A stretch of 64,000 nucleotides of DNA from Porphyromonas macacae DSM 20710 = JCM 13914 (lineage in GTDB: Bacteria > Bacteroidota > Bacteroidia > Bacteroidales > Porphyromonadaceae): positions 1 to 64,000 of the forward strand of contig NZ_KB904126.1 in NCBI RefSeq assembly GCF_000379945.1, read 5' to 3'. The translations under genes were made by a program, and so were the position numbers. Numbering within the stretch: the stretch's first letter is position 1; each line of letters starts with the position of its first letter. Below are positions 1 to 64,000 of the stretch, one piece after another. The notes below the pieces were generated by a model, which saw only the letters and a program-made list of their open reading frames with translations, had not been told where the DNA came from and ran no database searches.

Positions 1-159
1 GGCGTAAAGCATGACAACCAGATGGGTCCAGGCATCGAAACGCTTGATGTACCTTTCTCCTGTGTGTGTTCGGCTATGTTGGAGGACTTGAGACTTGTCT
101 AAGAGGTGGAGCAGCTGACTATAGATGGGCTGTCCGAAGAAATGCTTACTTTTACTCAT
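1..159 (-). CDS. IS4-family transposase, N-terminal part (cut by window edge)
   Basis: The minus strand from the ATG at 159 reads 53 codons without a stop to the window edge, starting MSKSKHFFGQPIY and containing GERYIKRFDAWTHLVVMLYA. This is the typical N-terminus of Bacteroidetes IS4-family transposases (the DUF4372 region that precedes the DDE domain). The catalytic DDE domain lies outside the window, so activity cannot be judged. The element end must lie between this start and the neighbouring lipoprotein gene that stops at 310. I am sure of the family and unsure of the named IS. Confidence 0.85.
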   Translation of the reverse strand, partial: MSKSKHFFGQPIYSQLLHLLDKSQVLQHSRTHTGERYIKRFDAWTHLVVMLYA

Positions 160-201
160 CGTTACCTTGCATTGGTTTGGCGACAACAAAGTAACGAAAA
201 G

Positions 202-233
202 AGGGCTGACTTCCTGATACAGGAGCCAGCCCT
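202..233. other. Hairpin between IS start and lipoprotein gene
   Basis: An imperfect palindrome with arms AGGGCTG and CAGCCCT and an inner stem TCCTG/CAGGA lies just upstream of the transposase start and downstream of the lipoprotein gene. It could be the terminal structure of the IS, which blocks read-through into the transposase, or a terminator. It has no long T-run, which favours an IS-related role. Confidence 0.5.
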
Positions 234-309
234 TAATTTATTACTTCAAAAATTTTTATCGGACACCAATAATTGCGTAATGAGATTTAATTCTGTGAGA
301 GGAGCGATT

Positions 310-1476
310 TTACCAGGATTTTCCTCTGATTTGCAGCAAAAGACTGTCGCATTGTTTTTGAAGTTTCTGTTGTACAACGGGATCTTTCTGGATACGCACG
401 GCTTCTTTCATATCATCGAAGAAAGCAGTATATCCCGAATGATTCATATACCGTGCAGCCGCTAACTGTACGGATGGATTTTGCTCATACAGCATTCCCC
501 GTACCCAGTTTTTGCCATCCCAGGAACAAACGGAAAAAAGGTATTCTATGGCTTCGATCTTTTCTTTCGAAGTAGCTTCTTTTTGCAATAACATAAAAAT
601 TTCTTTTTCCCTCACCGCCACATCTTCGGTGCACAGTATTTCCTTGTTGAATTTATCGGGATCGACGCTGACATCGTTATATGCAATCAGTTCTGCCCCC
701 ATGGCAGCACGCAACAGGCGTGGAACCATCCACTGCATGCCTGGAGTGGCTTCGGGGTGTCCTACGGAGCCGATTACATGGCCTTTACCGTATCGGGTAT
801 GTGTAAAAAACGGCTTGTTGCCGGTTATATTTGCAGGAGCATTTCCCTCGATGTGTACATCGCTCATCATCGTACCCAGAATATTATACCGGGGAGCATC
901 TGCTTCATCGGCGTTTACGAGTGCAGGCCCCTCGTAATACATCAGATAGAGCGTATCCCGGTCGGCCACTTCGGGGAATGTTTTCTTGCCTTCGGGCGTA
1001 AGCGTTACCTTACAGATACCATGCCCCCGATTATCGTGTTCGATGTCGATGGCTTTTGCTCCGATCATATTCATGCAGGCATATTCGGGGGTATTGCTAA
1101 GCATATACGCTCCGGCACATATCCCGAAAACCGTTCCACCCTCCTTGACCCATTTTTTAAGGGTTTCCCTGTTGGATTCTCCCATATCCATATACTGTCT
1201 GCTACCACTTCCTCCGGGAATAATAAATGCATCCAACCCTTGCAAAGAGCCTCTGGAGATATCGTCCGGTGTTATATAAGTAACCTCCATACCCGGATCT
1301 ATCAGACACGCGGCATAAGCCTCCCTTATACAAACCGCAGCACCTCCGTATCCCTTGAAAACACCCACTTTGATAGAGTTGCTTTCATTCGGAACAAGCT
1401 CTTTTCGCCGGTTGGTACAACCACAAAGGATTACGGAAAACAGCAATAACATCAAAATCGTTAATCTTCTACCCAT
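310..1476 (-). CDS. BPL_N-domain (class I glutamine amidotransferase-like) lipoprotein
   Basis: A 388-residue lipoprotein. A hydrophobic leader ends in the lipobox-like LCGC with Cys20. Residues about 35-265 form a class I amidotransferase-like fold of the BPL_N type, with the nucleophile elbow FGICAGAYM (Cys120) and an oxyanion-type glycine motif IIPGGSGSRQY. The C-terminal 120 residues look helical and repeat-like. In other proteins this domain precedes biotin-protein ligase, but here there is no ligase domain, so the substrate is unknown. It lies 41 bp downstream of a substrate-binding lipoprotein on the same strand, so the two are probably co-transcribed and act at the cell envelope. The domain call is firm; the function is not. 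Confidence 0.75.
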   Translation of the reverse strand: MGRRLTILMLLLFSVILCGCTNRRKELVPNESNSIKVGVFKGYGGAAVCIREAYAACLIDPGMEVTYITPDDISRGSLQGLDAFIIPGGSGSRQYMDMGESNRETLKKWVKEGGTVFGICAGAYMLSNTPEYACMNMIGAKAIDIEHDNRGHGICKVTLTPEGKKTFPEVADRDTLYLMYYEGPALVNADEADAPRYNILGTMMSDVHIEGNAPANITGNKPFFTHTRYGKGHVIGSVGHPEATPGMQWMVPRLLRAAMGAELIAYNDVSVDPDKFNKEILCTEDVAVREKEIFMLLQKEATSKEKIEAIEYLFSVCSWDGKNWVRGMLYEQNPSVQLAAARYMNHSGYTAFFDDMKEAVRIQKDPVVQQKLQKQCDSLLLQIRGKSW

Positions 1477-1517
1477 ACGCTTTTATTGTTAAATGTTAGA
1501 ACATGTATCTCATTGTG

Positions 1518-2705
1518 TCAATGCTCGATTTTACGCCAGTAAGTAATCTCATAGCCGGGCAGAGTTTCGGGATAAATAGCCTTTCTGAAATCTTTGAGCA
1601 ATAAATCCGGCCTGTATATGCCACTCTCCCAAAAGTCGTTGCCGCCCTCCTTGCTGGAACGCTTGTCATTCATATAGATATTACCCGTTTCAAAAGCTTT
1701 GAAATAAGCGTATTTAGGGTTTGTGCGCTTCAAATCGTCCAGATTTTTAACACCGGTAATCCCCCACATAAACCATACATCATCATTACGGTGTATATGC
1801 AAAACCTGCTCTGTGCTTAGCGGTGTCTTTTTATCGACGTATCGAGGAGCATTGTAAACCGCTCCCACCTGGCGAAGAGCATTTGCCGCATAACTGTTGC
1901 TCGATGGCAGATACCAGGCACCTTGAAATTCCTGTCCGTGCAAAACCGTCTTTTTCGTCTCCGGTGCGGGCATTTGTGCCGTCATCATGTAGTCGGCCTC
2001 TATTCCATTGAAAATACTGTCAGCCCGTGCGGCGCATCCCATGAGTTCTCCAAACAGTTTCAGCCACTCGGCACGTCCGAGAAGCGTTTCCTCTTGCCAT
2101 TCATTAACCAGCACCATGCTGATGCCGCTTTCTTTCAACCCTCCCCGACGGCTCCTGAAATCATATTGGGAATGTAAAATAAGATCGGGATGCCGGGCTA
2201 TGATAAGCTCGTTGTTTACCTCCATTCCCTGCCCCACATTTTGTATTTGTCCCTCAGATACGTGCTTCCTTATTTCGGGGCCGCAATATTTCTCTACGTC
2301 GATACCTCCCACGATGCGGTGTGCGTAACCTAAAATATCCAATCCGCCTACATACGTGGCCGACAGGCAAACTATGCGATTCAATGGCAACTGTATGAAT
2401 ATGCTTTCCGGATGTGCCTGTTCTTGCATATTCGACGGTAACGGACTTTCGCCTAAAATATATCTTGCCAAAGTATCCTTAGGGTTGACCGGATTCGTAA
2501 TAATAACCGACTTATACCCTTTTTGCCACACTGATATTCGAAGTCCTTTGGCATGTTTGATCTGCGTAGCGAAGTTAAGACTCCCGGACAAAGAGTCTGC
2601 ACCGGATATTTTGCCCGGCTTCGAGTGTTGTTGCCGGCATCCGGTGAAGGTAAGGAGCAGAATAAAGATTAAACCCTGAATATAAATGGTAGAATTGTGT
2701 TTCAT
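1518..2705 (-). CDS. BtuF/FepB-like substrate-binding lipoprotein
   Basis: A 395-residue lipoprotein with a leader and lipobox (FTGC, Cys23). The body matches the periplasmic-binding-protein fold used for iron-siderophore, haem or cobalamin uptake (Peripla_BP_2): RIVCLSATYVGGLDILG, then a HPDLILHSQ strand-turn and a C-terminal lobe with WFMWGITG and YRPDLLLKDF. It binds an iron chelate or corrinoid by family analogy. No ABC permease or ATPase is adjacent, so the cognate transporter must lie elsewhere. It is first in a two-gene unit with the BPL_N lipoprotein, with a TATCTTTG promoter element 23 bp upstream of its start. The ligand cannot be deduced from sequence. Confidence 0.75.
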   Translation of the reverse strand: MKHNSTIYIQGLIFILLLTFTGCRQQHSKPGKISGADSLSGSLNFATQIKHAKGLRISVWQKGYKSVIITNPVNPKDTLARYILGESPLPSNMQEQAHPESIFIQLPLNRIVCLSATYVGGLDILGYAHRIVGGIDVEKYCGPEIRKHVSEGQIQNVGQGMEVNNELIIARHPDLILHSQYDFRSRRGGLKESGISMVLVNEWQEETLLGRAEWLKLFGELMGCAARADSIFNGIEADYMMTAQMPAPETKKTVLHGQEFQGAWYLPSSNSYAANALRQVGAVYNAPRYVDKKTPLSTEQVLHIHRNDDVWFMWGITGVKNLDDLKRTNPKYAYFKAFETGNIYMNDKRSSKEGGNDFWESGIYRPDLLLKDFRKAIYPETLPGYEITYWRKIEH

Positions 2706-2727
2706 TATGGATGGCGATTTATCTTTT

Positions 2728-2735
2728 CAAAGATA
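2728..2735 (-). promoter_or_regulatory. Bacteroidetes -7 promoter element (TATCTTTG)
   Basis: The minus strand reads TATCTTTG, an exact TAnnTTTG -7 box, 23 bp upstream of the substrate-binding lipoprotein start. It also lies in the divergent interval with the threonine aldolase gene. Confidence 0.6.
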
Positions 2736-2871
2736 GCGAAATGCTCTGAGAATAAGGCTGATATAAGAGCTTTTATACAAAAATGGAGACAGAAAATGAA
2801 AGAACAGGCCTGTCGAGTTATGTTTAATTTTGTCTAATTGCTAACTTTCGGCAATAAAATCAATCATAAAT

Positions 2872-3912
2872 ATGATGTCTGAAAAAGAAAAAGGATTCGG
2901 CAGCGATAACTTCTCGGGTATTTTGCCGGAGGTATTGCAGGCGATAGTCGAAGCCAACACGAACCATGTGCACTCATACGGAGACGACAAATATACAGAG
3001 CTCGCCACGACAAAAATTCGCGAAATCTTCGGTTGTTCTTGTCCGGTTTTCTTCGTCTTCAACGGTACCGGGGCTAACACACTCTCCTTATCTCTGGCTG
3101 CCAACAGTTATCACGCCGTAGTTTGTGCCGATACTGCCCATATCGCTGTAGATGAATGCGGAGCTATCGAACGCCATGTGGGTTGCAGACTCTTTACCAT
3201 AAACACACCGGAAGGCAAGTTGACACCCCGAATGATCAGCCGTGTGGTCTTTGAAAATCAAGGGGATCAACATCGCTCGCAGCCGAGAGTTATTTCTATC
3301 AGCCAGTGTACCGAACTGGGAACAGTCTACAAACCTGATGAAATAAGCGCATTAGCCGATTTCGCCCACCAAAACAATATGTATCTGCATGTAGACGGAG
3401 CACGGTTGGCAAATGCTCTTGCATACTCAGGCTGTTCGGCCAAAGAAATGATAACCGATACAGGCGTGGATGTGCTGAGTTTCGGAGGAACAAAAAACGG
3501 CATGATGATAGGAGAAGCGGTTGTGGTGCTTAATCCCGAACTGTCCGTCGACGGTTGCTATATACGTAAACAATTGACGCAGTTGGGTTCGAAGATGCGC
3601 TTTATCAGTGCACAGTTCAACGCAATACTGGAGGACGGTTTATGGCTGAAATCGGCAAGTCACGCCAACAGTATGGCACAGAAATTATTGCAGGGCATTC
3701 GAAGTATAAAAGGAATGGAACCGGTCTACCCCGTTCAGGCAAATGCCGTTTTTATGAGTTTGCCTGCAGAGGTCATTCCGAAACTGCAAGAGCAATGTTT
3801 CTTCTATATATGGCAGCAGGATAAAAATATAGTGCGTTGGGTTTGCTCATTCGATACCACCGAACAGGAAGTGGAAAATTTCATCGCCATGCTAAAGAAA
3901 ACTCTGGCATAA
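2872..3912 (+). CDS. ltaE: Low-specificity L-threonine aldolase
   Basis: A 346-residue PLP-dependent fold-type I enzyme (beta-eliminating lyase family) that cleaves L-threonine or allo-threonine to glycine and acetaldehyde. The start of the fold (GFGSDNFSGILPEVL), the cofactor-contacting HVDGARLANA segment and the Schiff-base lysine in SFGGTKNGMMIGEAV (Lys208) are all present. Length fits the family (about 340). Two adjacent ATGs at 2872 and 2875 both fit as starts. It is transcribed divergently from the binding-lipoprotein operon and converges on nth. Cytoplasmic; role in glycine and threonine metabolism. Confidence 0.92.
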   Translation: MMSEKEKGFGSDNFSGILPEVLQAIVEANTNHVHSYGDDKYTELATTKIREIFGCSCPVFFVFNGTGANTLSLSLAANSYHAVVCADTAHIAVDECGAIERHVGCRLFTINTPEGKLTPRMISRVVFENQGDQHRSQPRVISISQCTELGTVYKPDEISALADFAHQNNMYLHVDGARLANALAYSGCSAKEMITDTGVDVLSFGGTKNGMMIGEAVVVLNPELSVDGCYIRKQLTQLGSKMRFISAQFNAILEDGLWLKSASHANSMAQKLLQGIRSIKGMEPVYPVQANAVFMSLPAEVIPKLQEQCFFYIWQQDKNIVRWVCSFDTTEQEVENFIAMLKKTLA

Positions 3913-3993
3913 TCCGGGCGAATTGAAAAGTAAGAAGCGACATTACCGTAAATCTCTTCTTATGGATTTACCTCTATAAAAAACCACAAACAC

Positions 3994-4665
3994 CTACTTC
4001 GGCATCTGTGGTTCTTTCTTATTCTTTTTCTGCTCTGCCTGAAAATACTTGCAATAGATCTGAATGCCGCATTCTTCACATTTCGGTTTTCGTGCGATAC
4101 AAACGTATCTTCCGTGCAGAATGAGCCAGTGGTGTGCTGTGGACAGCAAGTGGTTCGGAAAATTCTTGACCAGCTCCTTTTCGGTTTCAAGAGGAGTTTT
4201 CGAATTGTTTGTCAGTCCTATACGATTTGAAACTCTGAAAACATGTGTATCGACAGCCATAGCCTGTTGTTCGAAAGCCACGGACATCACCACATTAGCC
4301 GTCTTTCTCCCCACCCCCGGCAACGAAGTCAGCTCTGCCATGGTTCGAGGTACTTCACCATGAAACTTTTCAACAAGCATACCCGCCATCTCCGCCAGAT
4401 GCTTTGCTTTACTGTTGGGATAACTGACACTTTTTATATAGGGAAGTATCTCCTCAAAAGAAGCCGAAGCCATAGTACGGGCATCGGGATAACGTGCCAA
4501 AAGTGCCGGCGTGACCATATTGACCCTTTTATCCGTACATTGTGCCGAAAGCATCACGGCAACCAACAGTTCGAAAGGGGTTTTATAGGTCAGTTCCGTT
4601 TCTGCAGAAGGCATCGTTCGACTAAAATAGTCTACGACGCCCCGATAACGTTCCGTTTTAGTCAT
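3994..4665 (-). CDS. nth: Endonuclease III
   Basis: A 223-residue DNA glycosylase/AP lyase that removes oxidised pyrimidines in base-excision repair. The helix-hairpin-helix LPGVGRKTANVV contains catalytic Lys121, the catalytic aspartate lies in AVDTHVFRVSNRIGL (Asp139), and the 4Fe-4S cluster motif is complete: Cys189-X6-Cys196-X2-Cys199-X5-Cys205. The C-terminus continues with a short lysine-rich tail. The gene begins 9 bp after the pheS stop, so both are likely in one transcript, although the proteins are functionally unrelated. Confidence 0.97.
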   Translation of the reverse strand: MTKTERYRGVVDYFSRTMPSAETELTYKTPFELLVAVMLSAQCTDKRVNMVTPALLARYPDARTMASASFEEILPYIKSVSYPNSKAKHLAEMAGMLVEKFHGEVPRTMAELTSLPGVGRKTANVVMSVAFEQQAMAVDTHVFRVSNRIGLTNNSKTPLETEKELVKNFPNHLLSTAHHWLILHGRYVCIARKPKCEECGIQIYCKYFQAEQKKNKKEPQMPK

Positions 4666-4674
4666 ATACCATTG

Positions 4675-5700
4675 TTAATGGGTGCCTTTGAACTGCTCTA
4701 AGAAACGAAGATCGTTTTCCGAGAACAAACGCAAGTCTTTAACTCTGTACTTCAGATTGGTAATCCGTTCGATACCCATACCTAAGGCATAACCGCTGTA
4801 AATACTGCTGTCGATACCGCAATTTTCCAAAACATTGGGATCGACCATACCGCAACCTAAAATCTCCACCCATCCGGTATGTTTGCAGAAATTACAACCT
4901 TTACCGCCACAAATATTACAGGATATATCCATTTCTGCCGAAGGTTCGGTGAAAGGGAAGTAACTGGGGCGCAAACGTATCTTGGTATCGGGGCCGAACA
5001 TTTCCTGCGCAAAAAACAGCAGCACCTGCTCCAAATCGGCGAAAGAAACATCTTTGTCCACATAAAGGGCTTCCACCTGATGAAAAAAACAGTGTGCACG
5101 ATAAGAAATAGCCTCGTTGCGATAAGTCCTTCCCGGGCAGATTACCCTTATGGGCGGCTGAGTGGTTTCCATTACACGGCTTTGCACGCTGCTCGTATGG
5201 GTTCGGAGAACAATATCCGGCCTGTGTGCAATAAAGAAAGTGTCTTGCATATCGCGAGCCGGATGGTCTTCTGCAAAATTCATGGCCGAAAACACATGCC
5301 AGTCATCCTCGATTTCAGGTCCCTCGGCAATACTGAATCCCATACGGCTGAAAATATTGCAGATCTCTTCTTTCACCAAAGTCAGAGGATGGCGTGTACC
5401 CAACGGCGTGGGATATGCCGTACGGCTCCAGTCGATATTGTTTTCTTTGGTAACTGCAGACTTTTCAATGAGTTCTTTCAGGTTTTTTATCTTCTCCGAA
5501 ACGGTTGTTTTCAAAATATTCAGCCGTTGCCCGATTTCTTTCTTTTGTTCGTTGGGCACATTCTTAAATTCGTCGAAGAGTTGAGAAATAGAGCCTTTTT
5601 TGCTTAAATATTTGATGCGAAGAGCTTCCACCTCTTCGGCTTTCTGAGCTTTGACCTCTTTTATCTCGTTAAGTATCTTTTCAATCTTTTCTTGTATCAT
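4675..5700 (-). CDS. pheS: Phenylalanyl-tRNA synthetase alpha subunit
   Basis: A class II aminoacyl-tRNA synthetase alpha subunit, 341 residues from the ATG at 5700. An upstream in-frame ATG at 5745 would add 15 residues (MLLTNNY...) that do not resemble the family, so I chose MIQEKIEKIL. An N-terminal coiled coil (about 1-90) is followed by the catalytic domain with GTRHPLTLV, EGPEIEDDWHVF, and HQVEALYVDKDVSFADL. A zinc-like cluster CNICGGKGCNFC precedes the motif 3 region (GYALGMGIERI). The alpha2-beta2 enzyme charges tRNA-Phe; pheT is not in this window. Probably co-transcribed with nth. Confidence 0.96.
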   Translation of the reverse strand: MIQEKIEKILNEIKEVKAQKAEEVEALRIKYLSKKGSISQLFDEFKNVPNEQKKEIGQRLNILKTTVSEKIKNLKELIEKSAVTKENNIDWSRTAYPTPLGTRHPLTLVKEEICNIFSRMGFSIAEGPEIEDDWHVFSAMNFAEDHPARDMQDTFFIAHRPDIVLRTHTSSVQSRVMETTQPPIRVICPGRTYRNEAISYRAHCFFHQVEALYVDKDVSFADLEQVLLFFAQEMFGPDTKIRLRPSYFPFTEPSAEMDISCNICGGKGCNFCKHTGWVEILGCGMVDPNVLENCGIDSSIYSGYALGMGIERITNLKYRVKDLRLFSENDLRFLEQFKGTH

Positions 5701-5743
5701 AGTAAAAAGTCCGTAAGAACCCATGTAATTGTTAGTTAATAAC

Positions 5744-5751
5744 AAAATTAA
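5744..5751 (-). promoter_or_regulatory. -7 promoter element (TAATTTTG) of pheS
   Basis: The minus strand reads TAATTTTG, a TAnnTTTG match, 43 bp upstream of the chosen pheS start. That position argues against the upstream ATG at 5745, because transcription would begin downstream of it. Confidence 0.55.
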
Positions 5752-5771
5752 GGAAAAATGCCGTATTCAAG

Positions 5772-5945
5772 ATGTTTATTAAAAAGATTGGAAGCGATGA
5801 CAGCATAGAAGCAACACGCTGTGAGTTCGAAACCATCCGGCAGTTAAAACCCGAAATAAACGTATTGCACCACCTCATCCATTCAACAACAGAAGATTGT
5901 TTTATATTTTCTCTGCCTGCACATTCCGGTATCACCGGTACGTAA
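5772..5945 (+). CDS. Possible 57-residue small protein
   Basis: An ATG-initiated frame of 57 codons (MFIKKIGSDDSIEATRC... to ...HSGITGT) lies divergent to pheS. Composition is protein-like, with balanced charges and few rare residues, and a purine-rich AAGGAAAAA stretch lies about 11 bp upstream. The opposite strand also holds a 77-codon frame across the same bases, but with a less protein-like sequence. I recognise no family. It may also be a remnant of a longer gene. Confidence 0.3.
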   Translation: MFIKKIGSDDSIEATRCEFETIRQLKPEINVLHHLIHSTTEDCFIFSLPAHSGITGT

Positions 5946-6192
5946 TCATTGTTGTTCGATTCCATAATACTTTGCTATTGAGTGAGTAATTCATCATCTA
6001 CCCGCAAAAATATAAGTGAAAAACAGGCACAAAAGACTTAGGATGAAGCAGGAAATCAAAGGAGTAAGCAGGAACGAAAAAACGCAGAAATATCTCAAAA
6101 AGATTGTCTATCTCAATTTTCATTTATAACCTTGCAGAAAGAAAATCAGTAAGCAGTTTATGGAAGGTTATAAGGCTGCAAGAAAGTAGATT

Positions 6193-6606
6193 GTGGAGTG
6201 GTGTAATTTTAGTATCATAAAAAGACAATTTAAGGCGAATACTAAACGCTCAGAACTGATTATAATTGTCCTGTTACTTGTCATTCATGTTTCATTAGTT
6301 TGGCTGTATCGCCCGTACGTTTATGCCAATTGCGATGAAAAGGTCGGATTTGCTTTTTCTGTGGTGAATAACTATCCGAGTTTCTCTGCTGTGCTTCTCG
6401 AATATTTAGTATTCAAAATCTATTATTTAAGGAAATCCAAGACTCTTAATGTTAGGTGGAAGTATATATTGTTGGGAGCTGTGGTGACTGGAAACTATTT
6501 GTATGAAGGCCTTGACATACTGACAGGTCAGGGTGATTGGTACGATATGATTGCTATTACACTTGGGGGAGTATTTCTTTTAACATTTATTCATCTTAAA
6601 GATTAA
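6193..6606 (+). CDS. Hypothetical membrane protein
   Basis: A 137-residue frame starting with GTG (MEWCNFSIIKRQ). Three hydrophobic segments are visible at about 22-39 (ELIIIVLLLVIHVSLVWLY), 90-105 and 118-133 (MIAITLGGVFLLTFIHL), with a cysteine in the first loop (YANCDEK). This suggests a small inner-membrane protein. I do not recognise a family. It is AT-richer than the pheS side and is followed by another small membrane-protein gene, so both may belong to the accessory region that precedes the methyltransferase module. Confidence 0.55.
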   Translation: MEWCNFSIIKRQFKANTKRSELIIIVLLLVIHVSLVWLYRPYVYANCDEKVGFAFSVVNNYPSFSAVLLEYLVFKIYYLRKSKTLNVRWKYILLGAVVTGNYLYEGLDILTGQGDWYDMIAITLGGVFLLTFIHLKD

Positions 6607-6638
6607 ATCAAATACGAAAGAATTAGATAATATCGGAC

Positions 6639-6663
6639 TGACGTGTACTGAAAAAAGTTGACA
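6639..6663 (-). repeat. Interspersed ~25-bp motif, copy 1
   Basis: On the minus strand this reads TGTCAACTTTTTTCAGTACA followed by CGTCA. The same motif occurs at 59859-59883 (one mismatch) and, in part, at 33137-33154. All copies are intergenic. It resembles the terminal repeat of an insertion sequence or a shared regulatory site. Confidence 0.6.
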
Positions 6664-6671
6664 ATAGAGCT

Positions 6672-6890
6672 ATGTCATTGAAAGAAAAAGTTGAGGCTAT
6701 TTCCTCTAAGATTATTTTGTTGGTAATCGCTTGTGGCGTTTGGATTATTGTCCTGCAGAATGCAGGAGTAATACCTACTTCCCAGAAGGTGTATGTGACT
6801 GGAGGAGAAGTTAATGTAAGTGGAAGTGTGGATGTTGATAATACAGTAGACGTTGAAGTCCAGAATACAGTTAATGTCACCGAATGGTAA
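6672..6890 (+). CDS. Small membrane-anchored protein with V-N/D-V repeats
   Basis: A 72-residue protein. Residues about 13-32 (KIILLVIACGVWIIVLQNAG) form one transmembrane helix. The remaining 35 residues alternate hydrophobic valine with polar residues in an N/D-V pattern (GEVNVSGSVDVDNTVDV) and end in NVTEW. The periodicity predicts a short beta-strand or beta-helix-like tail outside the membrane. No family is recognised. It lies 65 bp after the preceding membrane-protein gene and just after repeat copy 1. Confidence 0.5.
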   Translation: MSLKEKVEAISSKIILLVIACGVWIIVLQNAGVIPTSQKVYVTGGEVNVSGSVDVDNTVDVEVQNTVNVTEW

Positions 6891-6942
6891 CACCTCGGAC
6901 TGATAAATACCACCCCCCCCTTTCGTTCAGCTACTTACTTTA

Positions 6943-7263
6943 TCAAGTCCCTAGCTGATAATGATAGGGGCTTTGCCCGGTGTCGAAGTAGAGGATATCC
7001 CGTTTGCTCTCGGGAAAGCAAGCCCGATACTCCACCACTTGCCCACCAGCGAGTGCGGAGGCGACCAAGGCGCTCACATTGAAAGTCTTCTTTACCTTGG
7101 CTTTGCCTGTCGAGACACTGAAATTGCCCTGCGTGCCGATGACGGCATCGTCCACACGCAGCACGATAGGCGGTAGACTAAACTCGTCCGTCACCCGAAT
7201 GAGTGATTGTTGCCAAATGGTTTCGTAGTCTGTTGTATTCATCTGCGTCCCCCTGTTTTGCAA
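6943..7263 (-). pseudogene. Truncated mobile-element AAA ATPase (RepA/AAA_25-like), N-terminal part
   Basis: A 106-codon frame whose sequence (VIGTQGNFSVSTGKAKVKKTF, then GQVVEYRACFPESKRDILYFDTGQS) matches the start of the AAA-type ATPases encoded by Bacteroidetes mobilizable elements. The Walker A loop is GKAKVKKT. The homologues are several hundred residues long; here the frame ends right after FDTGQSPYHYQ, so the Walker B and sensor regions are gone. I take it as a relic of an earlier integrated element. Confidence 0.6.
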
Positions 7264-7271
7264 CCAGCTAA

Positions 7272-7466
7272 CTCGAGGGTGAGGTCTGCGTCCACGACAA
7301 TCTTACGCCTGACTTGGATAATGGTTCGAGGTATAAGACTGTCATCGTGGCAAATCTGTCGCTCACATTCACACAAAAAGAGGTTCGCAGAGCATCACCA
7401 CCTAAACGCCTCACACCTTCTTCTCTCACCCTCAAATCCGAAAAAGAAGTTTTCTGTGTTGAATAG
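7272..7466 (+). pseudogene. Coding-like remnant without a start codon
   Basis: A 64-codon stop-free stretch, bounded by a TAA at 7269, reads LEGEVCVHDNLTPDLDNGSR and then a strand-like segment TVIVANLSLTFTQKEVRR before TAG. It has no plausible start and no recognised family. The composition looks coding. It is best read as the 3-prime end of a gene lost by rearrangement between the ATPase relic and the methyltransferase. Confidence 0.3.
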
Positions 7467-7499
7467 AGAATCCCTTTAGCCCCTCTCCCGATAACTTCA

Positions 7500-7507
7500 T
7501 ATCTTTG
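7500..7507 (+). promoter_or_regulatory. -7 promoter element (TATCTTTG) of the methyltransferase
   Basis: TATCTTTG is an exact TAnnTTTG box 32 bp upstream of the methyltransferase ATG. No comparable box is evident just before the DUF262/HNH gene, so one transcript may serve both. Confidence 0.6.
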
Positions 7508-7539
7508 TAAATAAGTTATACTCAATCAGAACCAGATAT

Positions 7540-8640
7540 ATGGCAAACAAAAACCTCAAAGAAGCCAAGGCTGCAAAGAACGACGAATTCTACACTCAAT
7601 ATCACGATATTGAGATAGAGATGAATGCATACCTAGAATACAATGAGCATGTTTTCAGAGACAAGACGATTCTCTTACCCTGCGACGACCCCGAATGGAG
7701 TAATTTTACAAGGTTCTTTGTAGCTAAGTTCGAAGAACTTGGGCTGAAGAAGCTCATCAGTACGAGCTTTGCTCAGGAGAGCAAGAATTACCAAACAGAT
7801 TGGCAACCGACCCTTTTTGAAACAGAAGACCCTCGTTTTAATGCAGAGAAAACAGCTGTTTGTGGTAAGATTTTTACGCTCACACATGACACCAACCATA
7901 ACGGGAAAATCGATATAGACGACCTTGAGTGGGAGTATCTGGAGGGGACGGGCGATTTTCGTAGTCCTGAGCTAATGGCACTGAGAGACGAAGCCGACAT
8001 CATTATTACTAATCCCCCGTTTTCACTCTTCCGTGAGTTTTTGGCTTGGATCATGGAGAGCGGCAAGCAGTTTGCCATCATTGGTAATATGAATGCGATT
8101 ACTTACAAGGAAGTGTTTCCTCTAATTAAAGGAAATAAAATCTGGCTGGGGGCGACAGGAAATGGAAAAGATATGGTATTTGCAGTTCCTAAAGGTGCTA
8201 AAGTTGATGAAAAGGATAAGCAAAAGGCAGCTCGGTTAGGGTATATTGGAGACTATACAAGATTAGGTAACTCTTGTTGGTATTCTAACCTTGAACATGG
8301 ACGTCGTCACCAACCTTTAGCCCTTATGACGATGGAAGACAATCTGCGATACAACAAGAAAATGAAGGGTAAGGTGGCTTACGACCAATACGATAACTAT
8401 GATGCTATCGAGGTGTCTTTTACCGATGCAATCCCTTCCGACTATGATGGCGTCATGGGAGTTCCTATATCTTTTTTGGATAAATATTGCCCGGAGCAAT
8501 TTGAAATCTTAGGGTGCACTGAAAGCGAAGGAAAAGGATTTTCTAATGGACTTTGGTGTAAAGAAAGTGGTATTGCACAGCCTCTTGTACAAAGCCAAAG
8601 GGTATATAAACGTCTTTTCATCAAAGCAATATCCGAATGA
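7540..8640 (+). CDS. EcoRI-type DNA adenine methyltransferase with invertible C-terminus
   Basis: A 366-residue enzyme of the EcoRI_methylase family, predicted to transfer a methyl group from SAM to N6 of adenine. Visible motifs are CDDPEWSNFTRFF (residues 48-60, SAM-side signature of the family) and the catalytic NPPF (158-161) in DIIITNPPFSLFREF. An unusual EF-hand-like loop DTNHNGKIDIDD occupies 117-128. The gene ends FEILGCTESEGKGF... with RVYKRLFIKAISE. The DNA encoding FEILG contains a 16-bp sequence repeated in inverted orientation twice downstream, each joined to an alternative C-terminus (see the inverted repeats and cassettes). It is followed after 237 bp by a DUF262/HNH endonuclease. 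The family call is firm; the recognition site is unknown. Confidence 0.9.
   Translation: MANKNLKEAKAAKNDEFYTQYHDIEIEMNAYLEYNEHVFRDKTILLPCDDPEWSNFTRFFVAKFEELGLKKLISTSFAQESKNYQTDWQPTLFETEDPRFNAEKTAVCGKIFTLTHDTNHNGKIDIDDLEWEYLEGTGDFRSPELMALRDEADIIITNPPFSLFREFLAWIMESGKQFAIIGNMNAITYKEVFPLIKGNKIWLGATGNGKDMVFAVPKGAKVDEKDKQKAARLGYIGDYTRLGNSCWYSNLEHGRRHQPLALMTMEDNLRYNKKMKGKVAYDQYDNYDAIEVSFTDAIPSDYDGVMGVPISFLDKYCPEQFEILGCTESEGKGFSNGLWCKESGIAQPLVQSQRVYKRLFIKAISE
8499..8514 (+). repeat. Inversion repeat, copy inside the methyltransferase
   Basis: ATTTGAAATCTTAGGG lies in the codons for FEILG (residues 321-325). Its reverse complement occurs at 8720-8733 (16-bp match including flanks) and at 8834-8849 (14-bp core plus 2 bp on the other side). 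The codon phase is the same in all three copies. Confidence 0.85.
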
Positions 8641-8733
8641 GTATTCTCGCATAGACCTCTTTATTGTAAATGGTGAACCGCCTACCTGGGATAGGATTAT
8701 TTTCTATATATCGGTCTATCCCTAAGATTTCAA
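8621..8733 (-). other. Silent alternative methyltransferase C-terminus, cassette B
   Basis: Read from the inverted repeat at 8733 on the minus strand, in the same phase as the methyltransferase, this encodes FEILGIDRYIENNPIPG..., then IYNKEVYARILIRILL and a TGA at 8623-8621. It resembles the ends of other EcoRI-type methyltransferases (the VYxRxxI motif). It has no start of its own. Its stop overlaps the last 20 bp of the expressed gene on the other strand. Inversion between 8499-8514 and 8720-8733 would place it in frame. Confidence 0.8.
8720..8733 (-). repeat. Inversion repeat, copy B
   Basis: CCCTAAGATTTCAA on the plus strand, the exact reverse complement of the 14-bp core inside the methyltransferase. 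In the reading frame of cassette A the same bases supply a TAG stop (8724-8722), so this site ends cassette A and starts cassette B. Confidence 0.85.
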
Positions 8734-8849
8734 ATAACTTCTTCGTATAAATAGACGTTTAAACACTTCCTTTCCTTTGATGTAGGAACTTCGTCCGTAG
8801 ATGCCGTTAGGATCTTGCTCCACCCCTCTATTACACCCTAAGATTTCAA
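8722..8849 (-). other. Silent alternative methyltransferase C-terminus, cassette A
   Basis: Read from the inverted repeat at 8849 on the minus strand, this encodes VEILGCNRGVEQDPNGIYG..., then GKEVFKRLFIRRSYLKS and a TAG stop lying within repeat copy B. The pattern EILGC...KRLFI matches the expressed C-terminus (FEILGC...YKRLFIK), although the middle differs completely. There is no start codon or promoter. Inversion of 8499-8849 would fuse it in frame to residue 321 of the methyltransferase. Confidence 0.82.
8834..8849 (-). repeat. Inversion repeat, copy A
   Basis: CACCCTAAGATTTCAA on the plus strand, a 16-bp reverse complement of TTGAAATCTTAGGGTG inside the methyltransferase gene. It ends 28 bp before the DUF262/HNH start, so inversion would not damage that gene. 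Confidence 0.85.
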
Positions 8850-8877
8850 CTAAGTAACTAAATACACAATGCAATAA

Positions 8878-10050
8878 ATGAAAACAGAATTACATACCGA
8901 ATGGACAGTAGCCGACATCTGCAAAGGCTTTGTTTACAACGAGCTTGAGGGCAAAGGGCTTTTCGGCTTAGACGGCAAGCTCACAATACAGCCAGAGTAT
9001 CAACGGCATTACATCTATAACGATGGTAAGAAAGATGTTGCGGTGATAAAGTCAATCTTAAGTGCTTACCCCTTGGGCTTGATTTATTTCAATCTCACTT
9101 CCGAGGGGCAGTATGAGGTACTAGACGGGCAGCAGCGCATTACCTCTATCGGGCGTTTTGTAACGGGGAAGTTTGCTATCGAAGATGCCAATGGCAATAT
9201 CCAATACTTCTCGGGCTTACCTGCGGAGCAGCAACAACTCATCTTAGGCTCAAAGCTCTTGGTGTATGTCTGTCAAGGCGAAGAGCGAGAGGTCAAAGAA
9301 TGGTTCAAAACCATCAATATCGTAGGAGTAGCACTCAACGAACAGGAGCTACTCAATGCTATCTACTCGGGGACATTTGTCAATGCAGCGAAACGAATCT
9401 TCAGTAACTCGCAAAATGCCGAGGTACACAAGTGGAGCCACTATATCAAGGGCGATGTCAAGCGACAAGATTATCTAAAGATTGCTCTCGAGTGGGTAAG
9501 TGCAAGCCTGCATAAGACGATCGATGCCTATATGAGTATGCACAGGCACGATGTGGAGATTACAGAGCTAGAGCATTACTTCCGCTCGGTAATCGATTGG
9601 GTTGCCACGATCTTCACCATGACCGAAAAAGAGATGTGTGGTTTGGAATGGGGGCGTCTCTACGAAACATATCACACTACACCCTATGGTATCGATCATA
9701 TCACAGCACGCGTGAAAGCACTCATAGAAGATGAGGCTATCAAGTGTCCTCGTAATATCTATGAATATGTACTAGGAGGAGAGCAAAATACAAGTCTGCT
9801 TGATGTGCGCTTTTTTGACGAAAAGGATAAGAAAGCAGCCTACAAGCGACAGACGGAACGAGCTGAGAAAGAAGGGAAATCGAATTGCCCATTGTGTGCC
9901 ACTGGAGAAAACGCCAATAAAACACGTATTTACAAACTCTCAGAGATGGATGCCGACCATGTAACGGCATGGAGCAAAGGTGGCAGCACAACTCTTGCCA
10001 ACTGCGAAATGCTCTGCAAGACGCATAATAAGTCCAAAGGGAATAAATAA
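8878..10050 (+). CDS. DUF262/HNH endonuclease (GmrSD/BrxU-like restriction protein)
   Basis: A 390-residue protein of two parts. The N-terminal DUF262 domain carries IQPEYQRHY (37-45) and the signature DGQQRITS (83-90), which in GmrS, SspE and BrxU-type proteins belongs to an NTPase/DNA-sensing domain. The C-terminal HNH domain has paired zinc ligands CPLC (337-340) and C...LCKTH (376-383), the catalytic [12 protein letters not shown] (His361) and an Asn at 375. This is a nucleotide-dependent nuclease architecture known from modification-sensing anti-phage systems. Pairing with an adenine methyltransferase suggests a restriction partner. Whether it cuts unmethylated or foreign-modified DNA cannot be told from sequence. 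Confidence 0.85.
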
Positions 10051-10109
10051 ACTGTTTCTCATCTCGTACATATCAGGTGATAATAATATATCTATGGACA
10101 ACAAAAGTA

Positions 10110-10859
10110 ATGTATAAGATGAAAACAACATTTGCAGCAGTCGCACAACTATGGAGTCAGGCGAAGCAACCACTAGTGAAGTATTCGACAATGTGTGCCT
10201 ATCGCCTAACTCTTCGCTCTCATTTGCTACCTCGATTTGGGCAAATGACTCAGATAGCAGAGACCGATGTCCAAAACTTCATTATCGACAAGATAAACAA
10301 AGGGCTGTCCAAGAAAACCGTTCGAGATATCGTTGCCGTACTCAGGGCTATTATCAAGTACGGAGCGAGACAAAATATATTTGAGTCAGAGAATTGGCAG
10401 CTAAGATACCCTACAATCGAGAGCGGAAGCAGGCTACCTATACTGTCACTGAAGCATCAACGCAAGCTGATGACTTACCTCATCGAGCAACCAAACTCTA
10501 GAAATATAGGGATATTACTTTCGCTCTGTACCGGTATGCGCATTGGAGAGGTGTGTGCATTAGAATGGTCTTGTGTGGATTTGTCTCATCGAATACTTCG
10601 GATAAGGCAGACAGTCGCACGCATATATGATTGCGAAAAAGGAGCTACCGAGCAAGTCTTTAGTACTCCCAAAACGAAGCATTCGTTTCGAGAGATTCCT
10701 ATGTCCAGACACCTATTCGAGGCTTTATGTACAGTGAAGAAGCACTCCGTCTCGTCCTTTGTGGTTGGCTCCTCCATCAGTGCTATAGACCCTCGTACCT
10801 ATCGAGATTATTTTACCCGAGTACTCAAGCAACTGCAAATACCACCTATTGTTTTTCAT
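10110..10859 (+). pseudogene. Tyrosine recombinase, first 250 codons (gene split by the 21.4-kb element)
   Basis: Starting at MYKMKTTFAAVAQLW, this reads an N-terminal core-binding domain and the start of the catalytic domain, with the first catalytic arginine in CTGMRIGEVCALEW and a later KTKHSFREIPM strand. At IVFH the family sequence stops and 80 unrelated codons follow. The expected continuation, HGLRHTFATRC... with the catalytic tyrosine, is found at 32277-32456. The two halves share the CAT (His) codon at the break and together give 308 residues, a normal length. In the present arrangement the HxxR and Tyr are not properly encoded, so the protein should be inactive. Its position makes it the best candidate invertase for the methyltransferase switch. 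Confidence 0.85.
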
Positions 10860-10926
10860 ACCAGAAGGCATAGAGAATTTTATAAGCGTCAAATAATCAA
10901 TAGATTATGTTGTTCGTTAATAAAGG

Positions 10927-10937
10927 GAGGTAACGAT
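10927..10937 (+). repeat. Possible integrase arm-type site, left end
   Basis: GAGGTAACGAT lies 67 bp inside the left junction, and its exact inverse ATCGTTACCTC is at 32096-32106 near the right junction. A close copy (TGAGGTAACGA) occurs at 14585-14595. Repeats of this size near both ends are typical of arm sites for tyrosine integrases, but an 11-bp match could be chance. Confidence 0.35.
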
Positions 10938-11081
10938 AAGGAAACCAGCAAACTTCTATACTCCACCTTATTTTGCCATTTCAAAGAACCGCTTTTTAGT
11001 TTTGCAAAAATATTATTTTCTAAACAGAAAGACAAATATTTATCTACTTTTTTATTAGTTATCCATGAAAGATATCTCTCT

Positions 11082-11981
11082 TTAGAGGCATTTCTTTTTT
11101 AAACGCCTCTCATCTCTATTTAAAAATTTGAAAAATGTTTTTTGATAAAATACATGGTGATTTCTATGTAATAAAAAATGCTCGTTAATATTTTCCAAAA
11201 ATTGGTATGTATCTAATAAAGTATGAAATTGCTTATACCCATACTTATTTTTTCCAAAGGATGAAAGAGCATCGTAAAAAATCAAGGCTAATTCTTCGTC
11301 TGACAATTGTGCTTGTAAAATATTTAAATAACGTTGAATGTCAGTATTCTCGGTTTTATCTTGAACTGCATTCCTTTCTGTTACGACAAAGTTGATCGTA
11401 TTGTAAATATATCTAAAAAAATAGCCTATACTAAAATTGTGCTTTCCAACGAATGAATCAAAAAAATCTAGTATACAGCCTTGAGCCATATCTTTCTCTG
11501 TATCCAATGAATTGCTTGACAGCCTATCCATAATAGTTTCAAAATTATCCTTGTTCTCTTCTTTTGGATAGATTGTGTAATATTCTTTCATTAATCCATA
11601 ATAGTCCCATATCGTTGTAATGTTGGGGGTATTAAAGTGTTGAGCAATGTTTTTATTCACATTATCCCTAACATCATCTAACATTAATAGGAGATTAAAA
11701 TATGTCGTTTCAAAGCGAGATTGCTCTTGAGACTGTTTAGATAATTCAAACTGTTTCCGTTGTTCTCTGAATGTTATGAATAAGAAGATAGTTGCTGTTA
11801 TTGTAAAGAGTATACCAATTGTACCTGAAATAAAACTTCCAAGGTTATTCTTTAGTTGTTCAACAACATAACTATTACTAAACACCTTTTGTGAAATACC
11901 CATATACAAAAAGTATACACATAGGAGTATGCCTGCAACTAAAAAAATAATTGCCATCCAAAACATCAAATTTTTCTTCAT
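11082..11981 (-). CDS. AbiC-like abortive-infection membrane protein
   Basis: A 299-residue protein matching the putative phage abortive infection (putAbiC) family. Two N-terminal transmembrane helices (about 7-29 and 48-70, IFLVAGILLCVYFLYMG and GTIGILFTITATIFLFI) are followed by a short coiled coil EQRKQFELSKQSQEQSRFE. The cytoplasmic helical domain carries the family pattern FETTYFNLLLMLDDV and later YFFRYIYNTINFV. Family members protect against phage by arresting the infected cell; the mechanism is unknown. It starts 1 bp after the stop of the upstream gene, so the two are translationally linked. It lies nearest the left end of the element, a common cargo position. Confidence 0.75.
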   Translation of the reverse strand: MKKNLMFWMAIIFLVAGILLCVYFLYMGISQKVFSNSYVVEQLKNNLGSFISGTIGILFTITATIFLFITFREQRKQFELSKQSQEQSRFETTYFNLLLMLDDVRDNVNKNIAQHFNTPNITTIWDYYGLMKEYYTIYPKEENKDNFETIMDRLSSNSLDTEKDMAQGCILDFFDSFVGKHNFSIGYFFRYIYNTINFVVTERNAVQDKTENTDIQRYLNILQAQLSDEELALIFYDALSSFGKNKYGYKQFHTLLDTYQFLENINEHFLLHRNHHVFYQKTFFKFLNRDERRLKKKCL

Positions 11982-11982
11982 T

Positions 11983-12966
11983 CTAATTATCCTCTTGTAT
12001 TTCCCTTATAATAAATGTTGTCAACAGATGTGCTTGCCTATTAAGCGACTCATAAGTAGGATAATTGTTTGAAGCAAGCTCAACATTGTCTGTTATATCC
12101 ATAAAAGTTCCCAGTTTTTCTATGTCTTTTACTGATAACTGCCTTGCTTGCCCTTCAATTATTACTTCAAATTTAACATCTCCATATTGCACACCTTCAA
12201 TGCTAAAAACATTAGATGAATCAACACGCTGTATTCTATTAAGAAGGCTTCTGATATTAAAGAAATTATTTCTTTTAGCAGTGTAAACAATTTCTGTATT
12301 TCCCACCTCATCATTAGATATTTCATTGTTTGTCATGCGCGAAACTTTGAGATCTTCCTTGTGCACCTGTTCAAAAGTTATCTTCTTTGCCCCTCCTCCT
12401 ATAGAACCAAGATGTTGATTTATAAGTCTTTGTAAAACTAATGGATTGATTTTTAAAACAAAATTGTTTTCATCATCTTCAATAATTCGGGGGGCTAAAT
12501 ATCCTCTCAGTTTACTTTCCAATAAGCTATAGATACCTAGATTCCCAATTCTTTCTAAAAGCAAAAAAGCAACTTTAGAATCTTCAGGAACATAAAAAAG
12601 GAAATAGAAAGGAATAAGAAGAGCTTCATTTACACTCTTGGTATGTGTTGCTTCTCCTGTTAAAACATTAACCATATTTTCTTCTGTTCCGTAATCACCT
12701 GTTTCAATAATTCCAGAGATATACCTTCCGTCAGTAAATAGCAAATCCCTCCCATCTCTTTTCATAATTCGAAAGAATTTTTCTTCATCTCGATTTTGAG
12801 CAACATCTTCATTTACTGAATTATACCTTAAGGTGTTAAACAATTCATTAATAATATCAATAATATCAAATCCATTCATAAAGTCCGAAAGCACTATTCG
12901 GTCATCCCTTTTTCCTTTTCTGTTTATCGATAATTGATAGAGGGCTAAACTAATTTTTCTTGCCAT
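11983..12966 (-). CDS. Unrecognised protein paired with AbiC
   Basis: A 327-residue soluble protein with no signal peptide or transmembrane helix. Mixed alpha/beta composition; a conserved-looking core is LLIPFYFLFYVPEDSKVAFL followed by LERIGNLGIYSLLESKLRGY, the kind of segment seen in uncharacterised phage-defence proteins. The C-terminal third contains beta-strands (DVKFEVIIEGQARQL). I cannot name the family. Tight coupling with the AbiC-like gene (1-bp gap, shared promoter upstream) suggests a two-component defence operon with this as the cytosolic sensor or effector; that is inference. Codon use is AT-rich, like AbiC and unlike the siderophore cargo. Confidence 0.7.
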   Translation of the reverse strand: MARKISLALYQLSINRKGKRDDRIVLSDFMNGFDIIDIINELFNTLRYNSVNEDVAQNRDEEKFFRIMKRDGRDLLFTDGRYISGIIETGDYGTEENMVNVLTGEATHTKSVNEALLIPFYFLFYVPEDSKVAFLLLERIGNLGIYSLLESKLRGYLAPRIIEDDENNFVLKINPLVLQRLINQHLGSIGGGAKKITFEQVHKEDLKVSRMTNNEISNDEVGNTEIVYTAKRNNFFNIRSLLNRIQRVDSSNVFSIEGVQYGDVKFEVIIEGQARQLSVKDIEKLGTFMDITDNVELASNNYPTYESLNRQAHLLTTFIIREIQEDN

Positions 12967-13102
12967 AAGATGTGTCTCTTTTATTTTAAATTACCAATTG
13001 AATGTCAACAGATTCTTGAGTTATAGAATACTGTAGAAACAATTAGTCGATAAAACTATAACAATGATATACAGCATTTTGCATGGCTCAAAGAACCTAT
13101 TG

Positions 13103-13110
13103 CAAAGATA
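13103..13110 (-). promoter_or_regulatory. -7 promoter element (TATCTTTG) upstream of the AbiC operon
   Basis: The minus strand reads TATCTTTG about 137 bp upstream of the first gene of the AbiC operon, leaving a long untranslated leader. Confidence 0.4.
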
Positions 13111-13157
13111 AGGGTATGTCGTGAGAAAAAAGAATTTTCTCTCTTAATTTTTTCGTA

Positions 13158-13183
13158 AAGCCGTCTGTTGGGACGGCTTTTTG
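13158..13183 (+). terminator. Intrinsic terminator
   Basis: A hairpin with arms AAAGCCGTC and GACGGCTTT is followed by TTGTTTT. It would stop plus-strand transcription. There is no plus-strand gene immediately before it, which fits loss of DNA by deletion. Confidence 0.6.
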
Positions 13184-13756
13184 TTTTCTGTGTATTCTAT
13201 TCTTATGATGAAATGCAGTCTCCGAAGACGGCGTTTTTTGTTTTCGCCCTACTTCTGTCCCTGCACATCCTCCACTTATGCTCGTGTATCATGTCGGAAT
13301 CGGTTGTTCGTTGTCAGCGGCAAAGGTAGTTCCGGGCATCTACGGACAAAAAAGGTCGGGGCGGCAAGCCGTTTAGACGACAATCTCCACACTTCCATTT
13401 CATTGCAGGTAGTATTCTCGCCGTAAAACCTTGTTTGTCCTAAGCCCTACCTTTTTACGCCACTGAAACGAAAACGACCGACCTGACGGAAAAACGCATA
13501 AGAAAATGTCGGATATGCGAGAAGCAGGGAAAAAGAAAAAGTTGAAACTCAACTCCCTCTCCTCTGGAATCCGCATAAAATCAAAAATAGTCATTCAAGA
13601 AGAACAGATGAAGTAAAGCGGTCGGCAGATTTGCCGATCGCTCCTTTTCTTTCTTATGCTTCGGGCGGACAAAGCCCCCCCAATGAAAAACAGTTCGTTA
13701 CTTTTGACAGCGAGTTGATACGGCTCAAAAGTAACAAAAAGCCATTGCTAAATGCC
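13184..13756. other. Gene-free stretch of the decayed transfer region
   Basis: No convincing gene in either strand across 573 bp. Frames present are short and composition is not coding-like. Near 13617-13643 there is a hairpin (AGCGGTCGGCA ... TTGCCGATCGCT) downstream of the TraB-like gene that may end its transcript. In intact elements traC and later transfer genes would follow here; they are missing. Confidence 0.5.
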
Positions 13757-14185
13757 TCACAATAGCTTCTTGAATTTTATCTCTGCCAATCTGTTGATTT
13801 CATCTTTGTAGGTCTCAAGGTGATGAAGGATAATGTTCTCCACATAGATACCAATGGTCACATCTCTGTTTCTCATCGACATGACTATTTCCGCCAGCGT
13901 GTCTTGCAACTCTTTGGCAATATAGATGGTCTTGCGATTTTTCAAAGTATTGCGACAGATGAAAAGCGACTCATAATCGCCCTCGTCAGCCTTTCGCCTT
14001 TCTCTTCTTGGGACTTTTGAAAAATCCTTTGATATTGGTTCGTCATTTGGACGTTTCGATTCGACACACTGCTCTTCTGATAGAGAGCGTTTCATCTCAC
14101 TCTCTTTTTGTTTCATGGGAATACCTTGCGAGAAAAGTTCTCGAATGGCAATGGAATCAATCGTTCCGGTTTTCTTCTCTGTCAT
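13757..14185 (-). CDS. traB: Conjugative transposon TraB-like protein (DUF3408)
   Basis: A 142-residue protein of the DUF3408 family encoded beside traA in CTnDOT-like elements. The N-terminal half is low-complexity and charged (SMKRSLSEEQCVESKRPNDE-like composition). The C-terminal half has the conserved core YESLFICRNTLKNRKTIYIA then VTIGIYVENIILHHLETY, a ribbon-helix-helix-like DNA-binding segment. The ParA-like TraA normally encoded just upstream is absent, and traC onward are missing. It can be intact and expressed, but would have no conjugation apparatus to work with in cis. Confidence 0.8.
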   Translation of the reverse strand: MTEKKTGTIDSIAIRELFSQGIPMKQKESEMKRSLSEEQCVESKRPNDEPISKDFSKVPRRERRKADEGDYESLFICRNTLKNRKTIYIAKELQDTLAEIVMSMRNRDVTIGIYVENIILHHLETYKDEINRLAEIKFKKLL

Positions 14186-14879
14186 ATTTTTTTGTTTTAA
14201 TTGTGATACATTCTATTATCTGTTTCAATACGGGCATATTCCCCTCTCCGAAAGAATCTCCCCATTATCGAAGATTGAAACTGCCGTGGATAGAATCCCC
14301 TTATTGTTTATGTATTCCTACAGGGTGTTCCATTTTCGCTTATCAGGACAACCGTTCGATTGTATCTGCTTTCGCACATCCCAACGTTCGAGTGAGAGAA
14401 TCAAGGATATGTTCTTTGATATCCCCCCTTGCCTATATCGCTCATCGAAACGTGATGTTATCGAAGACGCATCCCTCCACCGACATATTCGACAGTGCAA
14501 ATATATGGCTCGGAGATGCTGTAATCAGCGTGATTTCCTTTAGTGCGTACTTGTGGCGTTAATTTGGATAGTTGTGACTTCATATGAGGTAACGAAGTTA
14601 GACATGACGCTTAGTAATTTTGCACCCAAGCGGTAAGCCGAAGCTTTCGAGACATAAAGTGCTCTTTTTTGAGTGATTCGTTTTCGTCCTTCATGGACAG
14701 ACTTATTTGCATCGGGCAAATAGCAAGGTATGTTTTATGCAGCACGACTTCGTTTTTGCAGCATAAAACCCTTGCTCTTGCAGAGGGCTGAAAAACTCCG
14801 AAGTCGTTTTTCTTGGAAGGGAGAATGCGATGCCTCAAATGCCGGTGATGTCGTGAAACACTAAAATCCAAGGTAAGAA
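14186..14879. other. tra/mob intergenic region, candidate oriT
   Basis: 694 bp between divergent traB and mobA genes without a convincing gene. In CTnDOT-like elements this position holds traA on one side and the origin of transfer just before the mob genes. Overlapping plus-strand frames (for example 14008-14562) look like shadows: cysteine- and serine-rich with no family resemblance. A TGAGGTAACGA motif at 14585-14595 echoes the motif at both element ends. The precise nick site is not identifiable by eye. Confidence 0.45.
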
Positions 14880-15296
14880 ATGAAAATGAAGAAAATTCGG
14901 AGCATACGCTCCAAAGAGAAGACAGAAAAGCGTGTTTCGGTCAATTTCACGCCGACGGAATACGCTCATTTTCTCACGATGAAAGAGGAAAGCGGTGTGC
15001 AAAGTCTATCACTTTTCATCAAGGCAAGGGTCTTTAATGAGACCTTTCGGGTGATAAAAGTGGATCGTTCGTTGCTCGATTACTATCAGAAACTGATAAC
15101 TTTGTACGGACAATTTCGCAGTGTCGGGGTGAATTATAATCAAACTGTGGTCACTTTGAAAAGCAATTTTACCGAGAAGAAAGCCTTTGCTATGCTCGCC
15201 AAGTTGGAGAAAATGACACTTGAATTGGCTATTATTGGAGGTGAAATAGTACAACTTACTCGTGAGTTTCAGGAGAAATGGCAACATCGACAATAG
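14880..15296 (+). CDS. mobA: Mobilization accessory protein MobA-like (relaxosome)
   Basis: A 138-residue basic protein. The N-terminus KEKTEKRVSVNFTPTEYAHF is a ribbon-helix-helix-type start typical of relaxosome accessory proteins, and the C-terminal half forms a helix pair with the conserved YGQFRSVGVNYNQTVVTLKS. These proteins bind oriT and help the MobB relaxase. The relaxase gene that normally overlaps its end is absent; after the stop there is only a terminator and the RteC relic. It is therefore an orphan that might still act with a relaxase supplied in trans. Confidence 0.82.
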   Translation: MKMKKIRSIRSKEKTEKRVSVNFTPTEYAHFLTMKEESGVQSLSLFIKARVFNETFRVIKVDRSLLDYYQKLITLYGQFRSVGVNYNQTVVTLKSNFTEKKAFAMLAKLEKMTLELAIIGGEIVQLTREFQEKWQHRQ

Positions 15297-15332
15297 CCAT
15301 TTACATTGTATTATTACTCCTTAATGAAAGAA

Positions 15333-15367
15333 AATCAGGCTTCTCAAAATGAGAGGGAAGCCTGATT
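15333..15367 (-). terminator. Intrinsic terminator after RteC
   Basis: Arms AATCAGGCTT and AAGCCTGATT with a 15-bp loop region; on the minus strand it is followed by TTCTTTC. It lies 17 bp beyond the RteC stop. Confidence 0.6.
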
Positions 15368-15383
15368 AACCTTTTGATGGCGA

Positions 15384-15966
15384 TTACCGTTTCTTGAACT
15401 TGCCTCCTTTCAGGTCGCTCTCTACCATACGCTTATTGAGTTTCTCTCGGAGTTCGTCAAGGAAATAGGTGCGACTGTCATCCTTGCGACGTTTCATGTT
15501 CATATATACGTTGTAGCAGTTCTTTATCTCCACTCCGAAGATTTCGGAAAGAGCGTCTGCTAGTTCCTCTACACCTATTTCTCCGTTGTTGATACAGTCG
15601 CAAGTGTCAAAGGCATAGAGTAGTTCAACTAAATCTGTTGCTTTGCCTGTCCAACAGAATTTCTTGGTTGCTTTAACGGGCAAGGCAGGAAGAAGTCCCT
15701 GTATTCGCATCTTCAGTAATTCAAGCTCCGTGTCAATGACAAAAAGTAGCTCTGATACATTTTTTCCCCAATTCAGTTGTTATTTCTGATTTTTCAGCCA
15801 TACCACCCAAATGGAATCGAGTGTAATGGAAAATACGATATAATGATGCAAGATTTGCTTCGGTTTCTCCTAACCTTATAATTTCCCTGACAAGATTGTC
15901 TGTTGCAGTTTTGCTATTGTTTGAAAACAGCTGTTCAAAGGATTCTGTTTCAATCAGTCGTTTCAT
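15384..15966 (-). pseudogene. rteC: RteC regulator, frameshifted in a homopolymer
   Basis: RteC is the tetracycline-inducible activator of excision in CTnDOT-like elements. The N-terminal 77 codons (MKRLIETESFEQLF... RIFHYTRFHLGG) run into a frameshift at a six-base A tract (plus-strand T run at 15760-15765). Dropping one A joins them to NVSELLFVIDTELELLKMRIQ and the C-terminal domain (KFCWTGKATDLVELLYAFDT, then FLDELREKLNKRM). The repaired protein is about 193 residues, slightly under the usual 215. Either a real inactivating mutation, a slippage switch or a sequencing error. Confidence 0.8.
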
Positions 15967-16017
15967 ATTATGATTTTTATATTGCTAAATTATTTGTACT
16001 TATGATAAATGCACAAA

Positions 16018-16058
16018 ACCTCCATCTGTTACAATTTCTAATTGCAACAAATGGAGGT
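16018..16058 (-). terminator. Intrinsic terminator of the export operon
   Basis: Stem ACCTCCAT/ATGGAGGT with further pairing in the loop; on the minus strand the stem is followed by TTTTGTG. It lies 20 bp past the stop of the LolA-like gene. Confidence 0.6.
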
Positions 16059-16077
16059 CACAGGGAGAAGAGAAGTC

Positions 16078-16878
16078 TTACCTGCCTTGTTCCAAAGTAC
16101 GGGTGGTGAAATAACTATCTGATATTGAAGGTGTGAATTTAATGGCATTGTTGTTTAATACCGATTTTCTCTTGTTTTTCAAATTAACCATAGTCATTTC
16201 CTTGAAGCGGTACTTATGGTTCTTTGTATCCACTTCGGTAATTGCGGAGACGGTCATTTCCTTTTCTTTCTCACCGGCAAGGTTATAATAAGTAGCCTTC
16301 CGAATAACGAAAATCCGTTTATCGATATAGGAGATTTTCTTTGAGAATCCGTTTTCATTGGCAATCGTCTTGTTTTTCGGTGTGATTTCCAAGACATAAC
16401 AATCATATCCATCGACTTTCTGCTCAGTCAAGAATTTATAGTCGAAATCTTCGACAGCAGGTGTGGACATATCGGCGTAAGAAAACTCAGACCCCATGAA
16501 ACTCTTTGCATTTTCAGAACTCACAATGCGTCGGGTTTTACGAAGGGCTGGCATATAAATCCACTTGTCGTCGTTCTTCTTCAAATAATCGAACGATAGA
16601 AACCCGGTGCCTTTCACATCAGCAGGCTCGGTAAACCGAATGAGTTTCTTTTCCAGACTCCCATTCTCGTAGAGTTTACTGACGATAGTCATCTTGCGAA
16701 CCCGTTTATCTCCCGACGGACTGTAAATAGTCATGGACGATTGTGTTTCCATCCCGGCAACACGAGTGGTTTCAATGGCTTTCTGCTGTATTTGTTGGGG
16801 AGACAATCCTCCCTGTGCATGAGCAACATTTGCCCACATAGTTGCGATGGTTATAATCGCTGATAAAAAAACTTTCAT
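16078..16878 (-). CDS. LolA-like outer-membrane lipoprotein-sorting family protein
   Basis: A periplasmic protein of about 266 residues from the ATG at 16878 (MKVFLSAIITIATMWANVAHAQ, a clear signal peptide); an upstream ATG at 16905 would add nine residues. The mature part has the features of the LolA-like family found beside RND exporters: SMTIYSPSGDKRVRKMTI, RFTEPADVKGTGFLSFDY, and WIYMPALRKTRRIVSSENAK, which lines the lipid-binding half-barrel. It probably ferries a lipid or lipoprotein delivered by the RND pump across the periplasm. Last gene in the operon after the beta-barrel and RND genes. The substrate is unknown. Confidence 0.8.
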   Translation of the reverse strand: MKVFLSAIITIATMWANVAHAQGGLSPQQIQQKAIETTRVAGMETQSSMTIYSPSGDKRVRKMTIVSKLYENGSLEKKLIRFTEPADVKGTGFLSFDYLKKNDDKWIYMPALRKTRRIVSSENAKSFMGSEFSYADMSTPAVEDFDYKFLTEQKVDGYDCYVLEITPKNKTIANENGFSKKISYIDKRIFVIRKATYYNLAGEKEKEMTVSAITEVDTKNHKYRFKEMTMVNLKNKRKSVLNNNAIKFTPSISDSYFTTRTLEQGR

Positions 16879-17025
16879 TGTATTTATTGTTTGATGAATA
16901 TTCATATATCAATCTTCTTTGAAAAGCAAATCTGCTTTCGGGCAAAAGCTTAGTGGCTTTCTCGGGAAAGCTTAGGAGCTTTTGAGGGCTTCTTCTTGAG
17001 GTTTTATTCTCTCAGTCATTTTATG

Positions 17026-19311
17026 TCATTTGCTACATGCTTTCTGGATCAAGAATTTCGGTTTCAGCACCATACATAGCGCCGGTACGAGTAGCACTGC
17101 GGCAATGAGGCATACGAAGATGATTGTCACCATCATCATTCCGAAAAAGCGGACAGGCAGGAAGCCTGAAAAGAGCAAAACCACAAATCCGATAATAACG
17201 GCAATGGCATTGAATACGATACCGCGTCCCGTAGCCTTAAATAAACGGTGGATTGCCTCCTTATCATCATAACCTTCACGCCGTTCCTCCCGATACCTCC
17301 AGACGACATGAATCGTGTAGTCCACACCTACACCTATAAGGATAGAGGCTTGGAAGGCGGTCATAAAGTTTAGGTCGATACCGAAATATCCCATCAATCC
17401 GAAAAGCATCAACATGGCAAACACGAGCGGAACAATTTGCAGTAATCCTGCCTTGAGCGACTTGAAGCCGAGAGATATAATGATAAATACAACAACGAGT
17501 GAAATCAACAGAGAAAGAAACTGTCCGTTTACGACATGCTTGTCCATATCCGTGAATACATCGGCATTGCCGCCAACAAGCTTTACATTGGGGTCATCTT
17601 TTACCATCTCCCTGATTTGAGCAACACATTGTCGCAATACAGGCGTGTTCAATTCCTTGAATCGAATCATCAAAAGGGCTTTCTCAAAATTGAAATCCAC
17701 CATCTTTTCCAAATCCCTCTGACTGCCGCTCATCAGATACAACTCGAAGTATTGCGATACGGCATCATAGGTGTCGGGGATTTTATCATATCCTTCTTCC
17801 CCTTTGTTGTAAAGAGCACGGCTAATCTGGCGCGTAACTTTGGCGATGGATTGTGTTGTCCCCACTTCAGGTATTTCACGTACCTTCTTCTCTAAATCAT
17901 CGATTTTCTTCAACAAGGCAGGTTCTTTGATGTCGCCTTCGAACACGACACAGAGAGGGAAGAAGCCCCCCAATTCCTTATTGATAATTTGTGCGGACTC
18001 TTTGGCTGGATGTCCGTCAGGGAACAATTCGGCGGGATTTGAATTGATGCTGAAACGCAATAGTCCGGCTGCTCCGATTAGAGAAATGACTACGAATAAA
18101 ACTAAAATGGTCTTGGGCTTTTTCGTTACCCAATTGGCAATAAAATCCAACAATCTGTCCAACCCTATTCCTCTTTTGTTTTTAGGATTGTCATCCGCTC
18201 TCAATCGAGGCTTCGTTTTGGGAAGTACCGAACTCAATGCGGGAATAAAGAACAGACTGCCAATCAAGGCAAGCCCGATACCGATACTGCCGAGGACACC
18301 CATCTGCCCACCGGGAATCAGCACATGTCCCAACATGCAGAGCAGCCCTGCGATAGTTGTCAGTCCAGACAAAATGATGGGAGCACCGAGACTTGTAACC
18401 ATCTTGACAGACAGCTCTTTGGGAGTATAATTGTTTCCGGGAAGATTGTCTCTTTGGTAGCGAGCAAACATGTGTATGCCATAGGAATTAGCGGTGGCTA
18501 TCAGCAATACAACCAAAATAATGGTCGTAACGGCAAACTTCCATCCCAACAAAGGCGTTGCACCCAATGCCGTGAATATCGCCATAACCACAATTAGAAT
18601 GGGAAGCCATACGCCTCTGAACTGACGGAAACTGATAAAGAGAAAGACCATCATCAACAACAATCCGAGAGGAATGAGCCGAGCCATATCCTTCTGCATC
18701 ATTCCCGCATTCTGCATCCGCATATACGGAGAGCCTCCCAAAAGAACTTTCTCTGCACCGGGATATTTGGCAATCATTGCCTCCACTTGGTCTATTACCT
18801 CCTTGTCCTTTGCTCCGGGTTCAAGCAATCCGATAATGGCTGTGGTCGTAAAATCCTTGGAAACCACGCTTCCATAGACAAGGTCGTTACCGGCAAGCTC
18901 TTTCTTAATAGTGGCAACATCTTCAGCAGTCCGTGGAATCATCTTCACGGCCGCATCAACGGTCATTGCATCATTTTCGCTGCGGACGTTTTTCAATTCA
19001 AAGACAGACATTACCCGTTCTATGCCTTTGATGTTCTGCATATCCTGTGAGAAATGCTCTACACGTTCCAACGTCTTGTCGTTTACGACATCATCCGTCT
19101 GTACGACAATCATCACCATATCCGTTCCTCCAAACATCTTTTCTATCTGTTTTTGGTTCATACGGGAAGGCAAATGCTCCGGCAGATAGGTAAGCAGGTC
19201 GGGATTAAAACTTGCATTTTTCATCTGAAAGCCCATGAAGGCTGTCAGTGCAAGAAAGAACACGATGACCGCCCAGCGGTATCGTATCACAAATTCAGCT
19301 AACTTCTTCAT
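17026..19311 (-). CDS. RND-superfamily (MMPL/sterol-sensing-domain-like) exporter
   Basis: A 761-residue inner-membrane transporter with an N-terminal helix (IRYRWAVIVFFLALTAFMGF), a large periplasmic loop, then a five-to-six-helix bundle repeated twice (about 200-370 and 600-750) with motifs IATANSYGIHMFARY and GVGVDYTIHVVWRYREERRE. The charged residues GVDYT and the repeated architecture define the MMPL/HpnN branch of RND transporters, which move lipids such as hopanoids or mycolates instead of drugs. It is flanked by a LolA-like carrier and a beta-barrel protein, which together would form a path from the inner to the outer membrane. The substrate is inferred as a lipid. Confidence 0.88.
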   Translation of the reverse strand: MKKLAEFVIRYRWAVIVFFLALTAFMGFQMKNASFNPDLLTYLPEHLPSRMNQKQIEKMFGGTDMVMIVVQTDDVVNDKTLERVEHFSQDMQNIKGIERVMSVFELKNVRSENDAMTVDAAVKMIPRTAEDVATIKKELAGNDLVYGSVVSKDFTTTAIIGLLEPGAKDKEVIDQVEAMIAKYPGAEKVLLGGSPYMRMQNAGMMQKDMARLIPLGLLLMMVFLFISFRQFRGVWLPILIVVMAIFTALGATPLLGWKFAVTTIILVVLLIATANSYGIHMFARYQRDNLPGNNYTPKELSVKMVTSLGAPIILSGLTTIAGLLCMLGHVLIPGGQMGVLGSIGIGLALIGSLFFIPALSSVLPKTKPRLRADDNPKNKRGIGLDRLLDFIANWVTKKPKTILVLFVVISLIGAAGLLRFSINSNPAELFPDGHPAKESAQIINKELGGFFPLCVVFEGDIKEPALLKKIDDLEKKVREIPEVGTTQSIAKVTRQISRALYNKGEEGYDKIPDTYDAVSQYFELYLMSGSQRDLEKMVDFNFEKALLMIRFKELNTPVLRQCVAQIREMVKDDPNVKLVGGNADVFTDMDKHVVNGQFLSLLISLVVVFIIISLGFKSLKAGLLQIVPLVFAMLMLFGLMGYFGIDLNFMTAFQASILIGVGVDYTIHVVWRYREERREGYDDKEAIHRLFKATGRGIVFNAIAVIIGFVVLLFSGFLPVRFFGMMMVTIIFVCLIAAVLLVPALCMVLKPKFLIQKACSK

Positions 19312-19337
19312 TCGATATTATTTTGAGATTAGATAAT

Positions 19338-20633
19338 CTAAAACGAAACTTTCAACTCCGTAAAAACCGAGTTCTTGGTCTTTTCCAATATCCCGAACAA
19401 GCGGTCGTCCGGTCCGTAAAACAGCTGACCTCCCACCGTGAGTGTAACGGCATCGGCTATGGCATAGCGAACCTTGGGTTGGAAGAAGTATTCTTTTGTA
19501 CTGAACTGACACAGTCCGAGCAGTTCCACGTTCAATGTTTCGTGGAGTAATGACAGTGCTGGTCTGACCGAAACCGAATGATTCCAACGCTCGTGCTGCG
19601 TGAAGACGATACGATTCAGCGAGTTAAGTTTCCGTTCCATCGGGTTGCCTTTGATGTCAGACTTTAAGTCCGCAATATACTTACCAATGTACTGTACAAT
19701 CAGACTGAAATTATCCCAGTTTCGGTCAATCCCTATCGTATATTCTACCTGCTTGTTGGGAACGGAATAGATGGAATTATTACTTTTTTCGGGGAGTGAA
19801 CAGGCAAACTCGCCTCTTAATCCGTAGTTGCCCAACGAGGTGGAAAAGTCCATTCCGACAACATGCACCCGATAGGGCTTTTGCGACAAAAGGATTTCAG
19901 AAGGAGTCTTTTCATAAGCGATGCCGGGAAATTTATGTAACCCGTTGTAATAGGAAAGAGAGAGGTCGAAAGAGGGTTTTTCCAAATCTATTTTCACTCC
20001 GAAAGACTGGTCTTTCCATCGGTATGGCTGTTTTTCATTCTTCCATACAATCCCATCTCCCATAGGCTTTCCGATGAATGGGAACAATGACGATTTGTAA
20101 ACGGGTATCCAATCCACTTCGATACGGAACGGATAAGGATTAAAGACTCCTTTCACGATAAAATTTCCCAGACGTTTATCGTCTTCCTCCGGTGAGAACA
20201 CACAAAAGTCTTGGGGTGTAACGTTATTGGTCGGATTAAAACCGTCTGCCCGTCCCCAGAGAACGATTTGCTCACCCACACGAAAATCGAACTTGCCAAG
20301 ATTAAGATTTACATAAGCCTCGCGGATGTCGAACTTATGATTGTTGTTGCCATCGGCTCTGTAACGCACTTCCGAAAAGGCGGAAGCATTCGTACCGATG
20401 GGAACTTCCAATTTCAAAGCACCTTCTCCGTAGTAATTACGTATTTCTTTTTCTCCTCCGAAAATACCTGCACGGAGGTAGCCGTTGATTTTAATGCGGT
20501 TATCCTGCGAGATTTCTTCTGTCTGGAGAGAATCCGCTTCATTCGGAGATTGCGCATAAACAGAAATACCGGAAAACAATGAAAAGATTGTTACTCCGGC
20601 AATAAACTGAAACTTAAATGTCGTTATTTTCAT
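19338..20633 (-). CDS. DUF1302-like outer-membrane beta-barrel protein
   Basis: A protein of about 431 residues from the ATG at 20633 (MKITTFKFQFIAGVTIFSLFS...YAQ signal peptide). After a short linker it consists of alternating strands with aromatic girdles (INGYLRAGIFGGEKEIRN, EVRYRADGNNNHKFDIREAY, FRVGEQIVLWGRADGFNPTN) and ends in a phenylalanine (ELKVSF), the outer-membrane insertion signal. The WGRADGFNPTN segment is typical of DUF1302-type barrels that accompany RND exporters and LolA-like carriers. It is the first gene of the operon, with a 26-bp gap to the RND gene. Likely the outer-membrane acceptor or exit for the exported lipid. Confidence 0.75.
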   Translation of the reverse strand: MKITTFKFQFIAGVTIFSLFSGISVYAQSPNEADSLQTEEISQDNRIKINGYLRAGIFGGEKEIRNYYGEGALKLEVPIGTNASAFSEVRYRADGNNNHKFDIREAYVNLNLGKFDFRVGEQIVLWGRADGFNPTNNVTPQDFCVFSPEEDDKRLGNFIVKGVFNPYPFRIEVDWIPVYKSSLFPFIGKPMGDGIVWKNEKQPYRWKDQSFGVKIDLEKPSFDLSLSYYNGLHKFPGIAYEKTPSEILLSQKPYRVHVVGMDFSTSLGNYGLRGEFACSLPEKSNNSIYSVPNKQVEYTIGIDRNWDNFSLIVQYIGKYIADLKSDIKGNPMERKLNSLNRIVFTQHERWNHSVSVRPALSLLHETLNVELLGLCQFSTKEYFFQPKVRYAIADAVTLTVGGQLFYGPDDRLFGILEKTKNSVFTELKVSF

Positions 20634-20720
20634 TGCCTGATGTTTTGCAGGCAAAGTTCGGAAGATTGCTTAGGGCAAAATAACCCTTAAACGGTAAGTA
20701 ATATCCCTATTGCATCATAC

Positions 20721-21701
20721 TTACAAAGAGTCGAGATATTGTTTGGGTTTTATTCTGTGATATTTGCGGAAAGCCTCCGTGAAGTGGCTGAGATTGGCAT
20801 ATCCGATTTTATAGCCCACTTCGGATACAGAGTAAAGACGAGTGGAAAGCAATCGTTTTGCCCATTCCATCTTTTCGGACAGGGCATACTCGGCGATGGC
20901 TTTTCCAATAACCTGTTTGAAACACTTTTGTAGTTTGGAGCTGCTCATTGCTGCTTCACGTGCCAGTTCGGGAATGCTCGGTACGTTGTTTAAGCTTTGT
21001 AAAATCCGGCGACGGACACGGAAGACAGCCTCCACATCGTTCAAATTCAAGTTGGAAAGAGATTTTACCTCCGACCGTTTTTCAAGTTTTTCAAGGAATA
21101 TTGTCAGCAGTTCTATTGCCTTTCCGTGCAAATGGAGGGGATAGAAAAGCACATCGCTTTTGGCTGTGGCCTTAATGCCATCCAATACTCGTTGCATAGC
21201 AGGTGTGATGGTCTCGAAGAGATAAAAAGACTTGTCCGACCGGAGCAGCCGACCGATGTAGGTCTCGTGAGTCGCATCCATTTGCTCTATCCAATCCTTG
21301 TTGAAGGTCAATGTGATGTTTTCATACTGCCGTTTGGGAGCGAAAGACCATTCCGTAGGGATATTGCTCGAAGGCATGAAGATACCGTCGAGCGTGTCCA
21401 CCCCGACCGTTTTCGTGCTTGTGCCGATAATCTGCTCGTGCTTATGCTCGTTGATATAGAACATCACGGGAATCCATTTCGAATTTTCCACCGAGCGACG
21501 CACCATTGTCATCGGTTCATACGACATGAAACTGATGTAGGTCAATGTGAGCCATGACAACGGGTAGTATTGCTTGAAAAAGCCACTGCCCACTGAGGGC
21601 GGAACGGTAAAACCATCGTTCGTTAACGATGTGCCGAATTGCTCGGCAACCATCTCCATCCAATCTTCGGGCTTGTTGATGGCACAAAATTCTATAGTCA
21701 T
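20721..21701 (-). CDS. AraC-family transcriptional regulator
   Basis: A 326-residue regulator. The N-terminal 200 residues are a sensor domain without recognised ligand motifs. The C-terminal ~100 residues hold the two helix-turn-helix units, with VPSIPELAREAAMSSSKLQK and the second-motif SVSEVGYKIGYANLSHFTEA followed by FRKYHRIKPKQYL. Regulators of this YbtA/PchR-type arrangement sense siderophores. It sits between the export operon and the TonB receptor/XusB operon and could control either or both. A -7 box and a 16-bp perfect palindrome lie upstream. Confidence 0.88.
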   Translation of the reverse strand: MTIEFCAINKPEDWMEMVAEQFGTSLTNDGFTVPPSVGSGFFKQYYPLSWLTLTYISFMSYEPMTMVRRSVENSKWIPVMFYINEHKHEQIIGTSTKTVGVDTLDGIFMPSSNIPTEWSFAPKRQYENITLTFNKDWIEQMDATHETYIGRLLRSDKSFYLFETITPAMQRVLDGIKATAKSDVLFYPLHLHGKAIELLTIFLEKLEKRSEVKSLSNLNLNDVEAVFRVRRRILQSLNNVPSIPELAREAAMSSSKLQKCFKQVIGKAIAEYALSEKMEWAKRLLSTRLYSVSEVGYKIGYANLSHFTEAFRKYHRIKPKQYLDSL

Positions 21702-21718
21702 ATTATCATGTCTTTTTG

Positions 21719-21726
21719 CAAAACTA
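21719..21726 (-). promoter_or_regulatory. -7 promoter element (TAGTTTTG) of the AraC regulator
   Basis: TAGTTTTG on the minus strand, 17 bp upstream of the regulator start, matches TAnnTTTG. Confidence 0.5.
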
Positions 21727-21734
21727 CAAATAAA

Positions 21735-21774
21735 TACGGATAAAAACTTGAATTATCGCAAGTTTTTATCCGTA
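21735..21774. promoter_or_regulatory. Perfect 16-bp palindrome between the AraC gene and the XusB-like gene
   Basis: TACGGATAAAAACTTG is perfectly inverted after an 8-bp spacer. It is 52 bp past the stop of the XusB-like gene and just upstream of the AraC promoter. It could be a terminator for the receptor operon or an operator for the regulator; a run of T is inside the stem, not after it. Confidence 0.55.
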
Positions 21775-21826
21775 TCGTTCTAAAAAAGTATTAGCAACTT
21801 CATAGGAAATACTCTTTGATAGTAGA

Positions 21827-23035
21827 TTACTCAAATGCAACTAAACTTGACGGTACTCCCACGGCAGTAACAACGGGTGTTTGCGAGCATTCATCCGTCT
21901 TGGTATTGTAAGTATAGTACCCTGTGCCTTCTTTGCAAGTCATACCAAAAACGATAAAATCTTTGTATCGTGTACAAGCAAAAGCTCCCATACTTGTAGT
22001 CAAAGGAAGATTGAGTTTTTCGATGGTTTTATTCCAAAGGTTGATTTTAACCGGTTGATAGTTGAAATCAAGAATTGACGATTGCATAGGGTCTGCGTGT
22101 TGTGTGTAAGCCGGAACATTGATGCAAGCATACGCAATTCCGTTTCCTGCATAATAGAATGGCAGGATATATGCTGCTTCTTTATCAAGTCCTATTACTT
22201 TGGTCTTAGACAGCTGGAAGTAATAATTTTTATCCCATTCATAAGTACCTTTTTTAATACGTAAGAAGCCATCTTTCAAAGGGTTCATTCCATCCATACC
22301 TATACTGTAGAAGTAAATATCACCATGCTCATCTTTGATGGCGGTTGAGTGACGGAAAAGCCCTACGGATGCGGTTCGATTATCTTTAATTACTTTTTCC
22401 ACGGTATTTGTTTTCAAATCGACGATGGCTACTTCTGCTCCTGTGCCAGGCCATGAGGTGTGAGGCGAATTTTTCTGATTAAGAGCGACATATAGTTTCC
22501 CCTCACGGATTACATTGCAGCCTGGATCTGGATTATTGTCATTCGTTGCATATTTTGCAAGATCTATCTCGCCTTTTTGTTGCATCGTTTGAGGATTGAA
22601 TATGCCAATCTTTCCTCGTTTACTGAGCGACGCATAGGCTGTTTCATCATTGAGGAAAGCTATTTCTCCTGGACGAGAGTCCTGACCAAAAGTCATTGTC
22701 TGACCTTTTACCAAACGTCCTTTGATATCTCTGGTGAATTGATGAATTTTATCACCCCACACTCCTTCGGCAATCAATACTATATTGCCACGGACAAAGG
22801 GATAAGTTCCGAAGCCAAACTCGTATGTATTTTTATTGTTGACCTCTTTCTGCGAGAGATCCGAGAATGTCCCCAAATAATCGGTCTTTTGGTCAATCTG
22901 ATTGATAAAGACAAAATGCTGCTGCACCTCTTGAGGGGTAGGCGTAGGGTCATCATTTTTGTTACAAGATGTCAGCCCTATGGAGCCGACCAGCATAGCA
23001 GAAAAGGCTATGCGACTGAAAATTGTTGTGTTCAT
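21827..23035 (-). CDS. DUF4374 surface lipoprotein, XusB-like
   Basis: A 402-residue lipoprotein with leader and lipobox (LTSC, then NKND). The body belongs to DUF4374, a beta-propeller-like family with repeated strands such as GEIAFLNDETAYASL and AVVDLKTNTVEKVI. In Bacteroides, the DUF4374 protein XusB works with the TonB receptor XusA to capture foreign siderophores. Here it is 18 bp downstream of a TonB-dependent receptor, the same arrangement. I infer a xenosiderophore- or metal-chelate-binding surface lipoprotein. No PepSY reductase (XusC) is present; the ABC pair across the divergent promoter region may replace it. Confidence 0.78.
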   Translation of the reverse strand: MNTTIFSRIAFSAMLVGSIGLTSCNKNDDPTPTPQEVQQHFVFINQIDQKTDYLGTFSDLSQKEVNNKNTYEFGFGTYPFVRGNIVLIAEGVWGDKIHQFTRDIKGRLVKGQTMTFGQDSRPGEIAFLNDETAYASLSKRGKIGIFNPQTMQQKGEIDLAKYATNDNNPDPGCNVIREGKLYVALNQKNSPHTSWPGTGAEVAIVDLKTNTVEKVIKDNRTASVGLFRHSTAIKDEHGDIYFYSIGMDGMNPLKDGFLRIKKGTYEWDKNYYFQLSKTKVIGLDKEAAYILPFYYAGNGIAYACINVPAYTQHADPMQSSILDFNYQPVKINLWNKTIEKLNLPLTTSMGAFACTRYKDFIVFGMTCKEGTGYYTYNTKTDECSQTPVVTAVGVPSSLVAFE

Positions 23036-23053
23036 CTTTTTATATTTATTAAA

Positions 23054-25444
23054 TTAGAAAATTCCTTTCGAGAAGACACATCTGAATTTCAGATGGAATG
23101 TTCGCCCTGCCAATGGTTGGCGAAACTGATCCCAGACCTCTTTATTCATCAGGTTGTGGCATTCCAAAGCGATGGAATATTTATTCTTGTAGGTCAGTAG
23201 CAGACCTATATCATTGACGAAACTGCGAGGAATACGCCGTTTCTGCAATTCGGTAAGCTCCCAAAAGTAGAAGAACTCTTCCGTGAACTTCCCGTCCCAG
23301 AATGCCTTGACATACCAGTCCTTGAACAATCGGTCGCTGTGATATTCCGCTCCGAAGTTGGCGAACAGGTAGGGGATATTAGGCAATCGCAAGCCTTTTG
23401 TCGGATTGGGGGCTTGGGTACCCGGCAAATAGTCCAAGACATCGCGTACATCCTGATAAGTCAGGTTCCCATAGGCGTAGACCGTCGGCGATATATCCAA
23501 TTTCAATTCGGTTTCTACACCCTTTATATGTACCCTTTCTGCATTCACATATCCAGCTGCCATGTGCTGTTTCATCAGTTTTATCATATCGCTCACCTGC
23601 ATATAAAAGCCGTTCACCTCAAATTGCAATCGCGACAGTCCGAATACGTCATTTTTGTCTATCAAGAAGCCCAGGTTGAAGTTGTGACTTTTCTCCGGTT
23701 TCAGTCCGGCAGCAGGAAAGGTGATGATACCGTCACCGAATAGTTCTTGTGAATTAGGGAGGCGTATTGCCCGTTGGTAAGATGCTTTCAGGTGAAAGCC
23801 TCTGAACGGTTCGTACTTCATTGCCTCTATCCATCCGATTTGCGATGTCGTATTGCTCTTTTTCTTCGGAGCTTCGATTATCTCATAAGAGGTCAAGTCC
23901 TCTATCTCGGAATGGAGATGGAAATACTTTGCAGAGAACATATTCGTCAGTTTCCTGTCGAAGAGTTTCGCTTCCCAAGTCAATCCTGAGACAACACTGG
24001 TCTTTTTGCTTGGAAATCCTCCGATAATAAATCCTGCGTGCTGACTTGCAATGTCATCATTCGGTTGTCTTTGGGCATAGTTGATAAGCGTGTTCAGGTT
24101 CAGACTATGATTGGCGGACAATCTGTAATCAAGGTTAAGGCGTTCGTTGATTTCCAAACCTTTGTCGTTTGAGTTGTGAGGGACGTCTCCCGTTTCTCCC
24201 TGTCCGTTCGGGCTTGGATATATATTTCCCTCGAAATCGTGATTCACCCGTGCCGTATCCACAAAATTGTTCGTCGTATGCGACAGGGAGAAATGTGACT
24301 CAAAGTTAAGACGATTGTTCAGCATCCCGCTTTTCATCAGTTTGTTTTCGAGCATAAACATCCCGGATTTGTTTTCAGCGTGCTGGATATTCTTCAATAC
24401 TCCTTGTATCTCATTGAAACGGTTGTAATACCCGAACTCGGTACTAATCTCATCGAACCAGAGTTTCGTGAAAGCGATTTTCCCTTTCAACATATACGAA
24501 CGAAAACGATCGTGGTCTCGCTTTACCAACAGGTTCTCTCTTTCGGGAACTCTAAATGAGTAATCATTCTTTGCCGATGTATAATAACCTCCCGCACCGA
24601 GCAGAATACCGCTCTTGGGAAAGTTCTTACGCGAGAAGACACTTCCCTTGTGTGTCCGGTAAGAACCCAGTTCATACGAAGCATCCAAATAGTCCGTACT
24701 AAACTCCTTCGTGACGATATTGACGGCACCACCCAAGCCATCGCAACCGAAACGTGCAGGGATAATGCTTTTATAGACCTCTATCCGTTCGATAATGTCT
24801 ATCGGAATCTCATCAAGAGAAAACGTTCCATCCGAGGTACTCATGGGAATGCCATCCCAAAGAATCTGAATGCGGTTTCCTTCCAATCCGTGAACAATAA
24901 TCCTCGAACTGCTTCCCAATCCACCTGTCTGCCCGACCTTCAAGCCGATGGTTTTGTTCAAGATGGTTTCTAAAGAAACGGAACGTCCTTGCAATTCCTT
25001 TGCGTTTATCACTGAAACCGCTTCGGGCGACTCTCTGATAACCTGTGCTTTTGTTTTTCCGAAGACTACCACATTTGCCAACTCCGTCGATTCCGGACGT
25101 AACTTCAGGGTATGACGCTTCACATTTGTCGTAATCGTGTCGGTAATTGTCTGGTAACCTACGTAACTTACCCTTAGTACAAGTTTTTGATGGACAGGCG
25201 TATTTAGTTTCGCCACTCCTTTTCTGTTGGTGGTTGTACCGTTCTTGTACGAAGGATCGTTCAGACCTTTCCATTGCACAGTGGCAAATTCTATACTGTT
25301 TCCATTCTCTGCATCAATAACTTTTATTTCGATGGAATGCTGTTGTGCGAACATCGGATAAGCCCACAGCAATAGGATGCTGACGATGAGCACTCTTTTG
25401 GATGAGCACTCTTTTGTATAAATGACTACTGAGTCGATTGACAT
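23054..25444 (-). CDS. TonB-dependent receptor (XusA-like, iron-chelate uptake)
   Basis: A 796-residue outer-membrane receptor. The signal peptide ends AYPMFAQQ. Residues about 35-115 are a carboxypeptidase-regulatory-like domain (EFATVQWKGLNDPSYKNGTT). The plug domain follows (AVSVINAKELQGRSVSLETI, IIVHGLEGNRIQILWDGIPM, GGAVNIVTKEF), and then the barrel, which ends LKFRCVFSKGIF. It is transcribed with the XusB-like lipoprotein and divergently from an ABC pair. Together they suggest siderophore uptake. A tandem 16-bp duplication in the leader codons (25385-25416) changes the frame, so the start is uncertain; the ATG at 25444 reads through both copies. Confidence 0.88.
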   Translation of the reverse strand: MSIDSVVIYTKECSSKRVLIVSILLLWAYPMFAQQHSIEIKVIDAENGNSIEFATVQWKGLNDPSYKNGTTTNRKGVAKLNTPVHQKLVLRVSYVGYQTITDTITTNVKRHTLKLRPESTELANVVVFGKTKAQVIRESPEAVSVINAKELQGRSVSLETILNKTIGLKVGQTGGLGSSSRIIVHGLEGNRIQILWDGIPMSTSDGTFSLDEIPIDIIERIEVYKSIIPARFGCDGLGGAVNIVTKEFSTDYLDASYELGSYRTHKGSVFSRKNFPKSGILLGAGGYYTSAKNDYSFRVPERENLLVKRDHDRFRSYMLKGKIAFTKLWFDEISTEFGYYNRFNEIQGVLKNIQHAENKSGMFMLENKLMKSGMLNNRLNFESHFSLSHTTNNFVDTARVNHDFEGNIYPSPNGQGETGDVPHNSNDKGLEINERLNLDYRLSANHSLNLNTLINYAQRQPNDDIASQHAGFIIGGFPSKKTSVVSGLTWEAKLFDRKLTNMFSAKYFHLHSEIEDLTSYEIIEAPKKKSNTTSQIGWIEAMKYEPFRGFHLKASYQRAIRLPNSQELFGDGIITFPAAGLKPEKSHNFNLGFLIDKNDVFGLSRLQFEVNGFYMQVSDMIKLMKQHMAAGYVNAERVHIKGVETELKLDISPTVYAYGNLTYQDVRDVLDYLPGTQAPNPTKGLRLPNIPYLFANFGAEYHSDRLFKDWYVKAFWDGKFTEEFFYFWELTELQKRRIPRSFVNDIGLLLTYKNKYSIALECHNLMNKEVWDQFRQPLAGRTFHLKFRCVFSKGIF
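25385..25416 (-). repeat. Tandem 16-bp duplication in receptor leader
   Basis: GATGAGCACTCTTTTG occurs twice back to back. Sixteen is not a multiple of three, so gain or loss of one copy shifts the reading frame between the ATG at 25444 and the signal peptide. Confidence 0.85.
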
Positions 25445-25470
25445 ATCTTATCTGTTTGTGAAAACCCGTG

Positions 25471-25478
25471 CAAAATTA
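25471..25478 (-). promoter_or_regulatory. -7 promoter element (TAATTTTG) of the receptor operon
   Basis: TAATTTTG on the minus strand, 26 bp upstream of the receptor ATG at 25444. Confidence 0.5.
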
Positions 25479-25607
25479 CCCACCTATCGAATAAAGAAAT
25501 ATCCCTGCTATCCAGACTTATACCCCTATTGAGTTTTATATGTGTCAAGTTATCGTTTTCGGGCAGTGTAATGCTCATTCGGGTTATTTTACCCCTGTGC
25601 GTCTCCG

Positions 25608-25615
25608 TACTTTTG
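25608..25615 (+). promoter_or_regulatory. -7 promoter element (TACTTTTG) of the ABC operon
   Basis: TACTTTTG, a TAnnTTTG match, 30 bp upstream of the first ABC gene. It lies in the 200-bp divergent interval shared with the TonB receptor, where a common regulator could act. Confidence 0.55.
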
Positions 25616-25645
25616 CATCTTAGAAAAACAAAATGATACATACAT

Positions 25646-27391
25646 ATGGATAAACAAAAAATCAAGCCTCTCGATGAGGAACGGGAGAGTCGCAGCCTGC
25701 TCTCCAATGCAGTGGTCATACTGCATCTTGTTTTCGGCACATTGCCCCTATTGCTCGTGGTGTGGGCGGTGGACAGGCTGATGAGCGATACGCTCACTTC
25801 TACAATGATTTGGATTGTCGGGGCGGTGATGGTGCTGTTTGCCCTGTTTCGCGGCATGTTTTACGGAACTTCGATCTGGCGGGCGCACCGCTCAGCTTAC
25901 AACGCCCTCACACGGTTGAGGTTGCGTATCGTGAGCCACTTGCAACGGCTACCGCTCGGCTTCTTTCAGGAGCGTAAGGTGGGCGACTTGGTGAACATTA
26001 TCAACCACGATGTGGAACAAATTGAGATTTATTTGGCGCACGGACTGCCCGAAATCCTATCGGCAACGCTTTTCCCCACCTTGCTATGGGGAATTGTTAT
26101 GGTATTGGATTGGCGGCTGGGACTGTCGCTCATCTCGCTGCTACCGTTGGCGTTTCTTTTGCAGATGGCAGTTAAAAGTCTGTGGGGTAAAAGTTTTCGC
26201 CATTTCATGGAAAGCACGAAAAAGATGTCGGAAGATCTCTTGGAATATGTGGCTACGATACCGGTCATCAAGGCATTCAGCCACGAGGAAACACGCACGG
26301 AACGAGTACTTGGCGGTATGCGCGATTATATTCACTGGGTAAAGCGAAGTATGTTCAGCGTTACCGTACCGATGACGCTCATCACGATGTTTTTAGAGGG
26401 CGGTATCGTGGTAATGACCCTTGTCGGGCTATGGCTGATGAGTTCGGGCGAACTGACCGTAGCACGTTTTATTCTCGCCCTGATATTGGGCGGACTGTTC
26501 TCATCTTCCTTTGCCAAACTGGCTACGTTCCAGCATTTCAGGATTGTCTATGGTCAATCGTTGGCGAAGGTTCAGTCGATTACCGAAGTACCTGCAAAGG
26601 ATACGGCAGACAGGGATATGGATGCCATACAGACCGATGTCTGTTTCGAGCACGTGACATTTGCCTACCCGAATAAGAAAGGCAGTGCATTATCCGATGT
26701 CATTCTGCAATTTTCCAAGGGTAGCCATACGGCTATTGTGGGTGAATCGGGGTCAGGCAAAAGCACACTAGCAAGCCTGATGATGGGTTTCTGGCAACCG
26801 CAGTCGGGAACCGTTCGACTGGGCGGCGAGAACCTTGCGGAACTTTCCGAACACAATATTGCCGATTTCTTTTCTATGGCACAACAGGAGGTGTTCCTTT
26901 TCAACACAAGCATTCGGGACAATATCCGTATCGGCAAGCCCTCCGCCACGCAAGAAGAGGTGGAAACAGCGGCGCGAAGGGCACGCATACACGACTTTAT
27001 CGTGGGACTGCCCAATGGTTACGATACCTTGGCAGGTGAAGCGGGCGTAAAATTCTCGGGCGGAGAGAAGCAGCGTATTTCCATTGCGCGTATGTTGCTC
27101 AAAGACTCACCGATTGTCATTCTTGACGAAGCTACCGCCGCACTGGACGGGGAGAACGAGAAGCTTATCCAAGAGGCTTTGGACGAATTGCAACGCAACA
27201 AGACCGTCATCACCATCGCTCACCGGCTCAACACCATTCAGGAGGTGGAACGCATTGTCGTGATGGACAAGGGGCAGGTCGTGGCGACAGGAACACACGG
27301 AGAACTGATGAACAACTGCCCTCTGTATCGTAATATGACGGAAACGCAGGAGCAGGTAAGCAAATGGCAATTAAAAGAAGAGGAGGTATGA
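25646..27391 (+). CDS. ABC transporter, fused permease-ATPase (YbtP/IrtA-like)
   Basis: A 581-residue half-transporter: six transmembrane helices in residues about 25-300 (exporter fold), then an ATPase domain with Walker A GESGSGKST, Q-loop, signature FSGGEKQR and Walker B IVILDEATAALD. Half-transporters of this fold in the Ybt/Irt group import ferric siderophores across the inner membrane, contrary to the direction usual for the fold. The stop overlaps the ATG of the second half-transporter (ATGA). The two probably form a heterodimer. Its divergent TonB receptor and XusB-like partner support import of an iron chelate; export of a peptide or lipid is an alternative. Confidence 0.85.
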   Translation: MDKQKIKPLDEERESRSLLSNAVVILHLVFGTLPLLLVVWAVDRLMSDTLTSTMIWIVGAVMVLFALFRGMFYGTSIWRAHRSAYNALTRLRLRIVSHLQRLPLGFFQERKVGDLVNIINHDVEQIEIYLAHGLPEILSATLFPTLLWGIVMVLDWRLGLSLISLLPLAFLLQMAVKSLWGKSFRHFMESTKKMSEDLLEYVATIPVIKAFSHEETRTERVLGGMRDYIHWVKRSMFSVTVPMTLITMFLEGGIVVMTLVGLWLMSSGELTVARFILALILGGLFSSSFAKLATFQHFRIVYGQSLAKVQSITEVPAKDTADRDMDAIQTDVCFEHVTFAYPNKKGSALSDVILQFSKGSHTAIVGESGSGKSTLASLMMGFWQPQSGTVRLGGENLAELSEHNIADFFSMAQQEVFLFNTSIRDNIRIGKPSATQEEVETAARRARIHDFIVGLPNGYDTLAGEAGVKFSGGEKQRISIARMLLKDSPIVILDEATAALDGENEKLIQEALDELQRNKTVITIAHRLNTIQEVERIVVMDKGQVVATGTHGELMNNCPLYRNMTETQEQVSKWQLKEEEV

Positions 27392-29091
27392 CAATGGTAC
27401 GCAAAATATTGAATGAACTGACTGCCCGCGGAGTGCGACATCTGATTGTCTCCGCACTGTTTTTCGTAATTTATGCCCTCTGTGGCACGGCGATAATGCT
27501 CACTGTCTTGTTTTTTATCGACCGTCATATACAGGGAGAAAGCATCTCTTTAATTTCGGCAGCGTGGATACTCGGTGGTCTGCTGGTTTTGAAAACCATA
27601 TCCAATGCCGTAGCCGATATGAGCAAGCACTTTGCCGGCTTCGACCTCGTGGAACGCATTCGCGAGAAAATCATCTTGAAACTGAAAATGTTCTCGCTCG
27701 GCTTCTACACCAATGAGCGTCTGGGCGAGATAAGCACCGTCATTCACAAAGACGTGGATAATATGGAAATGGTGGTGGGGCACCTTTGGACGCGGATGTC
27801 CGCCGATTTCATCGTGGCGCTGATACTTGGTATCGGATTGTTTTGTGTGGACTGGCGTATGGGGTTGGCGATGATCGCCATCCTTCCTATTGCCCTCTTC
27901 TCCTTGTATCGGGGCATCCGTTCGGGAATGAAAGCGCAACAGGAGGCACAAGACGGTTTGGCAGATATGGTCAGTCTCTTCGTGGAATATGTCAAGGGCA
28001 TACCCGTGCTGAAAGTTTTCGGAGGAAAAGGAATGTTCCGTGACAGACTCGACCACTCTGTTAGTGAATTTGGAGAAAGCAGTAAGAATACTTCTCGTTT
28101 GGCAGCTGTGAGTGTGGGTAGATACACCTTTCTGATAGAATTGGCTTTCGCTCTGATGGCAACGCTCGGTCTTTGGTGGACTTGGCATGGTGAAACTTCC
28201 CTTTTTGTTTATCTGATGTTCATCATCGTATCCAAGGAGTTCTACAAACCTTTTGTCAATATGGAGAGCCACTGGCTGAACTACATCAAGGTAAAGGACA
28301 GTTACGGACGCATTTCTCGTTTGTTGGACGCTCCTGTTATCGTCAATCCCGACCAACCTAAAACGGCGGAACATTTTGACCTCTCGTTTGATGGTGTCGG
28401 TTTCCACTATGAAAAAGAGGGCTTTGAGATGAAAGACCTCACGTTCAACGTACCCGAACGGACGGTAACGGCCCTTGTCGGCTCGTCAGGTTCGGGCAAG
28501 ACCACCATCACCAATCTACTGCTCCGCTTTTGGGAACCGCAGGCGGGCAGCATCCGTATCGGCGGAGTGGACATACGGGAAATGGACTACGATTATCTAC
28601 TCGGCAAAATCAGTGTGGTAATGCAGAACATCATTCTTTTTTCCGATACGATTGCCAATAACATCAAAGTAGGCAATCGCAATGCCACACAGAAAGAAGT
28701 CGAGGAAGCCGCGCGACGGGCGATGATACACGACTTCATTGTCAGTCTGCCTGATGGTTACGAAACGAAAATTGGGGAGAACGGTTTGGGACTTTCGGGC
28801 GGACAGAAGCAACGCCTCTCCATCGCTCGCGCCTTCCTCAAAGACGCTCCCATCCTCCTGTTGGACGAAATAACAAGCAATGTCGATCCCGTCAATGAGT
28901 ACAGGATACAGCAGGCGATGTCCGCCCTTATCCGAAACCGCACAGTCTTGGTCATTGCCCATCATTTGCAAACCATCCGTAATGCTAATCAGATCATCGT
29001 GATGGACAAGGGACGCCTTATAGAAAAAGGCACACACGCGGAACTTGCAGTAAAAGACGGAATGTATTGCAAACTTCTGTCGATGCAGTAA
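27388..29091 (+). CDS. ABC transporter, fused permease-ATPase (YbtQ/IrtB-like)
   Basis: The second half-transporter, 567 residues from the overlapping ATG (MTMVRKILNELTARGV). Six membrane helices lie in about 25-290 and the ATPase has Walker A GSSGSGKTT, signature LSGGQKQR and Walker B ILLLDEITSNVD. The D-loop glutamate context (DEITSNVD) differs from the first protein's DEATAALD, which is common in heterodimers with one dominant site. The start is chosen because it overlaps the preceding stop; an upstream in-frame ATG at 27364 lies inside the first gene. A hairpin terminator follows. Confidence 0.85.
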   Translation: MTMVRKILNELTARGVRHLIVSALFFVIYALCGTAIMLTVLFFIDRHIQGESISLISAAWILGGLLVLKTISNAVADMSKHFAGFDLVERIREKIILKLKMFSLGFYTNERLGEISTVIHKDVDNMEMVVGHLWTRMSADFIVALILGIGLFCVDWRMGLAMIAILPIALFSLYRGIRSGMKAQQEAQDGLADMVSLFVEYVKGIPVLKVFGGKGMFRDRLDHSVSEFGESSKNTSRLAAVSVGRYTFLIELAFALMATLGLWWTWHGETSLFVYLMFIIVSKEFYKPFVNMESHWLNYIKVKDSYGRISRLLDAPVIVNPDQPKTAEHFDLSFDGVGFHYEKEGFEMKDLTFNVPERTVTALVGSSGSGKTTITNLLLRFWEPQAGSIRIGGVDIREMDYDYLLGKISVVMQNIILFSDTIANNIKVGNRNATQKEVEEAARRAMIHDFIVSLPDGYETKIGENGLGLSGGQKQRLSIARAFLKDAPILLLDEITSNVDPVNEYRIQQAMSALIRNRTVLVIAHHLQTIRNANQIIVMDKGRLIEKGTHAELAVKDGMYCKLLSMQ

Positions 29092-29103
29092 GTTCGCTAA
29101 AGA

Positions 29104-29141
29104 AGGACAGGCTATTGGAAATCTTTTCCGCGGCCTGTCCT
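29104..29141 (+). terminator. Terminator of the ABC operon
   Basis: Arms AGGACAGGC and GCCTGTCCT (perfect 9-bp stem) 13 bp after the second ABC stop, followed by CTCTTAGG. The T-run is weak. Confidence 0.55.
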
Positions 29142-29162
29142 CTCTTAGGTTACACCAATCTT

Positions 29163-29525
29163 TTAGCAAGATCCGAAACCCACGGTATAGCAGATTATCA
29201 TGGGAGATGTAGAAACTTTCTTTTCTGAAAGTCTGTCGATTATCCACTTGCGTAAAGTCTTTGCCTGTGGCGTGGCTATACGAAACGACAGCATCGTTAT
29301 CATTTCCATACTATACAAATCAATAAATCCTTGTTCAGATTGGATTGTTCTCATTGCTTCCGTCCCCATCAAAAGCCTTTCTTTGAATATCGTTTTGATT
29401 TGTGCATTCACCTTGCCGGAGAAAGCTCCGAGCAGGTCGGCTATCTCACAAGCCGACATCCAAACAGAAGTTGATGGGATATGCACATTTCCCTTCTCAT
29501 CTATGGTTATAATTTCTTTTTTCAT
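29163..29525 (-). CDS. Small conserved element protein next to the integrases
   Basis: A 120-residue protein (MKKEIITIDEKGNVHIPSTS). The segment VWMSACEIADLLGAFSGKVN looks like a helix-turn-helix, and the sequence EAMRTIQSEQGFIDLYSMEM is similar in style to RhuM/phage-antirepressor N-termini. Homologues sit beside integrases in Bacteroidetes elements. It may regulate integration or excision; that is a guess from its position. It overlaps nothing and lies 6 bp after the end of the first integrase on the same strand. Confidence 0.5.
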   Translation of the reverse strand: MKKEIITIDEKGNVHIPSTSVWMSACEIADLLGAFSGKVNAQIKTIFKERLLMGTEAMRTIQSEQGFIDLYSMEMITMLSFRIATPQAKTLRKWIIDRLSEKKVSTSPMIICYTVGFGSC

Positions 29526-29531
29526 CGTTAT

Positions 29532-30734
29532 TTAGTATTCATTGTTCTTTCGCCTTTCCATCAGCCTGTCCATATCTTCTGAGATCTTCTTCTCCGAAAG
29601 CTTCGCATAATTCTGCGTGCTGCTAATGGAAGCATGCCCCATCATCTTGGCAATGCTTTCCGTACATATACCTTCCGAAATCAAGAACGATCCGAAGCTA
29701 TGCCTTGCTTGATGGTAGGACAGGTTTTCCTTGCGTCCGATGATGACACCCACTTCATGTATCTCAAACCACATCATATCCCTGCTTGGCAAAGGGAAGA
29801 CGGGTTGCGTATCATCTGTCGTGTTGTATAGATTGATAATCTGCTCGGCTATCGGATGCAGGGGAATGAATGACTCTACTTTCGTCTTCCTGCGGTTAAT
29901 CCGTATATAACGTCGTCCCTCGGCCGTCTTTCCCATGTGGTGCGGATAAAGCAATTGTGTATCAACATAGGCAAGCCCCGTAAAACAGGAGAAGATGAAA
30001 GTCCGTCGAGCCAGTTCTTTCAACGGGTCGTTCTGTGGCAATTTAAGTTCCAATAACTGTTTCAGTTCCGCTTTGCTGATGTGCATACGCTTGGCAGGTG
30101 GCTTTTTCTCATATTCGACTTCTTCCAATGGATTGGCTCTGATAATCTCATGGTCGACGGCAAGGTAAACCAATCGGTTCAGCCAACAAAGGCAATGGTT
30201 GGTCTGCGATGCTCCGAAGTTTTTGTATCGTTTCAGATAAACCTTGTATTCCCGTCCGAACTCCTCGGTGATGTCCGAGAAAGCAATGTCGCTCATGCCT
30301 TTTGACTCCAAAAACTCTCGAATATAACTTTGGTAATATCTTGAACTTCTGTATGTGGAGTTTGAGCCTATTTCCTTGGCTCTTACTGCAAGACGTTCTC
30401 GCTCCCTTTCTCCCATCCGGAGTAAATGAATGGGGACTACGACATGTCCCGCAATTTCGTTTTTCAGTAGCTCTGCACTGACAACACCGTATCTCTTGAG
30501 CAGATCCTCATAAAGTCGTTCCGCATTACTGCGGAATTTCTTCAGACGATTGTTTGTCCGAGCATCTGAGGTCTCTGCATTTTTGGCGTTCCATTGTTGG
30601 GGTTTGCAGGAGATGCCCGTGGTGATGACGGTGTTCTTTCCGTCAATGGAAATTCGGCAAAGGACCGAAGTTGTACCATCCACACGTACCTTGTTGCGAT
30701 TGATATAGAATAGTAAAGAAAATGTGCTACGCAT
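29532..30734 (-). CDS. Tyrosine integrase, IntDOT-like (first of two)
   Basis: A 400-residue integrase: an N-terminal arm-binding domain (LLFYINRNKVRVDGTTSVLCR), a SAM-like core-binding domain (about 110-210) and a catalytic domain. Catalytic residues visible are the HxxR in YHQARHSFGSFLIS and the nucleophilic tyrosine in SISSTQNYAKL. As in IntDOT, the box where most family members have the first arginine reads FTGLAYVDTQ. It is one of a tandem pair at the right end of the 21.4-kb element; the two are 32 and 43 percent the kind of pair often found in Bacteroidetes islands only in the general sense that both share this domain order. Confidence 0.9.
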   Translation of the reverse strand: MRSTFSLLFYINRNKVRVDGTTSVLCRISIDGKNTVITTGISCKPQQWNAKNAETSDARTNNRLKKFRSNAERLYEDLLKRYGVVSAELLKNEIAGHVVVPIHLLRMGERERERLAVRAKEIGSNSTYRSSRYYQSYIREFLESKGMSDIAFSDITEEFGREYKVYLKRYKNFGASQTNHCLCWLNRLVYLAVDHEIIRANPLEEVEYEKKPPAKRMHISKAELKQLLELKLPQNDPLKELARRTFIFSCFTGLAYVDTQLLYPHHMGKTAEGRRYIRINRRKTKVESFIPLHPIAEQIINLYNTTDDTQPVFPLPSRDMMWFEIHEVGVIIGRKENLSYHQARHSFGSFLISEGICTESIAKMMGHASISSTQNYAKLSEKKISEDMDRLMERRKNNEY

Positions 30735-30758
30735 AATTCGTTTGTTATTATGGGGTGT

Positions 30759-32009
30759 TTATAATATGAGTTTTAAATCCTTTGTCGCTTCGATATATTT
30801 GTCCATATCCTCGAAGAGTTTCTTTGGGGTAACCTTCGCGTATCTCTGAGTAGTTTGCAGGTTCGAATGTCCCAGCATCTTGCAGATGGTTTCTATGGGC
30901 ACTCCTGCTTCCAGAGTAATCAACGAAGCGAAGGAATGCCTTCCGACGTGGTAGGTCAGGTCTTCCTTGATGTCGGCGAGAACCGCAAGGCATTTCATCA
31001 GGCGACGGAGATTGGGGTGATACAGCATTGGAAAGAGTGTCAGACGGGTATCGTCGTTGTATTTCTCTATCAATTCAAGGGCTTCGGGCAGGAGCTTGAC
31101 ACAGGCTTGAAGTTCGTTTTTCTTGCGACGGTATTTAAGCCATAGACTTCCTTCATCATCCGTGAAGAGATTGTCCCGTGTAACCGATACCGCATCAGCA
31201 TAGGAAGTTCCCGTATAGCAGGCAAAGAGGAAGAGGTCTCTTGCCAAAATATGGGAGGTACGGTGTTCGGGAATGACCAAGTCACGGATTTTCTCAAAGG
31301 ATTCCCGACTTAGGGCTTTCGGTATCTTTTCTTCTTGCTTGGGGAGACTGAAATGAGCGAAAAAGCATTTATCGGCATACCCTTCTTTATAGGCTCTACG
31401 GCATACTTTCTTGATGATGGCAAGGTAGTGTCGGCTGGTCTCTATGGCAAGTCCTTTATCGTCAACAACAAAAGACTGATAGTCGTGAATAAACTGTTCG
31501 GTCAGCTGACCGAAGGCAATGTCCTTGGAGTGGAATTTCTTTTGAACGAACTCCGCCAAGGTTCTTCGGGTGTAGAAATAGGCGGGGTATGTTCCTTTTG
31601 CCCGGTCTATCCCGATACGTTTACGGAGTTCCTCGCAGACGATGTCCGTCATTGCCAGCAAGGTCATCTGTGTTTCGAGGCTTCCTTGAAACAAATTCTT
31701 GACCTCTTCTGCATCAAAATCCATCTTGCGTTCCACCAAGGTGTCAAATGCAGCATGAATGGAAAGCAACAACTTGTCCAATTTGGCATTGACCTCTACG
31801 GCTTCATTGCTTTTGCCGTTCAATCGACTCTCACGGGGATTCCATAAGTCAGGAGTACAGGAGAGTTTGCAACTGAACTGCACCATCGAACGATTGACGG
31901 TAATGCGTCCCATAATCGGGGCTTTGCCCGACTTGTTGGGTCTGCTCTTTTTCAGGTAGAGCAACACCTTGAATTTCTCTATCTTCATACGCTTTAACTT
32001 TATGGGCAA
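30759..32009 (-). CDS. Tyrosine integrase, IntDOT-like (second, nearest the element end)
   Basis: A 416-residue integrase with the same three domains: arm-binding (KVLLYLKKSRPNKSGKAPIM), core-binding (about 110-220) and catalytic. The HxxR is YHVGRHSFASLITLE, the tyrosine lies in LQTTQRYAKVTPK, and the first-arginine box is CYTGTSYADAV. It starts 267 bp from the right junction, where the integrase of a mobile element is expected. Together with the neighbouring integrase (24-bp gap) it would carry out insertion and excision of the element. Confidence 0.9.
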   Translation of the reverse strand: MPIKLKRMKIEKFKVLLYLKKSRPNKSGKAPIMGRITVNRSMVQFSCKLSCTPDLWNPRESRLNGKSNEAVEVNAKLDKLLLSIHAAFDTLVERKMDFDAEEVKNLFQGSLETQMTLLAMTDIVCEELRKRIGIDRAKGTYPAYFYTRRTLAEFVQKKFHSKDIAFGQLTEQFIHDYQSFVVDDKGLAIETSRHYLAIIKKVCRRAYKEGYADKCFFAHFSLPKQEEKIPKALSRESFEKIRDLVIPEHRTSHILARDLFLFACYTGTSYADAVSVTRDNLFTDDEGSLWLKYRRKKNELQACVKLLPEALELIEKYNDDTRLTLFPMLYHPNLRRLMKCLAVLADIKEDLTYHVGRHSFASLITLEAGVPIETICKMLGHSNLQTTQRYAKVTPKKLFEDMDKYIEATKDLKLIL

Positions 32010-32095
32010 AATTACCCGTTATCAAAGCATTCTCTGATACGCAAAACATTGATAAACAGACAGGAAGAAACCGAATGAGAAAAAATCTTCCAATA

Positions 32096-32106
32096 ATCGT
32101 TACCTC
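32096..32106 (-). repeat. Possible integrase arm-type site, right end
   Basis: ATCGTTACCTC is the exact inverse of GAGGTAACGAT at 10927-10937. It lies in the 267-bp gene-free end of the element. GGTAAC-like half sites also occur nearby at the right end. Confidence 0.35.
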
Positions 32107-32276
32107 AGTTTGTTCGGGAAACAACAGGATAACGGTTTGGTAACTGAAAGGTCTCAATATCCCATACTGTTTTGCCTATCCCTATCTGTCGCAGAATATA
32201 GAAAAACAACTAATTCACAACCAGTTACCATTTTTCCACCTATGTTCCTCTTACGCCTGCTTAGGCTTGTATTTGC

Positions 32277-32456
32277 CATGGACTCAGACATACATTTGCG
32301 ACCCGATGCATAGAATGTCTATGTGACTATAAAACTGTCAGTACAATCCTCGGACATTCCAATGTTTCAACGACACTCAATCTGTATGTACACCCAAACT
32401 TGCAGCAAAAGAAACGTTGCATTGAGAAGATGAATCGGCTTCTTGAGTTAAAATAG
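32277..32456 (+). pseudogene. Tyrosine recombinase, last 59 codons (3-prime part of the split gene)
   Basis: Reads HGLRHTFATRCIE, DYKTVSTILGHSNVSTTLNL and YVHPNLQQKKRC, ending MNRLLELK and TAG. This contains the HxxR and the nucleophilic tyrosine (NLYVHP) of a recombinase, with no start of its own. The protein begins exactly where the 10110-10859 fragment stops (FH shared), giving a 308-residue recombinase. It marks the outer side of the right junction of the 21.4-kb element. Confidence 0.88.
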
Positions 32457-32584
32457 CAAATGACCTCAACAATAAGTCGTGACAACCCACAAGCATTTCT
32501 TGTAAGTTGAAATGAGATTGAACTCATAAGAAATCCTTATTAGTTCAGAGAAGGAGTTTTACTCATGGAGGATAGCCCTAAACA

Positions 32585-32626
32585 AAAAATCTCCACCGAA
32601 GATTGTCATCTTGGGTGGAGATTTTT
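32585..32626. terminator. Bidirectional hairpin terminator
   Basis: Arms AAAAATCTCCACC and GGTGGAGATTTTT form a 13-bp stem with T-runs on both strands. It can end the recombinase transcript on plus and read-through from tRNA-Ser on minus. Confidence 0.7.
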
Positions 32627-32653
32627 ATTGCTCTTGAGTTTTTGGGTGTAAAC

Positions 32654-32691
32654 AAGGGTGTAAATCGCATAACCTGCTGATTTACACCCTT
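32654..32691. repeat. Inverted repeat next to tRNA-Ser 3-prime end
   Basis: AAGGGTGTAAATC and its perfect inverse GATTTACACCCTT flank 12 bp, ending 5 bp before the tRNA-Ser 3-prime end. GGGTGTAAA also occurs once more just to the left (32643-32651). It may be a tRNA terminator or part of an integration site. Confidence 0.55.
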
Positions 32692-32696
32692 ATTTG

Positions 32697-32781
32697 CGGA
32701 GAGAGAGGGATTCGAACCCCCGGTACCTCTCGGTACGGCGGTTTTCAAGACCGCTGTAATCGACCACTCTACCATCTCTCC
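32697..32781 (-). tRNA. tRNA-Ser (anticodon TGA)
   Basis: The minus strand starts GGAGAGATGGTAGAGTGG and folds as a class II tRNA with a 7-bp acceptor (GGAGAGA/TCTCTCC), anticodon loop CTTGAAA (anticodon TGA), a long variable arm and the T-arm GGTTCGAATCC. Discriminator G. It borders the accessory region. Confidence 0.95.
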
Positions 32782-32839
32782 TGAATCGACTTTCGTCGAC
32801 GGACATCCTTAAAGGTTTGCCCTTTGCTTTTTTGCTCTG

Positions 32840-32847
32840 CAAAGATA
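32840..32847 (-). promoter_or_regulatory. -7 promoter element (TATCTTTG) of tRNA-Ser
   Basis: TATCTTTG on the minus strand, about 58 bp upstream of the tRNA 5-prime end, in AT-rich DNA. Confidence 0.45.
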
Positions 32848-33034
32848 ATGGTTTCTTTTATAACGACAAATTTTTCAAAGCCTTATTTCTTTTTGCTCAT
32901 TCCGACATCGACCTGATACCTCCTTATTCCACAGACAACAATAAAGAGTAAACCTATCACATACCAACACTCGATACCAATAGCCGTACATGGAAAATAA
33001 ACACGGAAATCCCATAATCGTGATTGCCGAAAAT

Positions 33035-33136
33035 TCTCTGCCTGATGGTTGAAAATTCTTAGCGCTACGGATTTTCAACGAAGTTAACTTGGATTTTTTT
33101 TCTTTGCCTGAAGAATTTTCAACCATCAAGCAGAGA
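33035..33136 (-). repeat. 102-bp MITE-like element, copy X
   Basis: Terminal arms of 26 bp (beginning TCTCTGCCTGATGGTTG) are inverted with one mismatch around a 50-bp core containing GAAGTTAACTT and a T-run. The same 102-bp element occurs at 51331-51432 in the opposite orientation. It encodes no transposase. A short frame across it (ENSSGKEKKSKLTS..., KNFQPSGREF) recurs in both copies but is probably a by-product of the repeat. Confidence 0.8.
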
Positions 33137-33154
33137 TTTTTTCAGTACACGTCA
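33137..33154 (+). repeat. Interspersed motif, copy 2 (partial)
   Basis: TTTTTTCAGTACACGTCA matches 18 bases of the motif at 6639-6663 and 59859-59883. It is followed by TGTTGAAAAAAG, forming a near-palindrome, and abuts the MITE-like copy X. Confidence 0.5.
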
Positions 33155-33690
33155 TGTTGAAAAAAGCTATAACAGAGCTAAAAGCCTTTCGATGGCTTTA
33201 TGGTAATACCGGTTCTCCAAAATTTCTTTCCCCTACCTCATCTCATCTTTTTCTTTCAGTTCGATAAACCTACCCTCTTCAAAAAAATATTTACACTTAC
33301 CTCTGTAGAAAAAGTCCGACTCTTCTTTTTGAAAGAGAAAAATTGCGAAGCAGAACGAAAGAAGGGTAATATCTCATCTGCATACCATATTTTTATAATA
33401 CAAACCATAAAATCGAAATTCATACCATTCGATAAAATAGACAAGCGCTCATCGCCGAATTATGCTATTCGAACTACGAACCACCTTTACACCGACAACC
33501 ACCCAACACTCTTTTAATCCCGACCGGCAAGTATCATAAAAAATAGTATTACTTTTATTCTTAATAAAGAAAAGGAGAGACTTTCGCACAAGTCGAATAT
33601 CTTTGAAAATCCTTTTTTGTCTAATGCAATTGTTGTTTTACAAATACATTTTGTTGTAAAAACATCAAAGACGATATTGCCCTCCGCTAC
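33155..33690. other. Gene-free stretch
   Basis: 536 bp with no convincing gene on either strand. AT-rich; short frames only. The last 100 bp before the permease gene probably hold its promoter, but no clear TAnnTTTG box is placed with confidence (a TATCTTTG near 33598 is the best candidate). Confidence 0.5.
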
Positions 33691-34941
33691 ATGAATTTCG
33701 AACGATTTATCGCATTAAGAATATCCAAGAAAGAGAAAGATGCCAATAAGGCTAACACCCGCCCCATGGTCAGGCTGACCATTATCGGCATAGCCATCAG
33801 CCTGAGCGTTATGCTCTTATCGGTGAGCATTATGCGGGGATTCAAGAAAGAGGTACGGAAACATGCCTATAACCTATCGGGGCAAATAACCATCTATCCA
33901 TACGGAACGGAACCGGGAAATACGACGCAATTCATAAAGGCAGGCAAAGACTTTCTACACGCAATTAACAATGTGGACGGTGTCAGTCGAGTTTCCCCAG
34001 CCGTACGCCAAGTGGGAGTCATCAAAACGGACAGTGCCTATAACAGCACATTACTTCTGGGCATAGACTCGACTTTCGATACCCGTTTCTATGAAAAAAA
34101 TCTCCGTAGCGGTAACATCGACGAGCTTTTTACCTCTTTGGAAGGAACAAACCCTCTTTTATTGCCGAAGGTTACAGCCGAAAAACTAAAACTAAAAACC
34201 GGAGAAAAAATAAGGATATACTTTATCGGAGAGAATATAAAAGTTCGCTCGTTCACCATCGTCGGGATATACGAGTCGGGCACAAAAGCAGATCAATCTA
34301 CAGCTTTATGTCCCATCACGACGCTCCAGAAAATAAATAACTGGCAGCCGGATAATTTTTCGCAATTGATGATCTGGGGAGAAACAGAAGCAGATAACAG
34401 GGAAATCAGCGATCGAATCGTGACATCGTTACAGAGCAATCAGCAACTGTTGGGCTCCCAAAGATTAGGCATCAATACTGCAGAAGAAATATATCCTGTC
34501 ATATTCGGCTGGCTAAATATGCTGGACGGCAATGTGGCTCTTCTAATGGCCCTGATGGTTCTGGTGGCCGGGTTTACCATGATCACAGGATTGATAATTC
34601 TTTTATTGGACAATACGATTCTTATCGGCACACTGAAAGCACTGGGATCCACAAACAAATCGATACGAAAGGTTTTTCAAAATCTTTCGGCCATCCTGAT
34701 TATAAAAGGACTATTCTGGGGCAATGCAACCGCTTTGGTCATTTGCTTTTTGCAGTCGTATTTCAATATTGTAAAGTTAAACCCCGAAGCCTATCTGATG
34801 GATGTCGTTCCGATTTCCATCAATATTTTTCAGTGGATAGCAATTAATCTCGGAGCGCTTTTTCTAATCTTACTAATGACGTGGGGGCCAACAAGGATTA
34901 TTTCTCGAATCAACCCATCGGAAACAATGAGATTTGAATAA
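33691..34941 (+). CDS. LolC/LolE-like FtsX-family permease
   Basis: A 416-residue permease with one N-terminal transmembrane helix (MVRLTIIGIAISLSVMLLSV), a large periplasmic MacB-like domain and three C-terminal helices (about 280-300, 330-350, 375-400). The first helix is followed by SIMRGFKKEV, as in lipoprotein-releasing permeases LolC/E. It would extract lipoproteins from the inner membrane with an ATPase LolD, which is not adjacent. Followed by a lipoprotein gene after 21 bp, probably in one transcript. Confidence 0.85.
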   Translation: MNFERFIALRISKKEKDANKANTRPMVRLTIIGIAISLSVMLLSVSIMRGFKKEVRKHAYNLSGQITIYPYGTEPGNTTQFIKAGKDFLHAINNVDGVSRVSPAVRQVGVIKTDSAYNSTLLLGIDSTFDTRFYEKNLRSGNIDELFTSLEGTNPLLLPKVTAEKLKLKTGEKIRIYFIGENIKVRSFTIVGIYESGTKADQSTALCPITTLQKINNWQPDNFSQLMIWGETEADNREISDRIVTSLQSNQQLLGSQRLGINTAEEIYPVIFGWLNMLDGNVALLMALMVLVAGFTMITGLIILLLDNTILIGTLKALGSTNKSIRKVFQNLSAILIIKGLFWGNATALVICFLQSYFNIVKLNPEAYLMDVVPISINIFQWIAINLGALFLILLMTWGPTRIISRINPSETMRFE

Positions 34942-34962
34942 ATTTCACTATATTTGATAACT

Positions 34963-35772
34963 ATGTTAAAGAAAATCAAACATATATATCCCCTTGTTCT
35001 CTTATGGATTACAGCCGTACTCCTATTGTCCGGCTGTGCATCCGACACAGAAACAGAACCTGAAATCGGTAGAAACGGCATCGTGAATCCTTTTCTGAAG
35101 AACTGGGATTACAATATGGATTTCATCCTTAACTGGGAGGATTTAAGAGGCACGAAGCCCGCAGTCAACGATCAAAATACGGGTATATCTTTCAAAACGA
35201 ACAATCTGGATTTTCCTCTGATTACCTATAACTTTTTTGAAGATACGGGTAAAATCAATCTGGCATACATCGAAACTTTATACGAGGAAAATATCTATCG
35301 GGATCATCTGGAGCCTCAAATGATCCGGAACAAATTCAAGCTGATAACGGCAAGAGAATTGCCGATAGAAATCAAACAAATCTATTCGGACCAGATCTAT
35401 TATCGTAAAGATATGGATATTTATGCCTGGGTTGTAAAGAACAATGCGGTGGTGGATACTCGCGATGGAGCTTTTATTTACAAACATGCCATTTACTTTT
35501 CGTCGGGCAAACAACTGAAAGAGGAAGGGGAGCGCAAATACAAAACGATATCCGTAGGCGAAAGCATTAAAATAAATGCAAAACTGTCAACAGTAAAGAT
35601 TTGGGGCACCTTCTTACAGCTCAACGGACAAACCAACAAAGCCGTTAATATCATAGCCGAACAAAACGGCAACAATGCCGTCGTAACGGGGATGAAGCCG
35701 GGACTGGCCATTGTCTACGCAGAGAACGACAATGCCAACGACTACTTCTATTTACAGGTTAAAGCTCGCTAA
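34963..35772 (+). CDS. Hypothetical lipoprotein with a C-terminal Big-like domain
   Basis: A lipoprotein of 269 residues from the ATG at 34963 (MLKKIKHIYPLVLLWITAVLLLSGC, lipobox LSGC). The middle (about 40-200) has no recognised motif; the last 70 residues, with SVGESIKINA, GQTNKAVNIIAEQNGNNAVVTG and GLAIVYAENDNANDYFYLQV, look like a bacterial Ig-like (Big) fold. Surface or periplasmic. Function unknown; probably co-transcribed with the LolC/E-like permease. Confidence 0.7.
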   Translation: MLKKIKHIYPLVLLWITAVLLLSGCASDTETEPEIGRNGIVNPFLKNWDYNMDFILNWEDLRGTKPAVNDQNTGISFKTNNLDFPLITYNFFEDTGKINLAYIETLYEENIYRDHLEPQMIRNKFKLITARELPIEIKQIYSDQIYYRKDMDIYAWVVKNNAVVDTRDGAFIYKHAIYFSSGKQLKEEGERKYKTISVGESIKINAKLSTVKIWGTFLQLNGQTNKAVNIIAEQNGNNAVVTGMKPGLAIVYAENDNANDYFYLQVKAR

Positions 35773-35950
35773 AAGCCGGTTATTCCTATTCATTTTCCAA
35801 ACATCTTTTGCAAAAAGATATCAGTAATATATTCTGTATAAAAGAGAAAAAAGCCAATGCCTTTTCTACCGGTCGAAAACGACGCGACCAAAACCTGTCC
35901 TATCGACATTCTCGAAATACCCTCAATACGATAAATAGTGGTAATTATAT

Positions 35951-35958
35951 TAACTTTG
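35951..35958 (+). promoter_or_regulatory. -7 promoter element (TAACTTTG) of the thiamine operon
   Basis: TAACTTTG matches TAnnTTTG and lies about 14 bp before the 5-prime end of the TPP riboswitch, the correct spacing for a riboswitch leader. Confidence 0.65.
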
Positions 35959-35971
35959 CAGCATATTCACA

Positions 35972-36067
35972 GAGGATTGAGGGGTGCCGCTGACCATGAA
36001 TAGCGGCTGAGATTAAACCCTTGGCACCTGAACCGGGTTATACCGGCGTAGGAACGATTCCTAATCT
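35972..36067 (+). ncRNA. TPP riboswitch (THI element)
   Basis: The conserved core of the thiamine pyrophosphate riboswitch is visible: GAGGGGTGCC near the start, CTGAGATTAAACCC in the middle, then ACCTGAACCGGGTTATACCG and GTAGGAA in the P4/P5 arm, closed by a GAGGATT/AATCTC-type P1 helix. TPP binding represses the downstream receptor-PnuT-TPK operon. The 95 bp between the aptamer and the receptor ATG would hold the expression platform; a hairpin is not obvious, so control may act on translation. Confidence 0.92.
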
Positions 36068-36161
36068 CACACCGTTTTTCACGCTCCTTTCCAATACAGC
36101 CGGGCCGGCAGACGCTTTTCTTCTTTTGTGAGCGAATAACATTACTGACACCAAACAGAAT

Positions 36162-38423
36162 ATGAAGAAAAGTTACACACACATTGTCTCCTCCATACTT
36201 TTAACCGTTTTCGGCGGAATTTCTTTTGCTTCCGCACAGCAGGCAGCATCTTCAGACAGCATAAAACTCATTGAACTGGAAGGGGTTCAGGTAGTAGCCG
36301 TGAGGGCTGCAAAGCAAGCTCCTGTAACGAAAATAGAGTTGAACAAAAAACAGATAGCCGAAATCAATACGGGTGTGGATATACCCTACCTTCTCAGTCT
36401 TACTCCCGGTGTCATCGCAACCAGCGAAGCCGGTACGGGGGTCGGTTACACTTCATTGAGGCTGCGCGGTGCCGATGCCAGCCGCATCAATTTTACGATA
36501 AACGGCGTGCCTCTTTCGGATTCCGAAAGCCAACAGGTTTTTTGGGTGAATATGCCGGACTTTGCCAGTTCTCTGGAAAGCCTGCAGATACAGCGGGGTA
36601 TAGGGACGTCATCCAACGGGGCAGGAGCTTTTGGCGGCACCATCAATATGCAAACCAACAATTTCGGATATAAAACGGGAGGAGAGTTCAACCTCGGCAT
36701 CGGCTCATACTCGCACGTACGCAGCAACATTAAGTTCAGCTCGGGCAGGATAGCCGATCGTTTTGCAATCGATGCACGCCTCTCGACTCAGAAAAATGAA
36801 GGTTATATAGACCGTTCGGGAGTTTTCCTGAACAGTTATTACCTTCAGGCCGGATACTTTACAGGCAACAGCATGTTCAAATTCGTAACCTTCGGAGGAA
36901 AAGAGCGAACAGGTATTGCATGGAACGGTATCAGCCCTTCGGATATCGACAAATACGGCAGACGTTTCAATTCGGCCGGGCTGATGTATCGAGATGCAGA
37001 TGGCACGCCTCATTACTATAGAAACACCGATAACTACAGTCAGCGTCACTATCAGCTGATCTTCACACATGGTTTCTCCTCTTCCCTGACCATGAACATT
37101 ACGGGACACCTTACACGGGGTATCGGCCATACGGATGAATATCGAACGGGGCGTAAACTGCTGGAGTACAACCTGAAAAATTATACGGATGCAAACGGTA
37201 AAGAGGTGAAGAAAACAAGCCTTATCCGTGAAAAGTATCTGGATAACTACTTTTATGGCGCCATCGGCAACCTCAACTGGCAAACAAAGGGCTTTAAGTT
37301 GAATTTGGGTTTATCCGGCAACAGATATGACAACAAACACTACGGGAAGCTGACTTTCGTCAAAGATTATCCGCTACCGCTGACCTTGCCTTTTGAATAC
37401 TACCGGAACGATGCCGACAAGACCGAAGCCTCGGCTTTTCTGAAAGCCGACTGGCTTATAGCAGGTAGTTTGGGCATGTACGGGGATGTACAATACCGTT
37501 ATATACGCCAAACAATGGAAGGGCCTACAGACAGATACGACAGCAAGAACAAAAGGATGCAGATATTGGATTTTGATAAGACATTCAATTTCTTCAATCC
37601 CAAATTCGGACTTTACTTCGATATCAACAGGAATCATTCGCTGTACGCATCCATTGCCATGGCAAGCCGGGAACCGAACAGAAAAGCTTATACGGAAGCC
37701 GGCAATCTGCCGGAGCCCAAAAAAGAAAGCATGATAGATTATGAAGCAGGATACAAGATTCGTTACCGCAACTTCAATGCAGCCCTGAACTTCTACTATA
37801 TGGACTATAAAGATCAGTTGGTGCTGGACGGCAGGCAAAGCGATGTGGGCGAGGCGTTGACGAGCAATGTGGATAAAAGCTACCGTACCGGAGCAGAACT
37901 TTCGATGACTTATGCACCATGCCGTTTTTTCCGGTGGGACGTTGCAGCAGCTTACAGCAAAAACAAGATTAAAGAGTACACACAGTATGCCGAAGTCTAT
38001 GGTCCCGGCAAAGAAGACTATACGATAGATCGGCATGTTTACAAAGACACCGATATTTCCTTCTCCCCCTCTTTCGTTGCGACTAATGTTTTCACTTTCA
38101 TGCTCAACGACCTGAGCCTGGCTTGGACCACACAGCACGTGGACAAGCAATATCTGGACAACACTCAAAGCAACGAACGTTCGATGCCTGCCTACACTGT
38201 ACACAACGCACGCATTGCTTACGATTTCAAAGGGTTGGGACTTGAAAAAATGACTCTCGGCGTAGAAATAAGAAATGTATTGAATAAAGACTACTACAGC
38301 AATGCAGGTGCCGGGTTTGCATACAGTAAGGATACCGGCGGAAAACTCACCGAAAGCTCATGGAAATGGGTATATCCGCAGGCTCCCATCAATTTTATGG
38401 TCAACCTGAATGTGGTATTCTGA
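36162..38423 (+). CDS. TonB-dependent thiamine receptor
   Basis: A 753-residue outer-membrane receptor. Signal peptide MKKSYTHIVSS...SFASAQ. The plug domain has INTGVDIPYLLSLTPGVI, SLRLRGADASRINFTINGVP and GGTINMQTNNFG; the barrel follows to the C-terminal NLNVVF. It is the first gene after the TPP riboswitch and is followed by PnuT and thiamine pyrophosphokinase, which makes thiamine (or a phosphate ester) the likely ligand. The receptor is of the kind described for thiamine uptake in Bacteroides. Confidence 0.88.
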   Translation: MKKSYTHIVSSILLTVFGGISFASAQQAASSDSIKLIELEGVQVVAVRAAKQAPVTKIELNKKQIAEINTGVDIPYLLSLTPGVIATSEAGTGVGYTSLRLRGADASRINFTINGVPLSDSESQQVFWVNMPDFASSLESLQIQRGIGTSSNGAGAFGGTINMQTNNFGYKTGGEFNLGIGSYSHVRSNIKFSSGRIADRFAIDARLSTQKNEGYIDRSGVFLNSYYLQAGYFTGNSMFKFVTFGGKERTGIAWNGISPSDIDKYGRRFNSAGLMYRDADGTPHYYRNTDNYSQRHYQLIFTHGFSSSLTMNITGHLTRGIGHTDEYRTGRKLLEYNLKNYTDANGKEVKKTSLIREKYLDNYFYGAIGNLNWQTKGFKLNLGLSGNRYDNKHYGKLTFVKDYPLPLTLPFEYYRNDADKTEASAFLKADWLIAGSLGMYGDVQYRYIRQTMEGPTDRYDSKNKRMQILDFDKTFNFFNPKFGLYFDINRNHSLYASIAMASREPNRKAYTEAGNLPEPKKESMIDYEAGYKIRYRNFNAALNFYYMDYKDQLVLDGRQSDVGEALTSNVDKSYRTGAELSMTYAPCRFFRWDVAAAYSKNKIKEYTQYAEVYGPGKEDYTIDRHVYKDTDISFSPSFVATNVFTFMLNDLSLAWTTQHVDKQYLDNTQSNERSMPAYTVHNARIAYDFKGLGLEKMTLGVEIRNVLNKDYYSNAGAGFAYSKDTGGKLTESSWKWVYPQAPINFMVNLNVVF

Positions 38424-38501
38424 GCCTTATAAAAGGTTGAGATACCCACACGTTCCTTATACGGTACATCGCTACTTTACTTTTATGAAGAAATAAAACG
38501 A

Positions 38502-39110
38502 ATGGACATCATCATAAATTTCATTGCCGCACACCCGATAGAGCTTCTGGCTGCTTTGGTCAACTTTATCTGGATTTATTTTGAATACAAAGCGTCCGTA
38601 TGGCTGTGGCCTGTCGGCGTAATACTCCCGATATTTTACGCCTATCTTTCCTGGAATGCACACTTCATCGGCAATATTGTCATTAACGTTTATTACTTCG
38701 TTACGAGCCTCTGGGGATGGTACCTATGGCTGAGAAAAGGAAAAGCCGAAAGCGATGCCGAAGGAATCGGGAATATACCGGTAAAAACGCTTTCTATCTC
38801 TATCCTGACAGGAATACCGCTTACTGCGGGCATGTATTTTATGTTCCGCAACTACAGTTCGCTGCCTTGGGCAGACGGTTTGGCCACGGCGATAAGCTTC
38901 ATAGGGATGATCTGGATGGCCAGAAAATACAGACAGCACTGGCTCTGCTGGATTATTGCCAACCTGATAAGTCCATTTGTTTTTCTCAGGGGCGGCGACT
39001 CCGTTTCGGCCACCGTATATTTCATCAATGCCATCGCTGCCATTGCCGGCTGGTTCAATTGGAGTCGGATGATGCGCAAACAGCAAAACCTTCAAACGGA
39101 TCTTTCATAA
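38502..39110 (+). CDS. pnuT: PnuT thiamine transporter (PnuC family)
   Basis: A 202-residue membrane protein with seven predicted helices, of the PnuC family that transports vitamins by facilitated diffusion. The early motif WIYFEYKASVWLWPVGVI and the WGWYLWLR sequence are typical. Members behind TPP riboswitches and next to thiamine pyrophosphokinase move thiamine, which is trapped by phosphorylation. Start at ATG 38502, 78 bp after the receptor; 4 bp separate its stop from the kinase gene. Confidence 0.9.
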   Translation: MDIIINFIAAHPIELLAALVNFIWIYFEYKASVWLWPVGVILPIFYAYLSWNAHFIGNIVINVYYFVTSLWGWYLWLRKGKAESDAEGIGNIPVKTLSISILTGIPLTAGMYFMFRNYSSLPWADGLATAISFIGMIWMARKYRQHWLCWIIANLISPFVFLRGGDSVSATVYFINAIAAIAGWFNWSRMMRKQQNLQTDLS

Positions 39111-39114
39111 ACAT

Positions 39115-39813
39115 ATGTATCACCGAAGACTTAGTTTAGATACAGCTCCCGATTTCATTGTTATTGCCAACGGGGAGTTTCCTACGCTCGAATTATTGCA
39201 TAAGATTCTGCAAAGAGCCTACGACAAAGGTACTGTGGTTTGCTGCGACGGTGCTGTACACAAAATACTGAAAGCCGGCTTCCCCATGCCTCACCTCATA
39301 GTCGGAGATCTGGATTCTCTGGCTCAGGAATGGAAGGATATGCACAGGGATATCTTAATTGAAATTAAGGAGCAGGACACGAACGATCTTTCCAAAACTT
39401 TCAGAGTGATAGCCGAACGATATTCTCCCGACAGGGTTTTGCTGCTGGGTGCAACAGGACTGAGGGAAGATCACATGATGGGGAACATCTCCCTGCTGCC
39501 GACATTACAGACTTTCCTCAGCGGTGAAACCAAAGAACTGATTACGGCATCGAACTACGGCTGTTTTTACGTACAATGCAAAGATATGCGCAATACCTAC
39601 GAATCCCTTCCGGGACAGCAAATATCCCTGTTCGCAATGGCACCCGGAGTAAAATTCGACACCGAAGGATTACACTGGCCCTTAAATGAATCGACTTTAG
39701 AAGAGCTATGGATGGGTACGCTTAACAGAGCAGAAAACGACACGTTCGAAGTTACCGCAACCGAAGGCAATGCTTTGGTTTATATTGCCCATGAGGTAAG
39801 ACAACCGAAGTAG
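39115..39813 (+). CDS. Thiamine pyrophosphokinase
   Basis: A 232-residue cytoplasmic kinase that converts thiamine to TPP with ATP. Family motifs are in order: VVCCDGAVHK, HLIVGDLDSL, EQDTNDLSKTF and GATGLREDHMMGNISL, and the C-terminal beta-sandwich that binds thiamine. It ends the operon and closes the control loop, because TPP is the ligand of the upstream riboswitch. The stop lies 34 bp before the convergent end of ribF. Confidence 0.95.
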   Translation: MYHRRLSLDTAPDFIVIANGEFPTLELLHKILQRAYDKGTVVCCDGAVHKILKAGFPMPHLIVGDLDSLAQEWKDMHRDILIEIKEQDTNDLSKTFRVIAERYSPDRVLLLGATGLREDHMMGNISLLPTLQTFLSGETKELITASNYGCFYVQCKDMRNTYESLPGQQISLFAMAPGVKFDTEGLHWPLNESTLEELWMGTLNRAENDTFEVTATEGNALVYIAHEVRQPK

Positions 39814-39847
39814 ACCGGCATCTCGGTCAACAGATAGAAAAGAGAAA

Positions 39848-40762
39848 CTATCTTGCCGGGAAATGTAACTTATAATGATGCAGTTTAGACATAATAGAAG
39901 CCTGATCTGCACTAATCTGAGCACGAAGTTCATCCAGCGTATCGAACTTATGATCCGGACGCTCGAAGAAAACGAATTCAAGGGTAAGCTCCTTATCGTA
40001 CAGATTTGCATTGATATTAAAAATATTCACTTCGATAGTTACATGAGAGCCGTTATCCAATGAGGGACGGCTACCAATATAAAGCATACCGTCATGGCAA
40101 GCATTGTCATACTTGATACGCACACCATATACCCCGTGGGGGGGCATTAGTTTGTGACGGCTATCTACATGAATATTAGCGGTGGGAAAACCTAAGGTAC
40201 GCCCTACACGCATGCCACCCACAACTTTCCCGCTTAGTGTATAATGATAGCCCAACAAACTGTTTGCGTCTTGGATTTGAGCGCTGTTCAGCAACTTTCG
40301 TATCCGGCTGGAACTGATCGGTTCTGACTGCACATTCAACTGCGGGCCACGCCCCAATTCTATGCCCAAAGCATGGCCGATACGTTTATAATCATCGAAA
40401 TCCTGCATGCGGTTGTGCCCGAAACGATGATCGTACCCGATCAGAAGATATTTAACGCCATAAACATCTGAAAGTATTTCCTCCATAAAACGCTGTGCAT
40501 CCATGGAGGCCATCTCTTTATCAAAATGAAGTGTAATAACACGGATACCCATATCATCGAGCAGTCTCTGCTTCTCTGCCAGTGTCGTTAACAACAGATA
40601 AGGGCGTTTGGGAGCCACAACGGAGATCGGAGGAACATCAAATGTTATTACCGCAGGAGGTAACGAACGAACGGCCGACTCCTGCAAAAGTTTATTGATA
40701 AGCGAACGATGCCCCAGATGTACACCATCGAAAGTGCCTATCGTTGCTGCTATTTGATCCAT
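39848..40762 (-). CDS. ribF: Bifunctional riboflavin kinase/FAD synthetase
   Basis: A 304-residue enzyme that makes FMN and then FAD. The N-terminal FAD synthetase domain has AATIGTFDGVHLGHRSLI, FDKEMASMDAQRFM and LIGYDHRFGHNR. The C-terminal kinase domain has GKVVGGMRVGRTLGFPTANI and the GVYGVR strand. Length and order are typical. The start overlaps the end of the upstream EnvC-like gene by 13 bp, which suggests translational coupling at the end of the operon. Confidence 0.95.
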   Translation of the reverse strand: MDQIAATIGTFDGVHLGHRSLINKLLQESAVRSLPPAVITFDVPPISVVAPKRPYLLLTTLAEKQRLLDDMGIRVITLHFDKEMASMDAQRFMEEILSDVYGVKYLLIGYDHRFGHNRMQDFDDYKRIGHALGIELGRGPQLNVQSEPISSSRIRKLLNSAQIQDANSLLGYHYTLSGKVVGGMRVGRTLGFPTANIHVDSRHKLMPPHGVYGVRIKYDNACHDGMLYIGSRPSLDNGSHVTIEVNIFNINANLYDKELTLEFVFFERPDHKFDTLDELRAQISADQASIMSKLHHYKLHFPAR

Positions 40763-42039
40763 ACCGAAGGATTTTGTTTGGTACGCTCTTTCCAGATCTG
40801 GAAGTGAAGAATGGTTTCCCGGGTATTACTATCGGTGGCAATACGCCCTAACACCTGACCGGTTTTCACTTTCTGTCCCTTTGAAACCGAAACGCTAACC
40901 AAATTAGAATATACCGTCAGATAGTTTCCATGACGAACAATTACGGAATTATTAAATCCGTTAACCATAAATATACTGGTGACAACTCCGTTGAAAACAC
41001 AATAGGCATTATGATCCGATACGACCCGGAGGTCGATACCTCCGCTGCTCGTACGTACACGGGAATGTCCCTGTACCGAATGTACCCCATACTGTCCTAC
41101 CAAATCATAACGGCCGCGTACGGGAGAAGGTAGACGTCCTTTATTGGAGGCAAAGTTGGAACTCAAAGCCCGCTCCTCCGCATTCATGGCATAACCGCCT
41201 TTTACGGCAGCTTTACGTTCGGCTTTGGGGGCAACTTTGGCACCCCTTGCTTTAGCCTCTCTATCGAGGCGTTCCTGTTCTTCTCGTGCCTTTCGCTCTG
41301 CCTCTGCTATTTCAAAAGCGATCTGCTGTTCGATCTTACGATTCAGGGCCTCCACCTGAGACTTCTGTTTCCTCAGCTTCTGCTCCAATGTTTTTTGCTG
41401 TCCGGAAAGCTGCTTGACCTCTGCCGTACGGGTTTTCTGCTCTGCCTCCAATTTCTTTTTTTCAGATTCCCGTATAGCCAATAAATCGGCTTTATGTGAA
41501 TGAGTGGTAGAAATTTCATTGCGATTTTTCTCTACCAACTGACGAGTATCTTTAAGCTCTGAAGCCGCTTGCCTGTGAGCACGGGCATACTGGTTGAGAA
41601 AAGCCTCACGTCTTACACCTTTATCAAAAGAACTTGCAGAAAAAATGAACAAAAGACGATCTAAAGAAGCACTTCTTTTTTGCATGGAAACAACAGATTT
41701 GGCATACTGCCGTTTACACGCATCCTCTCGTTTCAACAGAGAATCTCGCCGACGGGTAAGCGTATTCAGTGTTAACTGTAATTCCTGTACTTCGCCATCC
41801 AAAATCTTCACCATCTGCTGGCGTTGCACCACTAACTTCTTAACCAGCTTAAGTCTTTTCTCCTCATTGCTCTTATTCTTCCGGGTTTGCTTCAGTTCTT
41901 TATCCGTTTCATTAATCTGGCGTAAGACCTCTTTGCGTTGGCGTTCGAGCTGACGCACTTTGGCCGACTTGACCTGTGCCTGCAAAGTCAAAAAGGAAGA
42001 AATAAGAAAAAGCAGGATAAAGCACAGAAATTTTTTCAC
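40750..42039 (-). CDS. EnvC-like murein hydrolase activator (degenerate LytM)
   Basis: A 429-residue periplasmic protein. Signal peptide MKKFLCFILLFLISSFLTLQAQ; residues about 22-270 are a long coiled coil (heptads rich in Lys, Glu and Arg). The C-terminal M23/LytM domain (about 315-428) lacks the zinc ligands: the HxxxD position reads SGGID and the HxH position reads LHFQ. This matches EnvC-type proteins that do not cut peptidoglycan but activate amidases at the division site. It precedes ribF and follows a DUF4292 lipoprotein gene by 2 bp. Confidence 0.88.
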   Translation of the reverse strand: MKKFLCFILLFLISSFLTLQAQVKSAKVRQLERQRKEVLRQINETDKELKQTRKNKSNEEKRLKLVKKLVVQRQQMVKILDGEVQELQLTLNTLTRRRDSLLKREDACKRQYAKSVVSMQKRSASLDRLLFIFSASSFDKGVRREAFLNQYARAHRQAASELKDTRQLVEKNRNEISTTHSHKADLLAIRESEKKKLEAEQKTRTAEVKQLSGQQKTLEQKLRKQKSQVEALNRKIEQQIAFEIAEAERKAREEQERLDREAKARGAKVAPKAERKAAVKGGYAMNAEERALSSNFASNKGRLPSPVRGRYDLVGQYGVHSVQGHSRVRTSSGGIDLRVVSDHNAYCVFNGVVTSIFMVNGFNNSVIVRHGNYLTVYSNLVSVSVSKGQKVKTGQVLGRIATDSNTRETILHFQIWKERTKQNPSVWIK

Positions 42040-42041
42040 GA

Positions 42042-42911
42042 CTACAGTTTTTTCTTAAAAAGTTCTTTCAATGTTTGAAGTGAAAGCTTCTCATAATTGC
42101 TTTTCACTTTGGGTAAAACCAAAGAGGTATCGACATTTTGCACCTGAGAGGGATCATTCATGTCTAAAGTCAAACGATATATTTTGTCCTTATCGGCCTG
42201 ATTGGCTACAACAGTTTGCGACAAAGGGAAAAAAACCCCGGGAGCAATGGTTGTATATTTATTGTAGGTCCATCTAACTCCTGAAGGTTTCTGTTCCGCA
42301 GACTTGGCACTGACAGATGAGAGTCGACCATCGGTATTTATGGTGAAAAGATAGTCTATATCTCTTTTCCGATAACCCAACTCGGGCATGCCCGAATCAT
42401 GAGAAAGGTTAAATAACCGCAGAGGATTGCCATCAGGAGAATCCGGAGTAAAAAGACGGCCGATGAATAAAGACTCCACGGCATGATAATCGACCTGTAT
42501 GCCTGTCTCATTTGCAAATTCTTCGTAAGACAACTCGGCATAATATTTATGTATGGCATCCGTAACAACAACTTTCTCGGGAGTAAACCAAATCCGACCA
42601 AGCTCTACAAAGGGCAACGGTACAAAAACGATACGTATCCCCTGCCCTTTCACAATCGTGATATTCGCACGGGAAGAATGGCTCTTACCTCCCAAATCCA
42701 CTTTTGCATTGGCAGATGCCTGCATACTATGAAAAGCATCCTGTTTCTGCAACATACCTATAAGTTCGCTCTTATTCATTCGATTAACGAACGAAGCCTC
42801 CGGAGATATCGTTGCAACTTCACGCCTCGTGCCGCAACCAAACATAAATAAGAGGCATAGCAGGCACAGAGGGAATATGTTTGAAAAAAGGCTTATTCTG
42901 TTTTTATTCAC
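42042..42911 (-). CDS. DUF4292 lipoprotein
   Basis: A 289-residue lipoprotein: leader MNKNRISLFSNIFPLCLLCLLFMFGC with Cys26. The body is of the DUF4292 family, a LolA/LolB-like half-barrel with AFHSMQASANAKVDLGGKSH, VPLPFVELGRIWFTPEKVVV and DYLFTINTDGRLSSV. It may carry a lipid or lipoprotein in the periplasm or anchor the division-linked neighbours. It is conserved between the TPR and EnvC-like genes in Bacteroidales. The start overlaps the TPR stop by 4 bp. Confidence 0.82.
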   Translation of the reverse strand: MNKNRISLFSNIFPLCLLCLLFMFGCGTRREVATISPEASFVNRMNKSELIGMLQKQDAFHSMQASANAKVDLGGKSHSSRANITIVKGQGIRIVFVPLPFVELGRIWFTPEKVVVTDAIHKYYAELSYEEFANETGIQVDYHAVESLFIGRLFTPDSPDGNPLRLFNLSHDSGMPELGYRKRDIDYLFTINTDGRLSSVSAKSAEQKPSGVRWTYNKYTTIAPGVFFPLSQTVVANQADKDKIYRLTLDMNDPSQVQNVDTSLVLPKVKSNYEKLSLQTLKELFKKKL

Positions 42912-44659
42912 TTTTCGAAATATTTCTTTTCCTTGATTTTTTTATCCAGCAAAGGTGTTTCACCGTCTCGTCTTTCTTTGGCTTTCTTCCAATAAGTTAC
43001 GGCATCTTCCACCTTATCTAATTTGTAATAACAATCGCCTAAATGTTCAAGAATATCCGCATCCGGTTCTTCTTCGCTTTTATCTACAGCTTTTTGCAGA
43101 TATAACTTCGCAAGTGAATAATTTCCCCGGCAAAAGAAGACCCAACCGTATGTATCTAAAAAAATCGGATTTTCAGGTTCTATTCTGACCGTCGTTGCAG
43201 CCATCCTCTCGGCCTTACTCAAATCCGCCCCTTTCATTTTGGTGAGTTCATAAGCATAGTTATTCAGAACCGCTACATTCTCCGGGTTAAACTCCAAGGC
43301 TTTTTCGTAGTATCCAAACTGTTCTGTGTGTTGCCCCATTTCACCGGAAATATCACCCAGCTGACCATAGATGTCAGACAAACCGGCAGAACCGGAATCG
43401 CCCAAAGTCTCCACACCTTTCAACAAAAACTGCTGCGCTTCCTTATACTTCTTTTGAGCTATATATGCTCCGGAACCGTATAAATAATAAAGCGAATGAT
43501 CGGGTATATGCTGCAAAGCCTGTTCCGAAAGTTTGACAACACGTTCATAATCCTGATTTTGCAAAGCATTCTGAAGCAAAAAGTCCCATGCAAGATTATG
43601 TGTCGGATTGAGATAAGTCACTTTCTCCATTATCCGAACAGCTTCGGCGTTATTTCCCTGCATAGCCAGCACCTGAGAATAGGCAAAAGGGATGGAATAC
43701 TCTTCGGGATACAGCTGCATAAACTCCTCGAACAGTATATTGTACTCTTTCTTAGGCTTATGTTCCTTATCCTTATCCTGCCCCAGAAATCGCATCAACA
43801 AAAGAACTTTCTGATTGACCTCGATGTCATTATCGCCCAAAATCATGCGCATTTTATTGAATGCTTCCCGGGACATATTGTTCTTTAGATAATACTGAGT
43901 CAATACCAAATAGTATTGACTTCCGGTTTCTCCTTTTTCCGTCAAAAGGTCGAGTATTTCTTTGGCTTCTGCCAATTTATTCCTTTCAAGATATACTTGA
44001 GCCAAACGAATAGCAAAATCCGGTATATCCGGATACTTTCCCATCATGGCTTTATATTCGCGGACAATTGCTGCTTCATCATCCGTCATCTGATAAAGTT
44101 GCACTTTAATATCCGTAAACTTTAGATCTTCCATCGGAGTGGTAGCTGTTACCTCCTGTAAACGGTCATAAGCCTTTATAGCCCCTTCTATGTCACCACT
44201 TCTACGATACAGGTCGGCCAATTTCAGAGTAAGCACCTCCTGATTGGGGTACAAACGAACCAGTTTCTTATAAATATCAATGGCTTCGGCGTAATTATTA
44301 CGAGCCATATACATTGTGGCCAAACCTTCGGCATAAACCTGATTGGACGGTTCTGTCCGGTAAGCACTCTTCAAGAGTTCGGTTGCTTTCTCTTCGTTAT
44401 CCAATGCATAATATAACCGTGAAAGCTGGAATTGAAGAGCGGCATTGGTCGAATCTATCCGGTAACAATAGTTAAGCAAATCGAAGGCTTCGGCATAATG
44501 AGCAAGATTGCTTTCAAGAACTCCCTGATAGAAATAAGTACTGAACTTATCGATATTTTGCCGGTCTGCCGGTTTTGTCTGGGAATATCCATAAAAGACA
44601 CTTGCAAACAGCACAAAAAAGGTATAAATGAAAAAACGTTTTGTTTTCTGCATATTCAA
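42908..44659 (-). CDS. Tetratricopeptide-repeat protein
   Basis: A 583-residue periplasmic protein: signal sequence FIYTFFVLFASVFYGYSQ, then about twelve TPR units over residues 40-560 (for example AALQFQLSRLYYALDNEEKA, EVLTLKLADLYRRSGDIEGA, AVLNNYAYELTKMKGADLSK). It ends EKKYFEK. TPR arrays are scaffolds for protein complexes. In the ispG-dut-TPR-DUF4292-EnvC-ribF order it is likely an envelope-assembly scaffold. A second ATG at 44653 is an alternative start. Confidence 0.85.
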   Translation of the reverse strand: MNMQKTKRFFIYTFFVLFASVFYGYSQTKPADRQNIDKFSTYFYQGVLESNLAHYAEAFDLLNYCYRIDSTNAALQFQLSRLYYALDNEEKATELLKSAYRTEPSNQVYAEGLATMYMARNNYAEAIDIYKKLVRLYPNQEVLTLKLADLYRRSGDIEGAIKAYDRLQEVTATTPMEDLKFTDIKVQLYQMTDDEAAIVREYKAMMGKYPDIPDFAIRLAQVYLERNKLAEAKEILDLLTEKGETGSQYYLVLTQYYLKNNMSREAFNKMRMILGDNDIEVNQKVLLLMRFLGQDKDKEHKPKKEYNILFEEFMQLYPEEYSIPFAYSQVLAMQGNNAEAVRIMEKVTYLNPTHNLAWDFLLQNALQNQDYERVVKLSEQALQHIPDHSLYYLYGSGAYIAQKKYKEAQQFLLKGVETLGDSGSAGLSDIYGQLGDISGEMGQHTEQFGYYEKALEFNPENVAVLNNYAYELTKMKGADLSKAERMAATTVRIEPENPIFLDTYGWVFFCRGNYSLAKLYLQKAVDKSEEEPDADILEHLGDCYYKLDKVEDAVTYWKKAKERRDGETPLLDKKIKEKKYFEK

Positions 44660-44706
44660 TCATGCGTGGTGTCAAAATAAAGCACTGATTACAAATATAA
44701 CGTTTT

Positions 44707-45159
44707 TCAATGCTTTCCAGTATGTCCGAAACCGCCCGAACCTCTTTCCGTATGCTCTAAAGAATCCGTTTGCTCCCACTCCACCACTCCATGACGGGCT
44801 ACAACCATTTGACCGATCCGTTCGCCATCGTTAATTGTAAACGGTTCGTTCGAAAGATTTATCAACAAAACTTTGATTTCCCCCCGATAATCCGCATCGA
44901 TAGTCCCCGGACTGTTCAAAACCGTAATACCGGACTTAAAAGCCAATCCGCTTCGCGGACGAATCTGCGCTTCACAGCCTGTGGGCAATTCAATAAAAAG
45001 CGCTGTCGGAATAAGTTTTCGCTCCATCGGCAACAGCACGACGGGCTCTTCCAAATTCGCACGCAAGTCCATACCGGCGGAGGCCGGTGTAGCATACTGA
45101 GGCAATGGATGATGAGATTTATTTACAACTCTCACGTTCAATTTATCCTGTGTATTCAT
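44707..45159 (-). CDS. dut: dUTP diphosphatase
   Basis: A 150-residue trimeric dUTPase that hydrolyses dUTP to dUMP. All five motifs are visible: [42 protein letters not shown] and [13 protein letters not shown] chose the ATG at 45159; an upstream in-frame start at 45195 would overlap the ispG end and give an atypical leader. It starts 7 bp after ispG. Confidence 0.96.
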
Positions 45160-45166
45160 CTTTATG

Positions 45167-46924
45167 TCATTTGTTTTCCGGCTCTTGCCAGTCATTATTC
45201 GATTTAATCAGAGCAATCAACTCTTCTACGGCTTCTTCTTGCGGTATTCCTTTCCGCACACATTCCTGCTGTTTATACAAATCTATTTTACCGGGGCTTC
45301 CTCCTACATAACCATAGTCTGCATCAGCCATTTCTCCGGGGCCATTTACAATACATCCCATGATTCCGATTTTCAAACCTTTCAAATGCGATGTAGCTGC
45401 TTTTATCCGGGCAATGGTCGATTGAAGATCATACAAAGTACGACCACAACCGGGGCAGCTGATATATTCTGTTTTACTCATCCGGAGTCTCGATGCCTGT
45501 AAAACAGCCAATTGCGTAGCAACTTCATCCTTGGCCGAAACATCGCTGTTCCGAAGCATTAGACCGTTGGCCCAGCCGTCCAAAAGAATCGATCCGGCAT
45601 CGGCAGCAGCGAACAGACGATACCGCTCTATATCCGTTCGATAATCACGGCAAAGAACAACAGGATTTTTGATGCCTCTCCTCATCAATCTTACATACCC
45701 CAAACGCCATTCGCCAAGGGTATTTACCCCATGAGACCAAAGCATGATAACAGTCTCAGGGTTATTCCCTGCCTTACCGGCCAAATCTTCATCCCATGCC
45801 ACAGCATCCAGTTCTACTGTATCTATTGTTATAGCCTTGCCCACTGCATGCAGTTTTCCATCAGAGTACAGGAAATCTGCCAGCTCTGCATCCTCCCTAT
45901 CCGATATCACACACGGAGCAACCGAACCGCCGATAACGTTCCTTACGCAGAATGTTTGTCTTCGTCCTTCCATCCTATAGCTGTCATATTCCTGCCAATC
46001 AGGCAAATCGTCCGCCTCTATAAGAGCCTCGGCACGTTGCAGAATATAATCCCGAAGAGCAAATCCCACCGGTACCTCACACTCCGGGTCTTCACTCAGA
46101 GAAACACGTATCGTATCGCCTAATCCATCTGCCAGAAGGGAACCGATACCCACCGCACTTTTAATGCGTCCGTCTTCTCCTTCTCCGGCCTCGGTTACCC
46201 CCAGATGTAAAGGGAATGCAGGGTAATATCCTTCCCGTAACCTTTTATCCAATAATCTCACCGCCTGTGTCATAACCATCGTGTTGGACGATTTCATGGA
46301 TATGACTATATTGTAAAACCGGTGTGCAATACAGACATCGAGATATTCCAAACAGCTTTCCACCATGCCCTCGGGCGTATCGCCATATCGCTGAACCATC
46401 CTTTCACTCAGGGAACCGTGATTAACCCCTATCCTGACGGCACGTTCCAAAGCCTTGGCACGCTCCACAAAAGCACCGAAACGTTCTTCAACCAGCCGAT
46501 GTATATTATCGAAGTCCTCATCGGTCCATTCTCCCTTATGTCCTTTGGTATCGACATAATTACCGGGGTTGATGCGTACTTTTTCCACCTGCTCCAATGC
46601 TGCATCCGCAGCCTTCGGATTAAAATGAATATCGGCTACCAGCGGTTGGGTGTAACCGCCCTTATTAAGCCCCGCACGGATATACCCAAGATTGTTTGCC
46701 TCTTTTACACCCTGTGCAGTATAGCGTACGATAGAAGCTCCGGCATCGATTATGCGTTGTGCCTGCTCTATACAGGCATTCGTATCCATCGTCGAAACAG
46801 AAGCCATCGATTGTATTGCAATGGGATGTTTTCCCCCCACACATACCGTTCCGATACGGACTTCCACACTCGGACGCCTCACATATTTGCACGGACAGGG
46901 AGAATATATTGATGATTCAGTCAT
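45167..46924 (-). CDS. ispG: (E)-4-hydroxy-3-methylbut-2-enyl-diphosphate synthase, long form
   Basis: A 585-residue iron-sulfur enzyme of the MEP isoprenoid pathway. The N-terminal TIM barrel has [18 protein letters not shown] and [11 protein letters not shown]. The C-terminal 4Fe-4S domain has the ligands [10 protein letters not shown] and [13 protein letters not shown] central insertion of about 200 residues (about 270-480) makes it longer than the 370-residue E. coli form, as in Bacteroidetes, Chlamydiae and plants. It heads a likely operon with dut, TPR, DUF4292, EnvC-like and ribF genes. Confidence 0.95.
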
Positions 46925-47008
46925 AGCGTTGTTCCATAAAATCTGATGATAAAGACCGTTGCATCAAAGCAGCAGTCTCCAATCTGCTAACCGTTTGTAA
47001 TATAAAAC

Positions 47009-47070
47009 AAACCGACCATACAACTTATCGCGAATAGAAATAGTTCATCGGATAAGCGTCTGGTCGGTTT
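47009..47070 (-). terminator. Hairpin between purE and ispG
   Basis: Outer arms AAACCGACCA and TGGTCGGTTT and inner CTTATC/GATAAG form a long stem; on minus it is followed by GTTTTAT, on plus by TTTG. It would end the gcvH-purE transcript before ispG. Confidence 0.65.
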
Positions 47071-47121
47071 TTTGTCGGCACAAAACCGGATGTCGTATTT
47101 CGGCTCAGAGCAGTCTTCGGA

Positions 47122-47631
47122 CTAATTTGTTTTGTGATCGTATTTGACCTCTTTCAGGTCTTTATTCGCCTTAATCACCTTGTCCTTCAGACCATTCTTA
47201 AACTCGACCAATTTACTGGCCAACTGTTTATCGGCTGTCGCCAAAATCTGTACAGCCAAAATAGCAGCATTCTCGGCAGCATTAATTCCCACGGTAGCCA
47301 CAGGAATTCCCGGAGGCATTTGCACGATTGCCAATAGCGCATCCATTCCCTTCAATGAAGCATCGATAGGTACTCCGATAACGGGGATAGCGGTCATCGA
47401 GGCTATAACGCCGCATAAATGAGCTGCCATACCTGCCGCAGCAATGATCACCTGCACCCCTCTCTCCTGAGCATTCATGGCAAAATCACGAACCTCCTCA
47501 GGCGTACGATGGGCAGATAACGCAAGCATTTCAAAAGATACCCCCATAGCGTCTAAACGCTTTGCAGCTTTTTCCATAACGGGCAGATCGGATGTGCTGC
47601 CCATAATAATGCTTACGCGCGGGGAATTCAT
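47122..47631 (-). CDS. purE: N5-carboxyaminoimidazole ribonucleotide mutase
   Basis: A 169-residue class I PurE that converts N5-CAIR to CAIR in purine synthesis. The phosphate-binding [12 protein letters not shown] and the catalytic [12 protein letters not shown] are present, followed by [16 protein letters not shown] and the [20 protein letters not shown] loop. The start overlaps the gcvH stop by 4 bp (ATGA). Confidence 0.96.
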
Positions 47632-48008
47632 TGAGCGATCAAATTATTATAATCATCGGCAGACAACAAACCGTCCAAGTCTTCCGTATTTGCAGGTTTG
47701 ATTTTAATAATCCACCCCTTACCGTAAGGATCGCTGTTTACCAATTCAGGAGCATCTTCCAATTCGGCATTCACCTCAACCACTTCACCTTCAACGGGCA
47801 TCATCAAATCGGATACGGTCTTAACAGCTTCAATAGAACCGAAAACGTCATCGGCGCTAAGTTGCTCTCCTTCCGTAGGAACATCTACATACACAATTTC
47901 ACCCAACTCGCTTTGAGCATAATCAGTAATACCTACGTAAATAAAACTGCCGTCGAGGCGTGCCCATTCATGGTCTTTGCTGTACTTTAAATCTTTTGGA
48001 GTATTCAT
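47628..48008 (-). CDS. gcvH: Glycine cleavage system H protein
   Basis: A 126-residue lipoate-carrying protein that shuttles the methylamine group in glycine cleavage. The lipoyl lysine is in [15 protein letters not shown], and the strands [20 protein letters not shown] and the C-terminal [13 protein letters not shown] are typical. It is first in a gcvH-purE pair, which probably reflects one-carbon and purine metabolism. Confidence 0.96.
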
Positions 48009-48124
48009 CTTTACAGAATTAATAATAAGGTTTAAAAACTATATCGTTTTTTGTCCAACAAATATAGGAAACTTTCACGGCCAAAACACTTTTTAGCCAT
48101 GATATTTCTTTTTTAGCTGCTACT

Positions 48125-49276
48125 CTAAAGCTTTAAGTCGAAAATGACAATTTCACTCCTTGTGCCCATCCGGTAAGCAGGGCTTGCTGCACCAACCCCG
48201 CTACTGGTATATATCCGGCTGTTGCCTTGTTGATGCATACCGTATGCCAGAGAAGCATACTTCAGGCGCACCAGCATACCGAAAGGCCAGATTTGCCCTG
48301 CATGCGTATGTCCGCAAAGAGCCAAATCGACTTTGCAAGCCTCCAAACTATCCAAAGGAACAGGTTGATGGTCCAAAACGATTATCGCCTTATCCCGCAC
48401 TCCTGCTCTGCCGGTCAATGAAGACAGGGATTCGCGCCGGATATTCGTTGCGTCATCTCGCCCTATTAAGCAGAATGCACTATCGGCAGGGAAAACGATA
48501 TCATCCCGAAGTAGCGTTCCCCCAACCCGTGTAATCCATTGTATCTTTTCCTCCATATCAGCCCGATACTCATGGTTTCCCAATACATAATATTTTCCGT
48601 ATGGCGCCTGCAGTTTTTCTCCAAGCAGATGAATAATTTCAGGAGTATATGCAAAATAGCCGAAATGGTCTATATGATCGCCACCCATCAGAATAATATC
48701 GGGGTTTTGAGACATAACCAAATCCACTATAGTCTTTACCTCTGACAATCCTATGGATTCACTGATATGCAAATCCGTTATCAACGCCACTTTCAGTTCA
48801 CGTTTTTCCCGAATAAGAATATCTCTGCTTTCTCCCAACTCCAAAGAGAGAGTACGTACAACCGGCTCGGTAACACGCTTCTTTCCGAAATACATTCCGA
48901 ACAGGGCGATCACAAAAGAAAGCAAAATAAACCCGGAAGAAATTCGCCTTATCTTTTTATCGTTTTCAATAGCATATCTAATGCGGTATCCCCGGAAGAA
49001 ATACCGCCGGAAAAGATTGAGCAAAAGCACAGGCAACACCATCAAACAGGACAACAGGAAAAAACTGTTGCAATACTTCATGATCACTCCTAATGTTCGA
49101 ATAGGAAACATATCCATAAAAACCCATCCGATAAAATAGATAAGGAGTTCGATACCCAATAATGCATACAGAAATACACGCCAGGGTCCTTTACGGGGAA
49201 ATGTTTGCCCTATGCGATAGCCCAAATAAACGGATAAGATAAGTTGAACTAAAAATACAGTGCTAAATAATCTCAT
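48125..49276 (-). CDS. Membrane-anchored metallophosphoesterase
   Basis: A 383-residue protein with four N-terminal helices (about 5-25, 33-52, 70-90, 113-130) and a C-terminal calcineurin-like domain. Metal ligands are in ALITDLHIS, MGGDHIDHFG, VLGNHEYR and CGHTHAGQIWP. Related YkuE/UDP-diacylglucosamine-like enzymes act on lipids or nucleotides at the membrane; the substrate here is unknown. It starts 10 bp after the MATE transporter, so they are likely co-transcribed. Confidence 0.85.
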   Translation of the reverse strand: MRLFSTVFLVQLILSVYLGYRIGQTFPRKGPWRVFLYALLGIELLIYFIGWVFMDMFPIRTLGVIMKYCNSFFLLSCLMVLPVLLLNLFRRYFFRGYRIRYAIENDKKIRRISSGFILLSFVIALFGMYFGKKRVTEPVVRTLSLELGESRDILIREKRELKVALITDLHISESIGLSEVKTIVDLVMSQNPDIILMGGDHIDHFGYFAYTPEIIHLLGEKLQAPYGKYYVLGNHEYRADMEEKIQWITRVGGTLLRDDIVFPADSAFCLIGRDDATNIRRESLSSLTGRAGVRDKAIIVLDHQPVPLDSLEACKVDLALCGHTHAGQIWPFGMLVRLKYASLAYGMHQQGNSRIYTSSGVGAASPAYRMGTRSEIVIFDLKL

Positions 49277-49286
49277 CTTTTTTCAT

Positions 49287-50723
49287 TTAATCTATGACTT
49301 TTTCGGTTTCAGTCTCTAACTCGGCAGTATCGTGAGTCATTCTTTTCATTCTTCTTACGTGCCCGACCACAAGCGTTATGGCCAATGCTCCGGAAAGAGC
49401 ATCGGATAACGGCAACGCCAACCATACACCAATCAATCCGCCGATTATGACCGGTAAGATAATCAATAATGGTAATAAAAAGATAACCTGACGTGAAAGA
49501 CTTAACACCATGGCTTTCATGGGCATACCCATACTTTGAAAAAACTGGGTGGAAGAAATCTGAACACCGACAAAGACAAAAGCGCACATACCCACCCGGA
49601 TAGCCGTAACAGTGTAGTTCGTAAGTGTCTCACTCGTTGTAAACAGTCTGGTCAGGGCATAAGGGAAGATCAAAGCGCTGAGCGCCGTAAGGCCCGAGAC
49701 CGCGATATTAACCGAAAGACAGGTTTTAAACGTTTGGAGCACCCTGCCGTATAATCGTGCTCCATAGTTATACCCCACAATAGGTTGCATCCCTTGCGAT
49801 ATACCCAAAACGAACATGACTCCTATCATGGCAAAACTATTCAGAATACCGTATGCCGCAATAGCAATATCGGCATCCTGCGATGTAGAAGCATAACCGA
49901 CAAAAGAACGGTTGATAACCACATTGACCACACTGCTGAGCAGTTGCATCAGAAAAGGAGATATACCGATAGATAAAATTTCCAGACTTTCCTTCCAAGA
50001 CAACTTCATGGCCGAACGCCTGAATCGTACCAGACTGTTTTTAGAAAAGAAATGATGCATCACCCATACCGCAGATACAAGCATGGCTATAAACGTAGCC
50101 CATGCCGCCCCTCTGATACCCCAACCGAAACCGAAAATAAACAGAGCATCCAATATGATGTTTGTCAATGCACCTATAATCATAGTCCACATCGCCTTCT
50201 TTGGATAACCCGACGCACGCATAATGGCATTATAGCCGAAACTCAATGTTGTCAGAATATTGCCGGGTACAACGATGGTCAGATATTCTACGGCATAGGG
50301 TAAAGTCCGTTCGCTTGCTCCGAAAGCAATCAGAAGAGGCTTCATCCAAATCATCACAGGTACTATACAGAGCAACTGAGTTATGAGGGTCAAAATAATG
50401 GCATTTCCCAAAATAGCATCAGCTCCGTCACGATTATGTTTACCCAGATATATGGATACACGTGCAGAAGCTCCCGACCCGATAAGCATACCAAAAGCCT
50501 GCATGAAAATAAGAATAGGAAAAGTTATGGTCAATCCGGCAATGGCATATTCACCGGCCCCCTGGCCGATAAAAATACGGTCTACCACATTATAAAGCCC
50601 GTTAACCAACATGCCAATGACGGCAGGAATGGCATAATGGAGAAGAAGTTTAGGAATCTTCTCGTGCTCCAGCATTACTGTTCGGGGATCCTTAACCGGT
50701 ATATCTGTATTATTGACATGCAT
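49287..50723 (-). CDS. MATE-family efflux transporter
   Basis: A 478-residue inner-membrane protein with 12 helices in two similar halves. The family motif appears as LLHYAIPAVIGMLVNGLYNVVDRIFIG near the N-terminus (quoted parts: PAVIGMLVNGLYNVVDRIF), and FVLGISQGMQPIVGYNYGAR in the second half. It exports drugs or metabolites using a Na+ or H+ gradient. The organism also has a Na+-pumping NQR, so Na+ coupling is plausible. Confidence 0.9.
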   Translation of the reverse strand: MHVNNTDIPVKDPRTVMLEHEKIPKLLLHYAIPAVIGMLVNGLYNVVDRIFIGQGAGEYAIAGLTITFPILIFMQAFGMLIGSGASARVSIYLGKHNRDGADAILGNAIILTLITQLLCIVPVMIWMKPLLIAFGASERTLPYAVEYLTIVVPGNILTTLSFGYNAIMRASGYPKKAMWTMIIGALTNIILDALFIFGFGWGIRGAAWATFIAMLVSAVWVMHHFFSKNSLVRFRRSAMKLSWKESLEILSIGISPFLMQLLSSVVNVVINRSFVGYASTSQDADIAIAAYGILNSFAMIGVMFVLGISQGMQPIVGYNYGARLYGRVLQTFKTCLSVNIAVSGLTALSALIFPYALTRLFTTSETLTNYTVTAIRVGMCAFVFVGVQISSTQFFQSMGMPMKAMVLSLSRQVIFLLPLLIILPVIIGGLIGVWLALPLSDALSGALAITLVVGHVRRMKRMTHDTAELETETEKVID

Positions 50724-50896
50724 ATATGAAATATAAACCTTGACAGCCTCATAACCATGTTTTTACACACTACCCGTGTTTGACAAACAGAGAAAAGGCA
50801 TGCAAGAAAAGAATTTCCCTATAAAAAAAGAACCAACCAAATGGCGGATGTACTGTAAAGTAACAAAGCGCAACTTGATTGGCAACCAAGAAAAAG

Positions 50897-50970
50897 CTCT
50901 TCCTCTTGGGCTTGAACCAAGGACCCTCTGATTAACAGTCAGATGCTCTAACCAACTGAGCTAAGGAAGA
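50897..50970 (-). tRNA. tRNA-Asn (anticodon GTT)
   Basis: 74 nt on minus, starting TCCTTCCTTAGCTCAG-like and folding with acceptor TCTTCCT/AGGAAGA, anticodon loop CTGTTAA (GTT) and T-arm GGTTCAAGCC. First of two tandem copies that differ at two positions. Confidence 0.94.
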
Positions 50971-51006
50971 ATATATCTTAAGAAAACCAAGCCGACCAGC
51001 TCTAAG

Positions 51007-51080
51007 CTCTTCCTCTTGGACTTGAACCAAGGACCCTCTGATTAACAGTCAGATGCTCTAACCGACTGAGCTAAGGAAGA
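51007..51080 (-). tRNA. tRNA-Asn (anticodon GTT), second copy
   Basis: Same fold and anticodon as the copy at 50897-50970; the changes are in the D-arm and T-arm. A -7 box (TACCTTTG, minus) lies 20 bp upstream, so this copy is transcribed first. Confidence 0.94.
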
Positions 51081-51099
51081 ATGTTTTACTTAAGCGTTG

Positions 51100-51107
51100 C
51101 AAAGGTA
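51100..51107 (-). promoter_or_regulatory. -7 promoter element (TACCTTTG) of the tRNA-Asn pair
   Basis: TACCTTTG on minus matches TAnnTTTG. It is 20 bp upstream of the tRNA-Asn 5-prime end. Confidence 0.55.
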
Positions 51108-51330
51108 TAACTATTTTCTAAAAATGCAAACATTACACCTCAAAAAAACAAAGTTTGCGCACTCCGGTATCAAGAACAACAGTCGGTACATTCCGGTTTT
51201 CAAGAGCAACATAGTTTACAATATCAGCAAGGCTCTATCCGGGGAAATCACAGCAGAGAGTATCACGGTTCTCTCTCATTGACAATCACTTACCTTTCAA
51301 CCTCTTTCCAATAACATTTTCTTTGTCAGT

Positions 51331-51432
51331 TCTCTGCCTGACGGTTGAAAATTCTTCAGGCAAAGAAAAAAAATCCAAGTTAACTTCGTCAAAAATCCAT
51401 TGCGCTAAGAATTTTCAACCGTCAGGCAGAGA
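51331..51432 (+). repeat. 102-bp MITE-like element, copy Y
   Basis: Perfect 26-bp terminal inverted arms (starting TCTCTGCCTGACGGTTG) around the reverse complement of the core of copy X (33035-33136). Same length, opposite orientation. Sits between the tRNA-Asn pair and a glycosidase gene. The remaining 51108-51652 holds no other gene. Confidence 0.82.
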
Positions 51433-51652
51433 ATTTCCATCCATCAACGGAAGGTTTTTTGAAATTCCATTTTTCTTTATTTCACATCAAAGAAAAAGCA
51501 ATGTTCCGAACACAATTTGTTCTCAGACAGAAATCCCAAAGCAGTTATCCGTTATGGCAGCAATCAATTTTCTTTTTCTATCTAAACTTATCTCATTATC
51601 TTTATAAATAAGACTCTACAAAATAAATAATTACACAACATAAAGCATCGAC

Positions 51653-54169
51653 ATGAAGAAAAGATTTGCTACGGTTGCGGGGATACTCGCTCTTTTCATG
51701 GCACAGACGACACCAAAACTTTATGCACAGCAATCAAGCTCTCATTTAATCGACAAAGGCTGGCGATTCAGCCGATCGGACAGCGAAGACAACAAGAACA
51801 AAACTTTTGATGACAGTAAATGGCAATGCATCGATCTGCCTCATGACTGGGCTATATACGGACCGTTCGATTACAAAAACGACCGGCAAAATCTGGCCAT
51901 AACGCAAGACGGGCAAAAAAAAGCTATGGAGCATGCCGGTCGAACAGGCGGACTGCCATTCGTGGGCACGGGTTGGTACAGAACAAAATTGCACTTACCG
52001 GAAGATCTGAGCAACAAATACATAGAAATACGATTCGACGGAGCGATGAGCAATGCACACGTTTACCTGAACGAACACTTTGCAGGCCATTGGCCGTATG
52101 GATACAATTCTTTCTATCTGGATATCACTCCTTTTGTGAAACCCGGCAAGGATAATGTACTTGCCGTTCGCCTGAACAATGAGCACGAAAGCAGCCGCTG
52201 GTATCCCGGAGCCGGGATATACCGGGACGTTCATTTGCGTATTACGGATAAAACGCATATAAAAACATGGGGAACGCAAATTCAGACTCCCTTTATCGAC
52301 GAGGATAAAGCAATCGTACACATAAATACCACTATCGAAGGACTCGAATACACCGAAAAACCACTAAACGTGCATCGGAGCGTCATTGCCCCAAACGGCT
52401 CTGTTATCTGGGACGATTTCGGACAAAATACGCTGTCAAAAAGTGCCCATAAAAATCTGCATGCCGGCCTGACGGTACATAAACCTCTTCTTTGGGATAT
52501 CGGACAGCCGAATCTTTATAAATACACGGTTGCACTATTGGATGGGAAAACCGTGATCGATGCCGATACTGTTACCTTCGGTATCCGCAGTATCGAGCTA
52601 AAACAGAATGAAGGCTTTTTCCTGAACGGAAGAAAAATAAAATTCAAAGGTGTTTGCCTGCACCACGATCAGGGGCCTTTGGGAGCTGTGGCAAACGAAG
52701 CCTCCATGCGCAGACAGATTAGGATGATGCAAGAGATGGGAGCCAATGCCATACGCACCAGCCACAATATGCCCGACCCGAAATTCGTAAAAATCTGCGA
52801 TGAAATGGGTATGATGCTTGCAGTAGAAACATTCGACAGTTGGGCTAAAGCCAAAGTACCGAACGGCTATAACAAGTTTTTTAATGAATGGCACGAGCGG
52901 GATCTTGTGAATATGTTGCACCAATACAGAAACAGTGCCAGCGTAATGATGTATTTCATTGGCAATGAAGTGGTCGAACAGCAAGATGTCGATGGTGCAA
53001 AAACAGCCTATATGCTACAGGCGATATGCCATCGCGAAGATCCTACCCGGCCTGTTTGCAACGGTATGGACGCTCCGCGTGAAGTAATGAACAGCGGTAT
53101 GGCAGCCACAATGGATATTCCGGGCTTCAATTACCGTCCGTTCCTGTTCCCCGAAGGAAAGAAACGTTTGCCGCAAGGTTTTATCTTAGGCTCGGAAACT
53201 GCTTCGACTTTAAGTTCGAGAGGGGTGTACAAATTCCCGGTTAAACGCCGATCGATGCACAAATACAACGATCACCAAGCCTCTTCTTACGATGTCGAAC
53301 ACTGTGGCTGGAGCAATTTGCCGGAGGACGACTGGATGGTCCACGAGGATATGCCTTGGGCTATGGGCGAATTTGTTTGGACAGGATTCGACTATATTGG
53401 AGAGCCTACTCCTTACTACAGCGACTGGCCCAGCCACAGTTCGCTCTTCGGCATTGTGGATCTGGCCGGAATTCCCAAAGATCGCTATTATCTGTACAAA
53501 AGTCATTGGAACGAAAAAGAACATACGCTGCATGTACTTCCGCATTGGACCTGGCACGGACGCGAAGGAGAGATTACCCCCATCTTCGTTTATACAGACC
53601 ATCCGGAGGCCGAAGTATGGATAAACGGTAAAAGCATGGGCAGGCAAAAGAAAGACTTTTCCATAGATTGGCAGAAAACAGAAAACGACGAAGATAAAAA
53701 CAACCTGACACGCCAAAAACGTTATCGCCTGATGTGGACGAATACCGTATATAAGCCGGGAACAGTCAAAGTAGTCGCATATGACAACAATGGATTACCC
53801 GCTGATTCCGTAACGGTGAAAACAGCCGGTGCTGCGGAACGCATAGAGTTAGATGCAGACCGTAACACACTGAAATCCGATGGAAAAGATTTGGCTTTCG
53901 TAACTGTACGGATCGTAGATAAAGACGGAAATCTGTGCCCTACGGATAACCGCTTGCTCCGCTTCAAAGTCAAAGGGGCCGGAACTTTCAGGGCTGCTGC
54001 ATCGGGCAATCCGGCTTCGCTGGATCTCTTTCACGAACCCAAACACCATGCATTCAACGGCATGCTCACGGTATTGGTACAAAGTAAGAAAGAAGCAGGC
54101 ACAGCAGAGCTGACAGTCGAAGGAAAAGGTCTTAAAAAAGCCTCCGTCAAATTAGACATTCATCCCTGA
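51653..54169 (+). CDS. Glycoside hydrolase family 2 (beta-galactosidase-like)
   Basis: An 838-residue secreted or periplasmic enzyme: signal peptide MKKRFATVAGILALFMAQTT...LYAQQ, a GH2 sugar-binding domain (YIEIRFDGAMSNAHVYLNEH), a GH2 sandwich and the TIM barrel with the acid/base glutamate in YFIGNEVVEQ (about residue 440) and the likely nucleophile region FILGSETAST (about 515). C-terminal DUF4982 and Ig-like domains follow (AEVWINGKSMGRQKKDFSID). It removes beta-galactose, or a related sugar, from host glycans by family analogy. No Sus pair is adjacent. Confidence 0.88.
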   Translation: MKKRFATVAGILALFMAQTTPKLYAQQSSSHLIDKGWRFSRSDSEDNKNKTFDDSKWQCIDLPHDWAIYGPFDYKNDRQNLAITQDGQKKAMEHAGRTGGLPFVGTGWYRTKLHLPEDLSNKYIEIRFDGAMSNAHVYLNEHFAGHWPYGYNSFYLDITPFVKPGKDNVLAVRLNNEHESSRWYPGAGIYRDVHLRITDKTHIKTWGTQIQTPFIDEDKAIVHINTTIEGLEYTEKPLNVHRSVIAPNGSVIWDDFGQNTLSKSAHKNLHAGLTVHKPLLWDIGQPNLYKYTVALLDGKTVIDADTVTFGIRSIELKQNEGFFLNGRKIKFKGVCLHHDQGPLGAVANEASMRRQIRMMQEMGANAIRTSHNMPDPKFVKICDEMGMMLAVETFDSWAKAKVPNGYNKFFNEWHERDLVNMLHQYRNSASVMMYFIGNEVVEQQDVDGAKTAYMLQAICHREDPTRPVCNGMDAPREVMNSGMAATMDIPGFNYRPFLFPEGKKRLPQGFILGSETASTLSSRGVYKFPVKRRSMHKYNDHQASSYDVEHCGWSNLPEDDWMVHEDMPWAMGEFVWTGFDYIGEPTPYYSDWPSHSSLFGIVDLAGIPKDRYYLYKSHWNEKEHTLHVLPHWTWHGREGEITPIFVYTDHPEAEVWINGKSMGRQKKDFSIDWQKTENDEDKNNLTRQKRYRLMWTNTVYKPGTVKVVAYDNNGLPADSVTVKTAGAAERIELDADRNTLKSDGKDLAFVTVRIVDKDGNLCPTDNRLLRFKVKGAGTFRAAASGNPASLDLFHEPKHHAFNGMLTVLVQSKKEAGTAELTVEGKGLKKASVKLDIHP

Positions 54170-54310
54170 TCGTCAAAGACAAAAGGATACATTTCAGAAA
54201 TAAAAGAAACAAATCAACGAACTTTTGCGCAGGATTTCATAAATTACGGAATCTTTCCGAAAAAGGTCTTTTCACAAATGGATTTAGATAAACATAAATA
54301 AGAATACATC

Positions 54311-55249
54311 ATGAACAAAATTTTAGCAACAACAGCTTTCGTTATTTTGTCTTGCATCTGTTCATTACATGCTCAAACACCGGAGCGTATCGTAGTCAAT
54401 GAGCAAGTCAATGCATCCTCGCAAGAACAAACGAATCGAGCGCTTAAATGGAAAGTGGCTATCGGGAGATTCTCCAATGAGACGCAATACGGCAAAGGAA
54501 TTTTCTATGACAGGGAAAACGATCCGATGGCCAAGCAGGCATTGGACATTCTCTCAACGAAACTGAGCGCCTCCGATAAATTTATCCTGTTGGAGCGGGA
54601 CGACCTTGATAAATTGGAAGCAGAGATAACCGGCGGAGGCGAGAGGCAACGGATAAATGCCGACTACCTGATTCTCGGTTCGATTACGGAATTCGGTAGA
54701 AAAACGACCGGGAAAGAGGGACTTTTCAATTCCGAAAAGAATCAAATCGTAGAAGCCGGTGTAAGCATACGTATCGTAGATGTTGCCACCGGATTGATTA
54801 TCTATTCGGAAGAAGGTAAGGGTATGGCTCAGACAACTTCTAAAAGCACTTTGGGATTCGGAGGTAAAGCGGGTTTCGATGCCACGCTAAGCGACAAAGC
54901 GATTTCCGGTGCAATCGACATGCTTGTGGAAAACATTATTAATAAGTGCACCGACAAACCGTGGCGAACCTATATCATTAATGCAGATGAAGATGGCATC
55001 ATTATAGCCGGAGGATCTACTCAGGGTTTGCGTCAAGGCGATGTTTTCGATGTTTTCTCACGTGGAAAAAAAGTGAAAAATCCGCAGACCGGTGTGACAT
55101 TCGAACTTCCCGGGAAGAAAGTGGCGTCCGTAAAAATCGAAATGACAGGAGGAGATACCCCTGAAACCGAATTCTCTATTGTAACACTCACGCAGGGAGA
55201 ATTCGATAAAAACAACTTCGGCCAATATTACATTCAAGAACGTAAATAA
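54311..55249 (+). CDS. CsgG-family outer-membrane secretion/assembly protein
   Basis: A 312-residue protein with a signal peptide (MNKILATTAFVILSCICSLHAQ) and a CsgG domain: KWKVAIGRFSNETQYGKGIF, LDILSTKLSASDKFILLERD and DYLILGSITEFGRKTTGKEG, IRIVDVATGLIIYSEEGKG. E. coli CsgG is a lipoprotein pore; here no lipobox cysteine follows the leader. The C-terminal third contains strands DGIIIAGGSTQGLRQGDVFD. It heads a four-gene cluster with three lipoproteins (a small one, DUF4810 and DUF799), an arrangement also seen in other Gram-negative phyla. Confidence 0.88.
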   Translation: MNKILATTAFVILSCICSLHAQTPERIVVNEQVNASSQEQTNRALKWKVAIGRFSNETQYGKGIFYDRENDPMAKQALDILSTKLSASDKFILLERDDLDKLEAEITGGGERQRINADYLILGSITEFGRKTTGKEGLFNSEKNQIVEAGVSIRIVDVATGLIIYSEEGKGMAQTTSKSTLGFGGKAGFDATLSDKAISGAIDMLVENIINKCTDKPWRTYIINADEDGIIIAGGSTQGLRQGDVFDVFSRGKKVKNPQTGVTFELPGKKVASVKIEMTGGDTPETEFSIVTLTQGEFDKNNFGQYYIQERK

Positions 55250-55260
55250 AAACGAACAAT

Positions 55261-55614
55261 ATGAAATCGATAAAATCCATCATCGCTTTGGTTACACTCT
55301 TGTCGGCAACCATAATCGGGCTTTCATCCTGCGGCTCAACAGCATCCGTAAGCGGAGGGCTCAATGACGAATCATTCATTATTGTTGCTGCTCAGAACAG
55401 ATACCACAAACAGGAAGTTTTAGTGCATATAGACAAAGAAGCTCCTGTCTTAACGAAAGCACTCAGAAAAAATCAGGCAGTTCGTAAAGGAGATCGATTA
55501 ATCGTTTCCCCGGGAAGACATCGCATAATGGTTGTAGACAAGATGGGAAACAAATTATTTGATAAAGATATTTTTGTATCTACACGCAACAGCAAAATAA
55601 TCCGGATACCTTAA
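55261..55614 (+). CDS. Small lipoprotein of the CsgG cluster
   Basis: A 117-residue lipoprotein, leader MKSIKSIIALVTLLSATIIGLSSC, lipobox LSSC. The mature part has beta-strand character (EVLVHIDKEAPVLTKALRK, GRHRIMVVDKMGNKLFDKDI), similar to a small PEGA-like or sandwich fold. It lies between the CsgG gene (11-bp gap) and the DUF4810 gene (21-bp gap). No named family is certain. Confidence 0.7.
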   Translation: MKSIKSIIALVTLLSATIIGLSSCGSTASVSGGLNDESFIIVAAQNRYHKQEVLVHIDKEAPVLTKALRKNQAVRKGDRLIVSPGRHRIMVVDKMGNKLFDKDIFVSTRNSKIIRIP

Positions 55615-55635
55615 CCTGAAAATCAAATAACAGCA

Positions 55636-55992
55636 ATGAAAAAGAAACTCTGTTTATATACAGCAGGAATTATTGCAGCATCCATTCTTACCGGCTGCTT
55701 TCCATCAAAGCACCTTTACTCATGGCATGGATACGACAATGTTTCTTATGCCTACTATAAAACAAGGACTCCGGAAAGAGAACTTGAATTAATTGAAACA
55801 TATGAGAAAATGATTCAAAAACAGAGTGGCAGCAGAAATATGGTTCCTCCGGGCATTTATGCCGAATACGGATATATTTTAGCCAGGAAAGGCAATGTGG
55901 AGAAAGGAATCCAAATGCTGGAAATGGAAATTAAATATTACCCTGAGAGTGAAGTCTTTATCAATAGAATCATTAAACAGCTACAGAAATGA
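55636..55992 (+). CDS. DUF4810 lipoprotein
   Basis: A 118-residue lipoprotein with leader ending TGC (Cys21). The signature SKHLYSWHGYDNVSYAYYK and GIYAEYGYILARKGNVEKG identifies DUF4810, which occurs with CsgG-like and DUF799 proteins. It probably packs helices of TPR type and serves as an accessory of the CsgG-like pore. Its last codons overlap the DUF799 start by 4 bp (ATGA). Confidence 0.85.
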   Translation: MKKKLCLYTAGIIAASILTGCFPSKHLYSWHGYDNVSYAYYKTRTPERELELIETYEKMIQKQSGSRNMVPPGIYAEYGYILARKGNVEKGIQMLEMEIKYYPESEVFINRIIKQLQK

Positions 55993-56684
55993 ACACCTTC
56001 GATAGCTATTTCATTAAAAAGCTACAGTCTTTCCCGCTATTAATCTTGATTTTGACAGTATTGACCGGATGCGGCACCTCGCTTACCCGAGAAGAATTAT
56101 ATCCGAAAATTCATGCAGAAAAACCGGTATCCATACTGATAATGCCTCCTATCAACCAAACGAACCATGTTGATGCAAAAGAATACTTCTATTCTTCTCT
56201 GATGATGCCATTGGCAGAAAAAGGCTATTACATATTCTCTCCATATTTATCTGAAGAACTTCTGCAACAAGAGAGTGCGAATGATGCCGAACAATTTATC
56301 GATACGTCTCTAAAGCCCTTCTTGAATGTATTCAATACCGATGCTGTTTTGTTTACAATCATAAAGAAATGGGATAAATCCGGTATTCTGTCTACAATCA
56401 ACGTCGAAGCAGAATATATCCTGAAATCGGCGCACACGAATGAAGTGCTTTTCCGGCGCAATGCAGATATTGTTGTCGATTGCAGTGTAACTCAAAATGC
56501 AGGATTGTTGGGAATGGTGGCAAACGCTTTGGCCACAGCTGCTACGGACAAAATCGTAGGTGCACGTAAAACAAACAGTTTCATCGTCAGCGATATGCCG
56601 GAGGGAAAATATTCACCCATGTATGGTATAGATAAGAAACAAAGTGCAAAACCGCAAAACATAAGCGGTACCACCGTGCGCTAA
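55989..56684 (+). CDS. DUF799 lipoprotein (GNA1162 family)
   Basis: A 231-residue lipoprotein (leader ending LTGC). The signature KPVSILIMPPINQTNHVDAK, YFYSSLMMPLAEKGYYIF and VLFTIIKKWDKS marks DUF799, the family of the meningococcal lipoprotein GNA1162. It completes the CsgG-DUF4810-DUF799 set, which probably forms an outer-membrane secretion or assembly complex. A convergent terminator follows. Confidence 0.85.
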   Translation: MNTFDSYFIKKLQSFPLLILILTVLTGCGTSLTREELYPKIHAEKPVSILIMPPINQTNHVDAKEYFYSSLMMPLAEKGYYIFSPYLSEELLQQESANDAEQFIDTSLKPFLNVFNTDAVLFTIIKKWDKSGILSTINVEAEYILKSAHTNEVLFRRNADIVVDCSVTQNAGLLGMVANALATAATDKIVGARKTNSFIVSDMPEGKYSPMYGIDKKQSAKPQNISGTTVR

Positions 56685-56705
56685 AATACGTTTAGTTTAC
56701 CGAAA

Positions 56706-56736
56706 AAGGACTTCCGGAATTGCCTCGGAAGTCCTT
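56706..56736. terminator. Bidirectional terminator
   Basis: Stem AAGGACTTCCG/CGGAAGTCCTT with ATGTTTTT on the plus side and TTTTTCGG on the minus. It separates the converging DUF799 and DMT transporter genes and overlaps the latter's stop by 2 bp. Confidence 0.8.
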
Positions 56737-57670
56737 ATGTTTTTATATAACTGCAATCTCGTTTCCGTGCTTTCAGGTCAGCCTTACTCTTACTTCGAGT
56801 AACCAGATAAACTCCTGTAAATACCAGAATAGCCGCCACTACTTTATCCAGAGTCAGCCGGTCTAATCCCAAAAGTAAAGCAAACGAAGTCGTCAGTACC
56901 GGCTGGGCATAATTATACGAACTGATTACCGTAGGGCGTAATGCTTTTTGTCCAATAGGCAACAACATATATGCAATAAAAGTGGAGAAGAAAACCACAA
57001 ATCCCAATTGTAGATAAAACGTTAGATCGAAAGAACGCCATGCGGTATGAACAAAAGCGGGAGCAAAAAACGGCATAGTGATAACGGTAGAAATCAGAAA
57101 CATCCATTTCATCAGAGTAATGGGAGAATAGCGGTCTATAATATCCTTAAAAAGCGTCAGATAGAGTGTGTAACAGAGCATAGCCATTCCGCATAATACA
57201 TTTCCCAAGGCAGAAGATTGCCCCGAGTGCGTACCCTGCATAACTAAAAAGACCACACCGGTTGCTCCGACCAAAACCCCTCCGGCTTTCTTCAAAGTTA
57301 TGGGCTCACGCAGGAATATGGCAGCCAATATCATGGTAATGATCGGGCCTAAGGTGGAAATAAGCGACTGATCTACCGGTGAGGTCATAGAGATACCCAA
57401 TGCAAATATCCCCTGATTGCCTAATACGCCCAGCAATGATGCCGCAAGAATTTTATACCGATCTTTTTTTCTAACAGGTTCGCTCGGTAAAAAATAAGAG
57501 GTCAGCCAAAAGAGAAACGTGGCTCCGACAAAGCGAACCAGAATATGTACTTCGGGGGTGATACCGCCCGGCGACAATAAAATCTTGGAGAATGGCCCAT
57601 TCAGGCCGAATATCAAGGTAGCAATAATCAAGGCAAGATGCCCGCGCGATTTCTTTACTTCAGTGGTCAT
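56735..57670 (-). CDS. EamA/DMT-family transporter
   Basis: A 311-residue inner-membrane protein with ten helices in two EamA repeats (about 10-145 and 155-295). PVDQSLISTLGPIITMILAA and the LRPTVISSYNYAQPVLTTSF segment are typical. Drug/metabolite transporters of this type move amino acids or metabolites; the substrate is unknown. Charged tail at the C-terminus (KSKADLKARKRDCS). Confidence 0.85.
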   Translation of the reverse strand: MTTEVKKSRGHLALIIATLIFGLNGPFSKILLSPGGITPEVHILVRFVGATFLFWLTSYFLPSEPVRKKDRYKILAASLLGVLGNQGIFALGISMTSPVDQSLISTLGPIITMILAAIFLREPITLKKAGGVLVGATGVVFLVMQGTHSGQSSALGNVLCGMAMLCYTLYLTLFKDIIDRYSPITLMKWMFLISTVITMPFFAPAFVHTAWRSFDLTFYLQLGFVVFFSTFIAYMLLPIGQKALRPTVISSYNYAQPVLTTSFALLLGLDRLTLDKVVAAILVFTGVYLVTRSKSKADLKARKRDCSYIKT

Positions 57671-57771
57671 TGTTCAGATATTCGATAGCTATCAAAGGTT
57701 TTTCAGGCAACAAAGATATAAAGAGACCTTTATACAGAAAGAAACGAACGAATTATTTATAAAACGAAATA

Positions 57772-57805
57772 AGGCTGTCCGCAGTCATAGACTTACAGAC
57801 AGCCT
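57772..57805 (-). terminator. Hairpin downstream of rpsA
   Basis: Arms AGGCTGTC and GACAGCCT. On minus they are followed by TTATTTCGTTTTAT. It lies 30 bp after the rpsA stop. Confidence 0.6.
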
Positions 57806-57834
57806 CATCATTATATATGGTTTAGATTTGTATA

Positions 57835-59628
57835 TTAGTTGCCTGACAACTTCTCTTTCAAAGCAGCCAATTGATCCAAATCTCCAAGAGTGGCTTTTTC
57901 CTGGTTCGTAGCATTAGAAGCAGCTACGGCACTCTTTTCTGCATCTTTCTGTGCATTATTTTCAGCACGCTCAGCCTTGGCCGCAGCACGCTGTTCGTCT
58001 TCAAACACACGGCTGTGTGAAACGATAATGCGCTTAGCTTCCTTGTTAAATTCAATCACCTTGAAAGAAAGCTTTTCTTCCAACTGAGCTTGCGAGCCGT
58101 CTTCTTTCACCAAATGTTTAGGAGTGGCAAAGCCTTCTACACCATAAGGAAGAGAAACAACAGCACCCTTATCCATCAACTCGATGATCGTACCTTCATG
58201 GATACTGCCCACTTTGAATACGGTCTCGAATACATCCCATGGATTTTCTTCGAGCTGTTTGTGGCCGAGGCTCAAACGACGGTTTTCCTTGTCGATTTCG
58301 AGTACCACGACATCCAACTCTGCACCCACTTGAGTAAATTCGCTCGGATGTTTGATTTTTTTCGTCCAAGAAAGGTCGGAAATGTGCACAAGACCGTCTA
58401 CGCCCTCTTCAATTTCAACGAATACACCGAAGTTGGTAAAGTTACGTACCTTGGCCACATGCTTGGAACCTACGGGGTAACGCTCTTCGATACCTTCCCA
58501 CGGATCTTGTTTCAATTGCTTCAATCCGAGACTCATCTTACGCTCTTCACGATCCAGAGTCAACACCACAGCTTCGATTTCCTCACCAACTTTCAAGAAA
58601 TCCTGAGCACTGCGGAGGTGGTGTTGCGTCCATGACATTTCCGACACGTGAATAAGACCTTCCACACCCGGAGCAATCTCAACAAAAGCACCGTAGTCGG
58701 CCATAACAACCACTGTACCTTTTACCTTATCGCCAACTTTGATGTTAGGATCCAGAGAATCCCAGGGATGAGGGGTAAGCTGTTTGAGACCGAGAGCAAT
58801 ACGTTTCTTTTGTTCGTCGAAGTCGAGGATAACGACATTCAGTTTCTGATCCAGCTCAACGATTTCATTCGGATGAGCCACACGTCCCCAAGAGAGGTCT
58901 GTGATGTGAATCAAACCATCTACGCCGCCAAGGTCAATGAATACTCCGTAAGAAGTGATGTTCTTAACCACACCTTCGAGTACCTGGCCTTTTTCGAGCT
59001 TGCCGATGATTTCTTTCTTCTGCTGTTCGAGTTCTGCTTCAATAAGAACTTTGTGGGAAACAACAACGTTTTTATATTCCTGATTGATTTTAACAACCTT
59101 GAATTCCATAGTTTTGTCAACATACGCATCATAGTCACGGATAGGACGTACGTCGATTTGAGAACCGGGTAAGAATGCTTCGATACCGAAGATATCGACA
59201 ATCATACCGCCCTTGGTGCGGCATTTGATGTAACCCTTGATGATTTCGTCCTTTTCCAAAGCTTCGTTAACACGATCCCATGAACGAGAGGCTCGAGCTT
59301 TGCGGTGAGACAGCACCAATTGACCACGACGGTCTTCCTGTGTTTCGATGAATACCTCTACTTCGTCTCCGACTTTCAATTCGGGATTGTAGCGGAATTC
59401 AGATGCGGGGATAGCACCCTCGCTCTTGAAGCCTACATCTACCAGTACTTCACGTTTACCGATCCGGGTTACTTTACCCATGGTAACCTCTTTTTCTTTG
59501 ATCGCATTCAGAGTCTTGTCATAAGCCTCTTCCTGTTCCTTACGGGTAGCAGCGTTCAGTGAGTCGCCGGCTTCGAACTCATCCCAATTGAAATCATCTA
59601 AGGGATGAACATTTTTTAAGTTTTCCAT
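57835..59628 (-). CDS. rpsA: 30S ribosomal protein S1
   Basis: A 597-residue RNA-binding protein with six S1 domains in series (from about residue 40 to 540), each with the pattern GxVxxIxxYGxFVxLxxGVxGLIHxSxxxW, for example FTNFGVFVEIEEGVDGLVHI and KGTVVVMADYGAFVEIAPGV. It helps bring mRNA to the ribosome. The C-terminal tail is alanine- and glutamate-rich (RAAAKAERAENNAQKDAEKS). Typical length for Bacteroidetes. Confidence 0.96.
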   Translation of the reverse strand: MENLKNVHPLDDFNWDEFEAGDSLNAATRKEQEEAYDKTLNAIKEKEVTMGKVTRIGKREVLVDVGFKSEGAIPASEFRYNPELKVGDEVEVFIETQEDRRGQLVLSHRKARASRSWDRVNEALEKDEIIKGYIKCRTKGGMIVDIFGIEAFLPGSQIDVRPIRDYDAYVDKTMEFKVVKINQEYKNVVVSHKVLIEAELEQQKKEIIGKLEKGQVLEGVVKNITSYGVFIDLGGVDGLIHITDLSWGRVAHPNEIVELDQKLNVVILDFDEQKKRIALGLKQLTPHPWDSLDPNIKVGDKVKGTVVVMADYGAFVEIAPGVEGLIHVSEMSWTQHHLRSAQDFLKVGEEIEAVVLTLDREERKMSLGLKQLKQDPWEGIEERYPVGSKHVAKVRNFTNFGVFVEIEEGVDGLVHISDLSWTKKIKHPSEFTQVGAELDVVVLEIDKENRRLSLGHKQLEENPWDVFETVFKVGSIHEGTIIELMDKGAVVSLPYGVEGFATPKHLVKEDGSQAQLEEKLSFKVIEFNKEAKRIIVSHSRVFEDEQRAAAKAERAENNAQKDAEKSAVAASNATNQEKATLGDLDQLAALKEKLSGN

Positions 59629-59686
59629 TCAGTTAATTTTCTCGTTACTTTAATTTGTTAGACATTATATGGTCCAAAAATCGTTG

Positions 59687-59694
59687 CAAAGGTA
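59687..59694 (-). promoter_or_regulatory. -7 promoter element (TACCTTTG) of rpsA
   Basis: TACCTTTG on minus, 58 bp upstream of the rpsA start. Confidence 0.55.
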
Positions 59695-59858
59695 ACACTT
59701 CTTTTTCATATACAGTTACTTGCAAGTTGTTTTCAAACAAAAAAGAGGTGAAGTGCACAAAAAAACAGATTTTATCATAAAACAACGAAAAGATCGGAGC
59801 AACATCAAGCAAGACAGAGAACAATGACCGTTTGCTCTTTTTTTTTAACCTCCCCGAG

Positions 59859-59883
59859 TGTCAACTTTTTTCAGTACATGTCA
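59859..59883 (+). repeat. Interspersed ~25-bp motif, copy 3
   Basis: TGTCAACTTTTTTCAGTACA followed by TGTCA: one mismatch to copy 1 (6639-6663). It lies in the 550-bp interval between rpsA and nqrA, which otherwise contains only promoters and AT-rich DNA. Confidence 0.6.
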
Positions 59884-60132
59884 TTTTTGAAGGAGAAAAA
59901 GTAAATGAATTTCCCGTTTCAGGTCAGAAGAAACCCGATATCCAAAGGATATTGACTCCAAAATCCCAAGTTTTTTTTCGGATACTATAATATAATATGG
60001 TGTTCCGCGGGGTGTAGCCGGCACACAGTTCTATGCCAAAACAGATTACATTAAACGGCAATAAATATCGAATAAAAAGAATTTATTATAGAAATTATTA
60101 GATATTATACTAAAATATAGCTACGAAAAGAC

Positions 60133-60140
60133 TATTTTTG
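60133..60140 (+). promoter_or_regulatory. -7 promoter element (TATTTTTG) of the nqr operon
   Basis: TATTTTTG matches TAnnTTTG, 42 bp upstream of the nqrA ATG. The preceding ~120 bp are very AT-rich. Confidence 0.6.
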
Positions 60141-60182
60141 CGAAACAATTATACCTAAACTAATTACTTGTCTTTTTTGATT

Positions 60183-61535
60183 ATGGCAAAAGTTCTAACA
60201 ATAAAAAAAGGACTCTCGCTCAAACTGAAGGGTGCTGCGCCACAGGAATACCTGTCTCCCGTGTCTGCCTGCTCAAGCTATGCACTGGTACCCGACGACT
60301 TTCAGGGTGTAGTCCCCAAATTATTGGTCCGGGAGGGTGATAAAGTTGCTGCCGGCGACGCAGTATTCTTTCATAAAAGGATGCCGTCCGTCATGTTCGT
60401 CGCTCCCGTAAGCGGCGAGGTAACAGCCATCAACCGAGGGGCCAAACGTAAAGTATTGAGCATAGAAATAAAGCCCGACGCCGAACAAACTTATCGAACA
60501 ACGGATGTGAGCCGCGTGCCGTCGATGGGCCGTGAAGAGATCAGAGAGTTGCTCTGCAAAAGCGGTCTGTGGGGTTTTATGCGTCAAAGACCTTTCGATA
60601 TCGTACCTGATCCGGCGATCGTTCCGCGCGACATCTTTATCACAGCCAATTTCACAGCTCCATTGGCACCCGATTTCGATTTTCTGGCAAAAGGTCATGA
60701 ATCTGAAATACAACTGGCACTCGATGTACTGGGCAAATTGACTGACGGCAAAGTGTATCTGGGCACCAAACCCGGATCGCTCACCGGCATACAGGGAGTG
60801 GAACATTACGAAGTAAAGGGTGCACATCCCGCCGGTCTGGTGGGCGTGTTGATCAACAAAGTGAAGCCGGTCAACAAAGACGAAACGGTATGGACACTGA
60901 AAGCATCCGACCTTATCGTTCTGGGGCGTTTCCTCAAAACAGGCAAACCGGATTTCTCAAGAACGATTGCCATAACAGGCTCCGACGCCAAGGAACATGG
61001 CTATGTAACAGTCATACCGGGAACCAATATCAAAGAAGCCTTTAGAGGAAGACTTACAAAAAAAGAAACGCACGAGCGTGTGATCGACGGCAATGTATTC
61101 ACAGGCGTAAAACTTACCGAAGAGCGCCCATTCATCAGCTTTGCCTGCGATCAGATAACCGTCATACCCGAAGGTGACGATGTAGATGAAATTTTCGGGT
61201 GGATAGCCCCACGCACCGATCAGTATTCGGTCAGCCGCTCATACTGCTCATGGCTGCATCCCAACAAAGAATATGCACTTGATGCACGTATCAAAGGAGG
61301 AGAACGTGCCATGATCCAGAGCAACGAATATGACAGAGTGTTTCCGTTCGACATTTACCCGGAGTATTTGCTGAAAGCTATAATTGCTTTCAATATCACA
61401 GATATGGAAAACCGCGGTATTTACGAGGTTGCACCCGAGGACTTCTCTGTATGCGAGTTTGTGGATTCATCCAAGATGCAATTGCAGGAAATCGTCCGCA
61501 AAGGTTTGGATCTGCTTTATAATGAGATAAACTAA
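60183..61535 (+). CDS. nqrA: Na+-translocating NADH-quinone reductase subunit A
   Basis: A 450-residue peripheral subunit from the ATG at 60183 (MAKVLTIKKGLSLKLKGAA); an upstream TTG at 60168 gives an unlikely extra five residues. Lipoyl-like and SLBB-type domains: PKLLVREGDKVAAGDAVFFH and VAPVSGEVTAINRGAKRKVL, FMRQRPFDIVPDPAIVPRDI. It binds the quinone side of the Na+-NQR complex. First of the nqrABCDEF operon, with 27 bp to nqrB as I place it. Confidence 0.95.
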   Translation: MAKVLTIKKGLSLKLKGAAPQEYLSPVSACSSYALVPDDFQGVVPKLLVREGDKVAAGDAVFFHKRMPSVMFVAPVSGEVTAINRGAKRKVLSIEIKPDAEQTYRTTDVSRVPSMGREEIRELLCKSGLWGFMRQRPFDIVPDPAIVPRDIFITANFTAPLAPDFDFLAKGHESEIQLALDVLGKLTDGKVYLGTKPGSLTGIQGVEHYEVKGAHPAGLVGVLINKVKPVNKDETVWTLKASDLIVLGRFLKTGKPDFSRTIAITGSDAKEHGYVTVIPGTNIKEAFRGRLTKKETHERVIDGNVFTGVKLTEERPFISFACDQITVIPEGDDVDEIFGWIAPRTDQYSVSRSYCSWLHPNKEYALDARIKGGERAMIQSNEYDRVFPFDIYPEYLLKAIIAFNITDMENRGIYEVAPEDFSVCEFVDSSKMQLQEIVRKGLDLLYNEIN

Positions 61536-61562
61536 TTGTTTCACCTTCAAAAAAACAAGACA

Positions 61563-62768
61563 TTGAACGCTTTAAGGAAAAAACTTAACTCGATGAAACC
61601 ATCCTTTGAACCGGGTGGTAAATATTCGGCGCTCCGGTCCGTGTTCGAGGGTTTCGAAACATTCCTGTTCGTACCCAACACCACATCCAAAAACGGAGTG
61701 CATGTGCATGATGCCATGGACAGCAAACGCATGATGATCATCGTATGTATCGCATTGGTTCCTGCACTCTTATTCGGTATGTACAACGTGGGTTACCAAC
61801 ATTATCTGGCCATCGGCACGCAAGCCGGCTTTTGGACACTTTTCTTCTACGGTCTGCTGGCAGTTCTTCCTAAAATCATCGTATCGTATGTAGTGGGTCT
61901 GGGGCTGGAATTCACGTTTGCCCAGAAGAAAGGCGAAGAAATCCACGAGGGTTTTCTCGTTTCAGGTTTGCTAATTCCAATGATTGTCCCCATCGACACA
62001 CCTCTCTGGATGATTGCGGTGGCAACAGCTTTGGCTGTAACTTTCGCAAAAGAAGTTTTCGGCGGTACGGGATACAACGTATTCAACGTAGCTCTGGTAA
62101 CACGTGCCATCCTGTTCTTCTCCTACCCTGCTGCCATGAGCGGTGACTCCATTTGGGTAAGGACAAGAGCAACTGCAGGCATAGGTGAAGGTCAACTAAC
62201 AGATGCCTTTTCCGGTGCTACGCCGTTAGGTCAGATTGCAACGGCAGGCAACCAAATGCCCGACATTATAAATGTGGCAGGCAATCCTTCTTCATTGCTG
62301 GATGCTTTCTTAGGATTTATTCCCGGCTCCATCGGTGAAACGTCTACACTCTGCATCCTAATCGGTGCATTTATCCTGATCTGGACAGGTGTAGCAAGCT
62401 GGAAGATCATGTTCTCAGGCCTCCTTGGTGCCACATTCATGGCTCTCGTGTTCAACGCTTTCGGCACCACGGCTGCAATGCAGGTTACTCCGCTGATGCA
62501 CATGGTATATGGCGGGTTTGCTTTCGGTTTGGTATTCATGGCAACAGACCCCGTAACATCTGCAAGGACGGAAACCGGGAAATGGATCTATGGATTTTTA
62601 GTGGGACTGATGGCCATCTTTATCCGTGTTCTGAACCCGGGCTATCCCGAGGGTATGATGTTGGCCATTCTGTTTATGAATGCTTTTGCTCCGCTAATCG
62701 ACTATTTTGTGGTGGATGCCAATGTGCGTAAACGTCTGAAACGTGCCATCATTGTCAAAAAAGCCTAA
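61563..62768 (+). CDS. nqrB: Na+-translocating NADH-quinone reductase subunit B
   Basis: A membrane subunit with about nine helices. The covalent FMN site is the threonine of DAFSGATPLGQIA. The frame is open from just after nqrA. By similarity to family N-termini (MNALRKKL..., then FRSVF/LRSVFEGFETFLFVP) I place the start at the TTG 61563 (402 codons with stop); the first ATG is at 61593 and would remove ten residues. Its transport role is to pump Na+ using electron flow from FMN to riboflavin and quinone. Confidence 0.9.
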   Translation: MNALRKKLNSMKPSFEPGGKYSALRSVFEGFETFLFVPNTTSKNGVHVHDAMDSKRMMIIVCIALVPALLFGMYNVGYQHYLAIGTQAGFWTLFFYGLLAVLPKIIVSYVVGLGLEFTFAQKKGEEIHEGFLVSGLLIPMIVPIDTPLWMIAVATALAVTFAKEVFGGTGYNVFNVALVTRAILFFSYPAAMSGDSIWVRTRATAGIGEGQLTDAFSGATPLGQIATAGNQMPDIINVAGNPSSLLDAFLGFIPGSIGETSTLCILIGAFILIWTGVASWKIMFSGLLGATFMALVFNAFGTTAAMQVTPLMHMVYGGFAFGLVFMATDPVTSARTETGKWIYGFLVGLMAIFIRVLNPGYPEGMMLAILFMNAFAPLIDYFVVDANVRKRLKRAIIVKKA

Positions 62769-62779
62769 ACAACAAAGCC

Positions 62780-63520
62780 ATGAATAGAGATAAAAATTTA
62801 TATACGATCATATATGCTTCGGTAATGGTTGTTATCGTAGCCATATTGCTGACTTTCACGTCTACTTCTTTACGCACTAAACAACGTAATAACGAACAAA
62901 TAGACAAAATGCAGCAGATTTTACGTGCGGTAAACAAGCCGATGACCAACAAAACCAAGGTCATAGACGCATACAAGGACATCATCAAACAGGAACTTCT
63001 GGTAAAGACCGACGGTACCGTAGTGGAGACTTTCGAAGGGGATGCCATCGGTAAAAACGAAGCCTTTAAGATGAATACGGCCAATCAGTTCAAATTATTA
63101 CAGAAAGAAGATAATTTGCCGTTGCCCCTCTATGTAGCAGAAGTGGACGGCAAAAAATATTTTGTTTTGCCTTTGAACGGAGCCGGTCTTTGGGGGCCTA
63201 TTTGGGGGTACTTGTCTGTCGATGCCGAAAGCGGCTCCACGGTTTTTGGTTCTGACTTCAGCCATGCCAGCGAAACACCGGGATTGGGTGCAGAAATAGC
63301 CACCTTAAAGTTTTCTTCGGAGTTTAAGGAGAAAAATATTTTCCGCGAAAATGAATTTAAGAGTATCAGCGTGGTGAAACCGGGACAATCACTGTCCGAC
63401 CGAGATTATGTAGACGGTATTTCGGGTGGCACACTGACCAGCAACGGCGTAAACGACATGCTTCTTCATTCGCTGATGCCTTTCAAGGAGTTTTTAATTA
63501 AGAATAAACAACAGCAATAA
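62780..63520 (+). CDS. nqrC: Na+-translocating NADH-quinone reductase subunit C
   Basis: A 246-residue subunit with an N-terminal helix ([20 protein letters not shown]) and a periplasmic FMN-binding domain. The covalent FMN threonine is in [33 protein letters not shown] and [13 protein letters not shown] are typical. It begins 11 bp after nqrB. Confidence 0.95.
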
Positions 63521-63525
63521 TCGTT

Positions 63526-64000
63526 ATGGCAAAGACAAAGAAAAAAGACATTCTACTAAATCCTATTAGTAAGAATAACCCTATTCTGGTACAGATGCTG
63601 GGTATTTGTTCTGCATTGGCGGTAACGGCCAAATTGGAGCCAGCAATCGTAATGGCTATCTCGGTGACTGCTGTTATTGCTTTTGCAAACGTTATCATAT
63701 CTCTTTTACGGAAAACCATACCCAACCGTATTCGTATCATCGTACAACTGGTTGTTGTGGCTACGCTGGTAACCATCGTCAATGAATTACTTAAAGCTTT
63801 CGCTTATGATGTAAGCAAACAGCTGTCGGTGTTTGTAGGGCTTATCATTACCAACTGTATTCTGATGGGACGTCTGGAAGCCTTTGCTTTGGGCAATACT
63901 CCCTGGGATTCTTTTTGGGATGGTGTGGGCAATGGCGCCGGCTATGGTGTGATTCTGATTATCGTAGCATTTTTCCGTGAACTTCTGGGTTCGGGAACGC
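63526..64000 (+). CDS. nqrD: Na+-translocating NADH-quinone reductase subunit D (cut by window end)
   Basis: Starts [18 protein letters not shown] and reads 158 codons open to the window edge. Helical segments such as [20 protein letters not shown] and [20 protein letters not shown] match NqrD, an Rnf/Nqr-type membrane subunit with six helices and an intramembrane 2Fe-2S centre shared with NqrE. The gene begins 5 bp after nqrC. The C-terminal end and nqrE/F lie outside the window. Confidence 0.93.

Follow-up and report, generated by a model that had tools for sequence, protein, structure and literature searches.

Inversion of DNA is known to switch the specificity of methylation where a separate specificity subunit exists, as with the hsdS genes of type I restriction-modification (PMC4948785, PMC11892184, PMC5903667). 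In an orthodox type II system such switching should be lethal, the target of the nuclease being fixed, and one argument against a switch there is that, beside a conventional nuclease with its own fixed target, it would endanger the cell. The locus analysed here lies in a 64,000-nucleotide stretch of the genome of Porphyromonas macacae DSM 20710 (positions 1 to 64,000 of contig NZ_KB904126.1, hereafter the window), and it presents a gene for an EcoRI-family adenine methyltransferase followed by two silent alternatives to its own 3' end. The question it raises is whether a type II methyltransferase is switched in this way and, if so, how its nuclease accommodates the change.

A two-gene restriction-modification locus

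The host genome comprises 2.2 Mb in 31 contigs, and its genus group includes 25 other genomes. The methyltransferase gene (7540–8640, + strand) encodes 366 residues, of which residues 1–321, as far as the sequence PEQF, form a constant body and the remainder a variable C-terminal module. The protein matches PF13651 (E 4.5e-122, 408 bits against a cut-off of 26.4) and the PADLOC model MTase_II (1.5e-89), and has its closest relative in Porphyromonas canoris. It contains the N6-adenine motif NPPF, in which N158, P160 and F161 are invariant among 59 homologues; across the same set the body is constant up to PEQF and the tail varies, with the exit strand kept. The next gene (8878–10050, +) encodes a restriction nuclease of 390 residues with GmrSD_N (DUF262) and HNH domains (PF03235 and PF01844), matched over its full length by PADLOC REase_II. 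The occurrence of MTase_II and REase_II on neighbouring genes meets the criterion for a type II pair, and the two genes are kept together in nearly all loci, also outside Bacteroidota.

Other assignments were considered and rejected. A profile search of the locus revealed only EcoRI_methylase, GmrSD_N-HNH and Phage_integrase domains, and no HsdS, HsdM or HsdR, so that a type I system with an invertible hsdS is excluded. A type III system (Mod/Res) is excluded because both the methyltransferase family and the partner differ, and a GmrSD type IV system because the C-terminal domain of the nuclease matches the HNH family PF01844 and a methyltransferase is paired with it. Low E-values obtained for the nuclease against the PDB came from ubiquitin fusions, covered 30 residues and were dismissed as spurious.

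The putative recombination core and the silent cassettes

The codons for FEILG in the methyltransferase gene (8499–8514, +) have the sequence ATTTGAAATCTTAGGG, and this gene copy of the putative recombination core is matched at all 16 of 16 positions, in inverted orientation, at 8720–8735 and again, offset by two, at 8834–8849. Each inverted core opens a minus-strand frame with its own different tail. The expressed module (8515–8640, +) reads CTESEGKGF...VYKRLFIKAISE-stop, and occurs at other loci too, either expressed or silent. Silent cassette A (8621–8735, −), which includes the core at 8720–8735, reads FEILGIDRYIENNPIPGRRF...VYARILIRILL-stop; silent cassette B (8722–8850, −), with its core at 8834–8849, reads VEILGCNRGVEQDPN...VFKRLFIRRSYLKS-stop. 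A preliminary description of the locus, made from sequence alone, had claimed three cores with these coordinates and sequences, the inversion of two of them, a shared reading phase, and one expressed and two alternative minus-strand tails. All of these claims held, and the translations are as described. It had missed two overlaps: the end of cassette A (8621–8640) overlaps the expressed tail on the opposite strand, and the end of cassette B, ..YLKS-stop, falls at 8722, within the core copy that belongs to cassette A. One frame of the core TTTGAAATCTTAG gives FEIL(G) and a different frame gives LKS-stop, a double use seen also in Alloprevotella L007 and Prevotella L062. Loci without cassettes encode the FEILG residues with many synonymous codons, and the exact core codons are kept at cassette loci, we suggest, partly because the core is read in two frames.

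Inversion in silico yields uninterrupted methyltransferases of 357 residues (with an IDRYIEN tail) and 362 residues (with a CNRGVEQ tail). The criterion for a shufflon, that inverted repeats connect alternative coding ends in frame, is met, and both this anatomy and its reading frame are directly established. Chance was rejected as the source of the repeats: the window contains three copies of the 14-mer TTGAAATCTTAGGG, whereas 100 shuffles gave an expectation of 0.00. A second copy of the locus was also rejected, as the three occurrences of the 13-bp core in the whole 2.2-Mb genome all lie at the methyltransferase locus. The idea that the cassettes are decayed junk was rejected too, because their frames are open and their counterparts are expressed elsewhere. 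The counterpart of cassette A is the expressed tail of P. canoris L002 (83% identity), and cassette B is closest to one of the silent cassettes in Prevotella MGM2 (L062; 70%). With the exception of the CNRG type, all silent cassettes tested occur elsewhere as expressed tails.

Mirror-image arrangements in related genomes

Among 80 loci with close methyltransferases, silent cassettes were found in P. canoris L002, Alloprevotella L007, P. circumdentaria L012, Prevotella L062 and Bacteroidales L070 and L071, and additionally at L106, L158 and L161. The window and P. canoris are reciprocal: the tail expressed there is silent cassette A here, and the tail silent there is expressed here. Global alignment of the two loci scores −7 as they stand and 268 when one is flipped. 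The same was found for L070 against L158 (54 unflipped, 537 flipped) and for MAG contig C133 against P. canoris (54 and 326). That relatives hold mirror-image arrangements is thereby shown. Variants of the core are common to the copies within one locus (TTTCAATCTTAGG in L106, TTGAAATATTAGGG in G031), as expected if the copies recombine with each other.

Both joins also occur within a single natural population. In the Porphyromonas MAG CAMFNC01, the gene continues into the IDRY tail on one contig; on a second contig the same gene end continues into the CTESEG tail, and IDRY lies silent. The sequence common to the two joins is identical, over 66/66 nt upstream and 87/87 nt of the cassette. In five more MAGs (G026, G028, G029, G030 and G031) the contig bearing the methyltransferase and the contig bearing the nuclease both stop at the core. 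The paired ends share 18 nt in G028, 19 nt in G029 and exactly 55 nt in G030, and the last value would fit an assembler k-mer of 55, an inference supported by the NODE-style contig names. The first 3 kb downstream of the junction hold 18 contig ends, seven of which lie no more than 88 nt from the junction itself. Such breaks point to mixed orientations, since a 14-nt repeat does not by itself break an assembly, whereas two alternative continuations do. There is good evidence, then, that both orientations coexist in natural populations of relatives, which satisfies a further criterion for a shufflon, with the reservation that it comes from assemblies and not from reads.

The preliminary description had proposed that inversion exchanges the C-terminus to give three enzyme forms, and had suggested that related genomes be compared for the other arrangements; it would have been refuted had no genome joined a cassette to the gene, or had no relative shown an inverted orientation. 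That comparison produced the mirror images described above, so neither refuting outcome was obtained, and the proposal is supported by relatives and MAG assemblies. It is not supported by the window genome itself, whose assembly (examined without reads) contains one arrangement only and no inverted form.

In an order-wide sample a true gene-side copy of the core was present in only 3 of 393 genomes, and the system is therefore uncommon. L172, L173 and L155 were discarded as core carriers, being chance matches in unrelated genes. Long gaps between methyltransferase and nuclease at L013, L015, L028, L052, L056 and L066 were examined as possible cassettes and rejected, because other genes occupy them. 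L052 (4857–7120) has a tandem pair of EcoRI-family methyltransferases with different tails before the nuclease. L013 (2345–3760) has a methyltransferase open reading frame of 472 residues with a duplicated end, in which two FEI(V/I)G-type entries and two different tails follow in tandem in a single frame.

The C-terminal module and the DNA target

The exchangeable module comprises some 30–70 residues between two conserved strands, an EILG entry and a V/Y-x-R-x-x-I exit. AlphaFold2 models place it between these strands both in the window form (pLDDT 87, pTM 0.86) and in a Prevotella form (pLDDT 88, pTM 0.84), and in the latter it appears as a confident small unit of helix and strand. In a VIA-align comparison, residues 15–252 resemble the catalytic domains of class I methyltransferases, including M.TaqI (Z 9.5), and the module is not covered; PDB matches likewise span mostly residues 9–328 and not the module. 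No PDB relative of the methyltransferase was found by sequence, and Foldseek gave no match below 1e-3. M.TaqI and the gamma-class adenine methyltransferases carry their recognition domain C-terminally.

The link between module and target rests on EcoRI alone. M.EcoRI (326 residues) is encoded beside R.EcoRI (277 residues) on plasmid NZ_OW967970.1, sizes that agree with PMC4081073. Its tail is KFRKGVDEKDLSINGKCPYFRILI, the protein ending in ELIKFRKGVDEKDLSINGKCPYFRILI, and the silent cassette EILRFRKGNDEKDLCIKGACPYFRILI of Alloprevotella is 74% identical to it. It is likely that the module sets the DNA target, although this is inferred, with no methylome or enzyme data. Exchange of tails is widespread over evolution, and is found also at loci without cassettes. 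One Porphyromonas genome contains an EcoRI-like system (L098, 595–2448) in which a methyltransferase with an M.EcoRI-type tail accompanies a homologue of R.EcoRI, the latter split over two frames with 79% and 71% identity.

The partner nuclease

If the nuclease recognised its own matching site, it might be expected to change with the module. Over 73 loci, the distance between nucleases tracks that between methyltransferase bodies (r 0.73), and once the body is accounted for the residual distance for the module is +0.007, with a permutation standard deviation of 0.0066. Nucleases in pairs of loci with the same module are no closer than those in pairs with different modules, the body again being accounted for, and nucleases 97–98% identical to one another accompany several module types. 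This lack of covariation means either that the module has no part in setting the target or that the target of the nuclease comes from the methyltransferase, and it argues, indirectly, against independent recognition of a matched site by the nuclease. We favour the second explanation as the likely one over a module without a role in targeting; this too is an inference from indirect evidence.

The adjacent recombinase and its interruption

Directly downstream of the nuclease gene lies the N-terminal part of a tyrosine recombinase (10077–10859, +; PF00589), cut immediately after the histidine of ..PPIVFH. The C-terminal remainder (32277–32456, +) reads HGLRHTFATR...LGHSNV...LYVHP, in frame to a stop, and is 84% identical over 57 residues to an intact recombinase of Alloprevotella. 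Between the two parts lies a mobile element of about 21.4 kb (10860–32276) with transport and mobilisation-like genes and tyrosine recombinases of its own (29532–32009, −). Just inside the element are two genes (11082–12966, −), the first of which matches PF16872, a putative phage abortive infection protein; the second gave no Pfam match.

A homologue of the interrupted recombinase is found 3' of the nuclease gene at 8/8 cassette loci and at 0/67 others with enough flank, and a recombinase also follows the nuclease in G027, G028 and G029. It is intact in L007, L062 and L070, and split in the window. A dedicated recombinase encoded nearby, another criterion for a shufflon, is thus present, but the cassette loci group in a single clade (support 100/99), in which the single cassette-less member (L104/L105) likewise lacks the recombinase. 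The pattern therefore amounts to approximately one gain and one joint loss rather than eight independent cases, and the Fisher value of 6e-11 is overstated for this reason. We consider it likely that the adjacent recombinase is the invertase; this is inferred, and dependence of inversion on the recombinase has not been demonstrated. The shared core, at 13–16 bp, is short for a full tyrosine-recombinase site, and arm sites were not identified.

The break in the window recombinase has parallels. In L012 (from 9191) and L071 (from 9505) the left ends of related elements break the recombinase at the same codon, so that the catalytic codons FH|GLRHT are interrupted by related elements in three species. 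In genomes G035 and G038 no close C-terminal remainder of the recombinase was detected elsewhere at E 1e-8. The conserved recombinase motif is possibly the integration site of the element. No other close full-length copy of the recombinase was found in the window genome, and the split in the gene implies that the switch there probably stays locked for as long as the element remains in place and no other recombinase steps in. The P. canoris locus (L002, 7223–9365) has a frameshift in both the nuclease and the recombinase genes, attributable to decay or to sequencing error.

A proposed switch and its rivals

We propose that the locus is a DNA-inversion switch, or shufflon, in a two-gene restriction-modification system, and regard this as likely with the roles of recombinase, target and nuclease included. 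The methyltransferase would consist of a constant catalytic body and an exchangeable C-terminal module, with silent modules stored downstream in the opposite orientation. The recombinase encoded after the nuclease would join the FEILG-encoding core of the gene to the core of a silent cassette; the DNA between the cores would invert, and the methyltransferase would gain the other tail in frame. A new tail would confer another DNA target, so that clonal cells would differ in their methylation pattern, and the constant GmrSD-HNH nuclease, working with the methyltransferase, would follow its specificity. That the switch is active in nature within the clade is likely, on the evidence of assemblies and not of reads. 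A bolder reading, that a GmrSD-HNH nuclease with no target of its own follows the switched module, and that an element inserted in the catalytic codons of the invertase freezes the choice, is offered tentatively, as one that we are slightly more inclined to doubt than to accept.

The alternative that survives best concerns the window strain only and is compatible with a switch at the level of the clade. It holds that the system is dead or locked in this strain, the insertion having fixed one tail, and the evidence does not tip decisively either way. In its favour are the cutting of the recombinase at the conserved H-GLRHT codons by the element of about 21.4 kb, the related elements at the same codon in P. 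circumdentaria (L012) and L071, and the absence of another close full-length recombinase copy from the genome. Against it, the three tails, the nuclease gene and the C-terminal fragment of the recombinase are all open, which means that decay is not advanced, and the element may be able to leave.

A second alternative accepts that the inversion is real but denies that the module sets specificity: it might instead alter the way the enzyme contacts the nuclease, its inhibition by phage proteins, or its activity, as an on/off or evasive device. The nuclease is unchanged whatever the module, as would be expected if the target never changes, and neither structural nor assay data locate the module on DNA. 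We nevertheless consider this unlikely, because the module sits where the C-terminal recognition domain of gamma-class enzymes lies, the EcoRI-type module is found again in Porphyromonas next to a homologue of R.EcoRI, a setting in which the targets must match, and M.EcoRI, of the same architecture, is a complete GAATTC-specific enzyme.

The remaining alternative dispenses with a dedicated switch and sees in the silent ends the leftovers of tail replacement, by ordinary recombination or by horizontal transfer, at the short conserved sequence coding for EILG. It can appeal to the wide evolutionary exchange of tails at cassette-less loci and to the broken recombinase of the window genome, but is very unlikely in view of the exact inverted geometry, the co-variation of cores within a locus, the intact frames, the mirror images and the association of the recombinase with cassette loci, and is contradicted by the identical joins in one MAG and the paired contig ends in five more.

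Relation to known systems

In a search of the open-licence literature, no paper was found to describe inversion in a methyltransferase of the EcoRI family or of any other conventional type II kind, and the novelty inferred for this family in the preliminary description is consistent with that result. Invertible type I hsdS genes, exemplified by cod/SpnIII with PsrA in S. pneumoniae (PMC4948785) and by inverton group 145 of Bacteroidales (PMC11892184), resemble the present locus in that inversion at short repeats swaps DNA for recognition domains between expressed and silent copies, with a tyrosine recombinase nearby and several methylomes as the outcome. Here, however, it is a tail of some 30–70 residues on a single-chain type II methyltransferase that is swapped; a separate S subunit, hsdM and hsdR are all missing, and a GmrSD-HNH nuclease serves as the partner. 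The body of M.EcoRI is homologous to the window enzyme (48% identity over 286 aligned residues) and its tail is one of the interchangeable module types, but in EcoRI the single tail is fixed, the nuclease is a dimer that recognises GAATTC by itself, and there are neither cassettes nor a recombinase.

In the domain movement described in H. pylori (PMC3983042), sequences for recognition domains likewise move and the specificity of methyltransferases changes, by recombination in type I S and type III M genes at flanking repeats or at sequences coding for conserved motifs; an invertible array of silent ends attached to a type II methyltransferase is not part of it. The PglX inversion of Lactobacillus BREX also combines a methyltransferase gene, inverted silent ends and a recombinase. 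BREX differs in requiring brx genes and the large PglX, none of which was detected among the locus proteins tested with Pfam profiles and PADLOC. The GmrSD type IV enzymes (PMC4619093) share the DUF262/GmrSD_N domain and an HNH-type nuclease domain, but they are modification-dependent and consist of GmrS and GmrD (DUF1524), whereas the present nuclease has a PF01844 HNH domain and a paired methyltransferase.

A switch within the EcoRI methyltransferase family suggests that this class of nuclease takes its target from the methyltransferase. The natural modules are very short, one of them resembling the tail of M.EcoRI, and are interchangeable on a common body, a set well suited to mapping how EcoRI-family adenine methyltransferases read DNA. 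The proposed switch would also add a phase-variable methylome to those of oral and gut Bacteroidales.

Other repeats in the window

Upstream of the methyltransferase gene, an intergenic run of about ten C residues (6912–6921) is a possible slippage tract. Similar long inverted repeats are present at 33030–33141 and 51330–51433, with arms of 31 and 34 nt that share TCTCTGCCTGA and GAAAATTCTT; they are likely to represent a small dispersed element, and not an inverton.
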